Assembly (NCBI GenBank): GCA_030430025.1
Contig: JAUIGR010000009.1
Coordinates: 1-64,000, forward strand
From: Gammaproteobacteria bacterium
Lineage (GTDB): Bacteria > Pseudomonadota > Gammaproteobacteria > Xanthomonadales > Marinicellaceae
Reading direction: 5' to 3'
Length of the DNA stretch: 64,000 nt
Shown: positions 1-64,000 of the stretch, piece after piece
How the letters are laid out: each line of letters starts with the position of its first letter
Position numbering within the stretch: position 1 is the first letter of the stretch
Notes under the pieces: model-generated
What the model saw: the letters and a program-made list of their open reading frames with translations, nothing else
The model's database searches: none
What the model was told of the DNA's origin: nothing
Program-made: the position numbers and the translations under genes

Positions 1-1107
1 CATGATGATAATGATTTAGGTTATACCTATGGGCAGGCTGATATTGTTAGGTTGGGCAGTACCGGTGAATGGGTGGCCTTGTTACCCAACGGTTACAACA
101 ATTCATCAGTTGATGATATTGCGAATTTCAGTTTGACTGGGAATGCTGTTTTATACGTGGTGAGAATCAGTGACGGTCAGTTGATCGCTAAACTAGATAC
201 GGGCGTAGGTAATGCATCGACGCCTAATGGTCTAGCTACGCCAACAGGCGTAGACTCAGAATTCATTGATGGTGGTATCAATCTTGCAGCTGAAATGGCT
301 TATGCAGGTGATCTTTATGGTAATTTATGGCGATTTAATTTCGATGGTGAACCAAATAATTGGTCAATTACTAAAGTGGTTGAGGCAGCAAAACCGATGC
401 ATCGTCCAATTACTGTTAAACCTAGGGTGTTAGATATACCAGATGCATATCAATCTGCTGAGGATGATGTGGTTGTTATGTTTGCGACTGGCAAGTACAT
501 CGAGCTTCCGGACAGGGATATTAATTTACCAGCCAGTCAGTACATTGTTGGAATTTTTGATGGTCCTACTTCTGAAGATGATCAACTCGATATTTTAGAC
601 GATAACATTGTTGAACAAGAGTTCACCGCAAACGGTATGTTTCGCAGTTTGTCAAATCTTGAAGTTAATCCTAATACCAACTATGGCTGGCGAGTCGAAT
701 TGACTGAACAGGGCGAGCGGGTGTTTAATCCCATGAGTTTACTTGGTAGAGACATATTGCTTTTGACCTCCAACGTAACAGCTGGCGTAGATCCTTGTAT
801 TCCAGGTGGTAACAGTTGGTTGCTTGCGGTCAACCCGTTGACAGGAGGTATTCCATACCAAGGTGGAGAACCGACAAATATTTTTAAAGATGTGCATGTC
901 ATTATTAATGGCCAGCTTGTTCCCATAGAGGGCTCAGGAACTGGTATCTCTGTCGATGATTTTATTATTGGAAAGCCTCCAATATTAGAGAATCAGGGAG
1001 GTGGAGCAGGATCGATTGTCATAGAAGGTACTCAGTATACCAATGTTATTGATTTTCAGTCACATACATGGCGAAGAAGAAATTGGACCAATTTACTAAC
1101 AGAATAA
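1..1107 (+). CDS. pilY1: Type IV pilus assembly protein PilY1, C-terminal part (5' truncated by window edge)
   Basis: The reading frame is open from base 1 (HDDNDLGYTYGQADIVRLGSTGEW...), with a PilY1-like beta-propeller segment (AYAGDLYGNLWRFNF, VMFATGKYIE); followed by a pilin gene. Confidence 0.85.
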   Translation, partial: HDDNDLGYTYGQADIVRLGSTGEWVALLPNGYNNSSVDDIANFSLTGNAVLYVVRISDGQLIAKLDTGVGNASTPNGLATPTGVDSEFIDGGINLAAEMAYAGDLYGNLWRFNFDGEPNNWSITKVVEAAKPMHRPITVKPRVLDIPDAYQSAEDDVVVMFATGKYIELPDRDINLPASQYIVGIFDGPTSEDDQLDILDDNIVEQEFTANGMFRSLSNLEVNPNTNYGWRVELTEQGERVFNPMSLLGRDILLLTSNVTAGVDPCIPGGNSWLLAVNPLTGGIPYQGGEPTNIFKDVHVIINGQLVPIEGSGTGISVDDFIIGKPPILENQGGGAGSIVIEGTQYTNVIDFQSHTWRRRNWTNLLTE

Positions 1108-1120
1108 TAGAGATCAAGAA

Positions 1121-1456
1121 ATGAGAGTAATTTTAAAATTAAGTATGTTACTGTTACTAGGAAGTGCTACATGTGCCGACGGACAAGGATTGAGGATCAA
1201 AGTTACCAAGGCTATTTTAGATCACATCGATCAAGGCAGTAAGACAGTGACATTCAATGGCCGGGTTTATCAGTACAGGTTGGATGAAAAGAACAGTATG
1301 TATACATATGCAGAGACCCAAAAACCCGCTTTGAGTTGGCGTGATTTGAAGGTTGGAGAAACTTATTATTTTGAACTCATAACCGATGAACAGAGTGGTA
1401 GAGATTCAGATTTTAAAATAGTCAGATACATAGCTGCACAGCCTCTTGATGATTAA
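1121..1456 (+). CDS. Small exported hypothetical protein in the pilY1-pilE cluster
   Basis: 111 aa ORF with N-terminal signal peptide, tightly spaced between pilY1 and pilE. Confidence 0.6.
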   Translation: MRVILKLSMLLLLGSATCADGQGLRIKVTKAILDHIDQGSKTVTFNGRVYQYRLDEKNSMYTYAETQKPALSWRDLKVGETYYFELITDEQSGRDSDFKIVRYIAAQPLDD

Positions 1457-1470
1457 AGTGAGTGTTACGG

Positions 1471-1869
1471 ATGAATAATAAGGGTTTTACATTAATTGAA
1501 TTGTTGGTTGTTATCGCTATCATCGCTGTATTAGTAGCTTATGCGCTGCCTAATTATAGACAGTACGTGGTGAGAAGTAAGCGGGTAGAAGCACAAAATA
1601 AGTTGCTAGAAGTGGCTGGCATGTACGAAAAATTTTATGCTAACACCAATGCTTATCCCACTGACTTAAAAGGAGGTGGCGCTGCTTTATCATTGACTGA
1701 TGCATTTCTTCTTTGGGATGACTATGAAATTACGAGGACTAATCTCAATGGTGGCGGTTGGCTTCTGAATGCTGAAGCGCTTGCAAAGCAAGCTGATGAT
1801 GACCCTGATTGTCCGAATATACAATTTAATAATTTAGGACAAAAAACACCGGCAATGTGTTGGGAATAA
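1471..1869 (+). CDS. pilE: Type IV pilin (PilE-like), prepilin N-terminus NNKG^FTLIELLVVIAIIAVLVAYALPNYRQYVVRSKR
   Basis: Canonical prepilin peptidase site and N-terminal helix; ATG at 1471 preferred over the GTG at 1462 in the ORF track. Confidence 0.9.
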   Translation: MNNKGFTLIELLVVIAIIAVLVAYALPNYRQYVVRSKRVEAQNKLLEVAGMYEKFYANTNAYPTDLKGGGAALSLTDAFLLWDDYEITRTNLNGGGWLLNAEALAKQADDDPDCPNIQFNNLGQKTPAMCWE

Positions 1870-2028
1870 CAATAATCCCTTTATTGATTACTAAACGTGA
1901 CTTCACATTGGGGTAATTTATAATAAGCGATTTATTGTTGCGCTATCGAACGACTCTTCATCTAATTGTTGGTTAAAGGAGAGGAGACCGTTGGTTCCAA
2001 ATAGATATCGATGTTACTTCTCGCATTA

Positions 2029-2086
2029 ACATCAGGCACAACAGGTAACTCACATGAAAATGAAAGTTACCTGTTGTGCCTGATGT
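2029..2086. terminator. Long perfect inverted repeat (22-bp arms, 14-nt loop) between convergent genes; probable bidirectional terminator
   Basis: ACATCAGGCACAACAGGTAACT / AGTTACCTGTTGTGCCTGATGT read directly; lies between the pilE stop and the stop of the minus-strand gene at 2105. Confidence 0.7.
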
Positions 2087-2104
2087 ATAGTCTATTTCAA
2101 TTAT

Positions 2105-5100
2105 CTACTGATTCAAAATTTGGATTAAGTTTTGGTGTGTGCTTTGCAGTGTGCCAGGGAATGCACAATCAAATCCATTTTTAAATATAAATTGGTAGAT
2201 CAGGTCACTATCAGCACTATTGTTATTACTTAAGTCAATGTCAGTCTCGTTTTGAGGCATAGCAATGGCTGCTGATGAATCTATAAAGTCAAGCAGATCA
2301 CCTGTCACAGTGGTGTGCATGGTGAATATCGCATAAGCATCTACAGGAAGATCTACTGTTGTGTTGATGTCGCTGGTACCTATTATGGTGTCACAGTTGG
2401 CGCCTGCAAAAGGTTCGCAAACCCAGCTGGCCTCAGCTACATGTGCTCCTAGTATGGCAGTCACCACAGCATCATCAATGTTTTTATTACCTTCATTGCG
2501 TACTGTTAAATAATACGTCAATGGCATATTGGGTTGAACGCCAGCGACACAATTAGTTAAATAGGCACTGACATCGGGCATCTCGTCATCATCAATATTG
2601 ACAGCATCTATATCTACTGGATCAACGCCATTGAAATTGTTGTCAGCGGACATCAGTGTGGCAGTTATGATCTGATAATCTTGGTCAAAATCATAAACCG
2701 TGTCATCAACGCCTGTAACAGTAACTGTCTGTGGTTGATTCCAGTTTGAAGGTGTGAATGTTAGTGTGGTAGGAGCAACCGTGCCTTCATCAGTATTTGA
2801 ACTACTGACATTCAAAACCACATCGGCGGTTGGTGTCAGTGTCAGCGCAACAGTGAAAGTGTCACTGCCTCCCATTTCTGTTGTTACTAACTCCGCACCA
2901 TCAAAACTGATGTCAATGTCATGAGTCAATCCACTTTGCACATTGATTGTTACACTCTCTTCTCCAGACTCGTTGCCAGCATCATCTGAGGCTACAGCAG
3001 TAATGATGTTTACACCATCTTGTAGTGAGGCATCAAGTGTGCATGACCAGTCTCCATTCTGATCAACTAGCGCTTGACAATTTTGTCCGTCTGGACCAGA
3101 TACTGTGATAGTTGAACCTGGTTCACCTGTACCTGTGACTAAGGGATTGTTGTCATTAGTGGTGCTGCCATCAATTGGATAGACGATAACAGGATCAGAA
3201 GGTGGTTGTGTGTCAATACCATTAGCAATGATTATTGGTGGTGACTCATTGCCGGCTTGATCTTCCTGAACCACTGTAATGTCTTCACCATCATTTGGTG
3301 TAGGACTGAGTGTACATGACCAGGTACCGTCCTGCTGCACTGTAGTTATGCATGTTGCACCACTTGGTGTTGTAACAGTGATTGTTGCACCAGGTTCACC
3401 TGTTCCAGTAATTGGGGCGCCATTAGTTGGTGTGTCTACTGTTGGCGCATCTGGTGCTATGGTATCCAATATTATACTCACTGTCGTTGTTGGTGAATTA
3501 TTTCCTGCTTCATCAGTAGCAACAGCATTGAATGTGTTATCCCCCTCTTGAACTGATGGTGCAATTTCACAGGACCAATTACCATTTTGATCAGTCACCG
3601 CCATGCATGTTTCTCCATTCGGTCCTGTGACAGTTACTGTGGACCCGGGTTCTGATGTTCCTGAAATGACCGGAGTGTTATCGTTTGTGATGTCTCCATT
3701 AATAGGGCTGATTATAATAGGCGCTGCTGGAGGTGTGTTATCCAAAGTAAAGTTAACAGGGGTGGTATTGGTATTGCCTGCTGGATCAGTTACGGTGGCA
3801 GTTTCATCGCCATCGACATCGTTTTGCCCGGCTGTTGCGGTACAAACCACTTGATTGCCACTTTCAGCGCCACAGGTATAGCCAGGAATGGATAAACTGG
3901 CTCCGGATTCGACACCAGTACAGGTTGCTGTCAGTGGTGTGCCGTTATTGGCAGGATTGGGACTGACTGTGCAGACCGGGGCAGGTGGAGGCGTATTATC
4001 CAAAGTAAAGTTAACAGGGGTGGTATTGGTATTGCCTGCTGGATCAGTTACGGTGGCAGTTTCATCGCCATCGACATCGTTTTGCCCGGCTGTTGCGGTA
4101 CAAACCACTTGATTGCCACTTTCAGCGCCACAGGTATAACCAGGAATAGATAGACTGGCTCCGGATTCAACACCGGTACAGGTTGCTGTCAGTGGTGTGC
4201 CGTTATTGGCAGGATCGGGACTGACTGTACAGATAGGGGCAGGTGGTGGAACGTTGACAATGGTTATGGTTACTTCGGCATCTGAAGAAAAGGATTGATC
4301 AGGCAGTGTCATTGAGTTGGAGTTTACGGTTGCTGTATTGGTGATGTCTCCTAAAGGTGAATCAGTATTGATGGTCGTTCTAAAGTTTACTGTTGCCCCT
4401 TCATTTTCTGCCAGCGAACCGCCACTAGATCCGTTCGCGCCAGCACCTACTCTGAATACTACTTGATTACCACTGGCATCATATTCAGCAGCGTCATTTC
4501 CTGATGAGTCTGACATGCTGCCTACCGGCCCTACATCAGCTGATGTGATCTCTAGACTGTTAGCTACATAAGTCATATGATTGGGAATAGGATCTGTGAG
4601 GATTACATTTGTGGCTGTATCTTGGCCAGTGTTAGAAAAGGTAATGGTATACTCGATTACGTCTCCTGCTTCAATACTTCCTCCATTGACATCTGTTGCC
4701 GTTTTTGTCATTGTTGAACTGAAGTCAGGTACATTTAAATCAGTTGCAAATAGTAGAGCATGGGCGTAATACCAGTCACCATCAGTGACGAATGCAAAAT
4801 CAGCATTGGTTAACCCATTTGGGAGTAGTCCTGATACATCTATTATGTCAATATCCATACCCATTTGGTTTCGATGGTCTGGGTTTTTGGATGTGAGGTG
4901 GTTGTCATAACGTGTGATCGTGGAATTCCAAAAATTATCATTTGGATTTAATGTGTTGCTGATGGTTGTGCCTTCAAATTGTATTGAATCTCCTGTGATG
5001 TCTTGATCTCCTTCCCAGATCAATGCACCAAGAAAGGTGTTAAAACTGCCAGTTTGAGGTGTAATGATATCGGGAATGGTGATGGTTTCAGTATTGGTGT

Positions 5101-5746
5101 TGATAACACGCACAGCACCATCCATTAACGAAAGATGTTTAAACGATTCAGCACTGTTACTATAAATAATCGCAAGAGACCAGCCGCCATAAAATCCTAA
5201 GCTATCTTGACCAGTTAAAGCGGTCAGATCGCCAACAGTATAAATTCCATTGCCTGCATTGTTCACTACTGTGGTAATGTCAGCAACTGCTTGATAGGGT
5301 CTGCTTCCTATGCTGCCATCGTTAGAATATGTGTCTAATTGTATTGCCGTCACCGTTGTGTAATTGGCGGTACCAGGTGGTTTTATTTGAATAGTATTCC
5401 TATTGATATCAGTACTGCTCGCACGTCCGCCCCAGTAGAGTGCTGCGTATTCTATGGTTGAGTTTGCTGGTATCGATAAGGTGGCATTAGATGAATTACT
5501 GAAACCGGCTGTTGTATCAGTATTGATGAATACCATTTGAGTGTTATTATTCCCTCCATTAACACGTCCATTTTGCACATTACTACAATTGCCTGCTCCG
5601 CTACAGGTCAGTAACGTGTTTCCTATAATCTCAATGTTACCCGTAGTTTCAATACTTGCTCTGGTTTCGAATGACCGATTCACCTGTGCACTAACTGCTG
5701 TTGTGTACAGTAGCGTTACACATAAAATTTGCTTAAACTTTTTCAT
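2105..5746 (-). CDS. Large exported protein with DUF11-type repeat and bacterial Ig-like repeats; C-terminal IFKNGFDC motif
   Basis: Signal peptide, DUF11-like 'SSTMTKTATDVNGGSIEAGDVIEYTITFSNTGQDTATNVILTDPIPNHMTYVANS', several Ig-like units (TNDNTPVISGTSEPGSTVTVTGPNG...). Confidence 0.8.
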   Translation of the reverse strand: MKKFKQILCVTLLYTTAVSAQVNRSFETRASIETTGNIEIIGNTLLTCSGAGNCSNVQNGRVNGGNNNTQMVFINTDTTAGFSNSSNATLSIPANSTIEYAALYWGGRASSTDINRNTIQIKPPGTANYTTVTAIQLDTYSNDGSIGSRPYQAVADITTVVNNAGNGIYTVGDLTALTGQDSLGFYGGWSLAIIYSNSAESFKHLSLMDGAVRVINTNTETITIPDIITPQTGSFNTFLGALIWEGDQDITGDSIQFEGTTISNTLNPNDNFWNSTITRYDNHLTSKNPDHRNQMGMDIDIIDVSGLLPNGLTNADFAFVTDGDWYYAHALLFATDLNVPDFSSTMTKTATDVNGGSIEAGDVIEYTITFSNTGQDTATNVILTDPIPNHMTYVANSLEITSADVGPVGSMSDSSGNDAAEYDASGNQVVFRVGAGANGSSGGSLAENEGATVNFRTTINTDSPLGDITNTATVNSNSMTLPDQSFSSDAEVTITIVNVPPPAPICTVSPDPANNGTPLTATCTGVESGASLSIPGYTCGAESGNQVVCTATAGQNDVDGDETATVTDPAGNTNTTPVNFTLDNTPPPAPVCTVSPNPANNGTPLTATCTGVESGASLSIPGYTCGAESGNQVVCTATAGQNDVDGDETATVTDPAGNTNTTPVNFTLDNTPPAAPIIISPINGDITNDNTPVISGTSEPGSTVTVTGPNGETCMAVTDQNGNWSCEIAPSVQEGDNTFNAVATDEAGNNSPTTTVSIILDTIAPDAPTVDTPTNGAPITGTGEPGATITVTTPSGATCITTVQQDGTWSCTLSPTPNDGEDITVVQEDQAGNESPPIIIANGIDTQPPSDPVIVYPIDGSTTNDNNPLVTGTGEPGSTITVSGPDGQNCQALVDQNGDWSCTLDASLQDGVNIITAVASDDAGNESGEESVTINVQSGLTHDIDISFDGAELVTTEMGGSDTFTVALTLTPTADVVLNVSSSNTDEGTVAPTTLTFTPSNWNQPQTVTVTGVDDTVYDFDQDYQIITATLMSADNNFNGVDPVDIDAVNIDDDEMPDVSAYLTNCVAGVQPNMPLTYYLTVRNEGNKNIDDAVVTAILGAHVAEASWVCEPFAGANCDTIIGTSDINTTVDLPVDAYAIFTMHTTVTGDLLDFIDSSAAIAMPQNETDIDLSNNNSADSDLIYQFIFKNGFDCAFPGTLQSTHQNLIQILNQ
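3741..4256. repeat. Tandem duplication of about 258 bp (86 aa) inside the 1213-aa gene
   Basis: Block starting 'tccaaagtaaagttaacagggg' at 3741 recurs at 3999; the encoded units (CTVSP[DN]PANNGTPLTATCTGVESGASLSIPGYTCGAESGNQVVCTATAGQNDVDGDETATVTDPAGNTNTTPVNFTLDNT) are almost identical. Confidence 0.9.
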
Positions 5747-5784
5747 AATTCCCCAATTGTGACTTGTTTATTTGAGATGTTCGT

Positions 5785-5809
5785 CACAAAACTCACACAC
5801 TGTTTTGTG
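5785..5809. promoter_or_regulatory. Inverted repeat CACAAAAC-N9-GTTTTGTG upstream of the 1213-aa gene
   Basis: Perfect 8-bp arms read directly in the divergent intergenic region, about 40 bp before the minus-strand start codon. Confidence 0.4.
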
Positions 5810-5913
5810 CTTTATATTCTATTGCACTGATGTGATGAATTGTACAAAAGAGTAGTTTGTAATGAGCGATAAGCCTTTCAAAATTACTGTCAGAGATGTT
5901 GTCACTTGAAGAA

Positions 5914-5928
5914 TGACAAAATTTGTCA
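5914..5928. promoter_or_regulatory. Palindromic operator-like site TGACAAA-A-TTTGTCA upstream of sufR
   Basis: Perfect 7-bp arms about 80 bp upstream of the sufR start. Confidence 0.4.
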
Positions 5929-6009
5929 AGAAATTGAAACTTTTTTAAAGATTTGGATCATCGGTTGATTTGTTTAAATAGTACTGATTAAGTCCTTTTT
6001 TGTGATAAC

Positions 6010-6456
6010 ATGTCAGCCATGCTGAAGATATCTCGGTTAACAGAATATGCATTCATGGTCATCATGTCTTTAAAAAAGTCCGACATGCCTGCTTCTGCGG
6101 ATTCGGTTGCTAAAAAAACTGGATTGGAACCCCCCACCGTCAGTAAAATTTTGAAGTCATTGAAAAGAGGTGGCTTACTGACTTCTAAACGAGGGGTTGC
6201 GGGAGGTTATTTCTTAGTTAAACGCAAAAGAGATATCTCGTTATGTGAAGTCATTACAGTGATGGAAGGGGCCATGGCTTTGACTGATTGTGCAATTGAT
6301 GATTCGGCTTGTCACTTAAGTGCTGATTGTGATATGAGCCGTGGATTAAAAAAAATCAGCCAGATAATTACAAATGCTTTGGAGCAAGTGAAGGTTAGTG
6401 ATTTGATGATTACCGATTCCAAGCCAATCATTGCTTTGACTATTAATCATGAGTGA
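6010..6456 (+). CDS. sufR: SUF system Fe-S regulator, Rrf2 family (SufR/IscR-like)
   Basis: Rrf2 winged-helix sequence with three-Cys cluster motif (C-X6-C-X5-[15 protein letters not shown]), immediately upstream of sufB. Confidence 0.85.
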
Positions 6457-7912
6457 AATTGATAAAGATTTAGAAAACAAGGCGGTTAAGGATAGGGCAA
6501 ATCAAAAATACAAAGATGGTTTCGTCACAGACATAGAGTCTGACGCCCTGCCACCAGGTCTTGATGAAGATGTTATTCGCCAAATTTCTGCAAAAAAAGA
6601 TGAACCTGAATGGTTGTTAACATATCGACTGAATGCTTTCAGGACATGGCAAAAGATGAATAATCCTGACTGGGCCATGCTTAAGATTCCAGCCATAGAT
6701 TTTCAGGCCATTTCTTATTTTTCTGCGCCGAAATCCAGTAAAAATGTACCCAAGTCACTTGCTGAGGTTGATCCCAAATTACTGGAAACTTATGATAAGT
6801 TGGGAGTGCCTCTTCATGAAAGAGAACGATTGGCTGGGGTTGCTGTGGACGCTGTTTTTGACTCGGTCTCTGTTGGTACAACGTTCAAAGCAGAACTGGA
6901 GAAAGTGGGCGTGATTTTTAGTTCGTTTTCTGAGGCAGTTAAGGATCATCCAGAATTAGTTAGGCAGCATTTAGGAACAGTGGTACCCGCTCGAGATAAT
7001 TACTTTGCGGCTTTGAATGCTGCGGTTTTTTCAGATGGTTCTTTTGTTTATATACCAAAAGGTGTCAAATGCCCCATGGAACTATCAACTTATTTTCGGA
7101 TTAATGCCATCAATACAGGGCAGTTTGAAAGAACTTTGATTATTGCCGAAGAAGGGAGTTATGTCAGTTATCTAGAGGGATGTACTGCGCCTATGCGAGA
7201 TGAAAATCAGTTGCATGCTGCTGTGGTTGAGTTGATAGCAATGAAAGATGCCAAAATTAAATATTCAACTGTTCAGAATTGGTACCCAGGCGATGAACAT
7301 GGTAAAGGGGGTATTTACAATTTTGTCACCAAACGAGGATTGTGTCAGGGCGTAAACAGCAAAATATCTTGGACGCAAGTAGAGACGGGTTCTGCCATTA
7401 CATGGAAGTACCCCAGCTGTATATTACGTGGAGATCGATCAAGTGGTGAGTTTTATTCGGTGGCGTTGACTAATAATTACCAGCAGGCTGATACTGGCAC
7501 GAAAATGATTCATCTCGGAAAAAATACTAAATCCACTATCATTTCAAAGGGTATTTCAGTGGGTCAAAGCTCTAATGCTTATCGAGGATTGGTGCGAGTT
7601 GCAAAAAAGGCTGATCATGCACGTAACTTTACCCAATGTGATTCTTTATTGATTGGTAAAAATTGTGGTGCTCACACTTTTCCTTATATGGAATCGGCTA
7701 ATACCACAGCTAAGATTGAGCATGAAGCCACCACTTCAAAAATTTCTGAAGATCAAATGAATTACTGTTTACAAAGAGGCATTGCTGAAGAAGATGCCAT
7801 TTCATTGATTGTTGATGGTTTTTGTAAGGAAGTGTTTAAAGAATTGCCAATGGAGTTCGCAGTGGAGGCCAAAGCGCTGTTAGATATTTCATTGGAAGGA
7901 GCAATTGGATGA
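6449..7912 (+). CDS. sufB: Fe-S cluster assembly protein SufB
   Basis: Characteristic SufB sequence ([42 protein letters not shown]). Confidence 0.97.
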
Positions 7913-8652
7913 TGTTGAATATCAATAATATTCACGCAAATGCAGGTGATAAAGAAATTTTGAAAGGCTTGAATTTGCAGATTGGAGCGGGAGAAGTCCA
8001 TGCCATTATGGGCCCTAACGGCGCAGGTAAAAGTACTTTAGGTAATGTATTGGCTGGAATGCCTCATGTTGAAGTCACAGGAGGAACAGTTGATCTATTT
8101 GACAAGAATTTATTGTCATTAGAGCCGCAAGAGCGAGCAGCTGAAGGCGTGTTTTTAGCGTTTCAATACCCAGTCGAAATCCCTGGTGTTAATAACATGT
8201 ATTTTTTGAGAACAGCCCTCAATGCACAACGCAGATATAGGGGTGAGACTGAAATAGATTCAGCCAATTTTTTGCGCATGGTAAAGCAAAAAATCAAAGA
8301 CATGAACATGCGAGATGATTTATTGAAACGGCCGGTTAATGTGGGATTTTCTGGTGGTGAGAAAAAGCGCAATGAAGTGTTTCAGATGAGCATTTTAGAA
8401 CCCAAGCTGGCGATTTTGGATGAAACTGATTCTGGTTTGGATATTGATGCTTTGAAAATAGTTGCTGATGGTGTCAATCGCCTAAGGACATTAGACCGTT
8501 CTTTTATTATCATTACTCATTATCAGCGACTGTTAGATTATATTGAACCTGATTTTGTACATGTGCTTGCAGATGGCAAAATCGTTAAATCTGGTGATAA
8601 ATCACTGGCACTTGAATTAGAAGAGCAGGGATATGGTTGGCTTAATCAATGA
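7909..8652 (+). CDS. sufC: Fe-S cluster assembly ATPase SufC
   Basis: ABC ATPase with Walker [10 protein letters not shown] and [13 protein letters not shown] signature. Confidence 0.97.
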
Positions 8653-9805
8653 TTGGCAGGTAGTGATTGATGGCCAAAGGCATAGGATATTGCCTGACTG
8701 GTTACAACAACAAAAAGCAAAAGCTTGGGTTGCTTTGGAAAATCACCAATCACCTAATCGGAAAATGGAAAGTTGGCGATATACTGATGCCAGCCTTTTA
8801 TTGTCAGAAAGGCTGGCCACCAGGGAACAAAATGGAATTTCCGGAACACAAACCACTGATGCTGACTGTTGTATCGTTCTGACTAATGAGGGTGTTGAAG
8901 TGGTTGGCAACCAACCCGACTGGTTAAATATTACTGATATTCAATCGATGTCGCCCAGTCAATATCAGCCAATCGATGTTCGCAGCTTGCCTCAAGAGCA
9001 GGGCTTGGTGGCTCTCAATCAAGCACTGGTCACCTGTGGTTGTGCCATTGAAGTATCGAGTGAATCACAGGGTACTGATCTGATGATTGATTTGATTTAT
9101 GATTTTAGCGACAACAATTGGCAGTTTGTTCAAAACCACATTAAGGTGGCTAAACATGGACAGCTGAAATTGAGGGAGATAGTGGTTGGTGGTCGCATTA
9201 ATAGTTGTCAGTCTTGGTTGGTTGGTCAACAAGCCGATGTGGTCAAGATAGCCTGTAGCAAATTAGTTGCTGATGCAATGCTGGTGATGTACAACCAATA
9301 TCAACTGCAAGAGCGAGCTCAAATGCGTTGTATGCATCAGCGTTCAGGTGGTATGTTACAGCACCATAATCAGCAAGTTATTTTTATTGCGGAGTACGCC
9401 AACTATCTTTCAGGTTCCATAAATAAATCGTTAGAAAACAGTCAAATAAATGATATTATTAATGTTTTTCATGATGTTAAAAACAACGAATCTAAAGTCA
9501 TACATCGTTCAATTGCCGATGATCATGCTCGAGTATTTAATAATGCCAAGGCTATTATCGCACAAGGTGCAGATGGCTCATTAGTCGCTCAAGATTTGAA
9601 AAACATTTTGTTGTCAGATGATGCCAAAATTTTTTCCAAGCCTGAATTAGAAGTTTACACTGATGAGGTAGTTGCTGCTCATGGTTCGACCATTGGTTCT
9701 TTGGATGAACAATCGTTATTTTATTTACAGTCTCGCGGTATTCCTATGAAAGAAGCGCGTGAGATCATGATTGAGTCATTTATAGCAGAGGCTGAAGTAT
9801 GTTGA
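8633..9805 (+). CDS. sufD: Fe-S cluster assembly protein SufD
   Basis: SufD C-terminal core (GSTIGSLDEQSLFYLQSRGIPMKEAREIMIESFIAE); overlaps the sufC end. Confidence 0.93.
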   Translation: MVGLINDWQVVIDGQRHRILPDWLQQQKAKAWVALENHQSPNRKMESWRYTDASLLLSERLATREQNGISGTQTTDADCCIVLTNEGVEVVGNQPDWLNITDIQSMSPSQYQPIDVRSLPQEQGLVALNQALVTCGCAIEVSSESQGTDLMIDLIYDFSDNNWQFVQNHIKVAKHGQLKLREIVVGGRINSCQSWLVGQQADVVKIACSKLVADAMLVMYNQYQLQERAQMRCMHQRSGGMLQHHNQQVIFIAEYANYLSGSINKSLENSQINDIINVFHDVKNNESKVIHRSIADDHARVFNNAKAIIAQGADGSLVAQDLKNILLSDDAKIFSKPELEVYTDEVVAAHGSTIGSLDEQSLFYLQSRGIPMKEAREIMIESFIAEAEVC

Positions 9806-11001
9806 GAGAACATTTTCCAGGATTAAACCAAAGGGTTCATGGTAAGCCTTTGGTATATTTCGATAATGCAGCGACTGCTCAAAGGCCACAAGCTGTGATT
9901 GATGCCATCAATGATTATTATATCAACCATAATGCCAATGTTCATCGTGGTGTTCATTTTCTGAGCGAATCAGCGACTGATCTTTATGAAAATGCTCGGC
10001 TATCTCTGGCTAAGTTACTGAATGCACCTTCACCGAAAAATTTAATTTTTGTTCGAGGCTGTACCGAGGCGATCAATCTGGTTGCACAAACTTTTGTCAG
10101 ATCTAAAATCAAAGCTGGCGATGAAATTTTAATTTCTCATTTGGAACATCACTCCAACATTGTGCCCTGGCAAATTTTGCGAGAACAAACAGGTGCTGTT
10201 TTGAAGGTCATTCCAATGAACGAACAAGGTGAGTTGAATCTTGAGTCAATTGATGAATTAATTACAGAAAAGACTGCGTTTATGTCTGTTGTCCATGTGT
10301 CGAATGCCTTGGGCACAATTAATCCGGTTAAAACACTGATAGCAAAAGCCAAAGAAGCTGGTATTCCAGTCATGCTCGATGGAGCTCAGGCAGTACCACA
10401 TTTGAAAGTAGATGTTCAGGATTTGGACTGTGATTTTTATACCGTATCTGGTCATAAAATGTATGGGCCAACGGGTTCTGGTATTTTGTATGGTAAAGCC
10501 GAGCATTTGGAGGAGATGCCACCTTACCAAGGAGGAGGGGAAATGATCAGTAAGGTGACATTTGACCACACTGTCTATAATGCTGTTCCTGCTAAATTTG
10601 AAGCAGGGACTCCAAATATTGCTGGTGGTATTGGATTGGGTGCTGCTGCTGAATTTATGATGACAATAGGCATGGATAAAATAGCACAAAGAGATTCAGA
10701 GTTGAGGGTTTATACAGAGCTGGCACTAAAACAAGTTCCCGGTTTGAAACTGATTGGAACTGCAGCAGAAAAATCACCTGTATTTTCATTTGTCATTGAA
10801 GGTATTCATGCCCATGACGTTGGTACCATTATTGACCATTACGGTGTTGCTATTCGTACTGGTCATCACTGTACCATGCCTATTTTTCAATATTATGGGC
10901 TGGCTGGTTCTTGCCGAGCTTCTCTGGCATTCTATAATACTGAGCAAGAGGTTGATGTTTTGGTTGACTCGTTAATAAAAGCCAGAAAAATGTTTGAATG
11001 A
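9799..11001 (+). CDS. sufS: Cysteine desulfurase SufS
   Basis: Class V aminotransferase with YTVSGHKMYGPTGSGILYG and RTGHHCTMP. Confidence 0.97.
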   Translation: MLREHFPGLNQRVHGKPLVYFDNAATAQRPQAVIDAINDYYINHNANVHRGVHFLSESATDLYENARLSLAKLLNAPSPKNLIFVRGCTEAINLVAQTFVRSKIKAGDEILISHLEHHSNIVPWQILREQTGAVLKVIPMNEQGELNLESIDELITEKTAFMSVVHVSNALGTINPVKTLIAKAKEAGIPVMLDGAQAVPHLKVDVQDLDCDFYTVSGHKMYGPTGSGILYGKAEHLEEMPPYQGGGEMISKVTFDHTVYNAVPAKFEAGTPNIAGGIGLGAAAEFMMTIGMDKIAQRDSELRVYTELALKQVPGLKLIGTAAEKSPVFSFVIEGIHAHDVGTIIDHYGVAIRTGHHCTMPIFQYYGLAGSCRASLAFYNTEQEVDVLVDSLIKARKMFE

Positions 11002-11452
11002 GTCGATGACAGAACTTTCTAAACTTTATAAGCAAACCATATTAGAGCACAATAGGCACCCTCGTAATTATGGAAAACCACAAGAATGTACACATCAAGC
11101 TGAAGGTTTGAATGCGATTTGTGGCGATCAAGTCAATGTTTATTTAACTATTGAGAATGACATCATAGCAGCCATTAATTATGATGGTGAAAGTTGTGCA
11201 ATTTCAATGGCTTCTGCTTCAATGATGACAGAGTTTATTAAGGGGAGGAGTGTGCCTGATGCATTACAGAAATTTGATCTTTTTTGCAAACTCATGAACA
11301 AAAATGGTGATGTCGATCATATAGAGTCGCTTGAAAAAATCAATACTTTAGTCACCGTTAAAAAATTTCCTTCAAGGATTAAATCGGCAACCTTATGTTG
11401 GCACGCAATGGCTGCAGCGATCCAAGGAGTGCCAAACGCAACAACAGAATAG
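10994..11452 (+). CDS. sufU: SufU/NifU-like Fe-S scaffold or sulfur-transfer protein
   Basis: IscU-fold residues NAICGDQVNVY, GESCAISMASASMM, SATLCWHA. Confidence 0.88.
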   Translation: MNESMTELSKLYKQTILEHNRHPRNYGKPQECTHQAEGLNAICGDQVNVYLTIENDIIAAINYDGESCAISMASASMMTEFIKGRSVPDALQKFDLFCKLMNKNGDVDHIESLEKINTLVTVKKFPSRIKSATLCWHAMAAAIQGVPNATTE

Positions 11453-11456
11453 AGTT

Positions 11457-12248
11457 ATGGAACCGAGTCAACAGTTTAGTTTCGAAGATGGACAGCAATG
11501 GTTGTTCCAAGGGTGGTATTTGCTGAAAAATTTCTTTGGTTTGCTGCTTCTGGTTTTGTTGTTTTTAGGGTTATGTTATTCTCAACTCATTCAAATGCCT
11601 GAATGGTTGTTTTTTGTTCTTGTGGGACTATTCAGTCCTATAGTTACTGCAGGTCTTTCCAATGCTTGTTATGTGGCTAAACGTGTTGGAGTGGGCGGAC
11701 GTTTGGTCCACATTACTGATTTTTTGGCTGGTTTTAAAAAGAACATGGTGGTGCTATTGCAGTTAGGTCTGGTTTTGGCGGTTTTTTCACTGACGACACA
11801 GTGGATAACTAACATTGCTTTAGATCAGTTAGGCATTGATTTATCTGATGATTTGCCAATGGAAGCGTTATTAAAAAATACACTAATGGCGCAAGTAATT
11901 TCTACAGTTATATCGATTCCTTTATTGGTTTTGACTATTTTTGCTCCTCAACTGGTTTTTTTTCACAATCAGGATCTTTTAGGTGCATTAAAGAGCAGTT
12001 ATTATGGCTTTATAGCGGCTTGGCGTGCATTGTTGATGATGGGTCTATTGATTGTTGCTGTTGTTTTCGTGGTGGCTTTGATCGGTAGTTATTTTGCAAT
12101 GTTAACAAAAGATTTGGCGTCGTTATTGGCAATTGCTGGATTTATATTGATTTTTGCCACTAACATTTGTGCGCAATTCATTGCCTTTGATGCACTATTT
12201 CCAATCGATTCTGAAAATCAGGATACCCAGGTTCATGAAATCATTTGA
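11457..12248 (+). CDS. BPSS1780-like multi-pass membrane protein
   Basis: 263 aa, hydrophobic, 'QQWLFQGWYLLKN...LVGLFSPIVTAGLSNACYVAKR'; family recall only. Confidence 0.55.
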   Translation: MEPSQQFSFEDGQQWLFQGWYLLKNFFGLLLLVLLFLGLCYSQLIQMPEWLFFVLVGLFSPIVTAGLSNACYVAKRVGVGGRLVHITDFLAGFKKNMVVLLQLGLVLAVFSLTTQWITNIALDQLGIDLSDDLPMEALLKNTLMAQVISTVISIPLLVLTIFAPQLVFFHNQDLLGALKSSYYGFIAAWRALLMMGLLIVAVVFVVALIGSYFAMLTKDLASLLAIAGFILIFATNICAQFIAFDALFPIDSENQDTQVHEII

Positions 12249-12438
12249 TTTTTTTGCTGTGCTTCAAATAAGGGGTAAGCCATGGGATAATAACTCAAAA
12301 ATAAAGTATGATTGCAAATGAGATAATAGCTACAGTATGGAGATCGCTCCTGTAGTACCATGATGTAGTTACTAACGAAGTGAATAAATCGTCCAAAGTC
12401 GATTCATGAAAATGCCTATAGGGTGAGTGGAATATTAA

Positions 12439-14322
12439 ATGACAAGATCTTATCAAGCCTCCGATATTGAAGTCCTTTCTGGTTTAGATCCAGTTAAGCG
12501 CCGCCCAGGCATGTATACCGAGACGAATCGACCGAATCACTTGATTCAGGAAGTCGTCGATAATTCAGTAGATGAAGCACTTGAAGGATATGCCAATAAA
12601 ATTACTGTGGCTCTTCACCAGGACGGCAGTTTTGAAGTGACCGACAATGGTCGAGGTATGCCTGTAGATATCCATCAACAACATGGTGTTTCTGGTGTTG
12701 AGTTGATTTTGTCTAAATTGCATGCAGGCGGTAAATTTTCAGATAAAAATTATACTTTTTCTGGGGGGTTGCATGGGGTGGGCGTATCTGTAGTGAATGC
12801 TTTAAGTGAACGTTTGGATGTTTGGATAAAAAGGGAGGGTAAAGAGCATCATATTGCTTTTGAGCATGGAGACAAAGTTCAAGAATTGGAAGTTGTAGGG
12901 CAGGTAGGTCAAAAAAATACCGGTACCCGAGTTCATTTTAAACCTGCCCCGGATTATTTTGACACGATAAAAGTAGGTATTAAAAAGCTCAAACATTTGT
13001 TGAAAGCCAAAGCCGTATTATGTCCCGGATTAGAAGTTAAGTTTATAGATCTAAATACAGAAGAAACCATTGTTTGGCAGTTTGATGATGGATTGAGGCA
13101 ATACCTGACTGATGAAATAGGCGATCAAGAAAAACTTCCAGAGGATGCTTTTGTGGGTGCTCAAATGGATGACGAGTTTGCTGTTGATTGGGCATTGGCT
13201 TGGCTACCTCAGGGTGAATTGGTTACGGAGAGCTATGTGAATTTAATTCCCACGATACAGGGTGGTACACATGTCAACGGTTTACGAAGTGGTTTAACAG
13301 AGGCGGTCCGATCTTTTGCTGATAGTCATCATTTATTACCCAGAGGAGTGAAGTTAACACCTGACGATGTTTGGGATAGAGTAGCCTATGTACTGTCTGC
13401 TAAAATGAAAGATCCTCAATTTTCTGGCCAAACCAAAGAACGCTTGTCTTCAAGAGCGATTGCATCTTATATTTCCACGACAATCAAGGATGCTACTATA
13501 TTATGGTTTTCCCAGCATGTAGATGATGCTGAAAAAATTGCATTATTGGCTATCAGTAATGCGCAGAGCAGAATGCGCAAAGCCAAAAAAGTAGTTCGTA
13601 AGAAGGTGACCACAGGGCCCGCATTGCCGGGTAAGTTAGCTGACTGTAGTGGGGATGATCCTATGCTGGGGGAATTGTTTCTTGTTGAGGGTGATTCTGC
13701 TGGAGGATCAGCCAAACAAGCCAGAGACAGAGAATTTCAGGCTATTATGCCATTACGGGGCAAAATATTGAATTCTTGGGAAGTGGATTCAGGACATGTC
13801 ATGGCTTCACAGGAGGTGCATGATTTGGCTGTAGCTATTGGTGTTGATCCTGGTAGTTCTGATTTAGACGATTTACGATATGGGAAAATTATTATATTAG
13901 CGGACGCAGATTCGGATGGCTTGCATATCGCTACGTTGCTTTGTGCTTTGTTTTTGCGTCATTTTGAACCGGTGGTTAGGGCTGGTCATGTTTTTGTTGC
14001 AATGCCGCCGCTGTATCGAATTGATGTTGGTAAGCAAAAATTTTATGCTGTGGATGATTCTGAAAGGGAGCATTTACTACATAAAATTCAGCAAGATGGC
14101 GTTAAGGGAAAGGTCTCGGTAACACGCTTTAAAGGGTTGGGGGAAATGAATCCATCACAGTTAAGAGAAAGTGCAATTGCACCCGATACTAGGCGCTTAC
14201 TGCAATTGCAAGTTAATGCGGGTGATCAAACCCATCATATACTGGATATGCTTTTGGCTAAAAAACGTGCTGCAGATCGAAAACAGTGGTTGCAAGAAAA
14301 AGGAGATTTAGCAATAGTATGA
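12439..14322 (+). CDS. parE: DNA topoisomerase IV subunit B
   Basis: GHKL ATPase (VDNSVDEALEGYANKI), TOPRIM (LFLVEGDSAGGSAKQARDREFQAIMPLRGKILN). Confidence 0.97.
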   Translation: MTRSYQASDIEVLSGLDPVKRRPGMYTETNRPNHLIQEVVDNSVDEALEGYANKITVALHQDGSFEVTDNGRGMPVDIHQQHGVSGVELILSKLHAGGKFSDKNYTFSGGLHGVGVSVVNALSERLDVWIKREGKEHHIAFEHGDKVQELEVVGQVGQKNTGTRVHFKPAPDYFDTIKVGIKKLKHLLKAKAVLCPGLEVKFIDLNTEETIVWQFDDGLRQYLTDEIGDQEKLPEDAFVGAQMDDEFAVDWALAWLPQGELVTESYVNLIPTIQGGTHVNGLRSGLTEAVRSFADSHHLLPRGVKLTPDDVWDRVAYVLSAKMKDPQFSGQTKERLSSRAIASYISTTIKDATILWFSQHVDDAEKIALLAISNAQSRMRKAKKVVRKKVTTGPALPGKLADCSGDDPMLGELFLVEGDSAGGSAKQARDREFQAIMPLRGKILNSWEVDSGHVMASQEVHDLAVAIGVDPGSSDLDDLRYGKIIILADADSDGLHIATLLCALFLRHFEPVVRAGHVFVAMPPLYRIDVGKQKFYAVDDSEREHLLHKIQQDGVKGKVSVTRFKGLGEMNPSQLRESAIAPDTRRLLQLQVNAGDQTHHILDMLLAKKRAADRKQWLQEKGDLAIV

Positions 14323-14358
14323 TTTTTCGTAAAAACTACATGTTATGATTGATCTTCG

Positions 14359-16605
14359 GTGTATAATGAAAAGAAAATGCAAAAACAACCATCAGATTTT
14401 TTGATACGAATTAAGGACTCTGAAAGTACCGCGCTCTATTTGTCGTTCTGTTTTTTTGTCGTTGCCGTTATCATCAGCGCCCTTGTCAGCCGTTCCCAAA
14501 ATGGTTTATTGGATCGCGCCATAGCTACAAAAGCAGAACATACAAAAACAATTGTTTTGAAAAATGCATCTATGCTGGCAAGCGCACTTAATCGGATGGG
14601 GAGTAGATGGCAAATAAACCGTCGAACCAATGAGCAAGTTTGGCGATCAGATGCAGCTAATTATTTACGTGATTTATCTGGTATTGAAGCGCTTTGGTGG
14701 GTTGATGGTTCATTTAAAAACCGTTGGATTGTTAGTGCTGAAAATAGTGATGTTGACATCGATGATAGCTATTTAAGTCACATCGATTTAACACAACAGT
14801 TGGAAAAGTATGATTCTTTGCATGAGCCACAATTTTCTCCAGTGGTTCAGTTGTCTGACGATAAGTTCGTAGTGTACATATTGCAGCCATTGACTGTAGA
14901 TGACCAGTTTGATGGTTTTTTTGTGTCAAGAATCAATATCAACGAGTTTTTGTTAAATATTTTAGGTGATGCTGCGCTCAGTGGGTTCATGACTAAAGTA
15001 ATGGCGGATGATCTTACCGTTTTTGATGATACTACTGATATAAATTACTCTAGAGCACAATATAGTTTTTCTTTGGATATGGATGATGATCAGGCAGGAT
15101 GGACGTTTATTGTTTATCCATCGTCGATGGTCTATCATTTATTTAAGACACCCTTACCTTATATTATTACTTCATCAGGATTGTTGATCGGTTTTTTGTT
15201 GTATAGCGTGATGGTCTCTAGGATTAGGGCCAAAGCCCAGACCAACCATTTAACAAAAGAAATCAGTGAGAAAAAGGTCGTTCAATCTAGATTACAACAT
15301 ATGGTTAACCATGATCCTCTCACACATCTGCCTAACAGGGCATATCTCAATATATACTTAGATAATAAAATTAAAGAATGTCAGAGCTTACGCAAACAGC
15401 TTGCTGTGATTATTTTGGATGTTGATTACTTCAAAGACATCAATGATTGTTGGGGGCATGGTATAGGTGATCGCATTTTAAAAGCTGTTGCATCAAGACT
15501 GGATGCTTCACTAAACAGAGAACAACTATTAGCAAGAATGGATGGTAATGAGTTTGTGATATGTATGGATGGGAAGTTAATCAAAGAAAGTATGTTTATT
15601 CATGCAGACGATCTATTGAAATCATTGAGGAAATCATTTCAAATTGATGGTAAAACCATCAGATTGACCGCAAGTATTGGTATCGCTTATCTTGGTGAGC
15701 ATGCGAATAATGTCAGCGAATTGATTTCAAAGGCCAGTGCGGCTTGTTATGATGCCAAAAAAATGGGTCGTGATACATACGCCATTTATGATAATAAGAT
15801 CAGTCGCGAATTGGTTAATCGAAGCCAAATCATCAAAGAAATAAATAAGGCGTTGAATAATGGTGAGTTTGAGATGATGCTTCAACCTCGTCATAATGTG
15901 CGTTCTGGAAAGATGGTGAGTGCAGAAGCGTTGGTTAGATGGCGTAAAGGAAAAGAAGTGATTCCTCCGGATTACTTTTTGGGTGTGGCTGAAGATACAG
16001 GATTGATATTAAAAATCAGTCAACAGTCTTTCTCCAAAGTATTTTCTTGTTACCATGATCTATTTAATGGCAATCCAAATGTCATGCTTTCTATTAATAT
16101 TTCTGCTAAGCAATTAGAACATCCAGATTTTCTAAATGATTTGTTTTCACTGTTGGATCAGTATGATTTTCCGTCCAACATGTTAGAGATTGAGCTGACA
16201 GAACAGGTATTGATACAAAATTTTGAAGCCAGTATGAAAACTTTAGAAATTCTGCATGAAGCAGGGATACTAATTGCAATTGATGATTTTGGAACAGGTT
16301 ATTCCTCCTTATCTTATTTGAAAAATTTTCCGGTTGATGTGCTGAAAATTGATCGTTCTTTTATTCAAGATATTCATAAAGATAAAGGCAGTGTCGAAAT
16401 TGTTCGGGCGATTATTGCTATGGGTAAAAGCTTAAAAATGGAAATAGTCGCCGAAGGTGTAGAAACCAGGGAACAACTTGAGATTTTACAACATGAAGGT
16501 TGTGACCAGGTTCAAGGTTACTACTTCAGTCGACCATTATTTGAAGAAGATTTCAAGAAACTGTTTGGTCAAAATGTTTATGGGCGTAATGCCCTAATGG
16601 ATTAA
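14359..16605 (+). CDS. Membrane GGDEF/EAL c-di-GMP protein with degenerate GGDEF (DGNEF) and apparently intact EAL
   Basis: Two TM segments around a periplasmic sensor; ARMDGNEFVICMD replaces RxGGDEF; EALVRW, ELTE, IDDFGTGYSSLSYL, VAEGVE present. Confidence 0.92.
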   Translation: MYNEKKMQKQPSDFLIRIKDSESTALYLSFCFFVVAVIISALVSRSQNGLLDRAIATKAEHTKTIVLKNASMLASALNRMGSRWQINRRTNEQVWRSDAANYLRDLSGIEALWWVDGSFKNRWIVSAENSDVDIDDSYLSHIDLTQQLEKYDSLHEPQFSPVVQLSDDKFVVYILQPLTVDDQFDGFFVSRININEFLLNILGDAALSGFMTKVMADDLTVFDDTTDINYSRAQYSFSLDMDDDQAGWTFIVYPSSMVYHLFKTPLPYIITSSGLLIGFLLYSVMVSRIRAKAQTNHLTKEISEKKVVQSRLQHMVNHDPLTHLPNRAYLNIYLDNKIKECQSLRKQLAVIILDVDYFKDINDCWGHGIGDRILKAVASRLDASLNREQLLARMDGNEFVICMDGKLIKESMFIHADDLLKSLRKSFQIDGKTIRLTASIGIAYLGEHANNVSELISKASAACYDAKKMGRDTYAIYDNKISRELVNRSQIIKEINKALNNGEFEMMLQPRHNVRSGKMVSAEALVRWRKGKEVIPPDYFLGVAEDTGLILKISQQSFSKVFSCYHDLFNGNPNVMLSINISAKQLEHPDFLNDLFSLLDQYDFPSNMLEIELTEQVLIQNFEASMKTLEILHEAGILIAIDDFGTGYSSLSYLKNFPVDVLKIDRSFIQDIHKDKGSVEIVRAIIAMGKSLKMEIVAEGVETREQLEILQHEGCDQVQGYYFSRPLFEEDFKKLFGQNVYGRNALMD

Positions 16606-17624
16606 TAGAGGAGCTCTATAGCTTTTACGAGTTGATTAACATCTTTTCGTTCTGTGGCATGAGAAAATACCAGGCGAATAATGTCATCAGAGTCAGGCCA
16701 TACATGAAACTCATATCCTTGTGCTTTTAATGAAAGGATTTTACTCGTTGACAAACGACAAAATACTTCGTTGGCTTCGACAGGGTGAATGAGTTCAATT
16801 TGGCTTTCAACCTGGGTGGCAAAATAATGAGCTTGTTCGTTGGCGTGTCTGGCTAACTTAATCCATAAATCATCATTCAAATAAGCGACTAACTGGGAAG
16901 TGATATAGCGCATTTTGCTAATAAGGTGACCACTTCTTTTGCGGTGTCTAAGAATTTGGGTAGTGTATTTGGGGTTGAATACCAATAATGACTCGGCCAT
17001 CATCGCCCCATTTTTTGTTGCACCAAAAGATAACAAGTCAATTCCTGATTGCCAAGTCATTTCAGCTGCTGTGCAGTTGAGTGACACCAGTGCATTAGCA
17101 AAACGTGCACCATCCATATGTAAAGCTACCTGATACTTCTCCTTGAGTTTTTTAAATGTTTTGAGTTCATCTAGTGTGTAAACAGTACCTGCCTCGGTAG
17201 ATTGAGTTAAACTGATTACTGAAGATAATACTTCATGTTCTCCATGTCTTCCTGACGATGCTAATTTTTTTTCCAAAATATCGACATCAATTTTTCCATG
17301 TTGGCCTGGTAGTGGAATAAGTTTGGCTCCACCAGTAAACATTTCTGGTGCTCCACACTCATCAGCATTTAGATGTGCAGATTCGTGACAAAATATAGCG
17401 CCGTATGGTGGGCAACAAAGTGCCATGGCAATAGAATTAGCTGCGGTGCCAGTTGCTAGGGGTAGTGTTTCGACCCAGCATTGAAACAGATTTTGGCATT
17501 GTTTATTGAATAGATTTGAATAGGAGTCATATCCGTACGATTCTTCAAATCCATGATTGGCATCAATAATCGCGCGTAAAATGGTTTCATTGACTGGTGT
17601 TTCATTGTCACTGCGAAAATTCAT
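16602..17624 (-). CDS. ltaE: Low-specificity L-threonine aldolase-like PLP enzyme
   Basis: N-terminal MNFRSDNETPVNETILRAI, LHMDGARFANALV, SFGATKNGAMMAE. Confidence 0.85.
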   Translation of the reverse strand: MNFRSDNETPVNETILRAIIDANHGFEESYGYDSYSNLFNKQCQNLFQCWVETLPLATGTAANSIAMALCCPPYGAIFCHESAHLNADECGAPEMFTGGAKLIPLPGQHGKIDVDILEKKLASSGRHGEHEVLSSVISLTQSTEAGTVYTLDELKTFKKLKEKYQVALHMDGARFANALVSLNCTAAEMTWQSGIDLLSFGATKNGAMMAESLLVFNPKYTTQILRHRKRSGHLISKMRYITSQLVAYLNDDLWIKLARHANEQAHYFATQVESQIELIHPVEANEVFCRLSTSKILSLKAQGYEFHVWPDSDDIIRLVFSHATERKDVNQLVKAIELLY

Positions 17625-20600
17625 AGTTATCTAGTTGTTGAGGTGGTGTTATTTTAGTGTTAATTAAATGCTGGTGCCAGAGGAAATAAATGACGGGTAG
17701 GATGAACATGGTTAATAATAAAGCACTGATCATTCCTCCGATCATTGGTGCTGCCAGACGACTCATGATTTCTGCACCCGTACCAGAAGCAGACATGATA
17801 GGAAGGAGTCCCGCTATTGTCGCCACTGTTGTCATGAGAACAGGTCTGAGCCTTGAATTAGCACCATTTAAAATGGCTAAAAACAGGTGTTTTGACTGAT
17901 TTTTTTGTTGTTCTTTTAGTTTGTTTGTTGCCTGATTTAAATAGACGAGCATAATAACAGCGGTTTCGACAGCCACACCGGACAGAGCAATCATACCCAC
18001 ATAAACAGCGACAGAAAGAGAGTAGTCCAGAAGATATAATGTCCAGATACTTCCAGTAAGTGCAAAGGGTAGAGTCAGTAAGATCACTAATATTTCTTTG
18101 ATGCTTCTAAAATTAAGATAGAGCAGCCATATAATTAAAGACAAAGTTAGGGGAATGATTGTCATCAATTTAGATTTGACTCTGTCCATATATTCATACT
18201 GTCCTGACCAATTCAATGAATAGCCATTAGGTAATTTGATTTGTTCTGGCAACCAGCTTTTTAATTCATCAACGATCTGACCTAAATTGACTCCTCTAAT
18301 GTCAATATAAACCCAACCATTAAGCCTGGCTTGTTCACTTTTTATAATGCCAGGCCCTGTTTCGATATAGATATCAGCTACTTGTGATAAGGTCAGCTGT
18401 TGACCATTGCTAGATACAATAGGTAATGATTTGAGCGCCTCCAGATTATGACGGTATGATTGTGGATAACGCAATTGTATGGGATAGCGAGCAATTCCTT
18501 CATAACTCCAGCCAATGCTTTTACCACCTACACTTGTAGCCAAATGCTGTTGTATTTGTTTTATACTGATACCGAATGATGCTGCTTTTTGACGGTTAAT
18601 ATCAACAGTGATGTAGCGTCCACCTGCCACACGTTCTGCATATACAGATAAAACACCTGGATAGTTGGTGAGTTTTTGCTCTATGGTTTGTCCGATTTGT
18701 TCAATGACTTTTAAATCAGGACCTGCAATTTTAATGCCAACAGGGGTTTTGATACCTGTCGATAACATTTCTATACGTGTTTTGATGGGCATTACCCAAG
18801 CATTACTAACGCCAGGAAATTGAATTAAATCGTCGAATTGCTTTTTGAGCAACTCAGTGGTCATGTGTGGTCGCCATTGTGACTTTGGTTTCAGTTGAAT
18901 AAAAGTTTCTATCATGGTTAATGGTGCAGGATCTGTTGCTGTATCAGCACGGCCTACTTTACCAAAAACAGTATTAACTTCAGGTACTGTTTTGATTATT
19001 TTATTGGTTTGTTGTAATAACTGACGTGCTTTGCCGATGGATATACCAGGGTAGGTTGTTGGCATGTACATGAGATCGCCTTCATCAAGAGGAGGCATGA
19101 ATTCTGAACCTAATTTCTGCCAAGGCCACCAACCCACACACAGTAAAAAAAAAGTCAAAATCAGCGTTATTTTAGGAAAAGAAAGTAGTTTTTTTAAAAT
19201 CGGTCGATACACCACAGACAGTAGTTGACTGACAGGGTTTTTGTTTTCAGGACGAATTTTTCCTCGCACGCAATACCCCATGAGTACGGGTACCAGTGTG
19301 ATCGATAAGGCAGCTGCTGCTGCCATCGCATAAGTTTTAGTAAAAGCCAGAGGAGCAAATAGCTTACCTTCTTGAGCCTCAAGTGTAAAAACCGGGAGGA
19401 AACTGATAGTGATGATGAGCAGGCTAAAGAACAGGGCAGGGCCAACCTCTGTGGCTGATTTGGCAACCAGTTGCCAGCGGTTTTGCTCCGTTATTTGGAC
19501 TTCTTCGGATTTTTTATGCATATTTTCAATCATCACAATAGCACCGTCGATCATGGCTCCAATAGCGATGGCAATGCCTCCCAGAGACATGATGTTTGCA
19601 TTCAGTCCTTGCCATTTCATAACGATGAAGGCAGTCAATATTCCAGCAGGTAAGCTGATCAGGGCAACCAAAGAAGAGCGCAGGTGAAATAAAAATACCA
19701 GACAGACTAGTGCTACCATTAATAATTCGCTTAATAATTTTTGCCATAAACTGTCAATGGCATCATCAATCAGTTGACTGCGGTCATATACGGTAACAAT
19801 CTCTATCCCTTGAGGTAGCCCTTTAGCCAATGTTGCTAGTTTGGTTTTAACTGCGGTGATGGTCTGCTTGGCATTTTCTCCATAACGCATGACCACAATG
19901 CCACCAACAGTTTCACCTTCTCCATTAAGTTCTACCAGTCCGCGGCGCATTTGAGGACCCAGCCGAATCTCCGCGACATCTTTTAGTAGCAAAGGCGTGT
20001 TTTGTTGATTAATACCAAGTGGTATCGATTTTAGATCTTCAATATCATCGATATAACCCGTCGCTCTAATCATATATTCAGCTTCAGCCATTTCAATCAC
20101 TGAAGCGCCAACTTCTTGATTAGCATGTTGGATAGCTGTTTCAATTAAGCTCAAGGGAATGCCCAAAGCTTTAAGCTTTTGTGGATTGGGAATAACTTGA
20201 TATTGTTTAACCATTCCTCCAGCAGTAGCTATTTCAGCTACGCCAGGCACTGATTGAAGTTCATATGATAAATACCAGTCTTGTAATGATCTTAATTCGC
20301 TTAAATCGTGCTGCCCGGTAGTATCTTTGAGTGCATACATATAAATCCAGCCAACACCCGTAGCATCTGGTCCCAATTGGGTTTGTGCAGTAGGTGGTAA
20401 TTGACTGCTGGCTTGGTTTAGGTATTCTTGAACTCGGGCTCTTGCCCAATAGATGTCAGTTCCTTCTTCAAAAATCACATAAATAAAAGCATCACCAAAA
20501 AAAGAAAAGCCACGTACCGTTTTTGCTTTGGGTACAGCCAATAGGGTGCTGGTCAGTGGGTAGGTGATCTGGTCCTGTACTACCTGAGGTGCCTGTCCTG

Positions 20601-20775
20601 GGTAACTGGTTTTGACTATTACTTGAACTTCTGACAAATCAGGGATGGCATCAACTGCGGTATCTCGAAGGGTTAACAAGCCGCCAATTATCAATGCCAA
20701 GCAACTTAATAAGACCATTGCTCGGTTTTTTATCGACCATTCTATGATGCTTTTAATCATAGTTAATGACCTCAA
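17608..20775 (-). CDS. cusA: Heavy-metal efflux RND transporter, CusA-type (Cu/Ag)
   Basis: HME-RND; 'AIGAMIDGAIVMIENMHKK' and 'VMPIKTRIEMLSTGIKTPVGIKI' resemble the Cu/Ag subfamily; start may be the internal ATG (MIKSIIEWSIKNRAM). Confidence 0.93.
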   Translation of the reverse strand: MRSLTMIKSIIEWSIKNRAMVLLSCLALIIGGLLTLRDTAVDAIPDLSEVQVIVKTSYPGQAPQVVQDQITYPLTSTLLAVPKAKTVRGFSFFGDAFIYVIFEEGTDIYWARARVQEYLNQASSQLPPTAQTQLGPDATGVGWIYMYALKDTTGQHDLSELRSLQDWYLSYELQSVPGVAEIATAGGMVKQYQVIPNPQKLKALGIPLSLIETAIQHANQEVGASVIEMAEAEYMIRATGYIDDIEDLKSIPLGINQQNTPLLLKDVAEIRLGPQMRRGLVELNGEGETVGGIVVMRYGENAKQTITAVKTKLATLAKGLPQGIEIVTVYDRSQLIDDAIDSLWQKLLSELLMVALVCLVFLFHLRSSLVALISLPAGILTAFIVMKWQGLNANIMSLGGIAIAIGAMIDGAIVMIENMHKKSEEVQITEQNRWQLVAKSATEVGPALFFSLLIITISFLPVFTLEAQEGKLFAPLAFTKTYAMAAAAALSITLVPVLMGYCVRGKIRPENKNPVSQLLSVVYRPILKKLLSFPKITLILTFFLLCVGWWPWQKLGSEFMPPLDEGDLMYMPTTYPGISIGKARQLLQQTNKIIKTVPEVNTVFGKVGRADTATDPAPLTMIETFIQLKPKSQWRPHMTTELLKKQFDDLIQFPGVSNAWVMPIKTRIEMLSTGIKTPVGIKIAGPDLKVIEQIGQTIEQKLTNYPGVLSVYAERVAGGRYITVDINRQKAASFGISIKQIQQHLATSVGGKSIGWSYEGIARYPIQLRYPQSYRHNLEALKSLPIVSSNGQQLTLSQVADIYIETGPGIIKSEQARLNGWVYIDIRGVNLGQIVDELKSWLPEQIKLPNGYSLNWSGQYEYMDRVKSKLMTIIPLTLSLIIWLLYLNFRSIKEILVILLTLPFALTGSIWTLYLLDYSLSVAVYVGMIALSGVAVETAVIMLVYLNQATNKLKEQQKNQSKHLFLAILNGANSRLRPVLMTTVATIAGLLPIMSASGTGAEIMSRLAAPMIGGMISALLLTMFILPVIYFLWHQHLINTKITPPQQLDNYEFSQ

Positions 20776-22183
20776 AGTGAATGATGATGAATCTTGAATG
20801 CCTAATTTCGAACTGGAAACTAATCTGGCTGCCTGGTCTTAGCTGGTTGAGTTCAATACCATTGATAATCTCAAAATCCATGGTTGCTGGTGGTTTTTGC
20901 CATTTGGTTATGGCTTCCCGACTGATGTTTAACAGACGTTGTTGATGGTTAATGTGATTAACTGTGCCGATTACTGTTGCTGTTGGCCATGTTTCATCTC
21001 CCATTCTCTGAAAGTCAGATCTTTTACTGGACTCTGAATCAAGTAAAAACTGGGCAGATATAACCACTTTATCTTCAGCTTTTAATCCTGATGTTATGGC
21101 ACTGAATTGATCATCTTGTTGACCTACCTCTACAGCCACGGATTTATATTTTCCTTGTCCTAGTGCCAAAACAACACGATTCTGATGGTTGAACTGTATC
21201 ACGGCACTGGATGGAATGAGCAGTTGTGGTTCAGGTTTTGATCCAGTCAGACTGACTTGTAATAGCATATTGGCTTTCAGCTGCTGATCATTATTATCCA
21301 AAATAGTCCGGGTAACCAATGTTCTGTGAACTTCATCTGCTGATGGATAGATATGATCAATTTTACCTTGCCAATGTCTATTTGCATAAGTTGCTGAGGT
21401 TGCTTCAATCAGCTGTTGGGTTTTAATTTGGCCAGCAATGGGTTCAAACCATTCCACATCAAGCCACATTTGGCTTGTATCAGCAATCACCATCAGTGTA
21501 TCTTCTGGTTTGACCACATGGCCTTCTTTGACATTCAATGTGGTTACAAACCCAGATTGGGAGGCATAAAATGGTATCGATTGAATGACATGGCGTTTCT
21601 TTTTAACTTTTTCGATCGTGTCTTTAGGGAACTGAAGAGCAATCAGTCGTTGTTCAGCAGCTTGTGTTAATTGATGATCATTTTGATTAATAGCAAAAAT
21701 CAATTCTTGTTGTGCATTAATCCAATCAGGGGTATAAATTGAGTACAGATGTTGACCTTGATCAACCCAATCACCAACACTGAAGACCGACATCGACTGA
21801 ATCCAGCCGCTGGTTTTGGCGTGAACGTGATGTAAAGTTTCTTGGTTGTAACGAACGATACCTTGCGCTATGTGTTGAATATTCAGTTGACCCCAAAAAG
21901 CAGTGGTATGTTTAACACCCATTTGTTGTTCTACATGTGGGTTTATAACGACTGTTCCAGAAGTGCTTTCATCATCGTTTTGATTTTCTTTATAGACAGG
22001 TATTAATTCCATGCCCATAGGAGAAAGGCCTGGTTGATTTCGCCGATAGTTATCATCCATTGGCGCTACCCAATAAAGGGGTTCTGGTGCATGCTTCGTT
22101 TTGGAGAGCTCACTTGATTTACTTATATACCAAGTAAGACAGATCCCTGAGAGTAAACCTATCAAATAAAATAGATATTTCAT
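20753..22183 (-). CDS. cusB: Efflux RND periplasmic adaptor, CusB-type with C-terminal CusF-like domain
   Basis: N-terminal metal-binding segment YWVAPMDDNYRRNQPGLSPMGMELIPVYK, adaptor core, then 'ATVIGTVNHINHQQRLLNISREAITKWQKPPATMDFEIINGIELNQLRPGSQISFQFEI'. Confidence 0.9.
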   Translation of the reverse strand: MKYLFYLIGLLSGICLTWYISKSSELSKTKHAPEPLYWVAPMDDNYRRNQPGLSPMGMELIPVYKENQNDDESTSGTVVINPHVEQQMGVKHTTAFWGQLNIQHIAQGIVRYNQETLHHVHAKTSGWIQSMSVFSVGDWVDQGQHLYSIYTPDWINAQQELIFAINQNDHQLTQAAEQRLIALQFPKDTIEKVKKKRHVIQSIPFYASQSGFVTTLNVKEGHVVKPEDTLMVIADTSQMWLDVEWFEPIAGQIKTQQLIEATSATYANRHWQGKIDHIYPSADEVHRTLVTRTILDNNDQQLKANMLLQVSLTGSKPEPQLLIPSSAVIQFNHQNRVVLALGQGKYKSVAVEVGQQDDQFSAITSGLKAEDKVVISAQFLLDSESSKRSDFQRMGDETWPTATVIGTVNHINHQQRLLNISREAITKWQKPPATMDFEIINGIELNQLRPGSQISFQFEIRHSRFIIIHFEVINYD

Positions 22184-23412
22184 AAAGGGACTCCAATGGT
22201 GTTGTAATAACCTAATTTTAGTAGGCTTTTGAGCTGTTCATGTTGGTAAATGGTTTTTTGAATCTGATGAGATGTCAAATTTTGTTGTGCCAAAATCACT
22301 TCGTCAAGGTCATTAGCACCTTGACTGTATCCTGTCAGTAATGATGAGATCAGTGCTTCTGTCTGTGGAATCAGTTGTTCTTTATAAACAGACAACATAT
22401 CCATTTGAGATTCCAAATGGTTGATTGACAGTTCTCTTTGTGTCTCAAACTGTTTGATTAGCTGTTGCCAGTTTTGTTGTTGAGCATCTGCTAACAGCGC
22501 GGCGCGCAATGTCGCTTGATTATGATGTTTTCTGTTAAAAATAGGTAGGTCAAAGGTGATACCAATACTGGCCAAATCGCTGCGATTTTGACCTGCTGGA
22601 TCATTCTGTCGATGTCCATAAGCCAATTGAAAAGACCACTGAGGTTGTTGGTTGAATTCACTTTTTTCAATTTGTAAATCTGCCAATGTGTTTTCTTGTG
22701 ATAGCGCCAGAATTTTAGGGTGTCTGGTAAGATCAGTGAATGGAGAATGATTGATGGTCGGTAATTCAGGAGGTAGCGGTTCAAGTTCATGGGTGAGCCA
22801 CTCTGTTAATGCAGATTGTGCATCAACAAGGTTTCTTTTATCAACGATCACTTTTTGATCAATGGCTGTGACCGCCAGCCTTGCTTTTAATATATCGGCT
22901 TGGTCAGTTGATATGATGCCTGACTGATAGCGGTTCTGTACCGATATGGTCAGCTGTTTTAGTGACTGTTTGAGCTCCTGTCGTAACGAAATGATGGCTT
23001 GTTTTAAGTGAACATCGAGCCATAATGATCCAACGTGTTCGTATAACCAGGCTTTACGGTCTTCTATTAACCAATGATGGCGCTCTATTTGTATTGAGTT
23101 TTGTTTTTTTTGCCACCGTTTCCAGCCACGTTTGGGTAATCTCTGAGAAATTTTAATTTGATTTTGTGTCATGGCTTCACTATTCAAATCAAATCCATCT
23201 GTTCCCACATTCATAACACCAATACCCAGGGTAGTGTTAGGCAGTGGTAATATAGCTTGATTGTTAACTTGCCAAGCTTCACTTTGCAACTCCAGTGCTT
23301 TAAGTATGTTATCACTTTCTTGGGCTTGTTCGATGGCGATTTCAAAGGGAGTACACAAAACTAACTGACATGCTAATGTCAGCAGTAAACATATCTTTAT
23401 TTTTTGGAACAT
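22180..23412 (-). CDS. cusC: Outer-membrane factor of the efflux system, CusC/TolC-like
   Basis: TolC-family coiled-coil sequence, signal peptide, ATGA overlap with cusB. Confidence 0.87.
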   Translation of the reverse strand: MFQKIKICLLLTLACQLVLCTPFEIAIEQAQESDNILKALELQSEAWQVNNQAILPLPNTTLGIGVMNVGTDGFDLNSEAMTQNQIKISQRLPKRGWKRWQKKQNSIQIERHHWLIEDRKAWLYEHVGSLWLDVHLKQAIISLRQELKQSLKQLTISVQNRYQSGIISTDQADILKARLAVTAIDQKVIVDKRNLVDAQSALTEWLTHELEPLPPELPTINHSPFTDLTRHPKILALSQENTLADLQIEKSEFNQQPQWSFQLAYGHRQNDPAGQNRSDLASIGITFDLPIFNRKHHNQATLRAALLADAQQQNWQQLIKQFETQRELSINHLESQMDMLSVYKEQLIPQTEALISSLLTGYSQGANDLDEVILAQQNLTSHQIQKTIYQHEQLKSLLKLGYYNTIGVPL

Positions 23413-23490
23413 GTTTTTTCCTGATGAATCAATAAAAAAAGTTAACCCCTACATACTCTTTCAGTTAGGGGCAAAAGTATGTCTTTGAGA

Positions 23491-23883
23491 TCAGGAAAAT
23501 ATAGGAGGTTTGAGCAGTGTTTGAGGTGATTCTGTTAAAAGCCAGAGACGAGAACTAAGCGGGTATACATTGACTTCCAATGGAATGGTATCGCTGGAGT
23601 GGACGAACCACATCGTAATGGTTTGGCAGCTGCTTATCTCACACTGGCAATCATCACAACATCCATGGGTCATGGTTTGTTCTGGTATTGATTCTGTAGT
23701 CATCTGATATTCATGTTTCATCATGTTATGATCTTTATGATCCATCATGTTCATAGACTGATTGTGTGACTGTTTTTTGCAAGCATGAGTTTGTGTCAAC
23801 ACACTCTGGCTAAAAAGTAAAGCCAGCATTGCAAAGAGCATATACCATTGTGATGTTGTACACTTCATCAGCTCATTGTACAA
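23491..23883 (-). CDS. Small exported Met/His/Cys-rich protein, putative copper-binding
   Basis: 130 aa with signal-like N-terminus, MNMMDHKDHNMMKHEYQM and HGCCDDCQCEISSC; directly upstream of cusCBA on the same strand. Confidence 0.7.
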   Translation of the reverse strand: MYNELMKCTTSQWYMLFAMLALLFSQSVLTQTHACKKQSHNQSMNMMDHKDHNMMKHEYQMTTESIPEQTMTHGCCDDCQCEISSCQTITMWFVHSSDTIPLEVNVYPLSSRLWLLTESPQTLLKPPIFS

Positions 23884-23915
23884 AAAAAGAATGAAGAAAA
23901 AAAGTAATGATACTT

Positions 23916-24164
23916 AGTCAGTCCTGAAAAAGTCCATCCTGGCCTTTTCCAGCATCGTTCAAAAAAACACTTAAGCGCAAAAGTGTGATTTTGCTGATGT
24001 TTTTTGACCTTACTTGAGCCTGATGGCTCAAGGTGGCACGTCCCTGTGCCACACCATCGACCAGAAAAATGCATCGTGACACCTGTTTCCTGGTCGAAAA
24101 AATGTGCAAAATTGAAGTAACTCTTTATATTTAACAATACGTTATGCATTTTTCAGGTTCGACT
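23916..24164. mobile_element. MITE-like non-coding repeat, copy A (249 bp)
   Basis: Terminal inverted repeats AGTCAGTCCTGAAAAA / TTTTTCAGGTTCGACT (13/16 match), homologous to 32692-33000 and in part to 24497-24605; candidate direct repeat TACTT at 23911-23915 and 24164-24168. Confidence 0.75.
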
Positions 24165-24198
24165 ACTTACATACATGTGTCGACTTATTTGTTTGCAC

Positions 24199-24438
24199 TT
24201 AACTAGGAAGTGATTGTTCATTACATGATGCCTGAGTACACTGGCACAAGGTACATGGGGCACTTTTTGAATCAGTAAAGCTGACGTATTGGTAGATTGT
24301 GTTTTTTGAATGCATGATTTGGCAAGATAATTCAGCCCAGTTTTGAGGCATTAACCCGCCTAATAAAAACAAGCGAAAGCTTCCATAAAGAATAATCGCT
24401 AGTAATAGAGTAAGACAAGATTTGGCATTCATGATCAT
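24199..24438 (-). CDS. Small Cys-rich exported/membrane hypothetical protein
   Basis: 79 aa, hydrophobic N-terminus, CTLCQCTQASC tail; same strand as the copper cluster. Confidence 0.45.
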   Translation of the reverse strand: MIMNAKSCLTLLLAIILYGSFRLFLLGGLMPQNWAELSCQIMHSKNTIYQYVSFTDSKSAPCTLCQCTQASCNEQSLPS

Positions 24439-24496
24439 ATTGATTGATCTTCATCCGTAAAGTTCAGTTATTGTGGTCAATACCTTAAGATTGATT

Positions 24497-24605
24497 AGTC
24501 AACTCTGAAAAAGTCCCTCCTGGCCTTTTCCAGATTCGGTCAAAAAATGTGCAAGATTGAAGTCACTCTTTATATTTAACAATAAGTTATGCACTTGCTT
24601 CCACT
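24497..24605. mobile_element. MITE-like repeat, copy B (about 109 bp, internally deleted)
   Basis: Left end 'agtcaactctgaaaaagtccctcctggccttttcc' and right segment 'aaaaaatgtgcaagattgaagtcactctttatatttaacaataagttatgca' match copy A; the roughly 140-bp middle is absent. Confidence 0.7.
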
Positions 24606-24613
24606 ACTCAACT

Positions 24614-25024
24614 TTAGCTTTCTTGTTGATGTGACTTAAGTTTTTTCAAGTCCCGTCTTTGTTTCTTTGTTGGTCGCCCTGCAGATTTAGGATTAGAGTG
24701 AAAAGATAGGTGTTTTAACTCTATTGTTTTTTCGCGCATTTTTTTGCTGCTTTCAGTTTCTTGGTAAAATGTTTGGGCAATATGTGCGCTGACTCTTTTT
24801 TCAGCTAATTCCAGCACACTCACTTCCCATAGTAGATCATTTTTATTAATCAGTAAGGTATCATTAGTTTTAACTTCACGAGATGGTTTGCATTTTTGAC
24901 CATTGATTTTAACTTTACCTTGTTCTACTTGTTTTTTGGCCAATGAACGCGTTTTGAAAAAGCGTGCTGCCCATAACCATTGATCTATTCGAGCCATTAT
25001 CCACTTGAATCTGTTGAGTACCAA
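24614..25024 (-). CDS. hslR: Heat-shock protein 15, S4-domain RNA-binding protein
   Basis: S4 domain ARIDQWLWAARFFKTRSLAKKQVEQGKVKINGQKCKPSREV; likely start at the internal ATG (MARIDQW). Confidence 0.9.
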   Translation of the reverse strand: MVLNRFKWIMARIDQWLWAARFFKTRSLAKKQVEQGKVKINGQKCKPSREVKTNDTLLINKNDLLWEVSVLELAEKRVSAHIAQTFYQETESSKKMREKTIELKHLSFHSNPKSAGRPTKKQRRDLKKLKSHQQES

Positions 25025-25026
25025 TA

Positions 25027-25059
25027 AAAAGACCCCAGTCTAAAAGGCTGAGGTCTTTT
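25027..25059 (-). terminator. Rho-independent terminator of the 918-aa gene
   Basis: AAAAGACCCCAG-loop-CTGAGGTCTTTT hairpin with one mismatch, U-rich in the minus direction. Confidence 0.75.
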
Positions 25060-25078
25060 ATTATATACAGAATTTATA

Positions 25079-27835
25079 TTAAGGGTTTTGTTGAATGCAT
25101 TGGAACCCATTTCTGAAAATGACATCTGGATCATTCACAGGTGATGGTGGATCACAAGGATCTTCCAATGCTACTTGAGGAAGTAAACAGAATTTTGTAA
25201 TATTGCCTGTAAAATCTATGAGTATGTCACTGGCGTTGAGTGTCCAGTTACCATTGACCTCTTCCCCATTAAAAGCAGCGAGAGCTTCTTCAGGCTGCAA
25301 TGTTCCTGTGATGCCTGGTGATGTATTTTCACATACATTCTCTATAGGCGTACCGCTGTTATCGTCAAATGTTACTTCTATACCTCCTTGGCTACAGCCA
25401 TATTGGGTATCAGGTACGCCAGGTCTATCCATTAACACAATAGATGTCGCGGTCGATTCGTTTGTTAATGTGAAGATCAAGTCTCCAGGCCACGTATGAT
25501 CTGAGTCAACTTGCACCTGCATTGAATCAATGATTCCTGAAATTCCAACATTCAAGGAAACATCTATACCAAGAGGGGTGTCATCAGGAATACTGGCAGG
25601 TACTGCAGCACAAATTTCGTTTGCAGTGGTGAATGAGAATGTAGATGAAGAACTGCCTACGCCACAGCCATTAGTGGCAGTCACCCTCCAGAAATATTCT
25701 GTATTAGAAGTGAGACCAACGTTAGATTGATAGGCATTATTAGCAACGACAGCTGAATCAACAATATTATTGAAACCATTGTCATCAGAAATTTCAATAA
25801 GGTATGAAGTCGCACCTAAGATGGCATCCCATCCAAATTGCACAGAACCTGTAGATACGCCAGTGGCCGCATTCACAGGAAGTGTCAAGTTGGTCCCTGC
25901 AGGGACTCCAGATGAATAATTAACAGTGATGTCTGTCGTTTTCACTTGAATATCCCCCATTTCATCACCAGTGGCTTCAATGGTGATTGTTGCTGGGCCA
26001 TTCGCACCTGTGTTGTCGACATCAAATGTAAAGTTACTACTGAATGGCGCGACTTGGTTATTAGCAGAAAAAGCTGTGTTGTTGACAAAACCAGGCGCAC
26101 TGTCGACTATCATCGATACTGTACCTGAATATGACATAACAGATGTAATATCTAAAGTGACAGCATTGTTTAAATCGTTAGCACATACATCCAAAGCATC
26201 TGGGGTAGGTGTGATGTTGAAAGTGGTTGGGCCAAATAGGTTGCCGGAGGTACCCACCATTGCTGTTTGCTGTGCATTGCGGTTATCAGTCCATGTCATG
26301 GCAATGTTTTCCATGACCACTGATAAACCGTTATAGTCGCCCCATTCCTGACCGTTATTGATGTTAACTGAGGTTTCTGTTGAGTAGCGTTGTTCACCTT
26401 GTGGTAACCAGGAGGCGCCACCATCCGTAGAAACATTGTAATAAAAGTCAACACCTGTTCGATTCACTGAATTTCTGGTGTCGTAAAAACCAACATGGAC
26501 TGCATTATTTTCACCAACCATTAACCAAGGATGAAAGCGATCAATGGGGTTGCCAGAGTTTAATTGGCCATCATCAGCATGTGGCATAGGTAATAATGTC
26601 CATGAATTGCCGCCATTAGTTGATTTAGCGACTTTGATCACTGCTCGGTTTTGTGATGCTGAACCATTGCCATTACCAAAACTGTCATCAGCTTCATCTG
26701 TAAAGGCTACATAGATGTTATCATTTGAATCAATATCTACTGACACATAAATGAAAACTTCACGTGTTTCCATAGCCGGAATAGGAAAATCGAAAATACC
26801 AGTGAGTGGAGCTACCTGTACGCCTGGTGCAAAGCTGTCGCCACCATCAGTAGACTTCAACATCTTTATACCACCACCTTGAACTCCAGCATAAACATAG
26901 TATATGTTGCCTTGTGAGTCAGTTGCTATGTCACTTCCAATACCTGCTTCTTCGCCATTGAAAGCAATGGGAACAGACATTGTTTGCCCCATATCAGTTG
27001 ATTTGGCAAACTGCATGATATTACTGTTATGATAAGTCAAGTAGACATTGTCTTTGTAAGGAGATACAAGTGAGCGGTCCACATGAATCCATTCTTTATC
27101 GCTACCACTGTTTGTCAGTGTTTTCATAGGTTCCCAGGTTACGCCTTGGTCAAGTGAGCGTGTCCAGCGAACACCAGTAGATGCACTGAGGTCAGCTTGA
27201 TAAACGATGGAACCATCAGAAGACCAGTCAACAGTGGGGTCACAACAACTGGATGCGTTGGTTTGGGAAATATTCCAGGTTTCAGCGCCATCGGTTGAAT
27301 AGTACATGGTTTGACCAGCAGACTGATTCGAACCAGCAACACAGATGTTTGGGTTAGTTGGGTTACATTCGATGGTCACTTCGTTACCAAATACCCCATT
27401 AGCCAGTGGTGTTTCAAAGTCAGCAGTAACAATGGCCCCTTTGACCGATACACCACCCACTTTACCTTCTTTAACAGGTTCAGGGTGATAACCCTTACCC
27501 AGTCCATCCTTATACCAGATACCATCAACAATCAAACCACCATGCAAAATTTGGAAGTGTTGTAAGGTAGAACGAGGATAAAACTTACCTAAGTCGGGCA
27601 ATTCTTTCCTTTTTTCAATTTTAAAGAATACCGGAACATTTGCTAAGTATTGGTCATCGGCTGGCAATAGGTCCAGATCTTCTTTAGTGACATTGTAATT
27701 TCTATCATCCCATGGTCCATATTTTGTCAAACTGGTATAGTCAACACGTTGATCTAAACCCAGCGACTGTTCAATGGCTGCGAATGAAATTGATGAGGCT
27801 GCTAAGAAAGGCAGTGTGAGTATTTTAAACTTCAT
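25079..27835 (-). CDS. Exported BNR/sialidase-like repeat protein with FN3 and P domains; C-terminal IFRNGFQC motif
   Basis: Asp-box-like repeats (KSTDGGDSF, STNGGNSW, STDGGASW), FN3-like segment, proprotein-convertase P-like domain (SMQVQVDSDHTWPGDLIFTLTNES). Confidence 0.82.
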   Translation of the reverse strand: MKFKILTLPFLAASSISFAAIEQSLGLDQRVDYTSLTKYGPWDDRNYNVTKEDLDLLPADDQYLANVPVFFKIEKRKELPDLGKFYPRSTLQHFQILHGGLIVDGIWYKDGLGKGYHPEPVKEGKVGGVSVKGAIVTADFETPLANGVFGNEVTIECNPTNPNICVAGSNQSAGQTMYYSTDGAETWNISQTNASSCCDPTVDWSSDGSIVYQADLSASTGVRWTRSLDQGVTWEPMKTLTNSGSDKEWIHVDRSLVSPYKDNVYLTYHNSNIMQFAKSTDMGQTMSVPIAFNGEEAGIGSDIATDSQGNIYYVYAGVQGGGIKMLKSTDGGDSFAPGVQVAPLTGIFDFPIPAMETREVFIYVSVDIDSNDNIYVAFTDEADDSFGNGNGSASQNRAVIKVAKSTNGGNSWTLLPMPHADDGQLNSGNPIDRFHPWLMVGENNAVHVGFYDTRNSVNRTGVDFYYNVSTDGGASWLPQGEQRYSTETSVNINNGQEWGDYNGLSVVMENIAMTWTDNRNAQQTAMVGTSGNLFGPTTFNITPTPDALDVCANDLNNAVTLDITSVMSYSGTVSMIVDSAPGFVNNTAFSANNQVAPFSSNFTFDVDNTGANGPATITIEATGDEMGDIQVKTTDITVNYSSGVPAGTNLTLPVNAATGVSTGSVQFGWDAILGATSYLIEISDDNGFNNIVDSAVVANNAYQSNVGLTSNTEYFWRVTATNGCGVGSSSSTFSFTTANEICAAVPASIPDDTPLGIDVSLNVGISGIIDSMQVQVDSDHTWPGDLIFTLTNESTATSIVLMDRPGVPDTQYGCSQGGIEVTFDDNSGTPIENVCENTSPGITGTLQPEEALAAFNGEEVNGNWTLNASDILIDFTGNITKFCLLPQVALEDPCDPPSPVNDPDVIFRNGFQCIQQNP

Positions 27836-27943
27836 ATTGTATCTCTCCTTCTCTGTAAGTGTGTGTATGATAGGTTGGACGATGATAATTTCAATATTTC
27901 AAATATTCAAGAAACAAATTGAAAAAAATATCAAGACGGTTAA

Positions 27944-29164
27944 TCATAACTCTTTTTTGGGAGGTATAACCAGGTTACCAACCAGTAACCCAACAGATAT
28001 AGCGACAGCGACTAATGTTGCTTCGAAGGCAGCTTGTACACCTGTGATGGTGTCATTGGTGTAAAGTGATGACAGAGAATTGAAGCCCATGGAACCTGGC
28101 ACCAGCAAAATAATACCTGGTATATGCATGGTAGAAGCTGGATTATTACTGATTCTGGAATACAGGTTGCCCATGATGGAGACAAGCATCACTGCGACCA
28201 ATGATTGAAAGGGTTGATCAACCCAAAGTCCAATTAATTTTGAACCTGTGAATGCCAGTGAGATGGAAAGAAATATCCAAACAGTATCTTTGACACGAGA
28301 TTTGAAAAGTACTGTAAAAGAAAGCGCTGCGATAATCAATGCAATGTAATTGAACCAATCAGGTGTGGGTGTGCCTTTGACTACCTCTGTTTCACCAAAA
28401 ACATGGTGACTGAGCAGAAACCCCAAAGCCAAGCCAAATGATAATAAAAACAAAATAGTGACGGCACCGGCCATTCGCGAGCTACCTGAAACCAGATGTC
28501 CTGTTGATAATTCCCGGATAGCCAAAGTAATACCTAGGCCAGGTACAAGTATAATGAGACCAGCTAATGATACCAAAAAATGGTCGATGCCGTGAATACG
28601 AGCGCTGAAGGCAACAGCCAAGAAACCAACGGTCATGGCTGTTACTGGTGCCAGTAGTTGAGATAGATGCTTCATCTTAGCACCGTATAAATTAATGATG
28701 CCTGCTATCATTCCCAAAGCAAAAGATACCGAAACATCTAGCCAACTACCAGCAAAAAGGGTAGTGAACCCACCAGAAACGAGACCGAAGGATAAGATTG
28801 TTAACCATACTGGGAAAGCATTAGGTTGAATGGTGATGTCGTGAATGTAAATCAAAGCGTCATCTATACCAATGTCGTCGTTCTCCAGTGCATTGAAAAC
28901 TTCATTAATACGTTGCATAGTGCTCAAATTAATATCAGATGACTCAGTACGAATCATGTACGATCTTTGTATATCACCTTCACCAATGCTCGCTAAAACA
29001 GCAGTTGGTAATGCGAAAAAGCATCCATCAAGTTTGAATTTATCAAGCAATACTTGCATATAAGCTTCAAGTCTGTGAGCGGGGGCACCAGCTTCAGCAA
29101 TGGCTTTGGCTATTTTGATTAAAACAGTGGCTTGTTTTCTACGGATGTCACGACTTCTTGTCAT
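27944..29164 (-). CDS. ThrE-type threonine/serine exporter family membrane protein (fused form)
   Basis: EAGAPAHRLEAYM N-terminal motif followed by about 10 TM segments. Confidence 0.82.
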   Translation of the reverse strand: MTRSRDIRRKQATVLIKIAKAIAEAGAPAHRLEAYMQVLLDKFKLDGCFFALPTAVLASIGEGDIQRSYMIRTESSDINLSTMQRINEVFNALENDDIGIDDALIYIHDITIQPNAFPVWLTILSFGLVSGGFTTLFAGSWLDVSVSFALGMIAGIINLYGAKMKHLSQLLAPVTAMTVGFLAVAFSARIHGIDHFLVSLAGLIILVPGLGITLAIRELSTGHLVSGSSRMAGAVTILFLLSFGLALGFLLSHHVFGETEVVKGTPTPDWFNYIALIIAALSFTVLFKSRVKDTVWIFLSISLAFTGSKLIGLWVDQPFQSLVAVMLVSIMGNLYSRISNNPASTMHIPGIILLVPGSMGFNSLSSLYTNDTITGVQAAFEATLVAVAISVGLLVGNLVIPPKKEL

Positions 29165-29738
29165 GGTGGTTTTGTATTAGCCTAAAAAGCAGCAATGATA
29201 ACCCGATTGCAGTATATATCAAGGGTTCTGTCAGATCAGATTTCACCAGCCATAAAAAATGGAAACAAGCAAGTATGACAACCATGTAAATCAAACGATG
29301 TAGAGGTTTCCAGTGCTTACCAAGTTTTTTGATCATATAACGATTAGAAGTGATCGCCATTGGTAACATAATAAACCAAGCAACCATTCCTACAGTGATA
29401 TAAGGTCTTTTGATAATGTCTTCGAGAAATTGTGGCCAGTTAAGCTGAATATCTAGCCATACGTAAGTAGTTAGATGTAATGTTGCGTAGAAGAATGTAA
29501 ATAGTCCTAGTAAACGCCTGATTCGAATCCAGTGTATCCAACCTGTAAGTACTTTCAAAGGTGTCATCAGTAGTGTCACTAATAACAATCTGAATGCCCA
29601 TATACCAGTTCGATGTAATATTTCTTCAATGGGATCAGCTGTTAATTGATGACTCATACCATCCCAGAGACCAAGCCCAAGTGGTATTAAACATAAAATG
29701 AACACACTGAGTTTGAATACAAATATGTTTTTCATCAA
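29148..29738 (-). CDS. msrQ: Methionine sulfoxide reductase heme-binding membrane subunit MsrQ
   Basis: Ferric-reductase-like TM protein ([21 protein letters not shown]-type), ATGA overlap with msrP. Confidence 0.9.
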
Positions 29739-30670
29739 TAGTATTTGGTTAAATTCATACCATGGTATAAGTCAGCAACATAGGCGCCATAACCGTTGAA
29801 TAATTGAGTGTCAATCCGACTTCGAAAAAAAGAAAAAGAACCTGTGATGCGACGTTCTGTTTTCTGTGACCATCGAGGATGATCAACGTTGGGGTTAACA
29901 TTGGCGAAAAACCCATATTCTTGTGGTGCAATGGCTTGCCATGAGTTAAGCGGCTGTTTATCGACAAAGGCAATCTTTTTGATCGACTTGATGCCTTTGA
30001 ATCCATATTTCCATGGAACAATCAATCTTAATGGCGCACCATTTTGATTGGGTAGTATTTTACCATACATGCCCACCGTCACTAAGGTTAACTCGTTCAT
30101 TGCCTCATCCATTCTCAAGCCTTCACGGTATGGCCAAGGAATTGATCGACTTTTTTGTCCGGGCATTTGAGTTGGGTCGTATAGGGTTTCAAAATAGATG
30201 TATTTAGCTTGTGAGGTGGGTTCAAAATATTTGATTAGATCAGCCAGCTTAAACCCGAGCCAAGGGATCACCATAGACCATGCTTCGACACAACGCATTC
30301 GGTAAATACGTTCTTCTAAAGACATTTGTTTAACTATTTTTTCTAAATCAAAAATTCCTGTTTTTTTGGCATGTCCAGAGACTTCGATGGTCCAAGAATT
30401 TGTTGCCAAAGTATGTGCATTTTCTGCTGGTTCGTCTTTACCGAGGCCAAATTCATAAAAATTGTTGTATGTGGTTGCATCTTTTTCTGATGTGGTGTCC
30501 TCAATGTTAAAAGATGTGTTTTTTTGTGGTTGGCCAAGAGTTAAAGCCAGTGAAGGGTTTATGGCCAAAGTACCCATGCCGATGATGCCTGTTTTGACGA
30601 GTTGTCTTCTTTGGCGATATATGCTTTCATCAGTGACTTCATGATCTTTGTGGGTGTTTTTAAATTTCAT
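29735..30670 (-). CDS. msrP: Methionine sulfoxide reductase catalytic subunit MsrP
   Basis: Molybdopterin oxidoreductase [23 protein letters not shown] and [19 protein letters not shown]. Confidence 0.94.
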
Positions 30671-30746
30671 AGGAAAGTTTGAATATATGGCTGATGAATA
30701 TACTACAATCTCAGACCTGTTTATTCAGCAATTCATTACAAATAAA

Positions 30747-31826
30747 ATGAACATTTATAATTTTTCTGCAGGTCCTGCCACATTACCATTGGATGTTAAA
30801 AAAATCATTGAACAAGAATTATATGACTGGAATGGTACGGGTTGTTCAGTGATGGAAGTGTCACACAGAAGTCAAGAATTCACTAATATGGCTGATGAGA
30901 ATGAGTCCTTACTCAGATCTTTACTCAAGATATCGGATGATTATGCAGTGATGTTGATACCTGGAGGAGCTCGTTTGCAATATGCCATGCTACCAATGAA
31001 TGTGTCATCAACACAGGGTCAAGCTGTATATGCTATTAACGGCCACTGGGGAAAAGAGGCTGTCAAAGAGGCCAGTCGTTTTTGTCAGGCAAGCACCACA
31101 GCAGAAATCTCTGCAAGTGTTTATAACAGTATCCCTGCTTATGATGAAGCAGAATTAAATACCCAAGCTGATTATTTTCATTATACCAGTAATGAAACTC
31201 TTGAAGGCGTGCAGTGGCATCATGTACCAAGGACTGCTGGTCTGAGGCTTTGTTGTGATATGACATCGGATTTGATGACCAGAGTAGTTAATATAGACGA
31301 TTATGATATGATTTATGCCAGTGCCCAAAAAAACATGGGTATTGCGGGGTTAACACTGGTCATCATGAAGAGGGATTGGATAGGGCAATCCATAAATTTA
31401 TTACCTACAATGGTTAACTACAAGACATTCGCTGATACCCGTTCTTTTTATAATACACCACCCACGTTCCCTTGGTATGTGATGCTACAAGTGTTGAAAT
31501 GGACTGAAGCTCAAGGTGGTATCAAGGTTATGCAGCAACGTAATCAAGCCAAATCTAAAAAACTATATGAATACATTGATCAGAGCGGTTTTTATCAAAA
31601 CAAAGTCGAACCACTTTTTAGGTCTGAAGTTAATGTTCCTTTTTGGTTACATGATGAGGCTTTAGATGCAAAATTTTTGAATCAAAGCAGTCAAGCTGGA
31701 TTGAAAGCATTGAAAGGGCATAAGGCAGTGGGGGGTATGCGTGCCAGTATTTATAATGCAATGCCAGAATCAGGTGTTGATGCATTGATTGATTTTATGA
31801 AAAAATTTGAGCAAAAATATGGTTGA
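30747..31826 (+). CDS. serC: Phosphoserine aminotransferase
   Basis: MNIYNFSAGPATLPLDVKK, MEVSHRSQEF, YASAQKNMGIAGLTLVI; ATG 30747 preferred over 30648. Confidence 0.95.
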   Translation: MNIYNFSAGPATLPLDVKKIIEQELYDWNGTGCSVMEVSHRSQEFTNMADENESLLRSLLKISDDYAVMLIPGGARLQYAMLPMNVSSTQGQAVYAINGHWGKEAVKEASRFCQASTTAEISASVYNSIPAYDEAELNTQADYFHYTSNETLEGVQWHHVPRTAGLRLCCDMTSDLMTRVVNIDDYDMIYASAQKNMGIAGLTLVIMKRDWIGQSINLLPTMVNYKTFADTRSFYNTPPTFPWYVMLQVLKWTEAQGGIKVMQQRNQAKSKKLYEYIDQSGFYQNKVEPLFRSEVNVPFWLHDEALDAKFLNQSSQAGLKALKGHKAVGGMRASIYNAMPESGVDALIDFMKKFEQKYG

Positions 31827-32670
31827 TCACAACCAGGATGATACAAGTGCTATGATCGGCCGGTGGCAACGATTAAGTGTTGAGCAGCTATTGCCGTATG
31901 GTGCACTGTTAAGTGGTGGTGTATTACTACCGACCAAATCGATGCCAAGCACTTTAAAAGATGAGAGTAAAATTGAAGTTTTTGTTTATCAAGATGGTGA
32001 TGGTCAGCTCAAGGCCATAACTACAGCACCTAAAATAGAACTCGGTCAATGTGCCTATTTGTCGATTGTTGATGTCAACAAAATGGGTGCTTTTGCTGAC
32101 TGGGGGGTGCCTAAAGACTTGTTAATTCCTTTTGCTGAGCAACGCATACCTCTACGCAAAGGGCAGCATGCAGTAGTTTATTTAGCTTTAAATAGGGCCT
32201 CTGGCCGTTTGATTGGTTCAACTAAACTCAACAAGCATTTACCTGAATTAAATGTCAATTTTAAAGCCAAGCAACCAGTCAGGGCTTTGATTGTTGATGT
32301 CACTGACTTGGGTTATAAAGTGGTGATTGATCACAGTCACATTGCTTTGATTCATCATCACGATGTTTATCAGAAGTTGAGACGTGGGCAAATTATCGAT
32401 GCTTATATCAAAGAAATCCGTCCTGATGGTAAGATTAATGTGACCACTCATATCCCAAATAAGGAGCAATTGGGCGATTTAGCTGAACGTATTTTAGCTG
32501 ATTTAAAAGAAAATGAGGGTGTTTCTGACTTGACAGATAAAAGTGACCCAGAGGTCATCAGGGCCAAATGGCAGGTCAGTAAAGGCAGCTACAAAAAAGC
32601 CTTAGGAAAACTATATAAAGAGCGAAAAATCACCATCAGTCCGAGGGTCATCCAGTTAGTCAAAGAATGA
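31819..32670 (+). CDS. CvfB/YitL-like S1-domain RNA-binding protein
   Basis: LSIVDVNKMGAFADWGVPKDLLIPFAEQ and S1-like repeats with a C-terminal winged helix; ATG near 31819. Confidence 0.8.
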   Translation: MVDHNQDDTSAMIGRWQRLSVEQLLPYGALLSGGVLLPTKSMPSTLKDESKIEVFVYQDGDGQLKAITTAPKIELGQCAYLSIVDVNKMGAFADWGVPKDLLIPFAEQRIPLRKGQHAVVYLALNRASGRLIGSTKLNKHLPELNVNFKAKQPVRALIVDVTDLGYKVVIDHSHIALIHHHDVYQKLRRGQIIDAYIKEIRPDGKINVTTHIPNKEQLGDLAERILADLKENEGVSDLTDKSDPEVIRAKWQVSKGSYKKALGKLYKERKITISPRVIQLVKE

Positions 32671-32691
32671 TGGTTTATCTTTAATAATAAA

Positions 32692-33000
32692 AGTCAGCCC
32701 TGAAAAAGTCCTTCCTGGCCTTTTCCAGCATCGGTCAAAAAAACACTTAACCGCAAAAGTGTGATTTTGCTGCTGTTTTTTAACCTTACTTGAGCCTGAT
32801 GGCTCAAGGAGGCACGTCCTTGTGCGACACCGTCGACCGGAAAAAAGTTTCTGGAAAACTTTTTCACGTTAGCCTGAGAGCCGCATGGAAGCGGCGAATA
32901 AAAAAGCATTGAAACACTTGTTTTCTGGTCGAAAAAAATATGGAGATTGTAATAAGTTTATCTTATCTAACAATAACTTATGCATTTTTCAGGTTCGACT
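32692..33000. mobile_element. MITE-like repeat, copy C (309 bp)
   Basis: TIRs AGTCAGCCCTGAAAAA / TTTTTCAGGTTCGACT; homologous to copy A with an extra internal segment (gtttctggaaaactttttcacgttagcctgagagccgcatggaagcggcg); candidate direct repeat TAAA at 32688-32691 and 33000-33003. Confidence 0.75.
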
Positions 33001-33026
33001 AAATAGGTGACTGTTATGCCTAATGC

Positions 33027-33965
33027 CTATAGATCATCTGAGCCATCAGCAAAATCTTCAAATAGATAAGTGCTGAGATAACGTTCTCCTGTATCGGGAA
33101 TCATAGACAAGATGACTGAGTCTTTCGGTGCCTGTTCTGCGATTTTTAGTGCTGCTGCAAACGTTGCACCAGCGGAAATTCCACATAAAATGCCTTCTTT
33201 ACTGGCAAGCTCTAGACTGGCCTTTTTGGCTTGATGTTCATCAACAGCGATCAGGGTATCATAAATATCTCTATTCATGATGCTTGCGATAAAGTCAGGT
33301 GTCCAACCTTGAATTTTATGGGGTGACCATTCTTTACCTGCCAGTAAGCTTGCTTCTACTGGTTCTGTGGCGATGATTTGTACCTCAGGCCGTGCGACCT
33401 TCAAAACTTCTCCAACACCAGTGATGGTGCCACCTGTACCATAACCACTGACAAAATAGTCCAGTCGTTTATCAGCGAAATCACGTAAAATTTCAGCGCC
33501 TGTTGTTGAGCGGTGATAGGCTGGATTAGCTAAGTTCTCAAATTGTCGTGCTAAAAACCAGCCATGTTCTTTGGCCAAAGCTTCTGCTTTTTCAACCATG
33601 CCAGAACCTCGTGCAGCTGCAGGAGTGAGGACTACCTTGGCTCCAAGAGCACGCATTAACTTCCGTCGTTCAATAGAAAAAGTTTCACTCATAACAGCTA
33701 CAAAAGGATAGCCTTTAGCAGCACAGACCATGGCCAAAGCGATGCCTGTGTTACCAGAAGTCGCTTCGATGACTGTCTGCCCTGGTTGTAGTTCACCTCG
33801 TGACTCTGCGTCTTGTATTATGGCGTGCGCTAAGCGATCTTTAACAGAAGATAATGGGTTAAAGAATTCAATTTTGACATACATGTCTACATGTGTTGGA
33901 GCGAGCCTGTTAATTTTAACGACAGGTGTGTGGCCGATAGTTTCTAAAATGCTGTTGTATATCAT
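33027..33965 (-). CDS. cysK: Cysteine synthase A
   Basis: PLP site SSVKDRLAHAII, EATSGNTGIALAMV, SGYGTGGTITGVGEVLK. Confidence 0.95.
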   Translation of the reverse strand: MIYNSILETIGHTPVVKINRLAPTHVDMYVKIEFFNPLSSVKDRLAHAIIQDAESRGELQPGQTVIEATSGNTGIALAMVCAAKGYPFVAVMSETFSIERRKLMRALGAKVVLTPAAARGSGMVEKAEALAKEHGWFLARQFENLANPAYHRSTTGAEILRDFADKRLDYFVSGYGTGGTITGVGEVLKVARPEVQIIATEPVEASLLAGKEWSPHKIQGWTPDFIASIMNRDIYDTLIAVDEHQAKKASLELASKEGILCGISAGATFAAALKIAEQAPKDSVILSMIPDTGERYLSTYLFEDFADGSDDL

Positions 33966-34087
33966 GTTGCTTTCGGAGTTTGATTTACCAGCTTTATTGT
34001 ATCATCATGATGATGTGTTTTTTCTAATTAAAATGCCATCTGATGTTAATATGAGCGTTTAATCAAAACCGCTTTTGATCTATAAAC

Positions 34088-35149
34088 ATGAGTCACCTCC
34101 CTCTCACTATTGTTGCTGATGAAAACATACCTGTTCTCAATGAATGTTTTGCTGATATGGGTACCATCAAAACACTATCTGGTCGAAATCTAAAACAACA
34201 GGATTTAAGAGCTTGTGATGTTTTATTGGTCCGTTCAGTGACTCAGGTGAATGCAGGACTATTAAAAGATACCAATATCCAATTTGTCGGTTCAGCCACC
34301 ATAGGTACTGACCACATAGATCAGGATTATTTAAAAGCCAATGGCGTGGCATTTGCTTATGCACCATCATCTAATGCTCAGTCAGTTGTGGAATACGTGT
34401 TGACTGCTATTGCCTATTGGTGTCAGTTGCGAAATAAAAACCCTCATCAACTGATCATCGGCATCATTGGTAGAGGACAAATTGGTGGCCGATTGGCACA
34501 TTTTTTTGAGCAGTTGAATATCCAGGTGAAGTGTTGTGATCCACCAAGACAAAGGGCAGGGGATGCTGGATTCTGGTATCCTTTGGATAGGCTCGTTGAT
34601 TGTGATGTGATTAGCTGTCATGTACCTTATACTGAAAGTGGAGCAGATGCCACTCATCATTTGGTTGATGCTGATGTTTTAGATCAACTGAAACATGGAT
34701 CATTGCTCATCAACACTTCTCGAGGTGCCGTGGTTGATAATAAAGCATTGTCACAAGCATTAAAAAGAGGACAATATGATGCGATTCTCGATGTTTGGGA
34801 AAATGAGCCTGATATTGATTTAGATTTAATGGATCAATTATTGATAGCGACACCACACATTGCTGGTTATGCTGATGAGGCTAAAATACGTGGCACATTC
34901 ATGTTATATAAAGCTGTGTGTCAACATTTTAGTATTCCAGTAGATCTCAAGTTTTCCCAGTTACTGCCTACATCAAATGATCGAGTTCAGTTTCAAACTG
35001 TTGAACAATGGATTGAAGAGATTGTGCAGTATTATGATATTCTTCAAGATGACCAGGCCATGAGATTAACAATGAAATTATCATCACAAGCCTTTGATAA
35101 AATGAGAAAAAGTTATAGAGAGCATCAAGAGTTTTTAGCGGATTTATAA
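34088..35149 (+). CDS. pdxB: Erythronate-4-phosphate dehydrogenase
   Basis: VADENIPVLNECFADMGTIKTLSGR, D-2-hydroxyacid dehydrogenase fold, PdxB C-terminal dimerisation domain. Confidence 0.93.
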   Translation: MSHLPLTIVADENIPVLNECFADMGTIKTLSGRNLKQQDLRACDVLLVRSVTQVNAGLLKDTNIQFVGSATIGTDHIDQDYLKANGVAFAYAPSSNAQSVVEYVLTAIAYWCQLRNKNPHQLIIGIIGRGQIGGRLAHFFEQLNIQVKCCDPPRQRAGDAGFWYPLDRLVDCDVISCHVPYTESGADATHHLVDADVLDQLKHGSLLINTSRGAVVDNKALSQALKRGQYDAILDVWENEPDIDLDLMDQLLIATPHIAGYADEAKIRGTFMLYKAVCQHFSIPVDLKFSQLLPTSNDRVQFQTVEQWIEEIVQYYDILQDDQAMRLTMKLSSQAFDKMRKSYREHQEFLADL

Positions 35150-35343
35150 GTTTTATTGTAAGAAAAATTCTATTTTTGAGTTCAGCTGGTTTTAGTAAGT
35201 CAAGCTTTTAGTTTACCCTGCTGATAGGTTTTGATTTCTCCTTATCTAAATCTTGTTAATAGAACTCAAGGTATTAAACAATTGGACATGAAAAATTGAT
35301 AAAAAAAGTTTATCATGAGTCAATTAAAGACAGTATCCTAATA

Positions 35344-36762
35344 ATGAAAAGGAAAACGAAAATTGTGGCAACTATGGGCCCCGCGAGCTCCAGTCCAGCA
35401 CAAATCAAAGCATTAATTCAGGCTGGTGTTGATGTTTTTCGTCTTAATTTTTCACATGGTATGGCCGCCGATCACCAAGTTAATGTAGAAAATATTCGAA
35501 ATGTGGCGAATGAGCTTGGTACCACTGTAGGTGTTTTACAAGACTTGCAAGGCCCTAAAATTCGTGTAGGAAGATTTCAGTCCAATCAGGTGGAACTAGT
35601 TGATGGACAAAGTTTTGCGTTATATCCGGATAACGGTCGTATTGGAGATGTTTCAGGTGTGGGAATCAGTTATCAGGAGTTATATCAGGATGTTAGCACA
35701 CACGATGTGATTTTGCTTGATGATGGACGGTTATCTTTAATAGTGAAAAAAATCAGTGGTAATATCATTTATACCGAGGTGAAACGAGGCGGCGTTTTGA
35801 GTAACAATAAAGGAATTAATATTCCTACAGCTGATTTGTCTTTAGCTGCTGTGACCGAAAAAGACATTGAGGATATTGCCCTGGGAGCGCAATTAGATGT
35901 TGACTGGGTTGCTTTGAGTTTTGTCCGTAATCGAGATGATTTATTGTTGGCTCGGCATTACTTAAAACTTAATAATTCAAATGCAAAGCTGATGGCTAAA
36001 ATAGAAAAGCCTAGTGCTGTCAGTAATTATAAAGATATATTGAAAATAGCTGATGGAATTATGGTTGCACGGGGTGATTTGGGTGTTGAATTATCTCCAG
36101 AGAAAGTACCAATACTGCAAAAAAGATTGATTAGAAAAGCCAGAGAAAAAGGTAAACCAGTAGTCACCGCTACTCAAATGCTGGAATCAATGATTAACAG
36201 TCCAATTCCCACTAGGGCTGAAGCCAATGATGTGGCTAATGCGATATTTGATGGCACTGATGCTGTGATGCTTTCAGCTGAGACTGCCACAGGTGAATAT
36301 CCAGTGAAAGCTGTACATACCATGAATCAGATTGCCAGGACAGTAGAAGCTGATGGCGATTACAAAAAAAGAATGGTTGAACGTAAATTGTTGGCAGAAA
36401 AGAATACGCCAGACGCTGTTTCTTCTGCTGCTTGTCACATAGCATCTACCTTAGGTGTTAAGGTAATGTGTAGCTTTTCCAGTTCTGGGGCCACTGCTCT
36501 AAGAGTGGCTCGTAATCGTATACCGACTACTGTTTTGGCTGTTTCACCTTCAATTAAATCTTGTAGACAGTTGACACTGTCTTGGGGAGTTAAGCCGGTG
36601 TTAAGTGATGATGCGAAAAATTCAGAGGAAATGGTTGAAATCGCTAAAAAAATCATTCTTGAGAATAAAGAAGCCAGGAAAGGTGATCAATTTGTGATTA
36701 CGGCAGGGGTGCCGTTTGGACAGTCCGGAACAACCAATTTGATTCGGGTTGAAATATTGTAG
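35344..36762 (+). CDS. pyk: Pyruvate kinase
   Basis: RKTKIVATMGPASSSP, MVARGDLGVEL, KPVVTATQMLESMI; ATG 35344 preferred. Confidence 0.96.
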   Translation: MKRKTKIVATMGPASSSPAQIKALIQAGVDVFRLNFSHGMAADHQVNVENIRNVANELGTTVGVLQDLQGPKIRVGRFQSNQVELVDGQSFALYPDNGRIGDVSGVGISYQELYQDVSTHDVILLDDGRLSLIVKKISGNIIYTEVKRGGVLSNNKGINIPTADLSLAAVTEKDIEDIALGAQLDVDWVALSFVRNRDDLLLARHYLKLNNSNAKLMAKIEKPSAVSNYKDILKIADGIMVARGDLGVELSPEKVPILQKRLIRKAREKGKPVVTATQMLESMINSPIPTRAEANDVANAIFDGTDAVMLSAETATGEYPVKAVHTMNQIARTVEADGDYKKRMVERKLLAEKNTPDAVSSAACHIASTLGVKVMCSFSSSGATALRVARNRIPTTVLAVSPSIKSCRQLTLSWGVKPVLSDDAKNSEEMVEIAKKIILENKEARKGDQFVITAGVPFGQSGTTNLIRVEIL

Positions 36763-36813
36763 AGAGTATCAGTAGTATAGCGGGGTTTTTGAAATGCAAT
36801 CATTGAGATCATT

Positions 36814-37737
36814 ATGGTAGATAAATGCCATCCACAACTTCAGGTTATCATTGACACGATAGCCACAAAAATAATAGATAAAGAAGCTCAAGTCAGATTG
36901 GTGATTGCTGCATTATTAGCGGGAGGACATGTGTTGTTAGAAGACAGGCCAGGGTTAGGTAAAACGACATTAGCTACAGCAGTAGCACAGTGTTTTGGTA
37001 TGGATTTTAGTCGCATTCAATTGACTTCAGATATGATGCCGAGCGATGTTTTGGGAGTGAGTATTTACGATGCGCATGCTCATAGTTTTAGTTATCATAA
37101 AGGACCTATTTTTACACAATTTCTTTTGGCAGATGAGTTGAATAGAGCGACTCCTAAAACACAAAGTGCGTTACTGGAAGCGATGGCTGAAAATCAAGTC
37201 AGTATGGATGGACAAACTTATGAATTGGATACTGCATTTTTTGTTTTGGCCACACAAAACCCTATGGATGATGCAGGTACCTATCATCTGCCTCACTCTC
37301 AGTTAGATCGTTTTATCATTTCATTATCTTTGGGTTATCCAAGTCCAGAAAGTGAGCGTGTACTGTATAGCGAAGCATACATAAAGGGCCTCAAAAAACC
37401 ACTGACTCCTGTGACTGACGTAGATCATCTCAAGTCTTGGCGGAAAAGTGTGACGGAGGTACATGCCAGTAGTGAAATACTGGACTATCTACAGACGTTG
37501 ATTGCCAAAACAAGACATCATCCTGATATAAGTCACGGTTTATCTCCAAGAGCCGGTTTGGCGCTGTTTAAATTGTCACAGGCAATCGCGTTTATCCAAA
37601 ATAGAGATTTTTTAATTCCTGAAGATGTGCAAATGGCTTTTTATCCGGTTTGTAGACACCGTTTACTCTGTAAACAAGGTAACAAGGCTGTTAAGTCAAT
37701 AGTCAAAGAGATACAGCAAGAAACTGTATTTGTCTGA
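36814..37737 (+). CDS. MoxR-family AAA+ ATPase
   Basis: LLEDRPGLGKTTLA, FFVLATQNPMDDAGTYHLPHSQLDRF. Confidence 0.93.
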   Translation: MVDKCHPQLQVIIDTIATKIIDKEAQVRLVIAALLAGGHVLLEDRPGLGKTTLATAVAQCFGMDFSRIQLTSDMMPSDVLGVSIYDAHAHSFSYHKGPIFTQFLLADELNRATPKTQSALLEAMAENQVSMDGQTYELDTAFFVLATQNPMDDAGTYHLPHSQLDRFIISLSLGYPSPESERVLYSEAYIKGLKKPLTPVTDVDHLKSWRKSVTEVHASSEILDYLQTLIAKTRHHPDISHGLSPRAGLALFKLSQAIAFIQNRDFLIPEDVQMAFYPVCRHRLLCKQGNKAVKSIVKEIQQETVFV

Positions 37738-38696
37738 TGCGCTGCTTTAAGGTCAACATTGAAGCCCTGATTAATCGTCGTGGCAGAGAAACCGTACCTG
37801 TGATTTTTGATTGGCGCCGTATTTATGTGTTACCCAGCAAACCAGGCCTGTTTTTTGCTTTTATTTGGTTTGTCATGCTCATGGCTGGTTTGAATTTCAA
37901 TAACAACATGGGATTGATGTTGGTTTTTTTATTGTTTGGTATGGCTCAAGCGATCTTACTCAAAACATTCTTTAATATGCGTAATATCCAGTTGAAGAGC
38001 ATCAAGGCTGAACCAGTTTTTTTGGGCGAATCGACAGAGGTGAAATTAGAGCTGGTTGCTGATGATTCACGCTGGCAAATTGCTTGCCATAGTGGAAAGG
38101 TCTCTGATTCGACTAATATTAAATCAGGTAGAGGGTATGTGAGTTGCCCTGTTGAAGGCAATCACCGTGGTTGGCAACATATACCTAGGATTAAGTTACT
38201 GACACGATACCCGATGGGGTTATTTACAGTTTGGGTCTATTGTGCTCCGGATTTTTATATATTGGTTTACCCAAAACCAGAAACGCCAGTGCCAGCTTAC
38301 CCACAACATGGTGGTTTAGAGGGTCAGTTAACATTGCCTGAGAAGGGTGATGAAATATCTAACATACGCGAATATCATGTAGGTGATCCGGTTCGTGACA
38401 TCGCTTGGAAAAAAACAGCACAAAATAATAAGACTTGGGTTAAGCAATTTGAACAAATGCAAGGGCAGCAAATGCTTTTTGATTTTGATCAAATGACTAC
38501 ATTGACAGTTGAGCACAAACTGTCTCGCTTATGTGCTTGGGTGCTGCAAGCAGAGCGTCAAAACATGGATTATCAACTCAAATTATGCGATTTTTGTAGC
38601 GATATGGGGCATGGAACAGAGCAGTTAGCTCAATGTCTTAAGGCATTGGCATTGTATGGAGGGGGTGATTCATCAGCCAAGTTAGATCAAAATTAA
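37737..38696 (+). CDS. DUF58 domain protein
   Basis: GDEISNIREYHVGDPVRDIAWKKTAQ is characteristic of DUF58. Confidence 0.88.
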   Translation: MRCFKVNIEALINRRGRETVPVIFDWRRIYVLPSKPGLFFAFIWFVMLMAGLNFNNNMGLMLVFLLFGMAQAILLKTFFNMRNIQLKSIKAEPVFLGESTEVKLELVADDSRWQIACHSGKVSDSTNIKSGRGYVSCPVEGNHRGWQHIPRIKLLTRYPMGLFTVWVYCAPDFYILVYPKPETPVPAYPQHGGLEGQLTLPEKGDEISNIREYHVGDPVRDIAWKKTAQNNKTWVKQFEQMQGQQMLFDFDQMTTLTVEHKLSRLCAWVLQAERQNMDYQLKLCDFCSDMGHGTEQLAQCLKALALYGGGDSSAKLDQN

Positions 38697-38734
38697 GCAC
38701 CAAACAATTATTTTGGGTTGTCTTATCAGTTCTG

Positions 38735-40654
38735 GTGACTGTGTTACCACAGATTCATCGTTTGCCATTGTGGTTTGTGCCTATGGTTGTTCTGGTGGTT
38801 GGTTTTAGGTTTTATGCCCAGTATCATGGTTTAAAGAAAGGTCATGGGATAGTGTTGAGTTTGTTGGCTATAGCTGTTCTGATTTTGTTGATGTATTCCC
38901 AGGGTTTCGGAGTAACGCGTGAAGTCAGTGTCAGTATTTTGATTACTATGACTGTTTTGAAGTTACTGGAAACTTATCATAAAAGAGATGCCTATTTAGT
39001 CGTTATGCTCTGTTATTTTGTTATCATGACTCGGTTTCTTTATTCACAGGATTTGATGCTGTTGGTTTATTTATTTGTCGCAGTATGGTCCAGTAGTAAC
39101 GCTTTGCATGTTTTACAGTTTCAGAAGAATGAAATCTTATTTGATCGTCAGCAATTAATTCAAACTGCAAAATTGGTGTCATTAGGTGTTCCTTTTGCAG
39201 TGATTTTCTTTATTTTTTTTCCGAGATTAGGTTCTCCCATTTGGGGCTCGCCAGATATTTTTGGTGAAGGTAAAACAGGCATTTCTGATAGCATGAGTCC
39301 AGGATCTATTGTCGAGTTATTTATGGATGACTCTCCAGCATTGCGTGTCACTTTTAAAAATGGAGTGATTCCAGATCCCCGTCATTTGTATTGGCGAGGT
39401 CCTGTTTTGTGGCATTATGATGGTACAACCTGGACAAGGAAAAAATCTCGCGTGAGGGCGCCTATCGAGTCTTTCAGATCTGAACAAGTGGTCGATTATC
39501 AGGTTGAGCAGGAAAGTACAGGGCAAAATTATATGTTTTCATTGGACTATGTCTTAGGTCAACCCAATAGTGCTTTCATGTTGGAAGATTCAACGTTGTA
39601 TTCACCAACAAAAATTAATCAGCTTAAACATTATGAGTTACAATCTGTTTTGTTGGATTCGTTTTCTGAACAATTGAGCGAACAGGATCGAAAGTTCTTA
39701 CTATCTTATCCTGAACAATTGAACCCTAAGACCCAATTAATGATGGCCAGTTGGTTATCTGATGATCAGTCAAACTCAGCAGAAGCGTTAATAAATCGAA
39801 CACTGACTTATTTTAACCAATCAGATTTTTTTTATTCTTACTCCCCACCTTCATTACATGGTGACATAGTTGATCAGTTTCTTTTTGAAACCAAACTTGG
39901 TTTTTGTGAACATTATGCTTCAACATTTGTACTGATGATGAGAATGGCTGGTATTCCTGCGCGGGTAGTGACTGGTTATCAAGGTGGCATTGATCGCGGA
40001 GAATATCTTTTGATTAAACAGTCAGATGCTCATGCTTGGGCTGAGGTGTTTATTGAAACCGAACCAGGCATAGGATCGTGGAGACGAGTAGATCCCACAG
40101 CTGTAGTTTCCCCTGAGCGAGTGCGTACTGGTGCAGGTTCAATTATTCAAACTCCGCGGAATTGGTACGATTTTGAATGGATTCGACAAACCAGGGAAGG
40201 GATTGACCAGTGGCGATACCAATGGAATCGTTGGATTAGAAACTTTAATCTCTCTAAGCAGAATGCTTTTTTTGAAATGATGGGATTTAAGCATCATGAA
40301 GTGACAAAAATTGCCTTGATTATGGCTTTTTTGATATTCTTATTGAGCGGTGTTATGGCTTTGTGGTTATGGATTAAAGCTCGCCCATTAAAAACTGCTT
40401 ATCAAAAAATTTATGTTTCGTATGTAAAACTCTTATTCCCCCATAAAGAATGTCAACAGGCTTTAAACAATGGATTTAAGTATAATCAACAATACCTTCA
40501 GTCGATTTATCCAGAGTTGAAACCTTTGCTTATAAGATTTGAGTCACTATATTTAAAGGGGCGATTCGCTCATCATCAACAACCTGATCAAGCTTACATC
40601 AGTCAATTAAAAAACTTGCTCTTTAAAATAAAAAAGAGAAAATCTTTAAAATAA
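38735..40654 (+). CDS. TgpA-like transglutaminase/DUF3488 membrane protein (start uncertain)
   Basis: N-terminal TM block, FCEHYASTFVLMMRMAGIPARVVTGYQGG transglutaminase core, C-terminal DUF4129-like region. Confidence 0.88.
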   Translation: MTVLPQIHRLPLWFVPMVVLVVGFRFYAQYHGLKKGHGIVLSLLAIAVLILLMYSQGFGVTREVSVSILITMTVLKLLETYHKRDAYLVVMLCYFVIMTRFLYSQDLMLLVYLFVAVWSSSNALHVLQFQKNEILFDRQQLIQTAKLVSLGVPFAVIFFIFFPRLGSPIWGSPDIFGEGKTGISDSMSPGSIVELFMDDSPALRVTFKNGVIPDPRHLYWRGPVLWHYDGTTWTRKKSRVRAPIESFRSEQVVDYQVEQESTGQNYMFSLDYVLGQPNSAFMLEDSTLYSPTKINQLKHYELQSVLLDSFSEQLSEQDRKFLLSYPEQLNPKTQLMMASWLSDDQSNSAEALINRTLTYFNQSDFFYSYSPPSLHGDIVDQFLFETKLGFCEHYASTFVLMMRMAGIPARVVTGYQGGIDRGEYLLIKQSDAHAWAEVFIETEPGIGSWRRVDPTAVVSPERVRTGAGSIIQTPRNWYDFEWIRQTREGIDQWRYQWNRWIRNFNLSKQNAFFEMMGFKHHEVTKIALIMAFLIFLLSGVMALWLWIKARPLKTAYQKIYVSYVKLLFPHKECQQALNNGFKYNQQYLQSIYPELKPLLIRFESLYLKGRFAHHQQPDQAYISQLKNLLFKIKKRKSLK

Positions 40655-40727
40655 GAGCTAATTTCGCTATTCTTGAATTATTGAAGTTTTAGCCCCAAAT
40701 TGCATGTATACAAAAACACGATAAACA

Positions 40728-41048
40728 ATGAGTGAAAAAAACAACATATATGATTTAGATGCTGAATTGTTAGAACAGGTCGAACAATCATTCAAAGAGC
40801 CTAAAATGTACAAGGTTGTGTTGCTGAATGATGATTATACCCCGATGGAGTTTGTCATTGAGGTCTTAATGCGTTTTTTTGGGATGGACGAGCAAAAAGC
40901 GACGCAAATCATGTTACATGTACATACTCGAGGTAAAGGTTTGTGTGGCGTTTTTAGTCATGAAATTGCCGAAACGAAGTCAACACAAGTTAATGAATAT
41001 TCGCGTCAACATGAGCATCCTTTGCTGTGTGTTACGGAGGTGGTTTGA
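40728..41048 (+). CDS. clpS: ATP-dependent Clp protease adaptor ClpS
   Basis: [24 protein letters not shown]. Confidence 0.96.
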
Positions 41049-43330
41049 TGTTAGATTTACATCTTGATAATACGGTCAATCAGATTTATAAGTACGCACG
41101 ACATCATCGCCATGAGATGTTGACTATGGAACATTTGATGTTAGGTCTGCTTAAAAATAAGCATGCTTTACGCGTATTAGATGCGGTGGCTGCTGATGTT
41201 AATTTGTTGCAACAGGAGTTAGAAGATTTGATAGCACAACATGTTGCTGTTTTGCCTGTTGACAGTGATTTAGATACCCAACCAACGTTAGCTTTTCGTC
41301 GGGTGATTCAACGAGCTATATATTCTGCACAATCTGCTGAATTAAAACAGGTTAAGGGTGATCGTGTTTTAGTGGCGATGTTTGATGAGGTGGACTCTCA
41401 TGCTGTTTATTTACTGAACAAACAGGGGATTACACGTTTTGATGTGGTTCGGTGCATTGCGCATGGCCAGGCAGAGTTTGAAGAAACTGAGACAAGTGCA
41501 GAACCTAAACAATCGGTCAAAGACAATAGTGAGGAAAAAAAACCAAGTGTTACAGATTATTTGACAGATCTCAATATCAAAGCCCAGAAAGGAAGAATAG
41601 ATCCGTTGATTGGTCGTGGTCTTGAATTAGAAAGGATGATTCAAATACTGATGCGTCGCTCTAAAAACAATCCATTGTTGGTTGGTGAACCAGGTGTTGG
41701 TAAAACTGCTATGGCAGAAGGGTTGGCTTGGCGAATTGTTAAAGGTCAAGTTCCTGGGGTGATGAAAGACACGCGGGTGCTTGCATTAGATCTGGGTAGT
41801 TTACTTGCTGGTACCAAGTATCGTGGAGATTTCGAAAAACGATTGAAAGCTGTGATCAGTCATGTGCAAAAAATTCCTGATGCGGTGATGTTTATTGATG
41901 AAATACATACCATCATTGGTGCAGGAGCTGTATCAGGTGGTACATTAGATACATCTAACTTACTGAAGCCAGCTCTGGCATCTGGTAAGTTAAGGTGTAT
42001 TGGCGCTACGACACAAGATGAAGTGCGACAAGTTTTTGAGCGGGATCGAGCATTGGCCAGACGATTCCAAAAAATCACTATCAGTGAACCCAGTATTCCA
42101 GAAGCGATTGAGATTTTAAAAGGTTTGAAAACGCATTTTGAATCTTTTCACAAAGTAACCTATAAAGAGCAAGCTTTAGTCGATGCAGTACAGCTGTCAG
42201 TTAAACATATTGCTGACAAATTTTTGCCAGATAAAGCCATTGATGTAATCGATGAGGCAGGTGCTTGGAAAAATATTCAGGGTAAAAATGAAGAGGCTAT
42301 TGGAAGTGCTGATGTTCGCAGAATTGTTGCATCTATTGCCAAGGTACCTGTTGATGACATTACTGAAGATGAAGGGCAAAGGTTACAAGCCATAGACCGC
42401 AATTTAAAACATGTGATTTTTGGTCAGGATCGAGCCATTGATATATTGGCTACTGCTATTAAGATGGCTCGCGCTGGGCTGATCCGTGATCATCGCACTG
42501 TGGCCAATTTGATGTTTGCTGGTCCCACCGGTGTCGGTAAGACAGAAGTTGTTCGCCAATTAGCACACCATATGGGTTTAAAATTATTGCGATTTGATAT
42601 GTCGGAGTATATGGAACCCCATACAATATCAAAATTAATCGGCTCACCACCAGGTTATGTAGGCCATGAACAAGGAGGTCAATTAACTGAAAAAGTATCA
42701 CAGGCACCACACAGTATCGTTTTGCTCGATGAAATTGAGAAAGCGCATCCTGATGTGTTGAACATACTTTTGCAGGTAATGGATAATGGTAAGTTGACTG
42801 ATTCTAATGGCCGAGAAACAGATTTTCGTAATGTTTTGGTAGTGATGACAACCAATGCAGGTGCAGAGTCTCGTGGTCGTAGTAGTTATGGTTTTATGGA
42901 ACAAGATCATAGCAGTGATGCGATGAAAGATTTAGAGCGACTTTTTAGTCCAGAATTCAGAAATCGGCTTGATGCCATTGTGCCTTTTCAGTCACTGTCA
43001 TTTGAGCATGTAGAGAAAATTGTGGATAAATTAATGATTGAGTTGGAGCAGCAATTATCTGATAAAGCGATCACTTTCAGTTTGTCTGCAAGTGCCCGTA
43101 GATGGCTTGTGGAAAAAGGATACAATAAAGAGATGGGTGCTCGCCCTATGCAGCGTGCCATCGATCAATTCATCAAAAAACCGTTAATTGATGACATTTT
43201 ATTTGGTGATTTGAGGCAAGGGGGTACTGTAAAAATCAAATGCGTCGATGATGCTCTTGTATTTGATGTACTATCTAATACTCGATTGCTTTCAGTAGAA
43301 GGAGAAGCTAAGCCAGCAGTCGATCATTGA
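41048..43330 (+). CDS. clpA: ATP-dependent Clp protease ATP-binding subunit ClpA
   Basis: Two AAA+ modules; TGATG overlap with clpS gives ATG at 41048. Confidence 0.97.
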
Positions 43331-43524
43331 CCATTTTCAGCTTAACTCATTAAACTGCCTATTGTGTAAGCAATAGAGTAGGATAGATCAGTTGCTGATG
43401 TGACTTCACGTTTCTTAGCATCACAATCCCCAATATGTTTAACGTTGTTCTAACTGTACTTTAACGACATATTATTGTTATTGGTAGTATATTTCTGTGT
43501 ACGATATTTTACGAGGTAATAACA

Positions 43525-45039
43525 ATGAAAAAAATGCTTGTGATCATATGCTGTGGTTTGTTTTTCACAGCCCAAGGGTCGGTTTATATTAATGAGAATG
43601 AAACAGGGGAGGTATTACTGATTCCCTTTTACAGTGTGGCCAATGATTTAACTACGATGGTCAGTATCAGTAATGGTGGTGATGAGTATAAAGTAGTTAA
43701 AGTGACAGTCAGAGATGGACAACAATCGCAGCGGTTATTGTCATTTAATGTTTTTCTTAAAGGTCATGATATTTGGACCATGGGTTTGTTACGCACATCA
43801 GCGGACAGTGTTTCGTTGGTAACCAATGACCAGTCTTGTACGACCTTGGAGGGAGATTTGCCTATATATCAAGATTTATTAACTTTTGAGATAGATCCTG
43901 ATAATGAGTTAACTCAGGAAGAGATTGATGCCCGTATGGAGATTGGATCGATAGAGGTTTATGAGTTGGCTGAGGTTAAAGACAGTGACAATTTTTTGAA
44001 GGTTGCTATGGATGAATCGAACTGTGGTTATATCAGGGATCAATATGGAGCTGGTGGATTATGGCAAGATGATCTGAACAATGATGAGATTTTGAATCCG
44101 GTGGATGGTGGTTTGCATGGAGCTGCTTATATTATTGATGTGGCTAATGGGTTTGTTTTTAACAGTCCGGTGACACATTTTGATCATTTTTATTCTGAAG
44201 GGACGGTTTTTCATCGATCTCCGGAAGATTCATTACCGGACTTATCCAGTGGTGATCCTGTGAGTTTATTGATAGATGAGGGTCGTGTTGTTGAGACTCG
44301 TTGGCCGACTGGTTATGAGGCGATCAGTGCGTTATTGATGAAAAGTACATTGAGTAATGAATTTGAGATTTCGGAGGGTATTGGTGCGGCGACTGAATGG
44401 GTGATCAGTTTTCCGACCTTGAGGTTTTATCAGCGGGATGATGGGTTTGAAGAGCCTTTTGTTTTTGAAGCTCATAATCCCAACCTCTTTTATTTTCCTT
44501 TCCCAAATAAAATTCGCGCGAATCTTCCTAACTACGGTATACCCGATACGGTTACTGATCAATATGATTCTGTTTTTGACCGAGAGGGTAATTCCATTAA
44601 TTCCTTTGACTGCCTTTTATCAGCTTGTCCGCCTCACCAATATCTTCCATCAAGTTCAAACACTATTTTGATTTCATTTACTTCCCAGTCTTGGAATCTG
44701 ACACAACCATTGTTGGCTATGAAAAGATATAATGATCTAGAAGACGATGATGCATTTAATAATCCGCACAACGTACTTGGGCTTGAATTTGGTCCTGATT
44801 TTCCAATGAAAAAACAGCAAGGCAAAGTCGAACTTCGTATTAATGAAAATTACACAAGATCAACTTTACGAGGAGTGGATATCCATACTAACCAACCGGT
44901 TGAATATCGAGGGTTACCTGTTACTGGCTTTGCTTTTAGTCGATACATCAATGCCAACGCCCAGGAAGGACTGTTGGCTACTTATGCTTCATCGACTCCT
45001 CATTTTGGAGAGAGAAGTATAAATACTCCGGATGATTAA
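43525..45039 (+). CDS. Exported hypothetical protein (504 aa)
   Basis: Signal peptide MKKMLVIICCGLFFTAQGS, no family recognised. Confidence 0.7.
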   Translation: MKKMLVIICCGLFFTAQGSVYINENETGEVLLIPFYSVANDLTTMVSISNGGDEYKVVKVTVRDGQQSQRLLSFNVFLKGHDIWTMGLLRTSADSVSLVTNDQSCTTLEGDLPIYQDLLTFEIDPDNELTQEEIDARMEIGSIEVYELAEVKDSDNFLKVAMDESNCGYIRDQYGAGGLWQDDLNNDEILNPVDGGLHGAAYIIDVANGFVFNSPVTHFDHFYSEGTVFHRSPEDSLPDLSSGDPVSLLIDEGRVVETRWPTGYEAISALLMKSTLSNEFEISEGIGAATEWVISFPTLRFYQRDDGFEEPFVFEAHNPNLFYFPFPNKIRANLPNYGIPDTVTDQYDSVFDREGNSINSFDCLLSACPPHQYLPSSSNTILISFTSQSWNLTQPLLAMKRYNDLEDDDAFNNPHNVLGLEFGPDFPMKKQQGKVELRINENYTRSTLRGVDIHTNQPVEYRGLPVTGFAFSRYINANAQEGLLATYASSTPHFGERSINTPDD

Positions 45040-45065
45040 AAACAGTCAAAGCCTGCGGTGAAGCT

Positions 45066-45099
45066 ATAAAGCCAAGTTGATTGTTCAGCCTGGCTTTAT
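45066..45099. terminator. Bidirectional hairpin terminator
   Basis: ATAAAGCCAAG...CCTGGCTTTAT with one mismatch, between convergent genes. Confidence 0.65.
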
Positions 45100-45110
45100 A
45101 TTGCAGTTTT

Positions 45111-45521
45111 TTACAAATAGTCAGCCGCAGTTTTTTTGATTTGAGCGATCATGGCGTTGAGACCATTGCTGCGTGTAGATGACAAGTGTGCTGACAGGCC
45201 AATCATTTTAATGAATTCAGGTTCGGTTTGAATGATTTCTTTGGCGGTTTTTTCTGAGTAAATAGACAACACCAAATATATCAGACCAGAGACAATGGCG
45301 GCGTCAGAGTTGGCGTAAAAGTGTAGGGTGTTGCCTTCTTTTTTGTGAATTAGCCAGACTCGGGACTGGCAGCCTTGTAACAAATTATCATCTACTTTGT
45401 CGATTTCATCTAAGGCAGGTAGTTGCTTCCCCAGGTCAATGATATATTGGTATTTTTCTAGCCAATCATCAAACATTTCAAATGTTTCAATGAGTTCTTG
45501 CTGGTTTTGAAAGTGATTCAT
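45111..45521 (-). CDS. sufE: Cysteine desulfuration protein SufE
   Basis: LLQGCQSRVWL active-site Cys loop, SufE fold. Confidence 0.9.
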   Translation of the reverse strand: MNHFQNQQELIETFEMFDDWLEKYQYIIDLGKQLPALDEIDKVDDNLLQGCQSRVWLIHKKEGNTLHFYANSDAAIVSGLIYLVLSIYSEKTAKEIIQTEPEFIKMIGLSAHLSSTRSNGLNAMIAQIKKTAADYL

Positions 45522-46900
45522 CTCTTAATACTCCAGCGGGTACCATCCGTTGAATCTTCCAATATCACTCCCAGGGTGTCCAATTGGTCACGAATTTCAT
45601 CAGATTTTGTCCAGTCTTTGTTGTCACGAGCATCTTTACGTTCAGCAATTAACCGCTCAACTTGTGTTCTTAAGTCTTGATCAATCTGCTGATCTTTAGT
45701 AAACCAGTCATCAACCGGCGTTTGTAGTACTCCCAATAATTTGGCGCTATTCATAAGCCTGCTTTTGGCTTGTTGCTTGGCTTGATTGGTTTGAGCGTTA
45801 GCTAACTTTTTAGCCAGTATATTAATCCGAGCAAAAGCCATGGGGGTATTCAAATCATCTTCCAGTGCAGTAAGCAACTCGTTATCAATGGTTGCATGTG
45901 TGTCAACTTCAATATCTTCATTATCTCGCAGTGTATGGTATATCCTGTCCAATGTCTTCGTTACTTGTGCTAGTGAATCTTCAGAAAAATCGACTGATTG
46001 TCGATAATGAGCACCGAGTAGTAACCAGCGTACTACTTCTCCACCATGTGCAGCAATAACATCACGGATCAGTGCAATATTTCCCAGTGACTTGGACATT
46101 TTCTGTGAACTCATGGTGATGAAACCATTGTGAACCCAATAATTGGCAAAGTTTCTGGTTTTATTGGCACAACAACTCTGTGCTATTTCATTTTCATGAT
46201 GAGGAAATATGAGGTCTTTGCCTCCACAATGAATATCTATGGTTTGGCCCAAGTGTTTGGCTGCCATGGCTGAACATTCAATATGCCAACCCGGTCGTCC
46301 GCGTCCCCAGGGACTGTTCCAGCCTGGCAAGCTTTCATCAGATGGCTTCCATAATACAAAATCTCCCGGATGTTTTTTATAGTCAGCTACCTCAATACGT
46401 GCACCTGCTTGCATTTCTTCCAGGTTACGTTTGGATAAACAGCCATAATCGAGATAAGAGGTGACATCGAACAATACATGTCCATCGGCCTCATAGGCAT
46501 GTCCCTGTTCAATTAAGATTTTGATCATGCTGATCATCTCATCGAGATGGTGTGTAGCGTAGGGTTCAATGTCAGGCATTCGAACACCCAAAGCCTTTAG
46601 GTCCTCATTGTAGGCTTTGGCGTATTTTGTTGATATGGTTTTGATTGAGTGTCCCGTTTTTTGTGATATGTTATTGATTTTGTCGTCAATGTCTGTGATG
46701 TTGCGTGCAAATACAACATGGGGGTAATGTGATCTCAATAATCTATTAAGGACGTCAAAAACCACTGCTGGTCGGGCGTTGCCGATATGAGCGTAGCCAT
46801 ACACCGTGGGGCCACAGAGGTACATCGTTACGCGATTTTCATCGATGGGTTTGAATAATTCTTTTTGTCCTGTTAGCGTGTTATATAAATATAGACTCAT
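45518..46900 (-). CDS. cysS: Cysteinyl-tRNA synthetase
   Basis: MYLCGPTVYGYAHIGNARPAVVFDVL, KMSKSLGN. Confidence 0.97.
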   Translation of the reverse strand: MSLYLYNTLTGQKELFKPIDENRVTMYLCGPTVYGYAHIGNARPAVVFDVLNRLLRSHYPHVVFARNITDIDDKINNISQKTGHSIKTISTKYAKAYNEDLKALGVRMPDIEPYATHHLDEMISMIKILIEQGHAYEADGHVLFDVTSYLDYGCLSKRNLEEMQAGARIEVADYKKHPGDFVLWKPSDESLPGWNSPWGRGRPGWHIECSAMAAKHLGQTIDIHCGGKDLIFPHHENEIAQSCCANKTRNFANYWVHNGFITMSSQKMSKSLGNIALIRDVIAAHGGEVVRWLLLGAHYRQSVDFSEDSLAQVTKTLDRIYHTLRDNEDIEVDTHATIDNELLTALEDDLNTPMAFARINILAKKLANAQTNQAKQQAKSRLMNSAKLLGVLQTPVDDWFTKDQQIDQDLRTQVERLIAERKDARDNKDWTKSDEIRDQLDTLGVILEDSTDGTRWSIKR

Positions 46901-47057
46901 GTTTTTTGTCTTTGATTGACAGTAAACTGCTTATTCTAAGGAATTGTGAGCTCAGCTTAAACTGCTTTGTGCCTTGTTTTGATAAATTGAATTTAGGATA
47001 ATGGCGCCTCTTTGAAATGTGAAAGCTTCATTTTCTACTAGTTAATGTTGATACATA

Positions 47058-47954
47058 ATGGTTATTAATCCCAGTAAGCAGCAAACCCATAATCTTATGT
47101 CATTTGCATTTAGCTCGTTTGCAGATGATGTTACATCTTTGATTATTCCGCTTGAAGTATTGGCCTCATCAACACACTATCAAGAGCATTGGGGCGCGAC
47201 TCAGAGTGTAGCGTTTGAACAACATCCTTGGGGTCGCCAATGGCGGTCTGCAACTGAATTGGTATTGGCCTTTGAGCCTGATGTCAGTGACATTATGAGC
47301 ATGACAGAGTTTGTTTATCAACGAGCATTATCACAGGCCACCAATTTTGGTTATTTGAATTTGATCCGTACTTGGAATTATTTTCCTAGGATCAATGATA
47401 ATGAAGAGGGGTTGGAACGTTACCAACGTTTTTGTGTGGCGCGTCAGATGGTGCTTAACCAATTCCCTGTTTTTGAAAAACAAAATCCAGCCGCGACAGC
47501 CATTGGTAGTATGAGTGATGGTGTTTCTTTTGTATTCTTTTTTGCTCATACTTCTGGTTGTTGTATAGAAAATAACAGGCAAATTCCCGCTTGGCAGTAT
47601 CCAGAACAATACGCACCCAAGCAACCACGGTTCGCTCGTGCAATGATGTATCAGGGCTTGTTGATGTGCTCGGGCACGGCCAGTGTGGTTGGTCATGAGA
47701 CTCAACATGAAGGCGATTTTGAAGCCCAGTTTCATGAAACTCTAAAAAACATCAAGCAATTATTGTTGGAGGCTGGTCAGCCAACCTCATTAAGCCATGG
47801 TTTATTTCGGTTTTATATTCGTGATGTTGTTTTTATCGAAATATTAGAAGTGTTAGTTAAAAGTACGACCATAGAACATTATGTGATACTTTTAGGTTCT
47901 GTTTGTCGCACAAGCTTGTTGCTTGAATGTGAAGCGGTATTTCAAATAGAGTAA
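47058..47954 (+). CDS. Chorismatase, FkbO/Hyg5/XanB2-like
   Basis: LIRTWNYFPRINDNEEGLERYQRFCVARQ and CSGTASVVGHETQHEGDFEAQFHETLKNI. Confidence 0.82.
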   Translation: MVINPSKQQTHNLMSFAFSSFADDVTSLIIPLEVLASSTHYQEHWGATQSVAFEQHPWGRQWRSATELVLAFEPDVSDIMSMTEFVYQRALSQATNFGYLNLIRTWNYFPRINDNEEGLERYQRFCVARQMVLNQFPVFEKQNPAATAIGSMSDGVSFVFFFAHTSGCCIENNRQIPAWQYPEQYAPKQPRFARAMMYQGLLMCSGTASVVGHETQHEGDFEAQFHETLKNIKQLLLEAGQPTSLSHGLFRFYIRDVVFIEILEVLVKSTTIEHYVILLGSVCRTSLLLECEAVFQIE

Positions 47955-48024
47955 TTTAAAGGTACAATGGGTTATCGTGTTAAGGATTTGAGGCGTCACT
48001 CACTTGGTTTGAAAAGGAGGAAAT

Positions 48025-48756
48025 ATGACGAAGAAAAAAATTGAAAGTGCAGTTTTTGATGAATTGTATTTACAAGAGCGATTTCAGAATATTAATTTTT
48101 TTAAGCTTGATGTGGCGGCGCTCAATAGATTTCTGAGTTTTTGTCATTTACGTAAGTTTCCGACAAAAACCACTGTAATCAGACCTGGTGATTTAGCCAA
48201 TACTTTGTACTACATTGTTGAAGGGTCGGTAACTATTTCTTATGAAAATGAAGAAGGAAAAGAACTGATTTTGACCTATTTGAATAAGGGTGACTTCATT
48301 GGGGAAATGGGCTTGTTTATGAAAACTGAGCGGCGTGAAGTTTTGGTTCGTACACGAGCTAAGACTCAAGTTGCCGAGATTGGCTATGTTCGTTTGGGTC
48401 AACTACTTGAAAACGAGCTCAAAGAAGATGGTTTACATTTGCTTTACGCGATTGGTACACAACTGACTCATCGTTTGTTACAAACTTCGAGAAAAGTTCA
48501 TCGATTGGCCTTTCTGGATGTCACGGGACGTATTGCCCGTACGCTAATTGATTTATGTCAGGAGCCTAGTGCTTTATCTCATCCAGAAGGTACTCAGATC
48601 AAAATTTCTCGTCAAGAAATTTCTCGTATCGTTGGTTGTTCGAGAGAAATGGCCGGACGGGTATTAAAAGACCTAGAAGACCAAGGAAATTTGACGGTCA
48701 AAGGACACACCATCGTGGTCCTTCACGATCGTTCTGATGAACCGACAATCGATTAG
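48025..48756 (+). CDS. crp: Crp/Fnr-family global regulator (Crp/Clp-like)
   Basis: Cyclic-nucleotide-binding fold and Crp HTH (IKISRQEISRIVGCSREMAGRVLKDLEDQGNL). Confidence 0.9.
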   Translation: MTKKKIESAVFDELYLQERFQNINFFKLDVAALNRFLSFCHLRKFPTKTTVIRPGDLANTLYYIVEGSVTISYENEEGKELILTYLNKGDFIGEMGLFMKTERREVLVRTRAKTQVAEIGYVRLGQLLENELKEDGLHLLYAIGTQLTHRLLQTSRKVHRLAFLDVTGRIARTLIDLCQEPSALSHPEGTQIKISRQEISRIVGCSREMAGRVLKDLEDQGNLTVKGHTIVVLHDRSDEPTID

Positions 48757-48774
48757 TGGTCTGATGTTGATTGG

Positions 48775-49587
48775 TTAAGTTTTGTTAAAACACCAGTGCC
48801 AGGGTTCATAGATAATTCCGTGATGATTGTTTTTAGGATATGACAGTGAGAAACCATAGTTTTTCGCATGTTTCACCAGCCATTTAAAAGCCGAACTTTG
48901 ATCAAAGTCTATTTCAAGTACTGTGCTATCAGTTGATGTCAAGTCAATGGCACACCCCGTATGATGTTCTGAGTGACCTGGGGCGGTGTTGATCTTCAGT
49001 ATGTTATCCAGTGATTGACCTTTTTTAAGCTTATTTTTAATTAAGGTGCTTTGATATTTCGGACTGCGATAGGCTGAAACTACCAGTAATTTAATGTCGT
49101 TTTGGGTGGCGGCTTGTTGCATTTGATGCCAAGCTTTGGCTGCTTCTGGATGCATACGGGCGGGCCGATTGTAATAATCAAGGCCAATGTCAACCAGGCG
49201 ACATGCCGATGGATGATAAGGTGTTTTCAGTGTTTGCGTTTCTATCCCGAGTTGAGTATTCAATGTTTGGTATTGTGGTAGAGGGGTGGTGCCATTCCAT
49301 AGCATGTCATCCAAGTTATCTTCAAATCCGAGTTGTTTAAGAAAAACATAGCTGTGTTGATCAACTGGATTGGTGGAGGTGATTTGTTGTTGTCGATGAG
49401 CTTTTAACCATATAGAAGCAGCTTCTGTAGCTACACCCAGTCTCTGGGCTTCTGGAATCAGGTTAATAGTCAATTGACCATGTAAAAATCCAATTTGACC
49501 TAAAGTTTCACCAGATTTTTCTGTTATTGTCCACAGTTCGGCCGATTGTGCAATCAGATTCAGCCGCTCACTACTTAATTGACTCAT
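48775..49587 (-). CDS. VanY-like M15 D-Ala-D-Ala carboxypeptidase with N-terminal GNAT-like region
   Basis: LVVSAYRSPKYQ, TAPGHSEHHTGCAIDL, EPWHW (M15B); N-terminal 'NLIPEAQRLGVATEAASIWLKAH...SYVFLKQLGFED' resembles acetyltransferase sequence. Confidence 0.8.
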   Translation of the reverse strand: MSQLSSERLNLIAQSAELWTITEKSGETLGQIGFLHGQLTINLIPEAQRLGVATEAASIWLKAHRQQQITSTNPVDQHSYVFLKQLGFEDNLDDMLWNGTTPLPQYQTLNTQLGIETQTLKTPYHPSACRLVDIGLDYYNRPARMHPEAAKAWHQMQQAATQNDIKLLVVSAYRSPKYQSTLIKNKLKKGQSLDNILKINTAPGHSEHHTGCAIDLTSTDSTVLEIDFDQSSAFKWLVKHAKNYGFSLSYPKNNHHGIIYEPWHWCFNKT

Positions 49588-49988
49588 GGTTGATCCATTT
49601 CGGCTTGCGCTTGTTCCCAGTTTTGACCATCGAATGTTTTAATGACAGCCATATTAAAATCGAAATTCTTGAGACAGTGTGCATTGATGCTCCAGCTTTT
49701 TGGATGTGAGCGTGGTTGGTAGAACGATTTAACTCCACATACTGAGCAAAATAAATGATTAGCCTGTGCAGTATTGAATTGATAGCTGGTTAATTGATCT
49801 AAACCTTGTTGCAATTGAAAATCTTGATGTGGCACAAAAAGGTGTATGAAACCTGTCATACTACAGATTGAACAATTACATTGTAATAAAGGTTGAGTGA
49901 TATCAACCAGAGCCTCAAATTGGATGGCACCGCAATGACAGCCGCCATGTAAAAGTTTCTTTACTTGATTTTTTGAGTTCTCAGTCAT
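49584..49988 (-). CDS. GFA-family (CENP-V/GFA) zinc-binding protein
   Basis: GGCHCGAIQFEA, CNCSICSMTGFIHLFV, FCSVCGVKSFY. Confidence 0.9.
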   Translation of the reverse strand: MTENSKNQVKKLLHGGCHCGAIQFEALVDITQPLLQCNCSICSMTGFIHLFVPHQDFQLQQGLDQLTSYQFNTAQANHLFCSVCGVKSFYQPRSHPKSWSINAHCLKNFDFNMAVIKTFDGQNWEQAQAEMDQP

Positions 49989-50046
49989 ATATCATGCTCC
50001 AATGTGGGATAATACCGCGATTTTAATCTTTGATACAGGATAAAAC

Positions 50047-50379
50047 ATGAACTTTTTCATCTCTGATGCAGCAGCACAGTCAGGTGCTCAACAACAAGGT
50101 GACCCAATGGTTACATTGCTATTTATGGTGGGGATATTTGCTGTGATGTATTTTTTGATGATTCGTCCTCAACAAAAGCGAATGAAAGCACATCAAGAAA
50201 TGGTTAATACATTAGCCGTAGGGGATGAGGTCATTTCCAATGGCGGTACTTTAGGTAAGGTCACCCTTGTTGATGAAACTTTCATTAAAATGGAAATCTC
50301 AGAAGGCCTCGAAATCCATGTGCAGCGGAGTGCTGTGGCTAAGGTATTGCCCAAAGGTACTATTAAATCATTGAAATAG
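50047..50379 (+). CDS. yajC: Preprotein translocase subunit YajC
   Basis: MYFLMIRPQQKRMKAHQEMVNTLAVGDEVISNGG. Confidence 0.96.
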   Translation: MNFFISDAAAQSGAQQQGDPMVTLLFMVGIFAVMYFLMIRPQQKRMKAHQEMVNTLAVGDEVISNGGTLGKVTLVDETFIKMEISEGLEIHVQRSAVAKVLPKGTIKSLK

Positions 50380-50389
50380 AGAGAAATTC

Positions 50390-52237
50390 ATGAATCGTTA
50401 TCCAGTGTGGAAGTATGTACTGATATTGGTTGTTATTGCTGTTGGTACTTTGTATGCACTACCTAATATTTATGGTCAAAGTCCTGTAGTACAAATCACT
50501 GCTGACAAAGGGGCTGCTATAGATGAAGCACAGTTTGTCCAGTTTGAAGATGCTTTGAAAACTGCCGGTGTAGCTTATGACAGTATTCAAAAAGATGGCG
50601 ATTCTGCGGTAATTAAGTTTACTGATCTCGATAGCCAGCGTGTTGGTCAGGATGTCTTAAAAGAATCTGTGAAAGGTTTCAGGACTGCCATGAATCTGAA
50701 GCCCAATGTGCCTAATTGGCTCGAAGGTTTGGGCGGTTCAGCGATGAATTTAGGCTTGGATTTGCGTGGTGGTGTTCATTTCTTACTTGAAGTTGATATG
50801 CAAGAAGCGGCTGAGAACAAACAAAAACAGCTGCGTTCTGATGCCACAGCTTTGTTATTCAAAGAAAAGATTCCCAAAAAAACCATACGTTGGATTGGTA
50901 ATGAGTTGCAAATAACCTTTAAATCTTCTGATTTGGTAGAGAAGGCTTATGATAAGTTGCGACAAGAATTGGTTGAACTGACATTTCGTTTTGAAACTGG
51001 ATCTGAAAATATCGTTATTGGTGCTTTGACAGAAAGTGTATTGAAGGATATTAAGGATAAAGCGATTGAGCAAAATTTGACTACCTTGCGTTCTCGTGTC
51101 AATGAGATTGGTGTTGCTGAGCCTATTGTTCAACGTCAGGGTATGGACCGCATCGTGGTGCAGCTGCCGGGCATTCAAGACACCACGGAAGCCAAACACA
51201 TTCTGGATGCTACTGCAACCTTGGAGTACCGTGCTACAGATATGGAAAACAACGCACAACAAGCTGCTAATTCTGGTCGTACACCGATAGGTTCTACTTT
51301 GTATTATGACCGTGACGGTCGCCCTGTCTTAGTTAAAGACCGCATTATTGCTACTGGCAATCAATTGATAGATGCCCAACAGACATTCGATCCACAAAAT
51401 GGCCGGCCAGCTGTCAGTGTGAAGCTGAATAGCATTGGTGCGTCAAGAATGCTTGATTTTACAAAAAACAATGTTGGCAAGTTGATGGCGGTGGTTTTTA
51501 AAGAGCGTGTCCCCTTAGGTAAAGATGAAAATGGTGTGATGCGTTACCGTGATAAGGCGGAAGTGATTTCAAATGCAACCATCAATGGTGTGTTTTCGAA
51601 CTCTTTCCTAACGACTGGATTAGATTCAGTACAAGAAGCCACTCAGTTAGCATTGTTGTTGCGTGCAGGTGCACTGGCTGCACCCGTACAGATCGTTGAA
51701 GAGCGAACTATTGGTCCTTCTTTAGGTCAAGATAACATTGATAAAGGTGTGTTATCTGTACAAATAGGTTTGGCGCTGGTACTGGTGTTTATGTTGATTT
51801 ATTACCGAATGTTCGGTGTGATTGCTAATGTCGCTTTGACAGTTAATATTGTATTGATGTTGGCAGTATTATCACTCTTTGGTGCGACGCTGACATTACC
51901 TGGCATTGCGGGTATTGTTTTGACTGTTGGTATGGCTGTTGACGCCAATGTATTGATTTTTGAGCGGATTAAGGAAGAGTTACGTGATGGCAATACTGTT
52001 CAGGGCAGTATTAAGTCTGGTTATGGTAAAGCCTTTTCTACCATCGCTGATGCCAATGTGACTACATTTATTGCAGCTGTTGTATTGTTTGCTTTTGGTA
52101 CTGGGCCAATTAAAGGTTTTGCGGTGACTTTAAGTGTCGGTATAGTGACTTCAATGTTTACAGCCATTATGGTATCAAGAGCCTTGGTGAATTTAATTTA
52201 TGGTCGCAAGAAAAAATTGCAATCAGTAGCGATATAA
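50390..52237 (+). CDS. secD: Protein translocase subunit SecD
   Basis: LGLDLRGGVHFLLEVD; GMAVDANVLIFERIKEEL. Confidence 0.97.
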   Translation: MNRYPVWKYVLILVVIAVGTLYALPNIYGQSPVVQITADKGAAIDEAQFVQFEDALKTAGVAYDSIQKDGDSAVIKFTDLDSQRVGQDVLKESVKGFRTAMNLKPNVPNWLEGLGGSAMNLGLDLRGGVHFLLEVDMQEAAENKQKQLRSDATALLFKEKIPKKTIRWIGNELQITFKSSDLVEKAYDKLRQELVELTFRFETGSENIVIGALTESVLKDIKDKAIEQNLTTLRSRVNEIGVAEPIVQRQGMDRIVVQLPGIQDTTEAKHILDATATLEYRATDMENNAQQAANSGRTPIGSTLYYDRDGRPVLVKDRIIATGNQLIDAQQTFDPQNGRPAVSVKLNSIGASRMLDFTKNNVGKLMAVVFKERVPLGKDENGVMRYRDKAEVISNATINGVFSNSFLTTGLDSVQEATQLALLLRAGALAAPVQIVEERTIGPSLGQDNIDKGVLSVQIGLALVLVFMLIYYRMFGVIANVALTVNIVLMLAVLSLFGATLTLPGIAGIVLTVGMAVDANVLIFERIKEELRDGNTVQGSIKSGYGKAFSTIADANVTTFIAAVVLFAFGTGPIKGFAVTLSVGIVTSMFTAIMVSRALVNLIYGRKKKLQSVAI

Positions 52238-52247
52238 GGAGATTGGC

Positions 52248-53219
52248 ATGAGTTTTTTAGCTAATATTTCGTTTGACTTTATGGGTAAGCAGAAGATTGC
52301 CATGATGCTTTCTTCTTTGTTGATTGTTATTTCGCTCGGCTCTTTATTCACCAAAGGTTTGAATTTTGGCCTTGATTTTACAGGTGGGACTGTTGTGGTC
52401 GTTCACTTTGATAGCGATGTTGTTGCATCTGAGATCAGAGATACCCTTGAGGATCAAGGTTTTTCTGATGCTGTAGTGAAGAACTTTGGCAGCAGCAAAG
52501 ACATAGAGATCACTTTGCCTCCTATGGATAAATCAATCCCTGTGGAAGATGGTGTAACTACAAGTGAAGAGAGTGATGAAGCTAAATTAAGTAATGCCAT
52601 TTTGTCTGTACTTCAACAAGTTGATGATTCTGTCCGTATTAGCAAGGCCGACTATGTGGGTTCTCAGGTAGGAGATGAACTGGTTGAACAGGGTTCACTG
52701 GCCATGTTATATGCCATCATTGGCATATTATTGTATGTGACTTTTCGGTTTGAATGGCGATTTTCATTAGGTGCAGTGACTGCTCTGGTTCACGATGTCA
52801 TTATTACGGCAGGTGTCTTTTCAATTTTTCAGGTTGAATTTGATTTAACTGTATTGGCCGCTTTGTTGGCAGTCATTGGTTATTCGCTCAATGACACCAT
52901 TGTTGTATTTGATCGTGTCCGTGAAAACTTTCGTGGCCTCAGGAAGAAAACAGCAAAAGAAGTGATGAATATTTCTATAGGGCAGACGCTATCCAGAACA
53001 GTCATCACTTCGCTGACTACAGTACTGGTGTTAGTTGCACTTTATGTTTTTGGTGGAGCGATGATTCATTCTTTTGCATATGCGTTGCTTGTTGGTGTGG
53101 TTGTTGGTACATATTCTTCGATTTTTGTGGCTAGCACCATGACTTTGGCTCTGGGTATCAGCAGAGAAGATTTAATCCCTGTCGAGAAGGAAGGTGCTGA
53201 CTTGAGCCATATTCCGTAA
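52248..53219 (+). CDS. secF: Protein translocase subunit SecF
   Basis: LNFGLDFTGGTVVVV; GYSLNDTIVVFDRVREN. Confidence 0.97.
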   Translation: MSFLANISFDFMGKQKIAMMLSSLLIVISLGSLFTKGLNFGLDFTGGTVVVVHFDSDVVASEIRDTLEDQGFSDAVVKNFGSSKDIEITLPPMDKSIPVEDGVTTSEESDEAKLSNAILSVLQQVDDSVRISKADYVGSQVGDELVEQGSLAMLYAIIGILLYVTFRFEWRFSLGAVTALVHDVIITAGVFSIFQVEFDLTVLAALLAVIGYSLNDTIVVFDRVRENFRGLRKKTAKEVMNISIGQTLSRTVITSLTTVLVLVALYVFGGAMIHSFAYALLVGVVVGTYSSIFVASTMTLALGISREDLIPVEKEGADLSHIP

Positions 53220-53264
53220 ATCATGTAAACATATTGTGCGGCAATTAAAATTAAAGTCTCTGAT

Positions 53265-55793
53265 TTATTGGCATGATGGGTTATCAGTTAATTGGATGAT
53301 TTGGTTGGTTAGATAAGCATTGGTTACGGTCATGATCGGACAGCTTAGTAATTCGTTGATTTTAATTTGATAATGTCCTGGTTTGAGTTGATCAATGCGG
53401 AACTGACCAAACCGATTGGTGCTGCCATCGGTTATTTTCGTACCTTCAAGGTTTTGTACTTCGAAATAGGTATCTGCAATGATCCTTGAATTTTGGTCAG
53501 TAATGGTGCCGTTAGCGCCGTAATATAATTGTGTTTCAAAGACAACGGAAGTGTTAGAACCAGCCGCTACTTCTACCCAAAAGGTATCTCTGACTGGTTC
53601 CATTTCAAGAGGTAAACTACTCCAGTCGAGTTTGACTTCGTAGATGCCTGGATCGATATAAGGAATGGTGAATCGATTCAATTCGCCGACTTGGGTTCTG
53701 ACCTGTCCATTGATCAATATTTTGATGTCATTGAACTCATAGTCAGTTCCTTCCGGTGATTTTATTTTTCCTGAAATTGAACCAGTGTTGTCTAAGGCTT
53801 GGTAATAGCCACCACGATAATAACCACCTTTACCTAGATTAAAATTAGCTATCATATTAATGCCAAGAATGGTATCTAGTTCATCATCAATTCGAGCAGT
53901 TATCGGATCCCGAAGCAATTGTGCACGGACCCTTAAGCCAGGAATGAATTCGTAATCGACAGAGGCCAGATAACCCATGTGATGTTCACCAGCCAGCAGG
54001 CCAATTGACCAACCCAATGACTGCAATCCAACACTGTTGTGAGTGAACATGGCTGATAATCTTTGTTGATCCTGATCAAAAGATTTACGATCTAGCCAGA
54101 GTACATCGAAACTATTTCTGGAGTTGACAGCATATCTCCAATGGATCGAGGTACTGCTGCTTTCGTTGGCGATGGCTGAGATGCGTTGTTTACGAGAAAT
54201 TTGCCAATAAGCTCGGTAAGAGTAGTCACCATTAAAATCAGGTCTGGCACTGAAAGCTAAGTTTTGAGTTGGTCTCCAAGAGACAGCGGGTAAGACAAAG
54301 TCAACATCTTGTTCAGCAAATTGATATTGACGAGCCAATACTGAGAAATCGAAATAAGTGTTAAACTGCCAACCGACTTCGGCTGAATAGTCATTGAATG
54401 ATGTTAAATCAGTGTCCATCCAATTATCTGGCCTGTATTGTGCTGAGGTACGATAAAACCAGTATTTACCTCGGTTACTTGACTGAATGCGCCAGGCATT
54501 GTCATTTTCATCTGCAGCCAAGTCAATCTCCCAAAAACCCAGTTTACCTAAGTACGTTTGGGAGCCAATCAAAGCTACATTGTGATTATCGATGGACTGT
54601 AAAATGCTTTCTATTACAAAATTACTATTGACTGCATATTGCGCTCGGGTATAAAAGAAGTTTTCTAATTCATTATTAGCTTGTTCAATTATATTACCAT
54701 TGAGTCCAGCGCCTGCTTGAAGTAATAGGGTTTTTTCAGGTAAATTTTGATTGGTGTTATAGCGACTGAAATCTATGATTTTTTCAGGAATACCTGAAGT
54801 ATTTGGAGCAAATACCCAGGCTTCAATTTTGACGTAGCTGCCAGTGGGTATTTTGATGTCACGAAAAATGAAAGTGTTATCTAACAATGCAATAGTCTCT
54901 GCTACTGGTACATCCTCGACTCTGAGTTCAACGACACCACCACCAATGCCTTCTCCCTTAAAGGTTCTGATGGGGCTTCTTGGATCACTGATGAGCTGAT
55001 TATTACTGACGTTTCTTAAGAATAAGTCAATGCCTTGGTTACTCCAAGCGATTTGTGCTCCAGTAAAATCTGTGCCCCCTAATAATGGGTTCAACGATAT
55101 GATTTGGTTGCCAAGCAGTAAACGATGTTTAGTTCTTGTTTGGACCCAAACATAATCTTCGAAATAAGGGTCATTATCAATATAATTAGAGGCTCTGAAT
55201 TGCCAAGCCCCACCCAATAATCGTCCACCCATTTCAGTTTCTGCGGTGGTACTTTGATTATTGTCATCTTCACGATAATAGTATTCATTCCTGATATATG
55301 CGATTGAATTATTGGCTGATTTGATGTCAGGAGTTTTTACCTTACCACTGGGTTTGATAGTGGCTTGTTCAATATTAGTAATCATATCCCACCATTTTGC
55401 TCGTGCTATGATGGCAAAGGTTTTTTTGTCGAGTGATAAATACATAGCCAGTTTATCTGATAAATGGGTCAGTGAGACCATCATTTGGCCATTGATTATA
55501 TAGGTGTCTAATTCAGCAATATGGGCTGTGCCGATCGCGGTTTCAATATGAATTTGTTGATTGGTGAATTGGTGTTTCAGCTTTAAAGCTGATAAGAAAT
55601 CGATTAAATGGATATATATTTGGTCATTGTCTTCGATGACTAAAATTTGTGCGTCTTTTTCGGTCCCATTGATAACAATGGGTGTGATGAGTGGTGGTGA
55701 TTGTGTTTCAATTTGACGTGACGCAGCTGTATTTGAATGGCAATAGCTGATATGGAATATTAATAAAACCCAAAATGCTATTTTGATCGGCAT
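53265..55793 (-). CDS. Divergent fimbrial usher-like outer-membrane protein
   Basis: 842 aa, signal peptide, N-terminal stalk-like beta domain, usher-like middle region (FKGEGIGGGVVELRVEDVPVAETIALLDNTFIFRDIKIPTGSYVKIE), barrel-like aromatic alternation, two C-terminal Ig/carboxypeptidase-regulatory-like domains; operonic with a PapD-like chaperone. Confidence 0.68.
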   Translation of the reverse strand: MPIKIAFWVLLIFHISYCHSNTAASRQIETQSPPLITPIVINGTEKDAQILVIEDNDQIYIHLIDFLSALKLKHQFTNQQIHIETAIGTAHIAELDTYIINGQMMVSLTHLSDKLAMYLSLDKKTFAIIARAKWWDMITNIEQATIKPSGKVKTPDIKSANNSIAYIRNEYYYREDDNNQSTTAETEMGGRLLGGAWQFRASNYIDNDPYFEDYVWVQTRTKHRLLLGNQIISLNPLLGGTDFTGAQIAWSNQGIDLFLRNVSNNQLISDPRSPIRTFKGEGIGGGVVELRVEDVPVAETIALLDNTFIFRDIKIPTGSYVKIEAWVFAPNTSGIPEKIIDFSRYNTNQNLPEKTLLLQAGAGLNGNIIEQANNELENFFYTRAQYAVNSNFVIESILQSIDNHNVALIGSQTYLGKLGFWEIDLAADENDNAWRIQSSNRGKYWFYRTSAQYRPDNWMDTDLTSFNDYSAEVGWQFNTYFDFSVLARQYQFAEQDVDFVLPAVSWRPTQNLAFSARPDFNGDYSYRAYWQISRKQRISAIANESSSTSIHWRYAVNSRNSFDVLWLDRKSFDQDQQRLSAMFTHNSVGLQSLGWSIGLLAGEHHMGYLASVDYEFIPGLRVRAQLLRDPITARIDDELDTILGINMIANFNLGKGGYYRGGYYQALDNTGSISGKIKSPEGTDYEFNDIKILINGQVRTQVGELNRFTIPYIDPGIYEVKLDWSSLPLEMEPVRDTFWVEVAAGSNTSVVFETQLYYGANGTITDQNSRIIADTYFEVQNLEGTKITDGSTNRFGQFRIDQLKPGHYQIKINELLSCPIMTVTNAYLTNQIIQLTDNPSCQ

Positions 55794-55882
55794 TCAGTTT
55801 CGCTCCTGACATCATCTATTGGTAACTGTTTTGAGCTGATATTCAAGCTCAATAATAGTACGTTTAAATCTAATATTCATGA

Positions 55883-56743
55883 TCAGTTGACGTTAATAGG
55901 TAAAATGGTATCTACTGTTTCATCACCTAATCGGCCAATGAATTGTAGGGTTAAGGGCTGATCATGCGGTATATTCAGCTCATAATCAGAAATATCCACA
56001 TTGATCATTCGAGTATAGCCAGGCAGCACCGGCATGCTGGGCATTTCGCCTTTGGCTAATAAACCATTAATTTGTGGAGATTCTTGCTCTAGTATATTTT
56101 CAAGATTAATCAATGTAGAGTTCGGTTCACCTAACCACAATAGCCAATGACCTTTATAGCGTATAAAGGAGTTGCCTGTATTCATTGTTTCTAAGCGTAT
56201 ATGTTGATTTTCTATTTTTGCACTCAGAGTTTTTCCTGTTTTAATTTTTTCACCAATATGGACATAAATGGCAGATCCTATTTTGAACTTGAAATTGATC
56301 GTTCCCTCTTTAGGTTTTTCCTTCAATTGTTGATTAAAATAGAGCATTAGACGGTGTTCTCCTTCTGGTATTTGGTTGGGCGGTCTTAATGCCAGTCTAA
56401 TAGTCTGTGTGGAATTGGGTTCCAGAGTGAAATTAAGAGGGTTAACAATAACCCAGTTAGTCAGTGAGTCAGCAGTTAATGGTATGGGTTGTACTTGATT
56501 CATTTCATCCAGGGTCCAACTCTCTACATTGGTAGAGACATGAACAGCATGCTCTTTTTTGTTAATGATACGAAAGCTATGTGTTTTATTGATTTCTGTA
56601 CTGTCAATTTCTAAAACACTGGGAGTTACCGCTATTTGTGCTTTGGAATCTATTGTCCAAGTGATTATTGATAAAAGTAGTAGATAATGTAATTTATTCA
56701 ATATTGTTTCATTAATGAGCGATGCTTTAACTGTTAATTTCAT
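55883..56743 (-). CDS. PapD-like periplasmic pilus chaperone
   Basis: IAVTPSVLEIDSTEINKTHSFRIINK; NPLNFTLEPNSTQTIRLALRPPNQIPEGEHRLMLYF. Confidence 0.75.
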   Translation of the reverse strand: MKLTVKASLINETILNKLHYLLLLSIITWTIDSKAQIAVTPSVLEIDSTEINKTHSFRIINKKEHAVHVSTNVESWTLDEMNQVQPIPLTADSLTNWVIVNPLNFTLEPNSTQTIRLALRPPNQIPEGEHRLMLYFNQQLKEKPKEGTINFKFKIGSAIYVHIGEKIKTGKTLSAKIENQHIRLETMNTGNSFIRYKGHWLLWLGEPNSTLINLENILEQESPQINGLLAKGEMPSMPVLPGYTRMINVDISDYELNIPHDQPLTLQFIGRLGDETVDTILPINVN

Positions 56744-56768
56744 TTCTACTCCCTGGGTTATGGGTTAA

Positions 56769-57314
56769 TTAAAACGGTTTCAGTTCAATGTTGATTTGGC
56801 TTGAAAAATTGACTGCTTTGAGTGAGTCTGAATTTATATGTAAAATAATTCCGCCTTCAATAATTTCAGAACCATCTTTTTGCTGTTGTCTCCTTTGTAT
56901 CCAAGGTTTAATGGACATTGAAGCCAGCATAGATGTTGGATCGTTGTCATACCAGTTGGTCGTCACTGGTATATCAACATGTGACCAATTTTTAGGTAAG
57001 ATCACTCGCCATAAATTGGGTATGGTTTTTATAATAACTTTGTTTCGATTAGGAGCAATCGGTGGAAGATCCACAAATAACCCACCTGATTGATAGTAAG
57101 CATTCCCAGAGGCTATGCCCATTGGAATTTCAGTAATTTTAATGGCCTTATTAGGCGTTAAATCGATATGGTTGTTGGGGTGGCCCAATAAAATGAGTTG
57201 TGGTTGGTTCTTTTGATGTGTCGAAGTTAATTCTTCAATTAGGTTATGTTTAAATTCATTGCTGACACTTACGCCTAACTGGGCTAACATGATTATTGTT
57301 GGTGCGAGTCTCAT
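56769..57314 (-). CDS. Exported hypothetical protein, candidate minor fimbrial subunit
   Basis: 181 aa, signal-like N-terminus, located between candidate pilin and chaperone on the same strand. Confidence 0.5.
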   Translation of the reverse strand: MRLAPTIIMLAQLGVSVSNEFKHNLIEELTSTHQKNQPQLILLGHPNNHIDLTPNKAIKITEIPMGIASGNAYYQSGGLFVDLPPIAPNRNKVIIKTIPNLWRVILPKNWSHVDIPVTTNWYDNDPTSMLASMSIKPWIQRRQQQKDGSEIIEGGIILHINSDSLKAVNFSSQINIELKPF

Positions 57315-57341
57315 GGGTGAATATCATGTGTATTTGATTAA

Positions 57342-57372
57342 TTGTTATGGGTATTGAGAATACCCATAACAA
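57342..57372 (-). promoter_or_regulatory. Perfect intercistronic hairpin (14-bp arms, 3-nt loop)
   Basis: TTGTTATGGGTATT-GAG-AATACCCATAACAA directly downstream of the candidate pilin stop (57389) and upstream of the next gene. Confidence 0.8.
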
Positions 57373-57388
57373 AATACTGGTTAATATA

Positions 57389-57979
57389 TCAAATAGACGT
57401 TATTGATACTGTTATTTCTTGACCAGCTACAGTATGAGTACCAGAAAGACTGAGTCCACTTAAGTCCAGAACTGCTGTATACCCACCCAAATCCCCAGAT
57501 AGACTTGGACCCGAAAATGAGGCAGGTGCAGGTGAAACAGAGGTGATACTGATAGTAGAACCACCGTTAGCTAGAGGCACAGATTGGTTTAGTGCAGCAT
57601 TCATAACTACGGTTCCCGCACCAGTAGGATCTTGGACGCCGTCAACTTCCCAGGCGTTGCTGATATTGAGTGTTACAGCACTTAAATCAGGTGGTACAAT
57701 AGCAGTGTAAGAAACATCTAAATCCCCTGCGTTATATGTAGCTGTGACAAAACCTGCATTACCATAATCACACTCAAATCCGACGGCTGCTGCTACACAT
57801 GATGTGCCGCCGTCGAGTAATGCTGCCATGGCTGTTGCATCTATAGTGATACCTAATGTCGAGTAGTAACGCAGATAAGTTACACTTTCAACAGCTATAT
57901 CAGCATCGACTAATCCTGCATTAGAGACACCTGGAACTAACATCGTTAATGCCAGACCGACTTTTTTATAAGTTTTCAT
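57389..57979 (-). CDS. Exported candidate major fimbrial subunit
   Basis: Signal peptide MKTYKKVGLALTMLVPGVSNA, Gly/Ala/Ser/Thr-rich beta-strand sequence, first gene of the chaperone-usher-like locus; ATG at 57979 preferred over the upstream start. Confidence 0.6.
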   Translation of the reverse strand: MKTYKKVGLALTMLVPGVSNAGLVDADIAVESVTYLRYYSTLGITIDATAMAALLDGGTSCVAAAVGFECDYGNAGFVTATYNAGDLDVSYTAIVPPDLSAVTLNISNAWEVDGVQDPTGAGTVVMNAALNQSVPLANGGSTISITSVSPAPASFSGPSLSGDLGGYTAVLDLSGLSLSGTHTVAGQEITVSITSI

Positions 57980-58232
57980 AACTAATTTCCCCATAATCTG
58001 AAATGATTGTTTGAAGTCAATCATTTCAGATACACCCTTAAAATTTAAACTGAATGAAAGACCCCTGATGAAAACAAGTACTCACACATATGAGACCATC
58101 TTCACTATTTAAAATAGCACATTATTTTTTAATTGTGAATTGTTTTTTGGATATTTGCACAATGTTCAATTGTTGATTGGCGCATACAGCAAACTTACTA
58201 TTATGAGTGACGTTTTTTGTCGGTCAGTGGTA

Positions 58233-59021
58233 TTAACCGACCTCTGTCATTGCCATGATGTTATAGCCGGCATCAACATAAGTGATCTCGCCAGTGATAC
58301 CCGAAGCCCAATCTGAACATAAGAACGTAGCTGCTTTGGCAACATCGATTTGTGTAACACTGCGTTTGAGTGGGGTAGCCTTTTCAACATGATCAAGCAT
58401 AGATTTAAAATTACCTATACCAGAAGCTGCGAGTGTTTTAATTGGACCTGCTGATATGCCGTTAACACGGATGCCTTGTGGACCCAGTGCATGAGCCATA
58501 TAACGGACATTGGCTTCAAGAGCTGCTTTGGCCACACCCATCACGTTGTAATTATTCATTGCCCTTATGGCCCCAAGATAGGTTAATGTAAGTAAAGCAG
58601 CCCCATCACGTCCGGTCATCATTTCTCGGCCAGCATTACCCAAAGCTGCAAAGCTGTATGAGCTGATGTCCATAGCGGTTTGGTATCCTGACCGCGTTAA
58701 GTTATCTAGATAATTGCCTTGCAATAATTCTCGGGGAGCAAATCCCACGGAGTGGACAATGATATCTAAGCCATCCCATTCTTTAGCTAATTCTGTGAAG
58801 ACATCATTGATTTGTTGATCTGATGATACGTTACAAGGCAAGACAATTTCAGAACGGGTTTCTTCTGCGATTTTATCGACTCTTTTTTTGAGTTTGTCAT
58901 CGAGGTAAGTAAAGGCCAGCTCTGCGCCTTGTTGATGCATGAATTCAGCGATGCTCCAGGCGATAGATCGGTTGGAAGCAACACCAACAATCAAGGCTTT
59001 TTTACCTGTTAATATTCCCAT
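58233..59021 (-). CDS. fabI: Enoyl-[acyl-carrier-protein] reductase
   Basis: [56 protein letters not shown]. Confidence 0.96.
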
Positions 59022-59023
59022 GA

Positions 59024-59629
59024 CTATGATCCTGTGTTGTTTTTTAAGTGATCGATTTTATGAAATACCAATTTGAAGTCAACAGGCACTTCATAGCTGA
59101 TAGCCTGTAAACCCGCTAGTTTGAGTAATTGATTGACTCCGTTATCTAACTGGAAATCTTTAGCATTTATAACCACAGGTTGATAACTTGTGATAATCAG
59201 TTTTTGATCAGCTGCTTGAACCATAACAGGCGTGGTGTAAGATTTTTGGTGGCCGTGTAAGGAGAGCTTAAATGATATATTTATCACTTCATTTAACGTG
59301 ATTTGCTTGGGAGAGATTGCTGTCACTTCTGCAAATGGATAAATATTGGTTTCAAACAAATATTCTTTAACTCGCTCATTACGAAGAGGAATTTCGGTTT
59401 CGACAGAATTGAGGTCAAGTTGGAGCTGGACTTCAAAATCAGTATTGATTTGACCATTGGTGAATGTTAATCGGTTGACCTCAGATATCGATTTGTTTTT
59501 AGTACTGACAAAACTGAGTTCGCTGGTTTCAGTATCTAACAACCAATTAGCGATAGGCGCTTTGTCTTGAATTTTGGCTTGCTGACAAGCGGTTAAAAAT
59601 AACAGACTGATAATTAATAATTTCTTCAT
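59024..59629 (-). CDS. YceI-like lipoprotein
   Basis: Lipobox LLFLTAC; YceI-type beta-barrel pattern ([17 protein letters not shown]). Confidence 0.75.
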
Positions 59630-59645
59630 GTTTAGTCCTTGTGGT

Positions 59646-60389
59646 CTAGTTTTTCATTGTTGAAACTTTCATCAAAACACCAAATTGTTGATGATCAAAA
59701 TATTGCCATTGGCCTATATTAATTTGACTACTTTGATTGATATTGTACAAAATCAATTGATCATCTTGACCCATTCGATATAAGTCCACATTGATGTGAC
59801 CATGATAAAATTTTTGCATGGAAAAGGCGATTTTTCCTCTGAAAGTGTAGTCAGATTTAGATATTTTTGTCGTTGTGTCATCAGTGAAATCAGTAGTCAT
59901 GTGCTCAAGAGTTGCTTCATCTTCTGGGGTATACATATCTTCGGGCCAATTTGAAATCTTCACATAGCCTGGATTGCGATAGGGAGTTGCTGGTTGGCGC
60001 CATTTTTGGTAAAACAGGGCTCGTAATTGAGGGTGGTTGTCGATTTTATTGTATACAGGATTGTTTGTTGGTAGATCGTCGAAGGCAAACCAAGCCAAGG
60101 CTTCAGTATGAGCATTTTTTTCATTCAATGGCACTTGCCATTCAGTGCTTTCTTCAATAGTGTTAGCTGATTTGAATAGCGGCATATCTGAATTTGCAGC
60201 TTCCATGACATTGAGTTCTTTGAGGTTAAGTTCCACTTGGTTACTGACTTCAAAGCTATTTGGTTGGGGTAGTTCCCGAGCAAAAACGATCACTTCAATG
60301 TCATACAGCGTGTTACCCGAAGACAGCGATACGTAATTAGCTGCATATGTGTGCGTCGATAACAATAAAAGGGTAATGATAATTTTCAT
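59646..60389 (-). CDS. CsiV-like protein
   Basis: YDIEVIVFAREL motif and adjacency to mfd, as known for CsiV. Confidence 0.7.
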   Translation of the reverse strand: MKIIITLLLLSTHTYAANYVSLSSGNTLYDIEVIVFARELPQPNSFEVSNQVELNLKELNVMEAANSDMPLFKSANTIEESTEWQVPLNEKNAHTEALAWFAFDDLPTNNPVYNKIDNHPQLRALFYQKWRQPATPYRNPGYVKISNWPEDMYTPEDEATLEHMTTDFTDDTTTKISKSDYTFRGKIAFSMQKFYHGHINVDLYRMGQDDQLILYNINQSSQINIGQWQYFDHQQFGVLMKVSTMKN

Positions 60390-63300
60390 GACAGGAGTAT
60401 ATCAAATAAATGGTGGATGGCGTCAATTCGCTGTGCCGCTAAATCAAATTCACCGAGTAAGCGCAGTCCATCTCCGGGTAAAGGTCGATACTGGTCGGGT
60501 TTAGATTGAACCAATTTAATCAGTGTGCTAAAGAATTCAGGCGTCATGTTTTGGAATTTTAAGTCTGCTTGCTCTTCATTCATCACCAATGATCTTAACT
60601 TCAAGTTTTTAGCTTTGATTTTGATAGCCAAAACATGGAATAGGTTTTGTGCTGCCTCAGGTAAAATACCAAAACGGTCTGTTAATTCGACTTTGATTTC
60701 GTCTAAAGCTTCTCGAGACTTGGCATTGTTCATTCGTTTATAAATAGTTAAACGAGTGTAGACATCAAAAATATAAGATTCGGGTAATAAAGCAGGGATG
60801 TTAAGTTCAATATCTATGTGGTTAGCATCTTCAGAGAGGATATCAATCTCTTCTCCATTTTTCAAAGCTTCTACTGCACGTTCCAGCATTTCACAATAGA
60901 GGCTAAAACCAACGCTTTGAATCTGACCACTTTGCTCTTCTCCCAGCAATTCGCCAGAACCTCGTATCTCCATGTCATGCGTTGCGAGTGTGAAGCCGGA
61001 ACCTAAATCTTCAAGAGACTCAATGGCTTCCAGTCTTTTCTTTGCATCCTTGGTAATGGCCTTCCATCCTGGGATCAGCATGAAAGCAAATGCTTTGTGA
61101 TGTGAGCGGCCGACGCGACCACGTAACTGATGTAACTGAGCCAATCCCAATTTATCAGCTCGATTGATGATAATGGTATTAGCTGATGGGATGTCAATAC
61201 CGGATTCAATGATGGTGGTACAAACAAGGATATTGAAGCGTTGCTTATAAAAGTCAATCATCACTTCCTGTAATTCTTTTTCATGCATTTGTCCATGGGC
61301 GACGCGGACTCGGGCAGAAGGGTTGATTTTTTGAATTTGCTCAGCTATTTGCTCAATGGTTTGTACTTCATTGTGAAGAAAATACACTTGTCCTCCACGC
61401 TGGATTTCCCGGGTACAAGCTTCACTAATCAAGCTGTTATCCCATTCCACTACTTGTGTCTTAATTGCCAATCTTGATTTAGGCGGTGTGGCAATGATGG
61501 ATAAGTCCCTCAGTCCTGACAGCGCACTATTTAATGTTCTAGGAATGGGGGTGGCTGTGAGTGTCAAGAAGTCAACATCAGCCCTGAATCTTTTTAACTG
61601 GTCTTTCTGCTTGACACCAAATCGGTGCTCTTCATCAATAATAACCAAACCTAGGTTGTTAAATTTAACCCCGTTTTGAATCAGTTTATGTGTTCCAATG
61701 ATAACGTCAACACCACCAGATTGACATTGTTTTAAGATGTTCTTTGTATTTGTTGTATTAACGAAGCGTGACAGCAGTGCCACTTTAATAGGGAAGGGGG
61801 CAAAGCGATCAATAAAAGTGTCATAATGTTGTTGTGCTAACAAGGTGGTTGGTACCAGCATAACGACTTGTTTACTATCATTAGCCGCAAGGAATGCTGC
61901 TCTCATGGCAATTTCTGTTTTTCCAAAACCAACATCTCCACAGATAACCCGATCCATATGAGTTTTAGCCTGCATGTCTTTGATAACAGCATCAATGGCA
62001 TTTTGTTGATCTTCGGTTTCATCAAAAGGAAAATTTTGACAGAACTGTTGGTATTCCTCCTGGTCAATTGATAATGGTTGTCCACCTGCCGCTTCTCTTA
62101 TGGCATATAGAGACAACAATTCAGCAGCGACATCTTTGACTTTTTTGGCGGCTTTTTGCTTGGCTTTATCCCAAGCGTCAGAGCCTAGTTTATGCCAAGG
62201 TGCGTTTTCCTCTTTGGCACCAGAATATCGAGTGACCAGATGTAGTGATGAAATGGGAACAAATAATTTATCACCACCCAGATATTCTAATTCTAAGTAT
62301 TCTGCTTCGCCATCGTAATCCATTATTTTTAAACCACGATAACGACCTACACCGTGGTCTATATGGACAATGGGTGCATCAAGGTTCAAATCAGTTAGAT
62401 TGGCAATCACATCTCCTGGTGTGGCTTTGTATTTTTTTGCATGGCGTTTACGATTGACACGTTTTCCAAATAGGCAGCTTTCATCGAGAATAGTGATATG
62501 TTGTGACTTTAAATTGACTCCGATTTCAATAGCTGCTGTGGTGATGCCACGCTCATAATTTGCATTCAAAAATGATTCTATATCTCTGAATTCTTTGAAT
62601 TTATTCCTCGCATTTTTGAGTTTTTCAGAAATGAGTTCTCGGCGGCCAAGGGTATCTGCAGCGATCAGAACTCGGCCTTTGAATTGATCACAATAGGCTG
62701 CTAAAGAATGATCTGATTGTGGATTGAATTGTCTGGGAAGTTGACTGCTAAAGTCACTACCGCCGATATTTTGATTGACAGTGATGTGAGTACGATCATT
62801 CAGTAGTGTTTGAACCTCATCAGCTGTCATATAGATTTGTTTGGGTTCAAGGATTGGTCGTTGGGCATCATGACGCCGGTCTTCATAACGCGCATCAATT
62901 TGTTTTTCCCAAGTGGACAGTACTGCTTTACTGTCATGACAGTGAACAAAACAAGTTTGATCGGGTAAATAATCGAACAGATGGCTCAGCTTTTGGTGAA
63001 AAAAAGGCAAGTATTGTTCTATACCTGAGAATTTGATTTGTTTGCGTACATCTTGATAAATGCTTGATTTTCGTGTGTCTGTGTCAAACTGCTCTCTGAA
63101 TCTACTTAAAAATAATTCACGAGCTGGTTCATCAAAAGGAAATTCGTTGGCAGGCAGTACTTCAACTTGATTAACCGTTTTAACTGTCAATTGTGTTTCG
63201 GTGTCAAAAACCCGGATACTCTCCACTTCATCATCAAATAATTCAATTCGGTAGGCTTCCAGCGCACCCATGGGATAAACATCGAGTATACCACCACGAA

Positions 63301-63781
63301 TGACAAATTCGCCGGCTTCTCTGACTTCTGTAACGTGGATGTAACCATTCTTTTCAAACAAGCATCGCCATCGGTGTAAATCAAAAGTTTCTCCCAGTTT
63401 GATGTGTAGACTGCGACCATTGATAAATGTTTTATCAGGCAAACGTTGCATCAGATTTTGTACTGGCATGACCAAAACTGCTTTTTCTTTGACAGTACTT
63501 AATCGGTGTAGAAACTGCATGCGTTCGGAGACCAACTCAGGGTTCGGTGAGAATACGTCATAGGGGAGGGTATCCCAGCTGGGAAAATGTAATACATGAG
63601 ACTTTTTATTAGGACTACATAAGGTGATTTCTTCTTCAAGAATACGGCTGTGATGAACAGAGTCAGTTAATACCAATAACAGCCCATCGTATTGTTGATG
63701 ATATTCTGCCAAAGCCAAAGGCAGTGCCAATCCAGCGATTTTTTCCCAGCCAGGTGATTGTAACTGTTTGTCAGTAAACAT
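60386..63781 (-). CDS. mfd: Transcription-repair coupling factor
   Basis: RecG-like helicase (CGDVGFGKTEIAMRAAF, DEEHRFGVKQKDQLKR) with N-terminal UvrB-like module and CarD-like region. Confidence 0.97.
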   Translation of the reverse strand: MFTDKQLQSPGWEKIAGLALPLALAEYHQQYDGLLLVLTDSVHHSRILEEEITLCSPNKKSHVLHFPSWDTLPYDVFSPNPELVSERMQFLHRLSTVKEKAVLVMPVQNLMQRLPDKTFINGRSLHIKLGETFDLHRWRCLFEKNGYIHVTEVREAGEFVIRGGILDVYPMGALEAYRIELFDDEVESIRVFDTETQLTVKTVNQVEVLPANEFPFDEPARELFLSRFREQFDTDTRKSSIYQDVRKQIKFSGIEQYLPFFHQKLSHLFDYLPDQTCFVHCHDSKAVLSTWEKQIDARYEDRRHDAQRPILEPKQIYMTADEVQTLLNDRTHITVNQNIGGSDFSSQLPRQFNPQSDHSLAAYCDQFKGRVLIAADTLGRRELISEKLKNARNKFKEFRDIESFLNANYERGITTAAIEIGVNLKSQHITILDESCLFGKRVNRKRHAKKYKATPGDVIANLTDLNLDAPIVHIDHGVGRYRGLKIMDYDGEAEYLELEYLGGDKLFVPISSLHLVTRYSGAKEENAPWHKLGSDAWDKAKQKAAKKVKDVAAELLSLYAIREAAGGQPLSIDQEEYQQFCQNFPFDETEDQQNAIDAVIKDMQAKTHMDRVICGDVGFGKTEIAMRAAFLAANDSKQVVMLVPTTLLAQQHYDTFIDRFAPFPIKVALLSRFVNTTNTKNILKQCQSGGVDVIIGTHKLIQNGVKFNNLGLVIIDEEHRFGVKQKDQLKRFRADVDFLTLTATPIPRTLNSALSGLRDLSIIATPPKSRLAIKTQVVEWDNSLISEACTREIQRGGQVYFLHNEVQTIEQIAEQIQKINPSARVRVAHGQMHEKELQEVMIDFYKQRFNILVCTTIIESGIDIPSANTIIINRADKLGLAQLHQLRGRVGRSHHKAFAFMLIPGWKAITKDAKKRLEAIESLEDLGSGFTLATHDMEIRGSGELLGEEQSGQIQSVGFSLYCEMLERAVEALKNGEEIDILSEDANHIDIELNIPALLPESYIFDVYTRLTIYKRMNNAKSREALDEIKVELTDRFGILPEAAQNLFHVLAIKIKAKNLKLRSLVMNEEQADLKFQNMTPEFFSTLIKLVQSKPDQYRPLPGDGLRLLGEFDLAAQRIDAIHHLFDILLS

Positions 63782-63852
63782 GACCTAAAAAAATGATAAA
63801 GGCGGCATTTTAACAGAAGCATTGATATATGGTCATATGATAAACTGAGCTG

Positions 63853-64000
63853 ATGAAAATGTGTTTTCTAACTTTAATTGTGATTTGGGTATACCTGCCT
63901 GAATGTTTTGGTAATGATTTGGTAGATGCTGCTTTAGAAAGGACAAAGCATGATGTTAAATATGATGGACGCTATTTGGCAATTGATTATCCAGGTGGTG
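63853..64000 (+). CDS. DUF1287 family protein, N-terminal fragment (truncated by window end)
   Basis: MKMCFLTLIVIWVYLPECFGNDLVDAALERTKHDVKYDGRYLAIDYPGG. Confidence 0.7.
   Translation, partial: MKMCFLTLIVIWVYLPECFGNDLVDAALERTKHDVKYDGRYLAIDYPGG

Follow-up and report, generated by a model that had tools for sequence, protein, structure and literature searches.

Whether an exported protein that no Pfam usher model recognises can be the outer-membrane usher of a chaperone-usher system, and to which group such a system would belong, is the question raised by four minus-strand genes in a 64,000-nucleotide window (the whole stretch of DNA analysed) of a gammaproteobacterium of the Marinicellaceae. 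Chaperone-usher clades are named from the phylogeny of their ushers. Six such clades, in three groups, are described, and censuses detect ushers by PF00577 (PMC9452303, PMC5717340, PMC3559732). Here, we report that these genes are very probably an operon for a chaperone-usher pilus, with an usher and a chaperone that fall into none of the three known groups, alpha (alternative), archaic (sigma) and classical, but constitute a fourth branch of the pathway.

Organisation of the locus

All four exported genes listed in an earlier note on this DNA are open throughout. On the minus strand, a candidate major pilin (57389..57979) is followed by a second exported protein of 181 aa, a candidate minor subunit (56769..57314), by a periplasmic chaperone of 286 aa with two domains (55883..56743) and by an outer-membrane usher of 842 aa (53265..55793). 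The longest ORF of the pilin starts at 58024; the better start at 57979 gives 196 aa, with a signal peptide and an all-beta body. The intergenic gaps of about 74, 25 and 89 nt correspond to operon-like spacing. Since the gene order recurs in distantly related genomes, where usher identity is 20-38%, the locus is no chance run of ORFs.

The GC content of the operon is 36-41%, against 38-43% in the surroundings, and this comparison gave no compositional mark of recent transfer. Furthermore, no relative was found on plasmids, and no insertion site was demonstrable by empty-site comparison with genus mates, where fabI has different neighbours.

An RNA hairpin (57342..57372, minus strand; 14-bp stem, 3-nt loop) lies between the pilin and the second gene. 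The MFE of the 81-nt stretch is -21.7 kcal/mol (z -4.6), and 0 shuffles were equally stable. This hairpin could possibly be a processing or attenuation site favouring the pilin mRNA. A promoter scan gave scores no better than those of shuffles.

Identity and domain plan of the usher

The 842-aa protein is an usher despite the silence of Pfam. It matches none of the Pfam usher models PF00577, TcfC and CooC_C, and PF00577 has no match in the ushers of relatives or across the whole window genome. Searches of Pfam, NCBIfam and PDB with the single usher sequence returned no usher match, and a single-protein scan of the genome contigs returned no match. The profile of the usher family, on the other hand, detects archaic/classical ushers (P 98.5, E 2.3e-15, 627 columns) and alpha ushers (P 96.3, E 1.5e-9), the controls reaching P <=3.8 for LptD and <=0.2 when shuffled. 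On its own, the barrel still detects archaic/classical ushers at P 95 (E 3.9e-8), and the pair of C-domains detects them at E 4e-6 and alpha ushers at E 2e-6; neither the N-domain nor the plug-like insert, taken alone, gives a significant profile match.

The AlphaFold2 model (pLDDT 77, and pTM 0.54, which leaves domain packing uncertain) has the N-domain first, then a large beta barrel whose plug follows strand 6, and lastly a pair of C-domains. The earlier note had made its assignment depend on a large barrel, and one is indeed predicted, with about 26 strands in the barrel region, so that a count of exactly 24 is not settled. In the Foldseek search with this model, the best 18 PDB matches were all FimD or PapC (E 3e-27 to 7e-11), the next match following at E 2e-7; in the structural alignments with FimD/PapC, identity is about 11-13%.

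The N-terminal domain comprises residues about 35-131 (55401..55691) and the barrel residues about 163-654 (53832..55307). The plug-like insert, residues about 278-341 (54771..54962), is made of short strands, lies between the sixth and seventh strands of the barrel and carries the family motif GGxAELRxxGxxVAxxxIxLDGxFEFRDV. A CTD1-like domain (residues about 671-756, 53526..53783) and a CTD2-like domain (residues about 758-836, 53286..53522) complete the protein, all on the minus strand. The CTD2-like domain is the carboxypeptidase-regulatory-like domain that had been noticed earlier (CarboxypepD_reg, PF13620, E 7e-7, just below the curated cut-off). The terminal Cys pair, C818-C841 at the end of this domain, is real as well. 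Such a pair is present in 21/21 sampled ushers of known groups and, within the new clade, at that spacing in the window usher only. The N-terminal 'stalk-type' beta domain also exists, but as a sign of an atypical usher it does not hold, as it occupies the usher NTD place. With the two C-domains at the CTD1 and CTD2 sites, the domain plan is canonical, contrary to the atypical architecture proposed before.

Signature residues of the chaperone

The window chaperone matches PapD_N weakly, and its best NCBIfam match is the TcfA chaperone (E 1e-7). Its profile matches archaic/classical chaperones (P 98.1, E 1e-13). P102, R131 and R195 correspond to EcpB Pro60, Arg89 and Arg148. The superfamily-invariant Pro of strand D1, P102 in the window, is found in 10/10 members. 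The equivalent of Arg89 (CsuC/EcpB), which in non-classical chaperones anchors the subunit C-terminus (PMC4654587), is R131; it is found in nine of the ten, and the Pro-to-Arg spacing of 29 is identical to that of EcpB. The EcpB signature also includes a Tyr essential in archaic and alternative chaperones (PMC4654587). At this site (Tyr196 in CsuC, Tyr169 in EcpB), all nine members with domain 2 have Pro, Ser or Ala, the window chaperone having Pro. Moreover, the window protein lacks the Cys pair that all of the sampled alpha chaperones have. The usher being identified by profile, AlphaFold2 and Foldseek, and the chaperone by profile and signature residues, the chaperone-usher nature of the locus that the earlier note had proposed is supported.

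Placement of the usher among the known groups

In a midpoint-rooted tree of 31 ushers (24 in an earlier tree), with sampling directed at the alpha, archaic and classical ushers rather than at the kappa, beta and pi clades, the ten members of the new family, from Gammaproteobacteria, form a single clade (100/100) on a stem of 1.33 changes per column. The alpha, archaic and classical ushers are each monophyletic without it. A distinct usher clade, surmised in the earlier note, is thus supported; in this tree the usher falls inside none of the three sampled groups, and no clear match of the locus to a described clade emerged. In agreement with this, TcfC (PF16967) and CooC_C (PF15976) are found in 0/9 new-family ushers and in all six alpha controls, five of which had been found via PF15976.

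Ten archaic ushers, taken from alpha-, beta- and gammaproteobacteria, form a clade of their own (100/98), and this clade groups with the classical and alpha ones to the exclusion of the new clade. This argues against the view that we are dealing with a fast-evolving archaic (sigma) lineage displaced by long-branch effects. Such a view could appeal to the archaic group being the most widespread (PMC9452303), to the usher profile being nearest to the set with archaic ushers, and to the Arg89/Arg148 signature of the chaperone, common to archaic and alternative chaperones. We consider it unlikely, however, given also that PF00577 is unmatched in the new-family ushers, that searches do not place their pilins in the spore-coat-U type and that the anchoring Tyr of the chaperone is lost.

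Candidate subunits and relatives of the locus

Subunits of the pathway combine an incomplete Ig fold with an N-terminal donor strand. After its signal peptide, the candidate pilin has an N-terminal extension, GLVDADIAVESV, which is a putative donor strand, and it ends in a pilin-like alternating strand, EITVSITSI. Its AlphaFold2 model is all-beta (pLDDT 63, first 27 residues low-confidence) and gave no significant fold match in a Foldseek search of the PDB (best E 0.009, unrelated beta domains); the weak matches include several chaperone-usher pilins. The C-terminus of the 181-aa protein, IEGGIILHINSDSL..NFSSQINIELKPF, is similar to alpha pilin ends; the last 30 residues of the protein give its best local profile match to alpha pilins, at P 16%, a likeness that is no more than suggestive. 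Neither small protein has a pilin domain recognisable by Pfam, as anticipated by the earlier note. Profile comparison of the pilin families with alpha, archaic and type 1 pilins gave nothing significant, in a test that is powerless because these known pilins miss one another too. We infer that both small exported proteins, which have pilin-like C-terminal strands, are pilus subunits.

The pilin, the 181-aa protein, the chaperone and the usher recur together as a block across genomes. The pilin gene leads the locus in the window, in L008-L013, L016, L097 and the remnant L103, and the 181-aa protein is at position 2 in L008-L013, L097 and L103. When the 200 genomes of the order were searched with the usher profile, 112 were 'positive'; among the matches listed, those in seven genomes were full length and the remaining ones were short, mostly in the widespread carboxypeptidase-like C-domain. 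Consequently, full-length matches alone were counted. Among the same genomes, the pilin is restricted to the seven usher genomes and one with a decayed copy; it co-occurs with the usher.

Most relatives also carry a 610-660-aa carbohydrate-binding/propeller protein, a putative adhesin, and a 270-280-aa protein, the genes for which are missing from the window genome. Alternatively, the usher might export non-pilus cargo such as the propeller protein, with the small proteins as helpers and the window locus as a decaying remainder. The propeller gene follows the usher in 5/6 relatives of the order and is confined to exactly those six genomes, its product has no pilin domain, and a genus mate of the window genome has a deletion remnant. 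Nevertheless, we regard this reading as quite improbable, as the window locus has four intact ORFs, the genes of the two small exported proteins, with their pilin-like C-terminal strands, keep their leading place in operons that have no propeller gene, and the usher model has the N-domain and the two C-domains that subunit polymerisation needs. Finally, it is very unlikely that the locus belongs, as a divergent case, to the alpha clade (alternative; CFA/I-ECP-TcfC). The TcfA match of the chaperone, the ecp order pilin-chaperone-usher-adhesin shared by relatives and the match of the usher C-domains to alpha ushers might point there, but the TcfC/CooC_C models, the usher profile, which is nearer to archaic/classical ushers (E 2e-15) than to those of the alpha group, the 100/100 tree separation and the missing chaperone Cys pair all set it apart.

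Proposed mechanism and comparison with known systems

Altogether, the mechanism of this locus is most likely ordinary and its lineage is new. The system most likely works like other chaperone-usher systems. The pilin and the 181-aa protein would be exported by Sec, and the G1 strand of the 286-aa chaperone would complete each subunit, with R131, an Arg typical of non-classical chaperones, holding its C-terminal carboxylate. The usher N-domain would receive the chaperone-subunit complexes, the plugged barrel would be the outer-membrane pore, and CTD1/CTD2 would keep the base of the fibre in place while donor strands are exchanged. Such assembly would yield a thin fibre on the cell surface, with a probable role in attachment (adhesion) or biofilm. 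More tentatively, the chaperones of the fourth group might anchor subunits by Arg-Arg without Tyr, and its fuller loci might put the large carbohydrate-binding/beta-propeller protein, sometimes multicopy, on the fibre as an adhesin, a proposal that we put forward with considerable doubt.

A clade unseen by PF00577, TcfC and CooC_C implies that the chaperone-usher pathway is undercounted in environmental bacteria. Furthermore, with the anchoring Tyr absent, the question of chaperone-subunit recognition becomes directly testable.

With archaic systems (sigma, Csu type), the locus shares an usher homologous along the barrel and C-domains, the Pro, Arg89 and Arg174-type residues of the chaperone, and the pilin-chaperone-usher order. 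It differs in an usher that lacks a PF00577 match and stands in a separate clade, in having no recognisable spore-coat-U pilin, and in the absence of an equivalent of CsuC Tyr196. With alternative systems (alpha: ECP, CFA/I, Tcf), it shares, in relatives, the order pilin-chaperone-usher-putative adhesin, as well as related usher C-domains and the conserved EcpB Arg89 and Arg148. In contrast, its usher has no TcfC or CooC_C match and forms a separate clade, an extra 181-aa protein stands between pilin and chaperone, EcpB Tyr169 is replaced, and the putative adhesin of the relatives is of another kind.

Compared with classical systems (type 1, P), the structural-alignment identity is about 11-13%, the chaperone is non-classical and the pilins are unlike FimA. 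Nonetheless, the predicted usher has the NTD, the barrel with a plug after strand 6, CTD1 and CTD2, and FimD and PapC are the closest solved structures to its model. In this context, the new clade offers an outgroup for how classical and archaic assembly diverged.

Results

A pilus operon nearly invisible to annotation

Between fabI and a convergent secF, four minus-strand ORFs encode exported proteins and form a chaperone-usher pilus operon. It belongs to a fourth, apparently undescribed branch; no earlier report of such a branch was found in the literature searched, with most subscription journals lying outside the search. The operon would work by a mechanism assigned through homology, and its function is inferred. 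It encodes a candidate pilin (196 aa, 57979-57389), a second protein of 181 aa (57314-56769), a chaperone (286 aa, 56743-55883) and a protein of 842 aa (55793-53265), and its GC content differs little from that of the flanking DNA. The first two genes are separated by a strong RNA hairpin, its stem 14 bp long (57372-57342, z -4.6); most relatives have a short gap here or none.

Standard annotation misses almost all of this locus. For the 842-aa protein, the only Pfam domain is carboxypeptidase-regulatory-like; the chaperone gives a weak PapD_N match, and the candidate pilin and the 181-aa protein give no informative match and contain no known pilin domain. PF00577 has zero matches across the whole genome, and NCBIfam labels the chaperone as alpha-type TcfA (1e-7).

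The 842-aa protein is an usher

We conclude that the 842-aa protein is an usher. In profile-profile comparisons with the known usher groups, a profile of nine family members matched archaic/classical ushers (P 98.5, E 2.3e-15, 627 columns) and alpha ushers (P 96.3, E 1.5e-9), with controls at P 3.8 or below for LptD barrels and 0.2 or below for column-shuffled alignments. The barrel and the C-domains each match known ushers independently; the N-terminal domain (NTD) and the plug, as isolated profiles, gave no match to known ushers, being too short or too diverged.

In the AlphaFold2 model (pLDDT 77, pTM 0.54), the N-domain is followed by six strands, after which come a plug-like insert, about 20 further strands and, at the C-terminus, two beta domains; in known ushers, too, the plug sits between strands 6 and 7. 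FimD and PapC structures account for every one of the first 18 Foldseek matches in the PDB (E 3e-27 to 7e-11). The earlier note had taken a stalk-type N-domain and two Ig/carboxypeptidase-like domains as signs of an atypical protein. Given the profile match, the modelled domain order and the Foldseek result, these domains are most likely the usher's own NTD, CTD1 and CTD2 and hence not atypical. The terminal cysteine pair (C818, C841) has a counterpart at the end of all 21 known-group ushers examined; within the new clade only the window member has it at that spacing, the others having no pair or one placed differently. In the nearest relatives, the C-terminal cysteine is paired with one about 70 residues upstream.

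Chaperone and candidate subunits

Pakharukova and colleagues mapped the key chaperone residues (PMC4654587); by these, the chaperone belongs to the non-classical type but departs from it at the tyrosine position. The universal proline (P102 in the window) is present in 10/10 new-family chaperones, and the Arg148 equivalent (R195) in 9/9. The Arg89 equivalent (R131), a hallmark of archaic/alternative chaperones, occurs in 9/10 with exactly the spacing of EcpB, the arginine of one chaperone (L012) having been located from the alignment, at the usual spacing. The essential Tyr169/196 position holds Pro, Ser or Ala in 9/9. The chaperone tree recovers the family as a single clade (97/97), deeper branches being unresolved.

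The candidate pilin and the 181-aa protein are likely the subunits, based on their position, co-conservation, export signals, C-terminal strands and weak pilin fold matches. Pilin-like alternating C-terminal strands score high in 88% and 71% of members of the two families, respectively, vs 21% of window ORFs, percentages that weigh little because the members are mutually related. The fold matches, all below significance, include CfaB, CS20, CsuA/B, FimG, FimA and FimI.

Relatives and history of the locus

With the window usher as query, we found six relatives among 200 genomes of its order and two full-length ones among 274 genomes of its class, to which a profile search added one class relative truncated by a contig end; no full-length relative was found among the genus mates searched. 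The order pilin, protein of about 200 aa, chaperone, usher recurs in seven related loci (L008-L013 and L097). Another, L016, has pilin, chaperone and usher and no ~200-aa gene between the first two, and in L015/L098 chaperone and usher are the only recognised genes. The L016 chaperone (L016:952-1443, equal to L099:4025-4516) stops after its N-terminal domain at 163 aa and may be a single-domain protein or the product of a truncated gene; the pilin and usher there appear intact, the usher with an extra C-terminal domain.

In L009-L011 and L013, the usher is followed by two genes for exported proteins, the first of 610-660 aa with CBM-like and PD40 propeller signals, the second of 270-280 aa; L012 has at least the first. 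Within the order, the propeller gene was found in all six relatives that carry the usher and in no other genome; it is absent from the window's genome, whose pili could lack this putative adhesin. Another contig (L104, G114 contig C339, 2-6040) carries a tandem array of several adhesin-like CBM/propeller genes together with one copy of the 270-aa gene. This array suggests that the putative adhesin has been duplicated repeatedly, and it may continue the usher locus of contig C181. In the long loci, the final gene (L011:5425-6237, L013:4210-5049, L009:10705-11544) encodes a protein ending in a motif such as RVFADGFE, RLFANGFEP or LLSDGME, which may serve as a C-terminal signal for sorting or anchoring in the order's secreted proteins.

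A decayed locus in a genus mate (G083, L103:10944-13305) lies beside odhB/lpd-like genes, vs fabI/secF in the window, and keeps intact pilin and 182-aa genes. In its third ORF, a chaperone N-domain runs straight into the C-terminal end (~100 residues) of the propeller protein, and a remnant of the last gene follows; the usher is missing, as if removed by a deletion, although the fusion ORF may be an assembly artefact. The genus therefore probably once had the longer form of the locus, at a different position; the window retains the four-gene core.

Comparison with known chaperone-usher systems

Chaperone-usher systems are divided into three groups and six clades (PMC9452303), the accepted clades being defined by usher phylogeny (PMC3559732). 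In our tree of 31 ushers, the new family, with ten members, forms one clade (100/100) on a stem of 1.33 changes per column, and the alpha (7), archaic (10) and classical (4) ushers each form their own (98-100), in a midpoint-rooted topology with long branches, in which kappa, beta and pi were not deliberately sampled and non-proteobacterial ushers are not represented. A 24-usher tree gave the same clades, with the archaic one at 92/87. The distinct usher clade proposed in the earlier note is thus borne out within this sampling. A profile-profile comparison of alpha with archaic/classical ushers, run as for the new family, gives E 1.5e-15, so that the distance between the new family and the known groups is about the same as that among the known groups.
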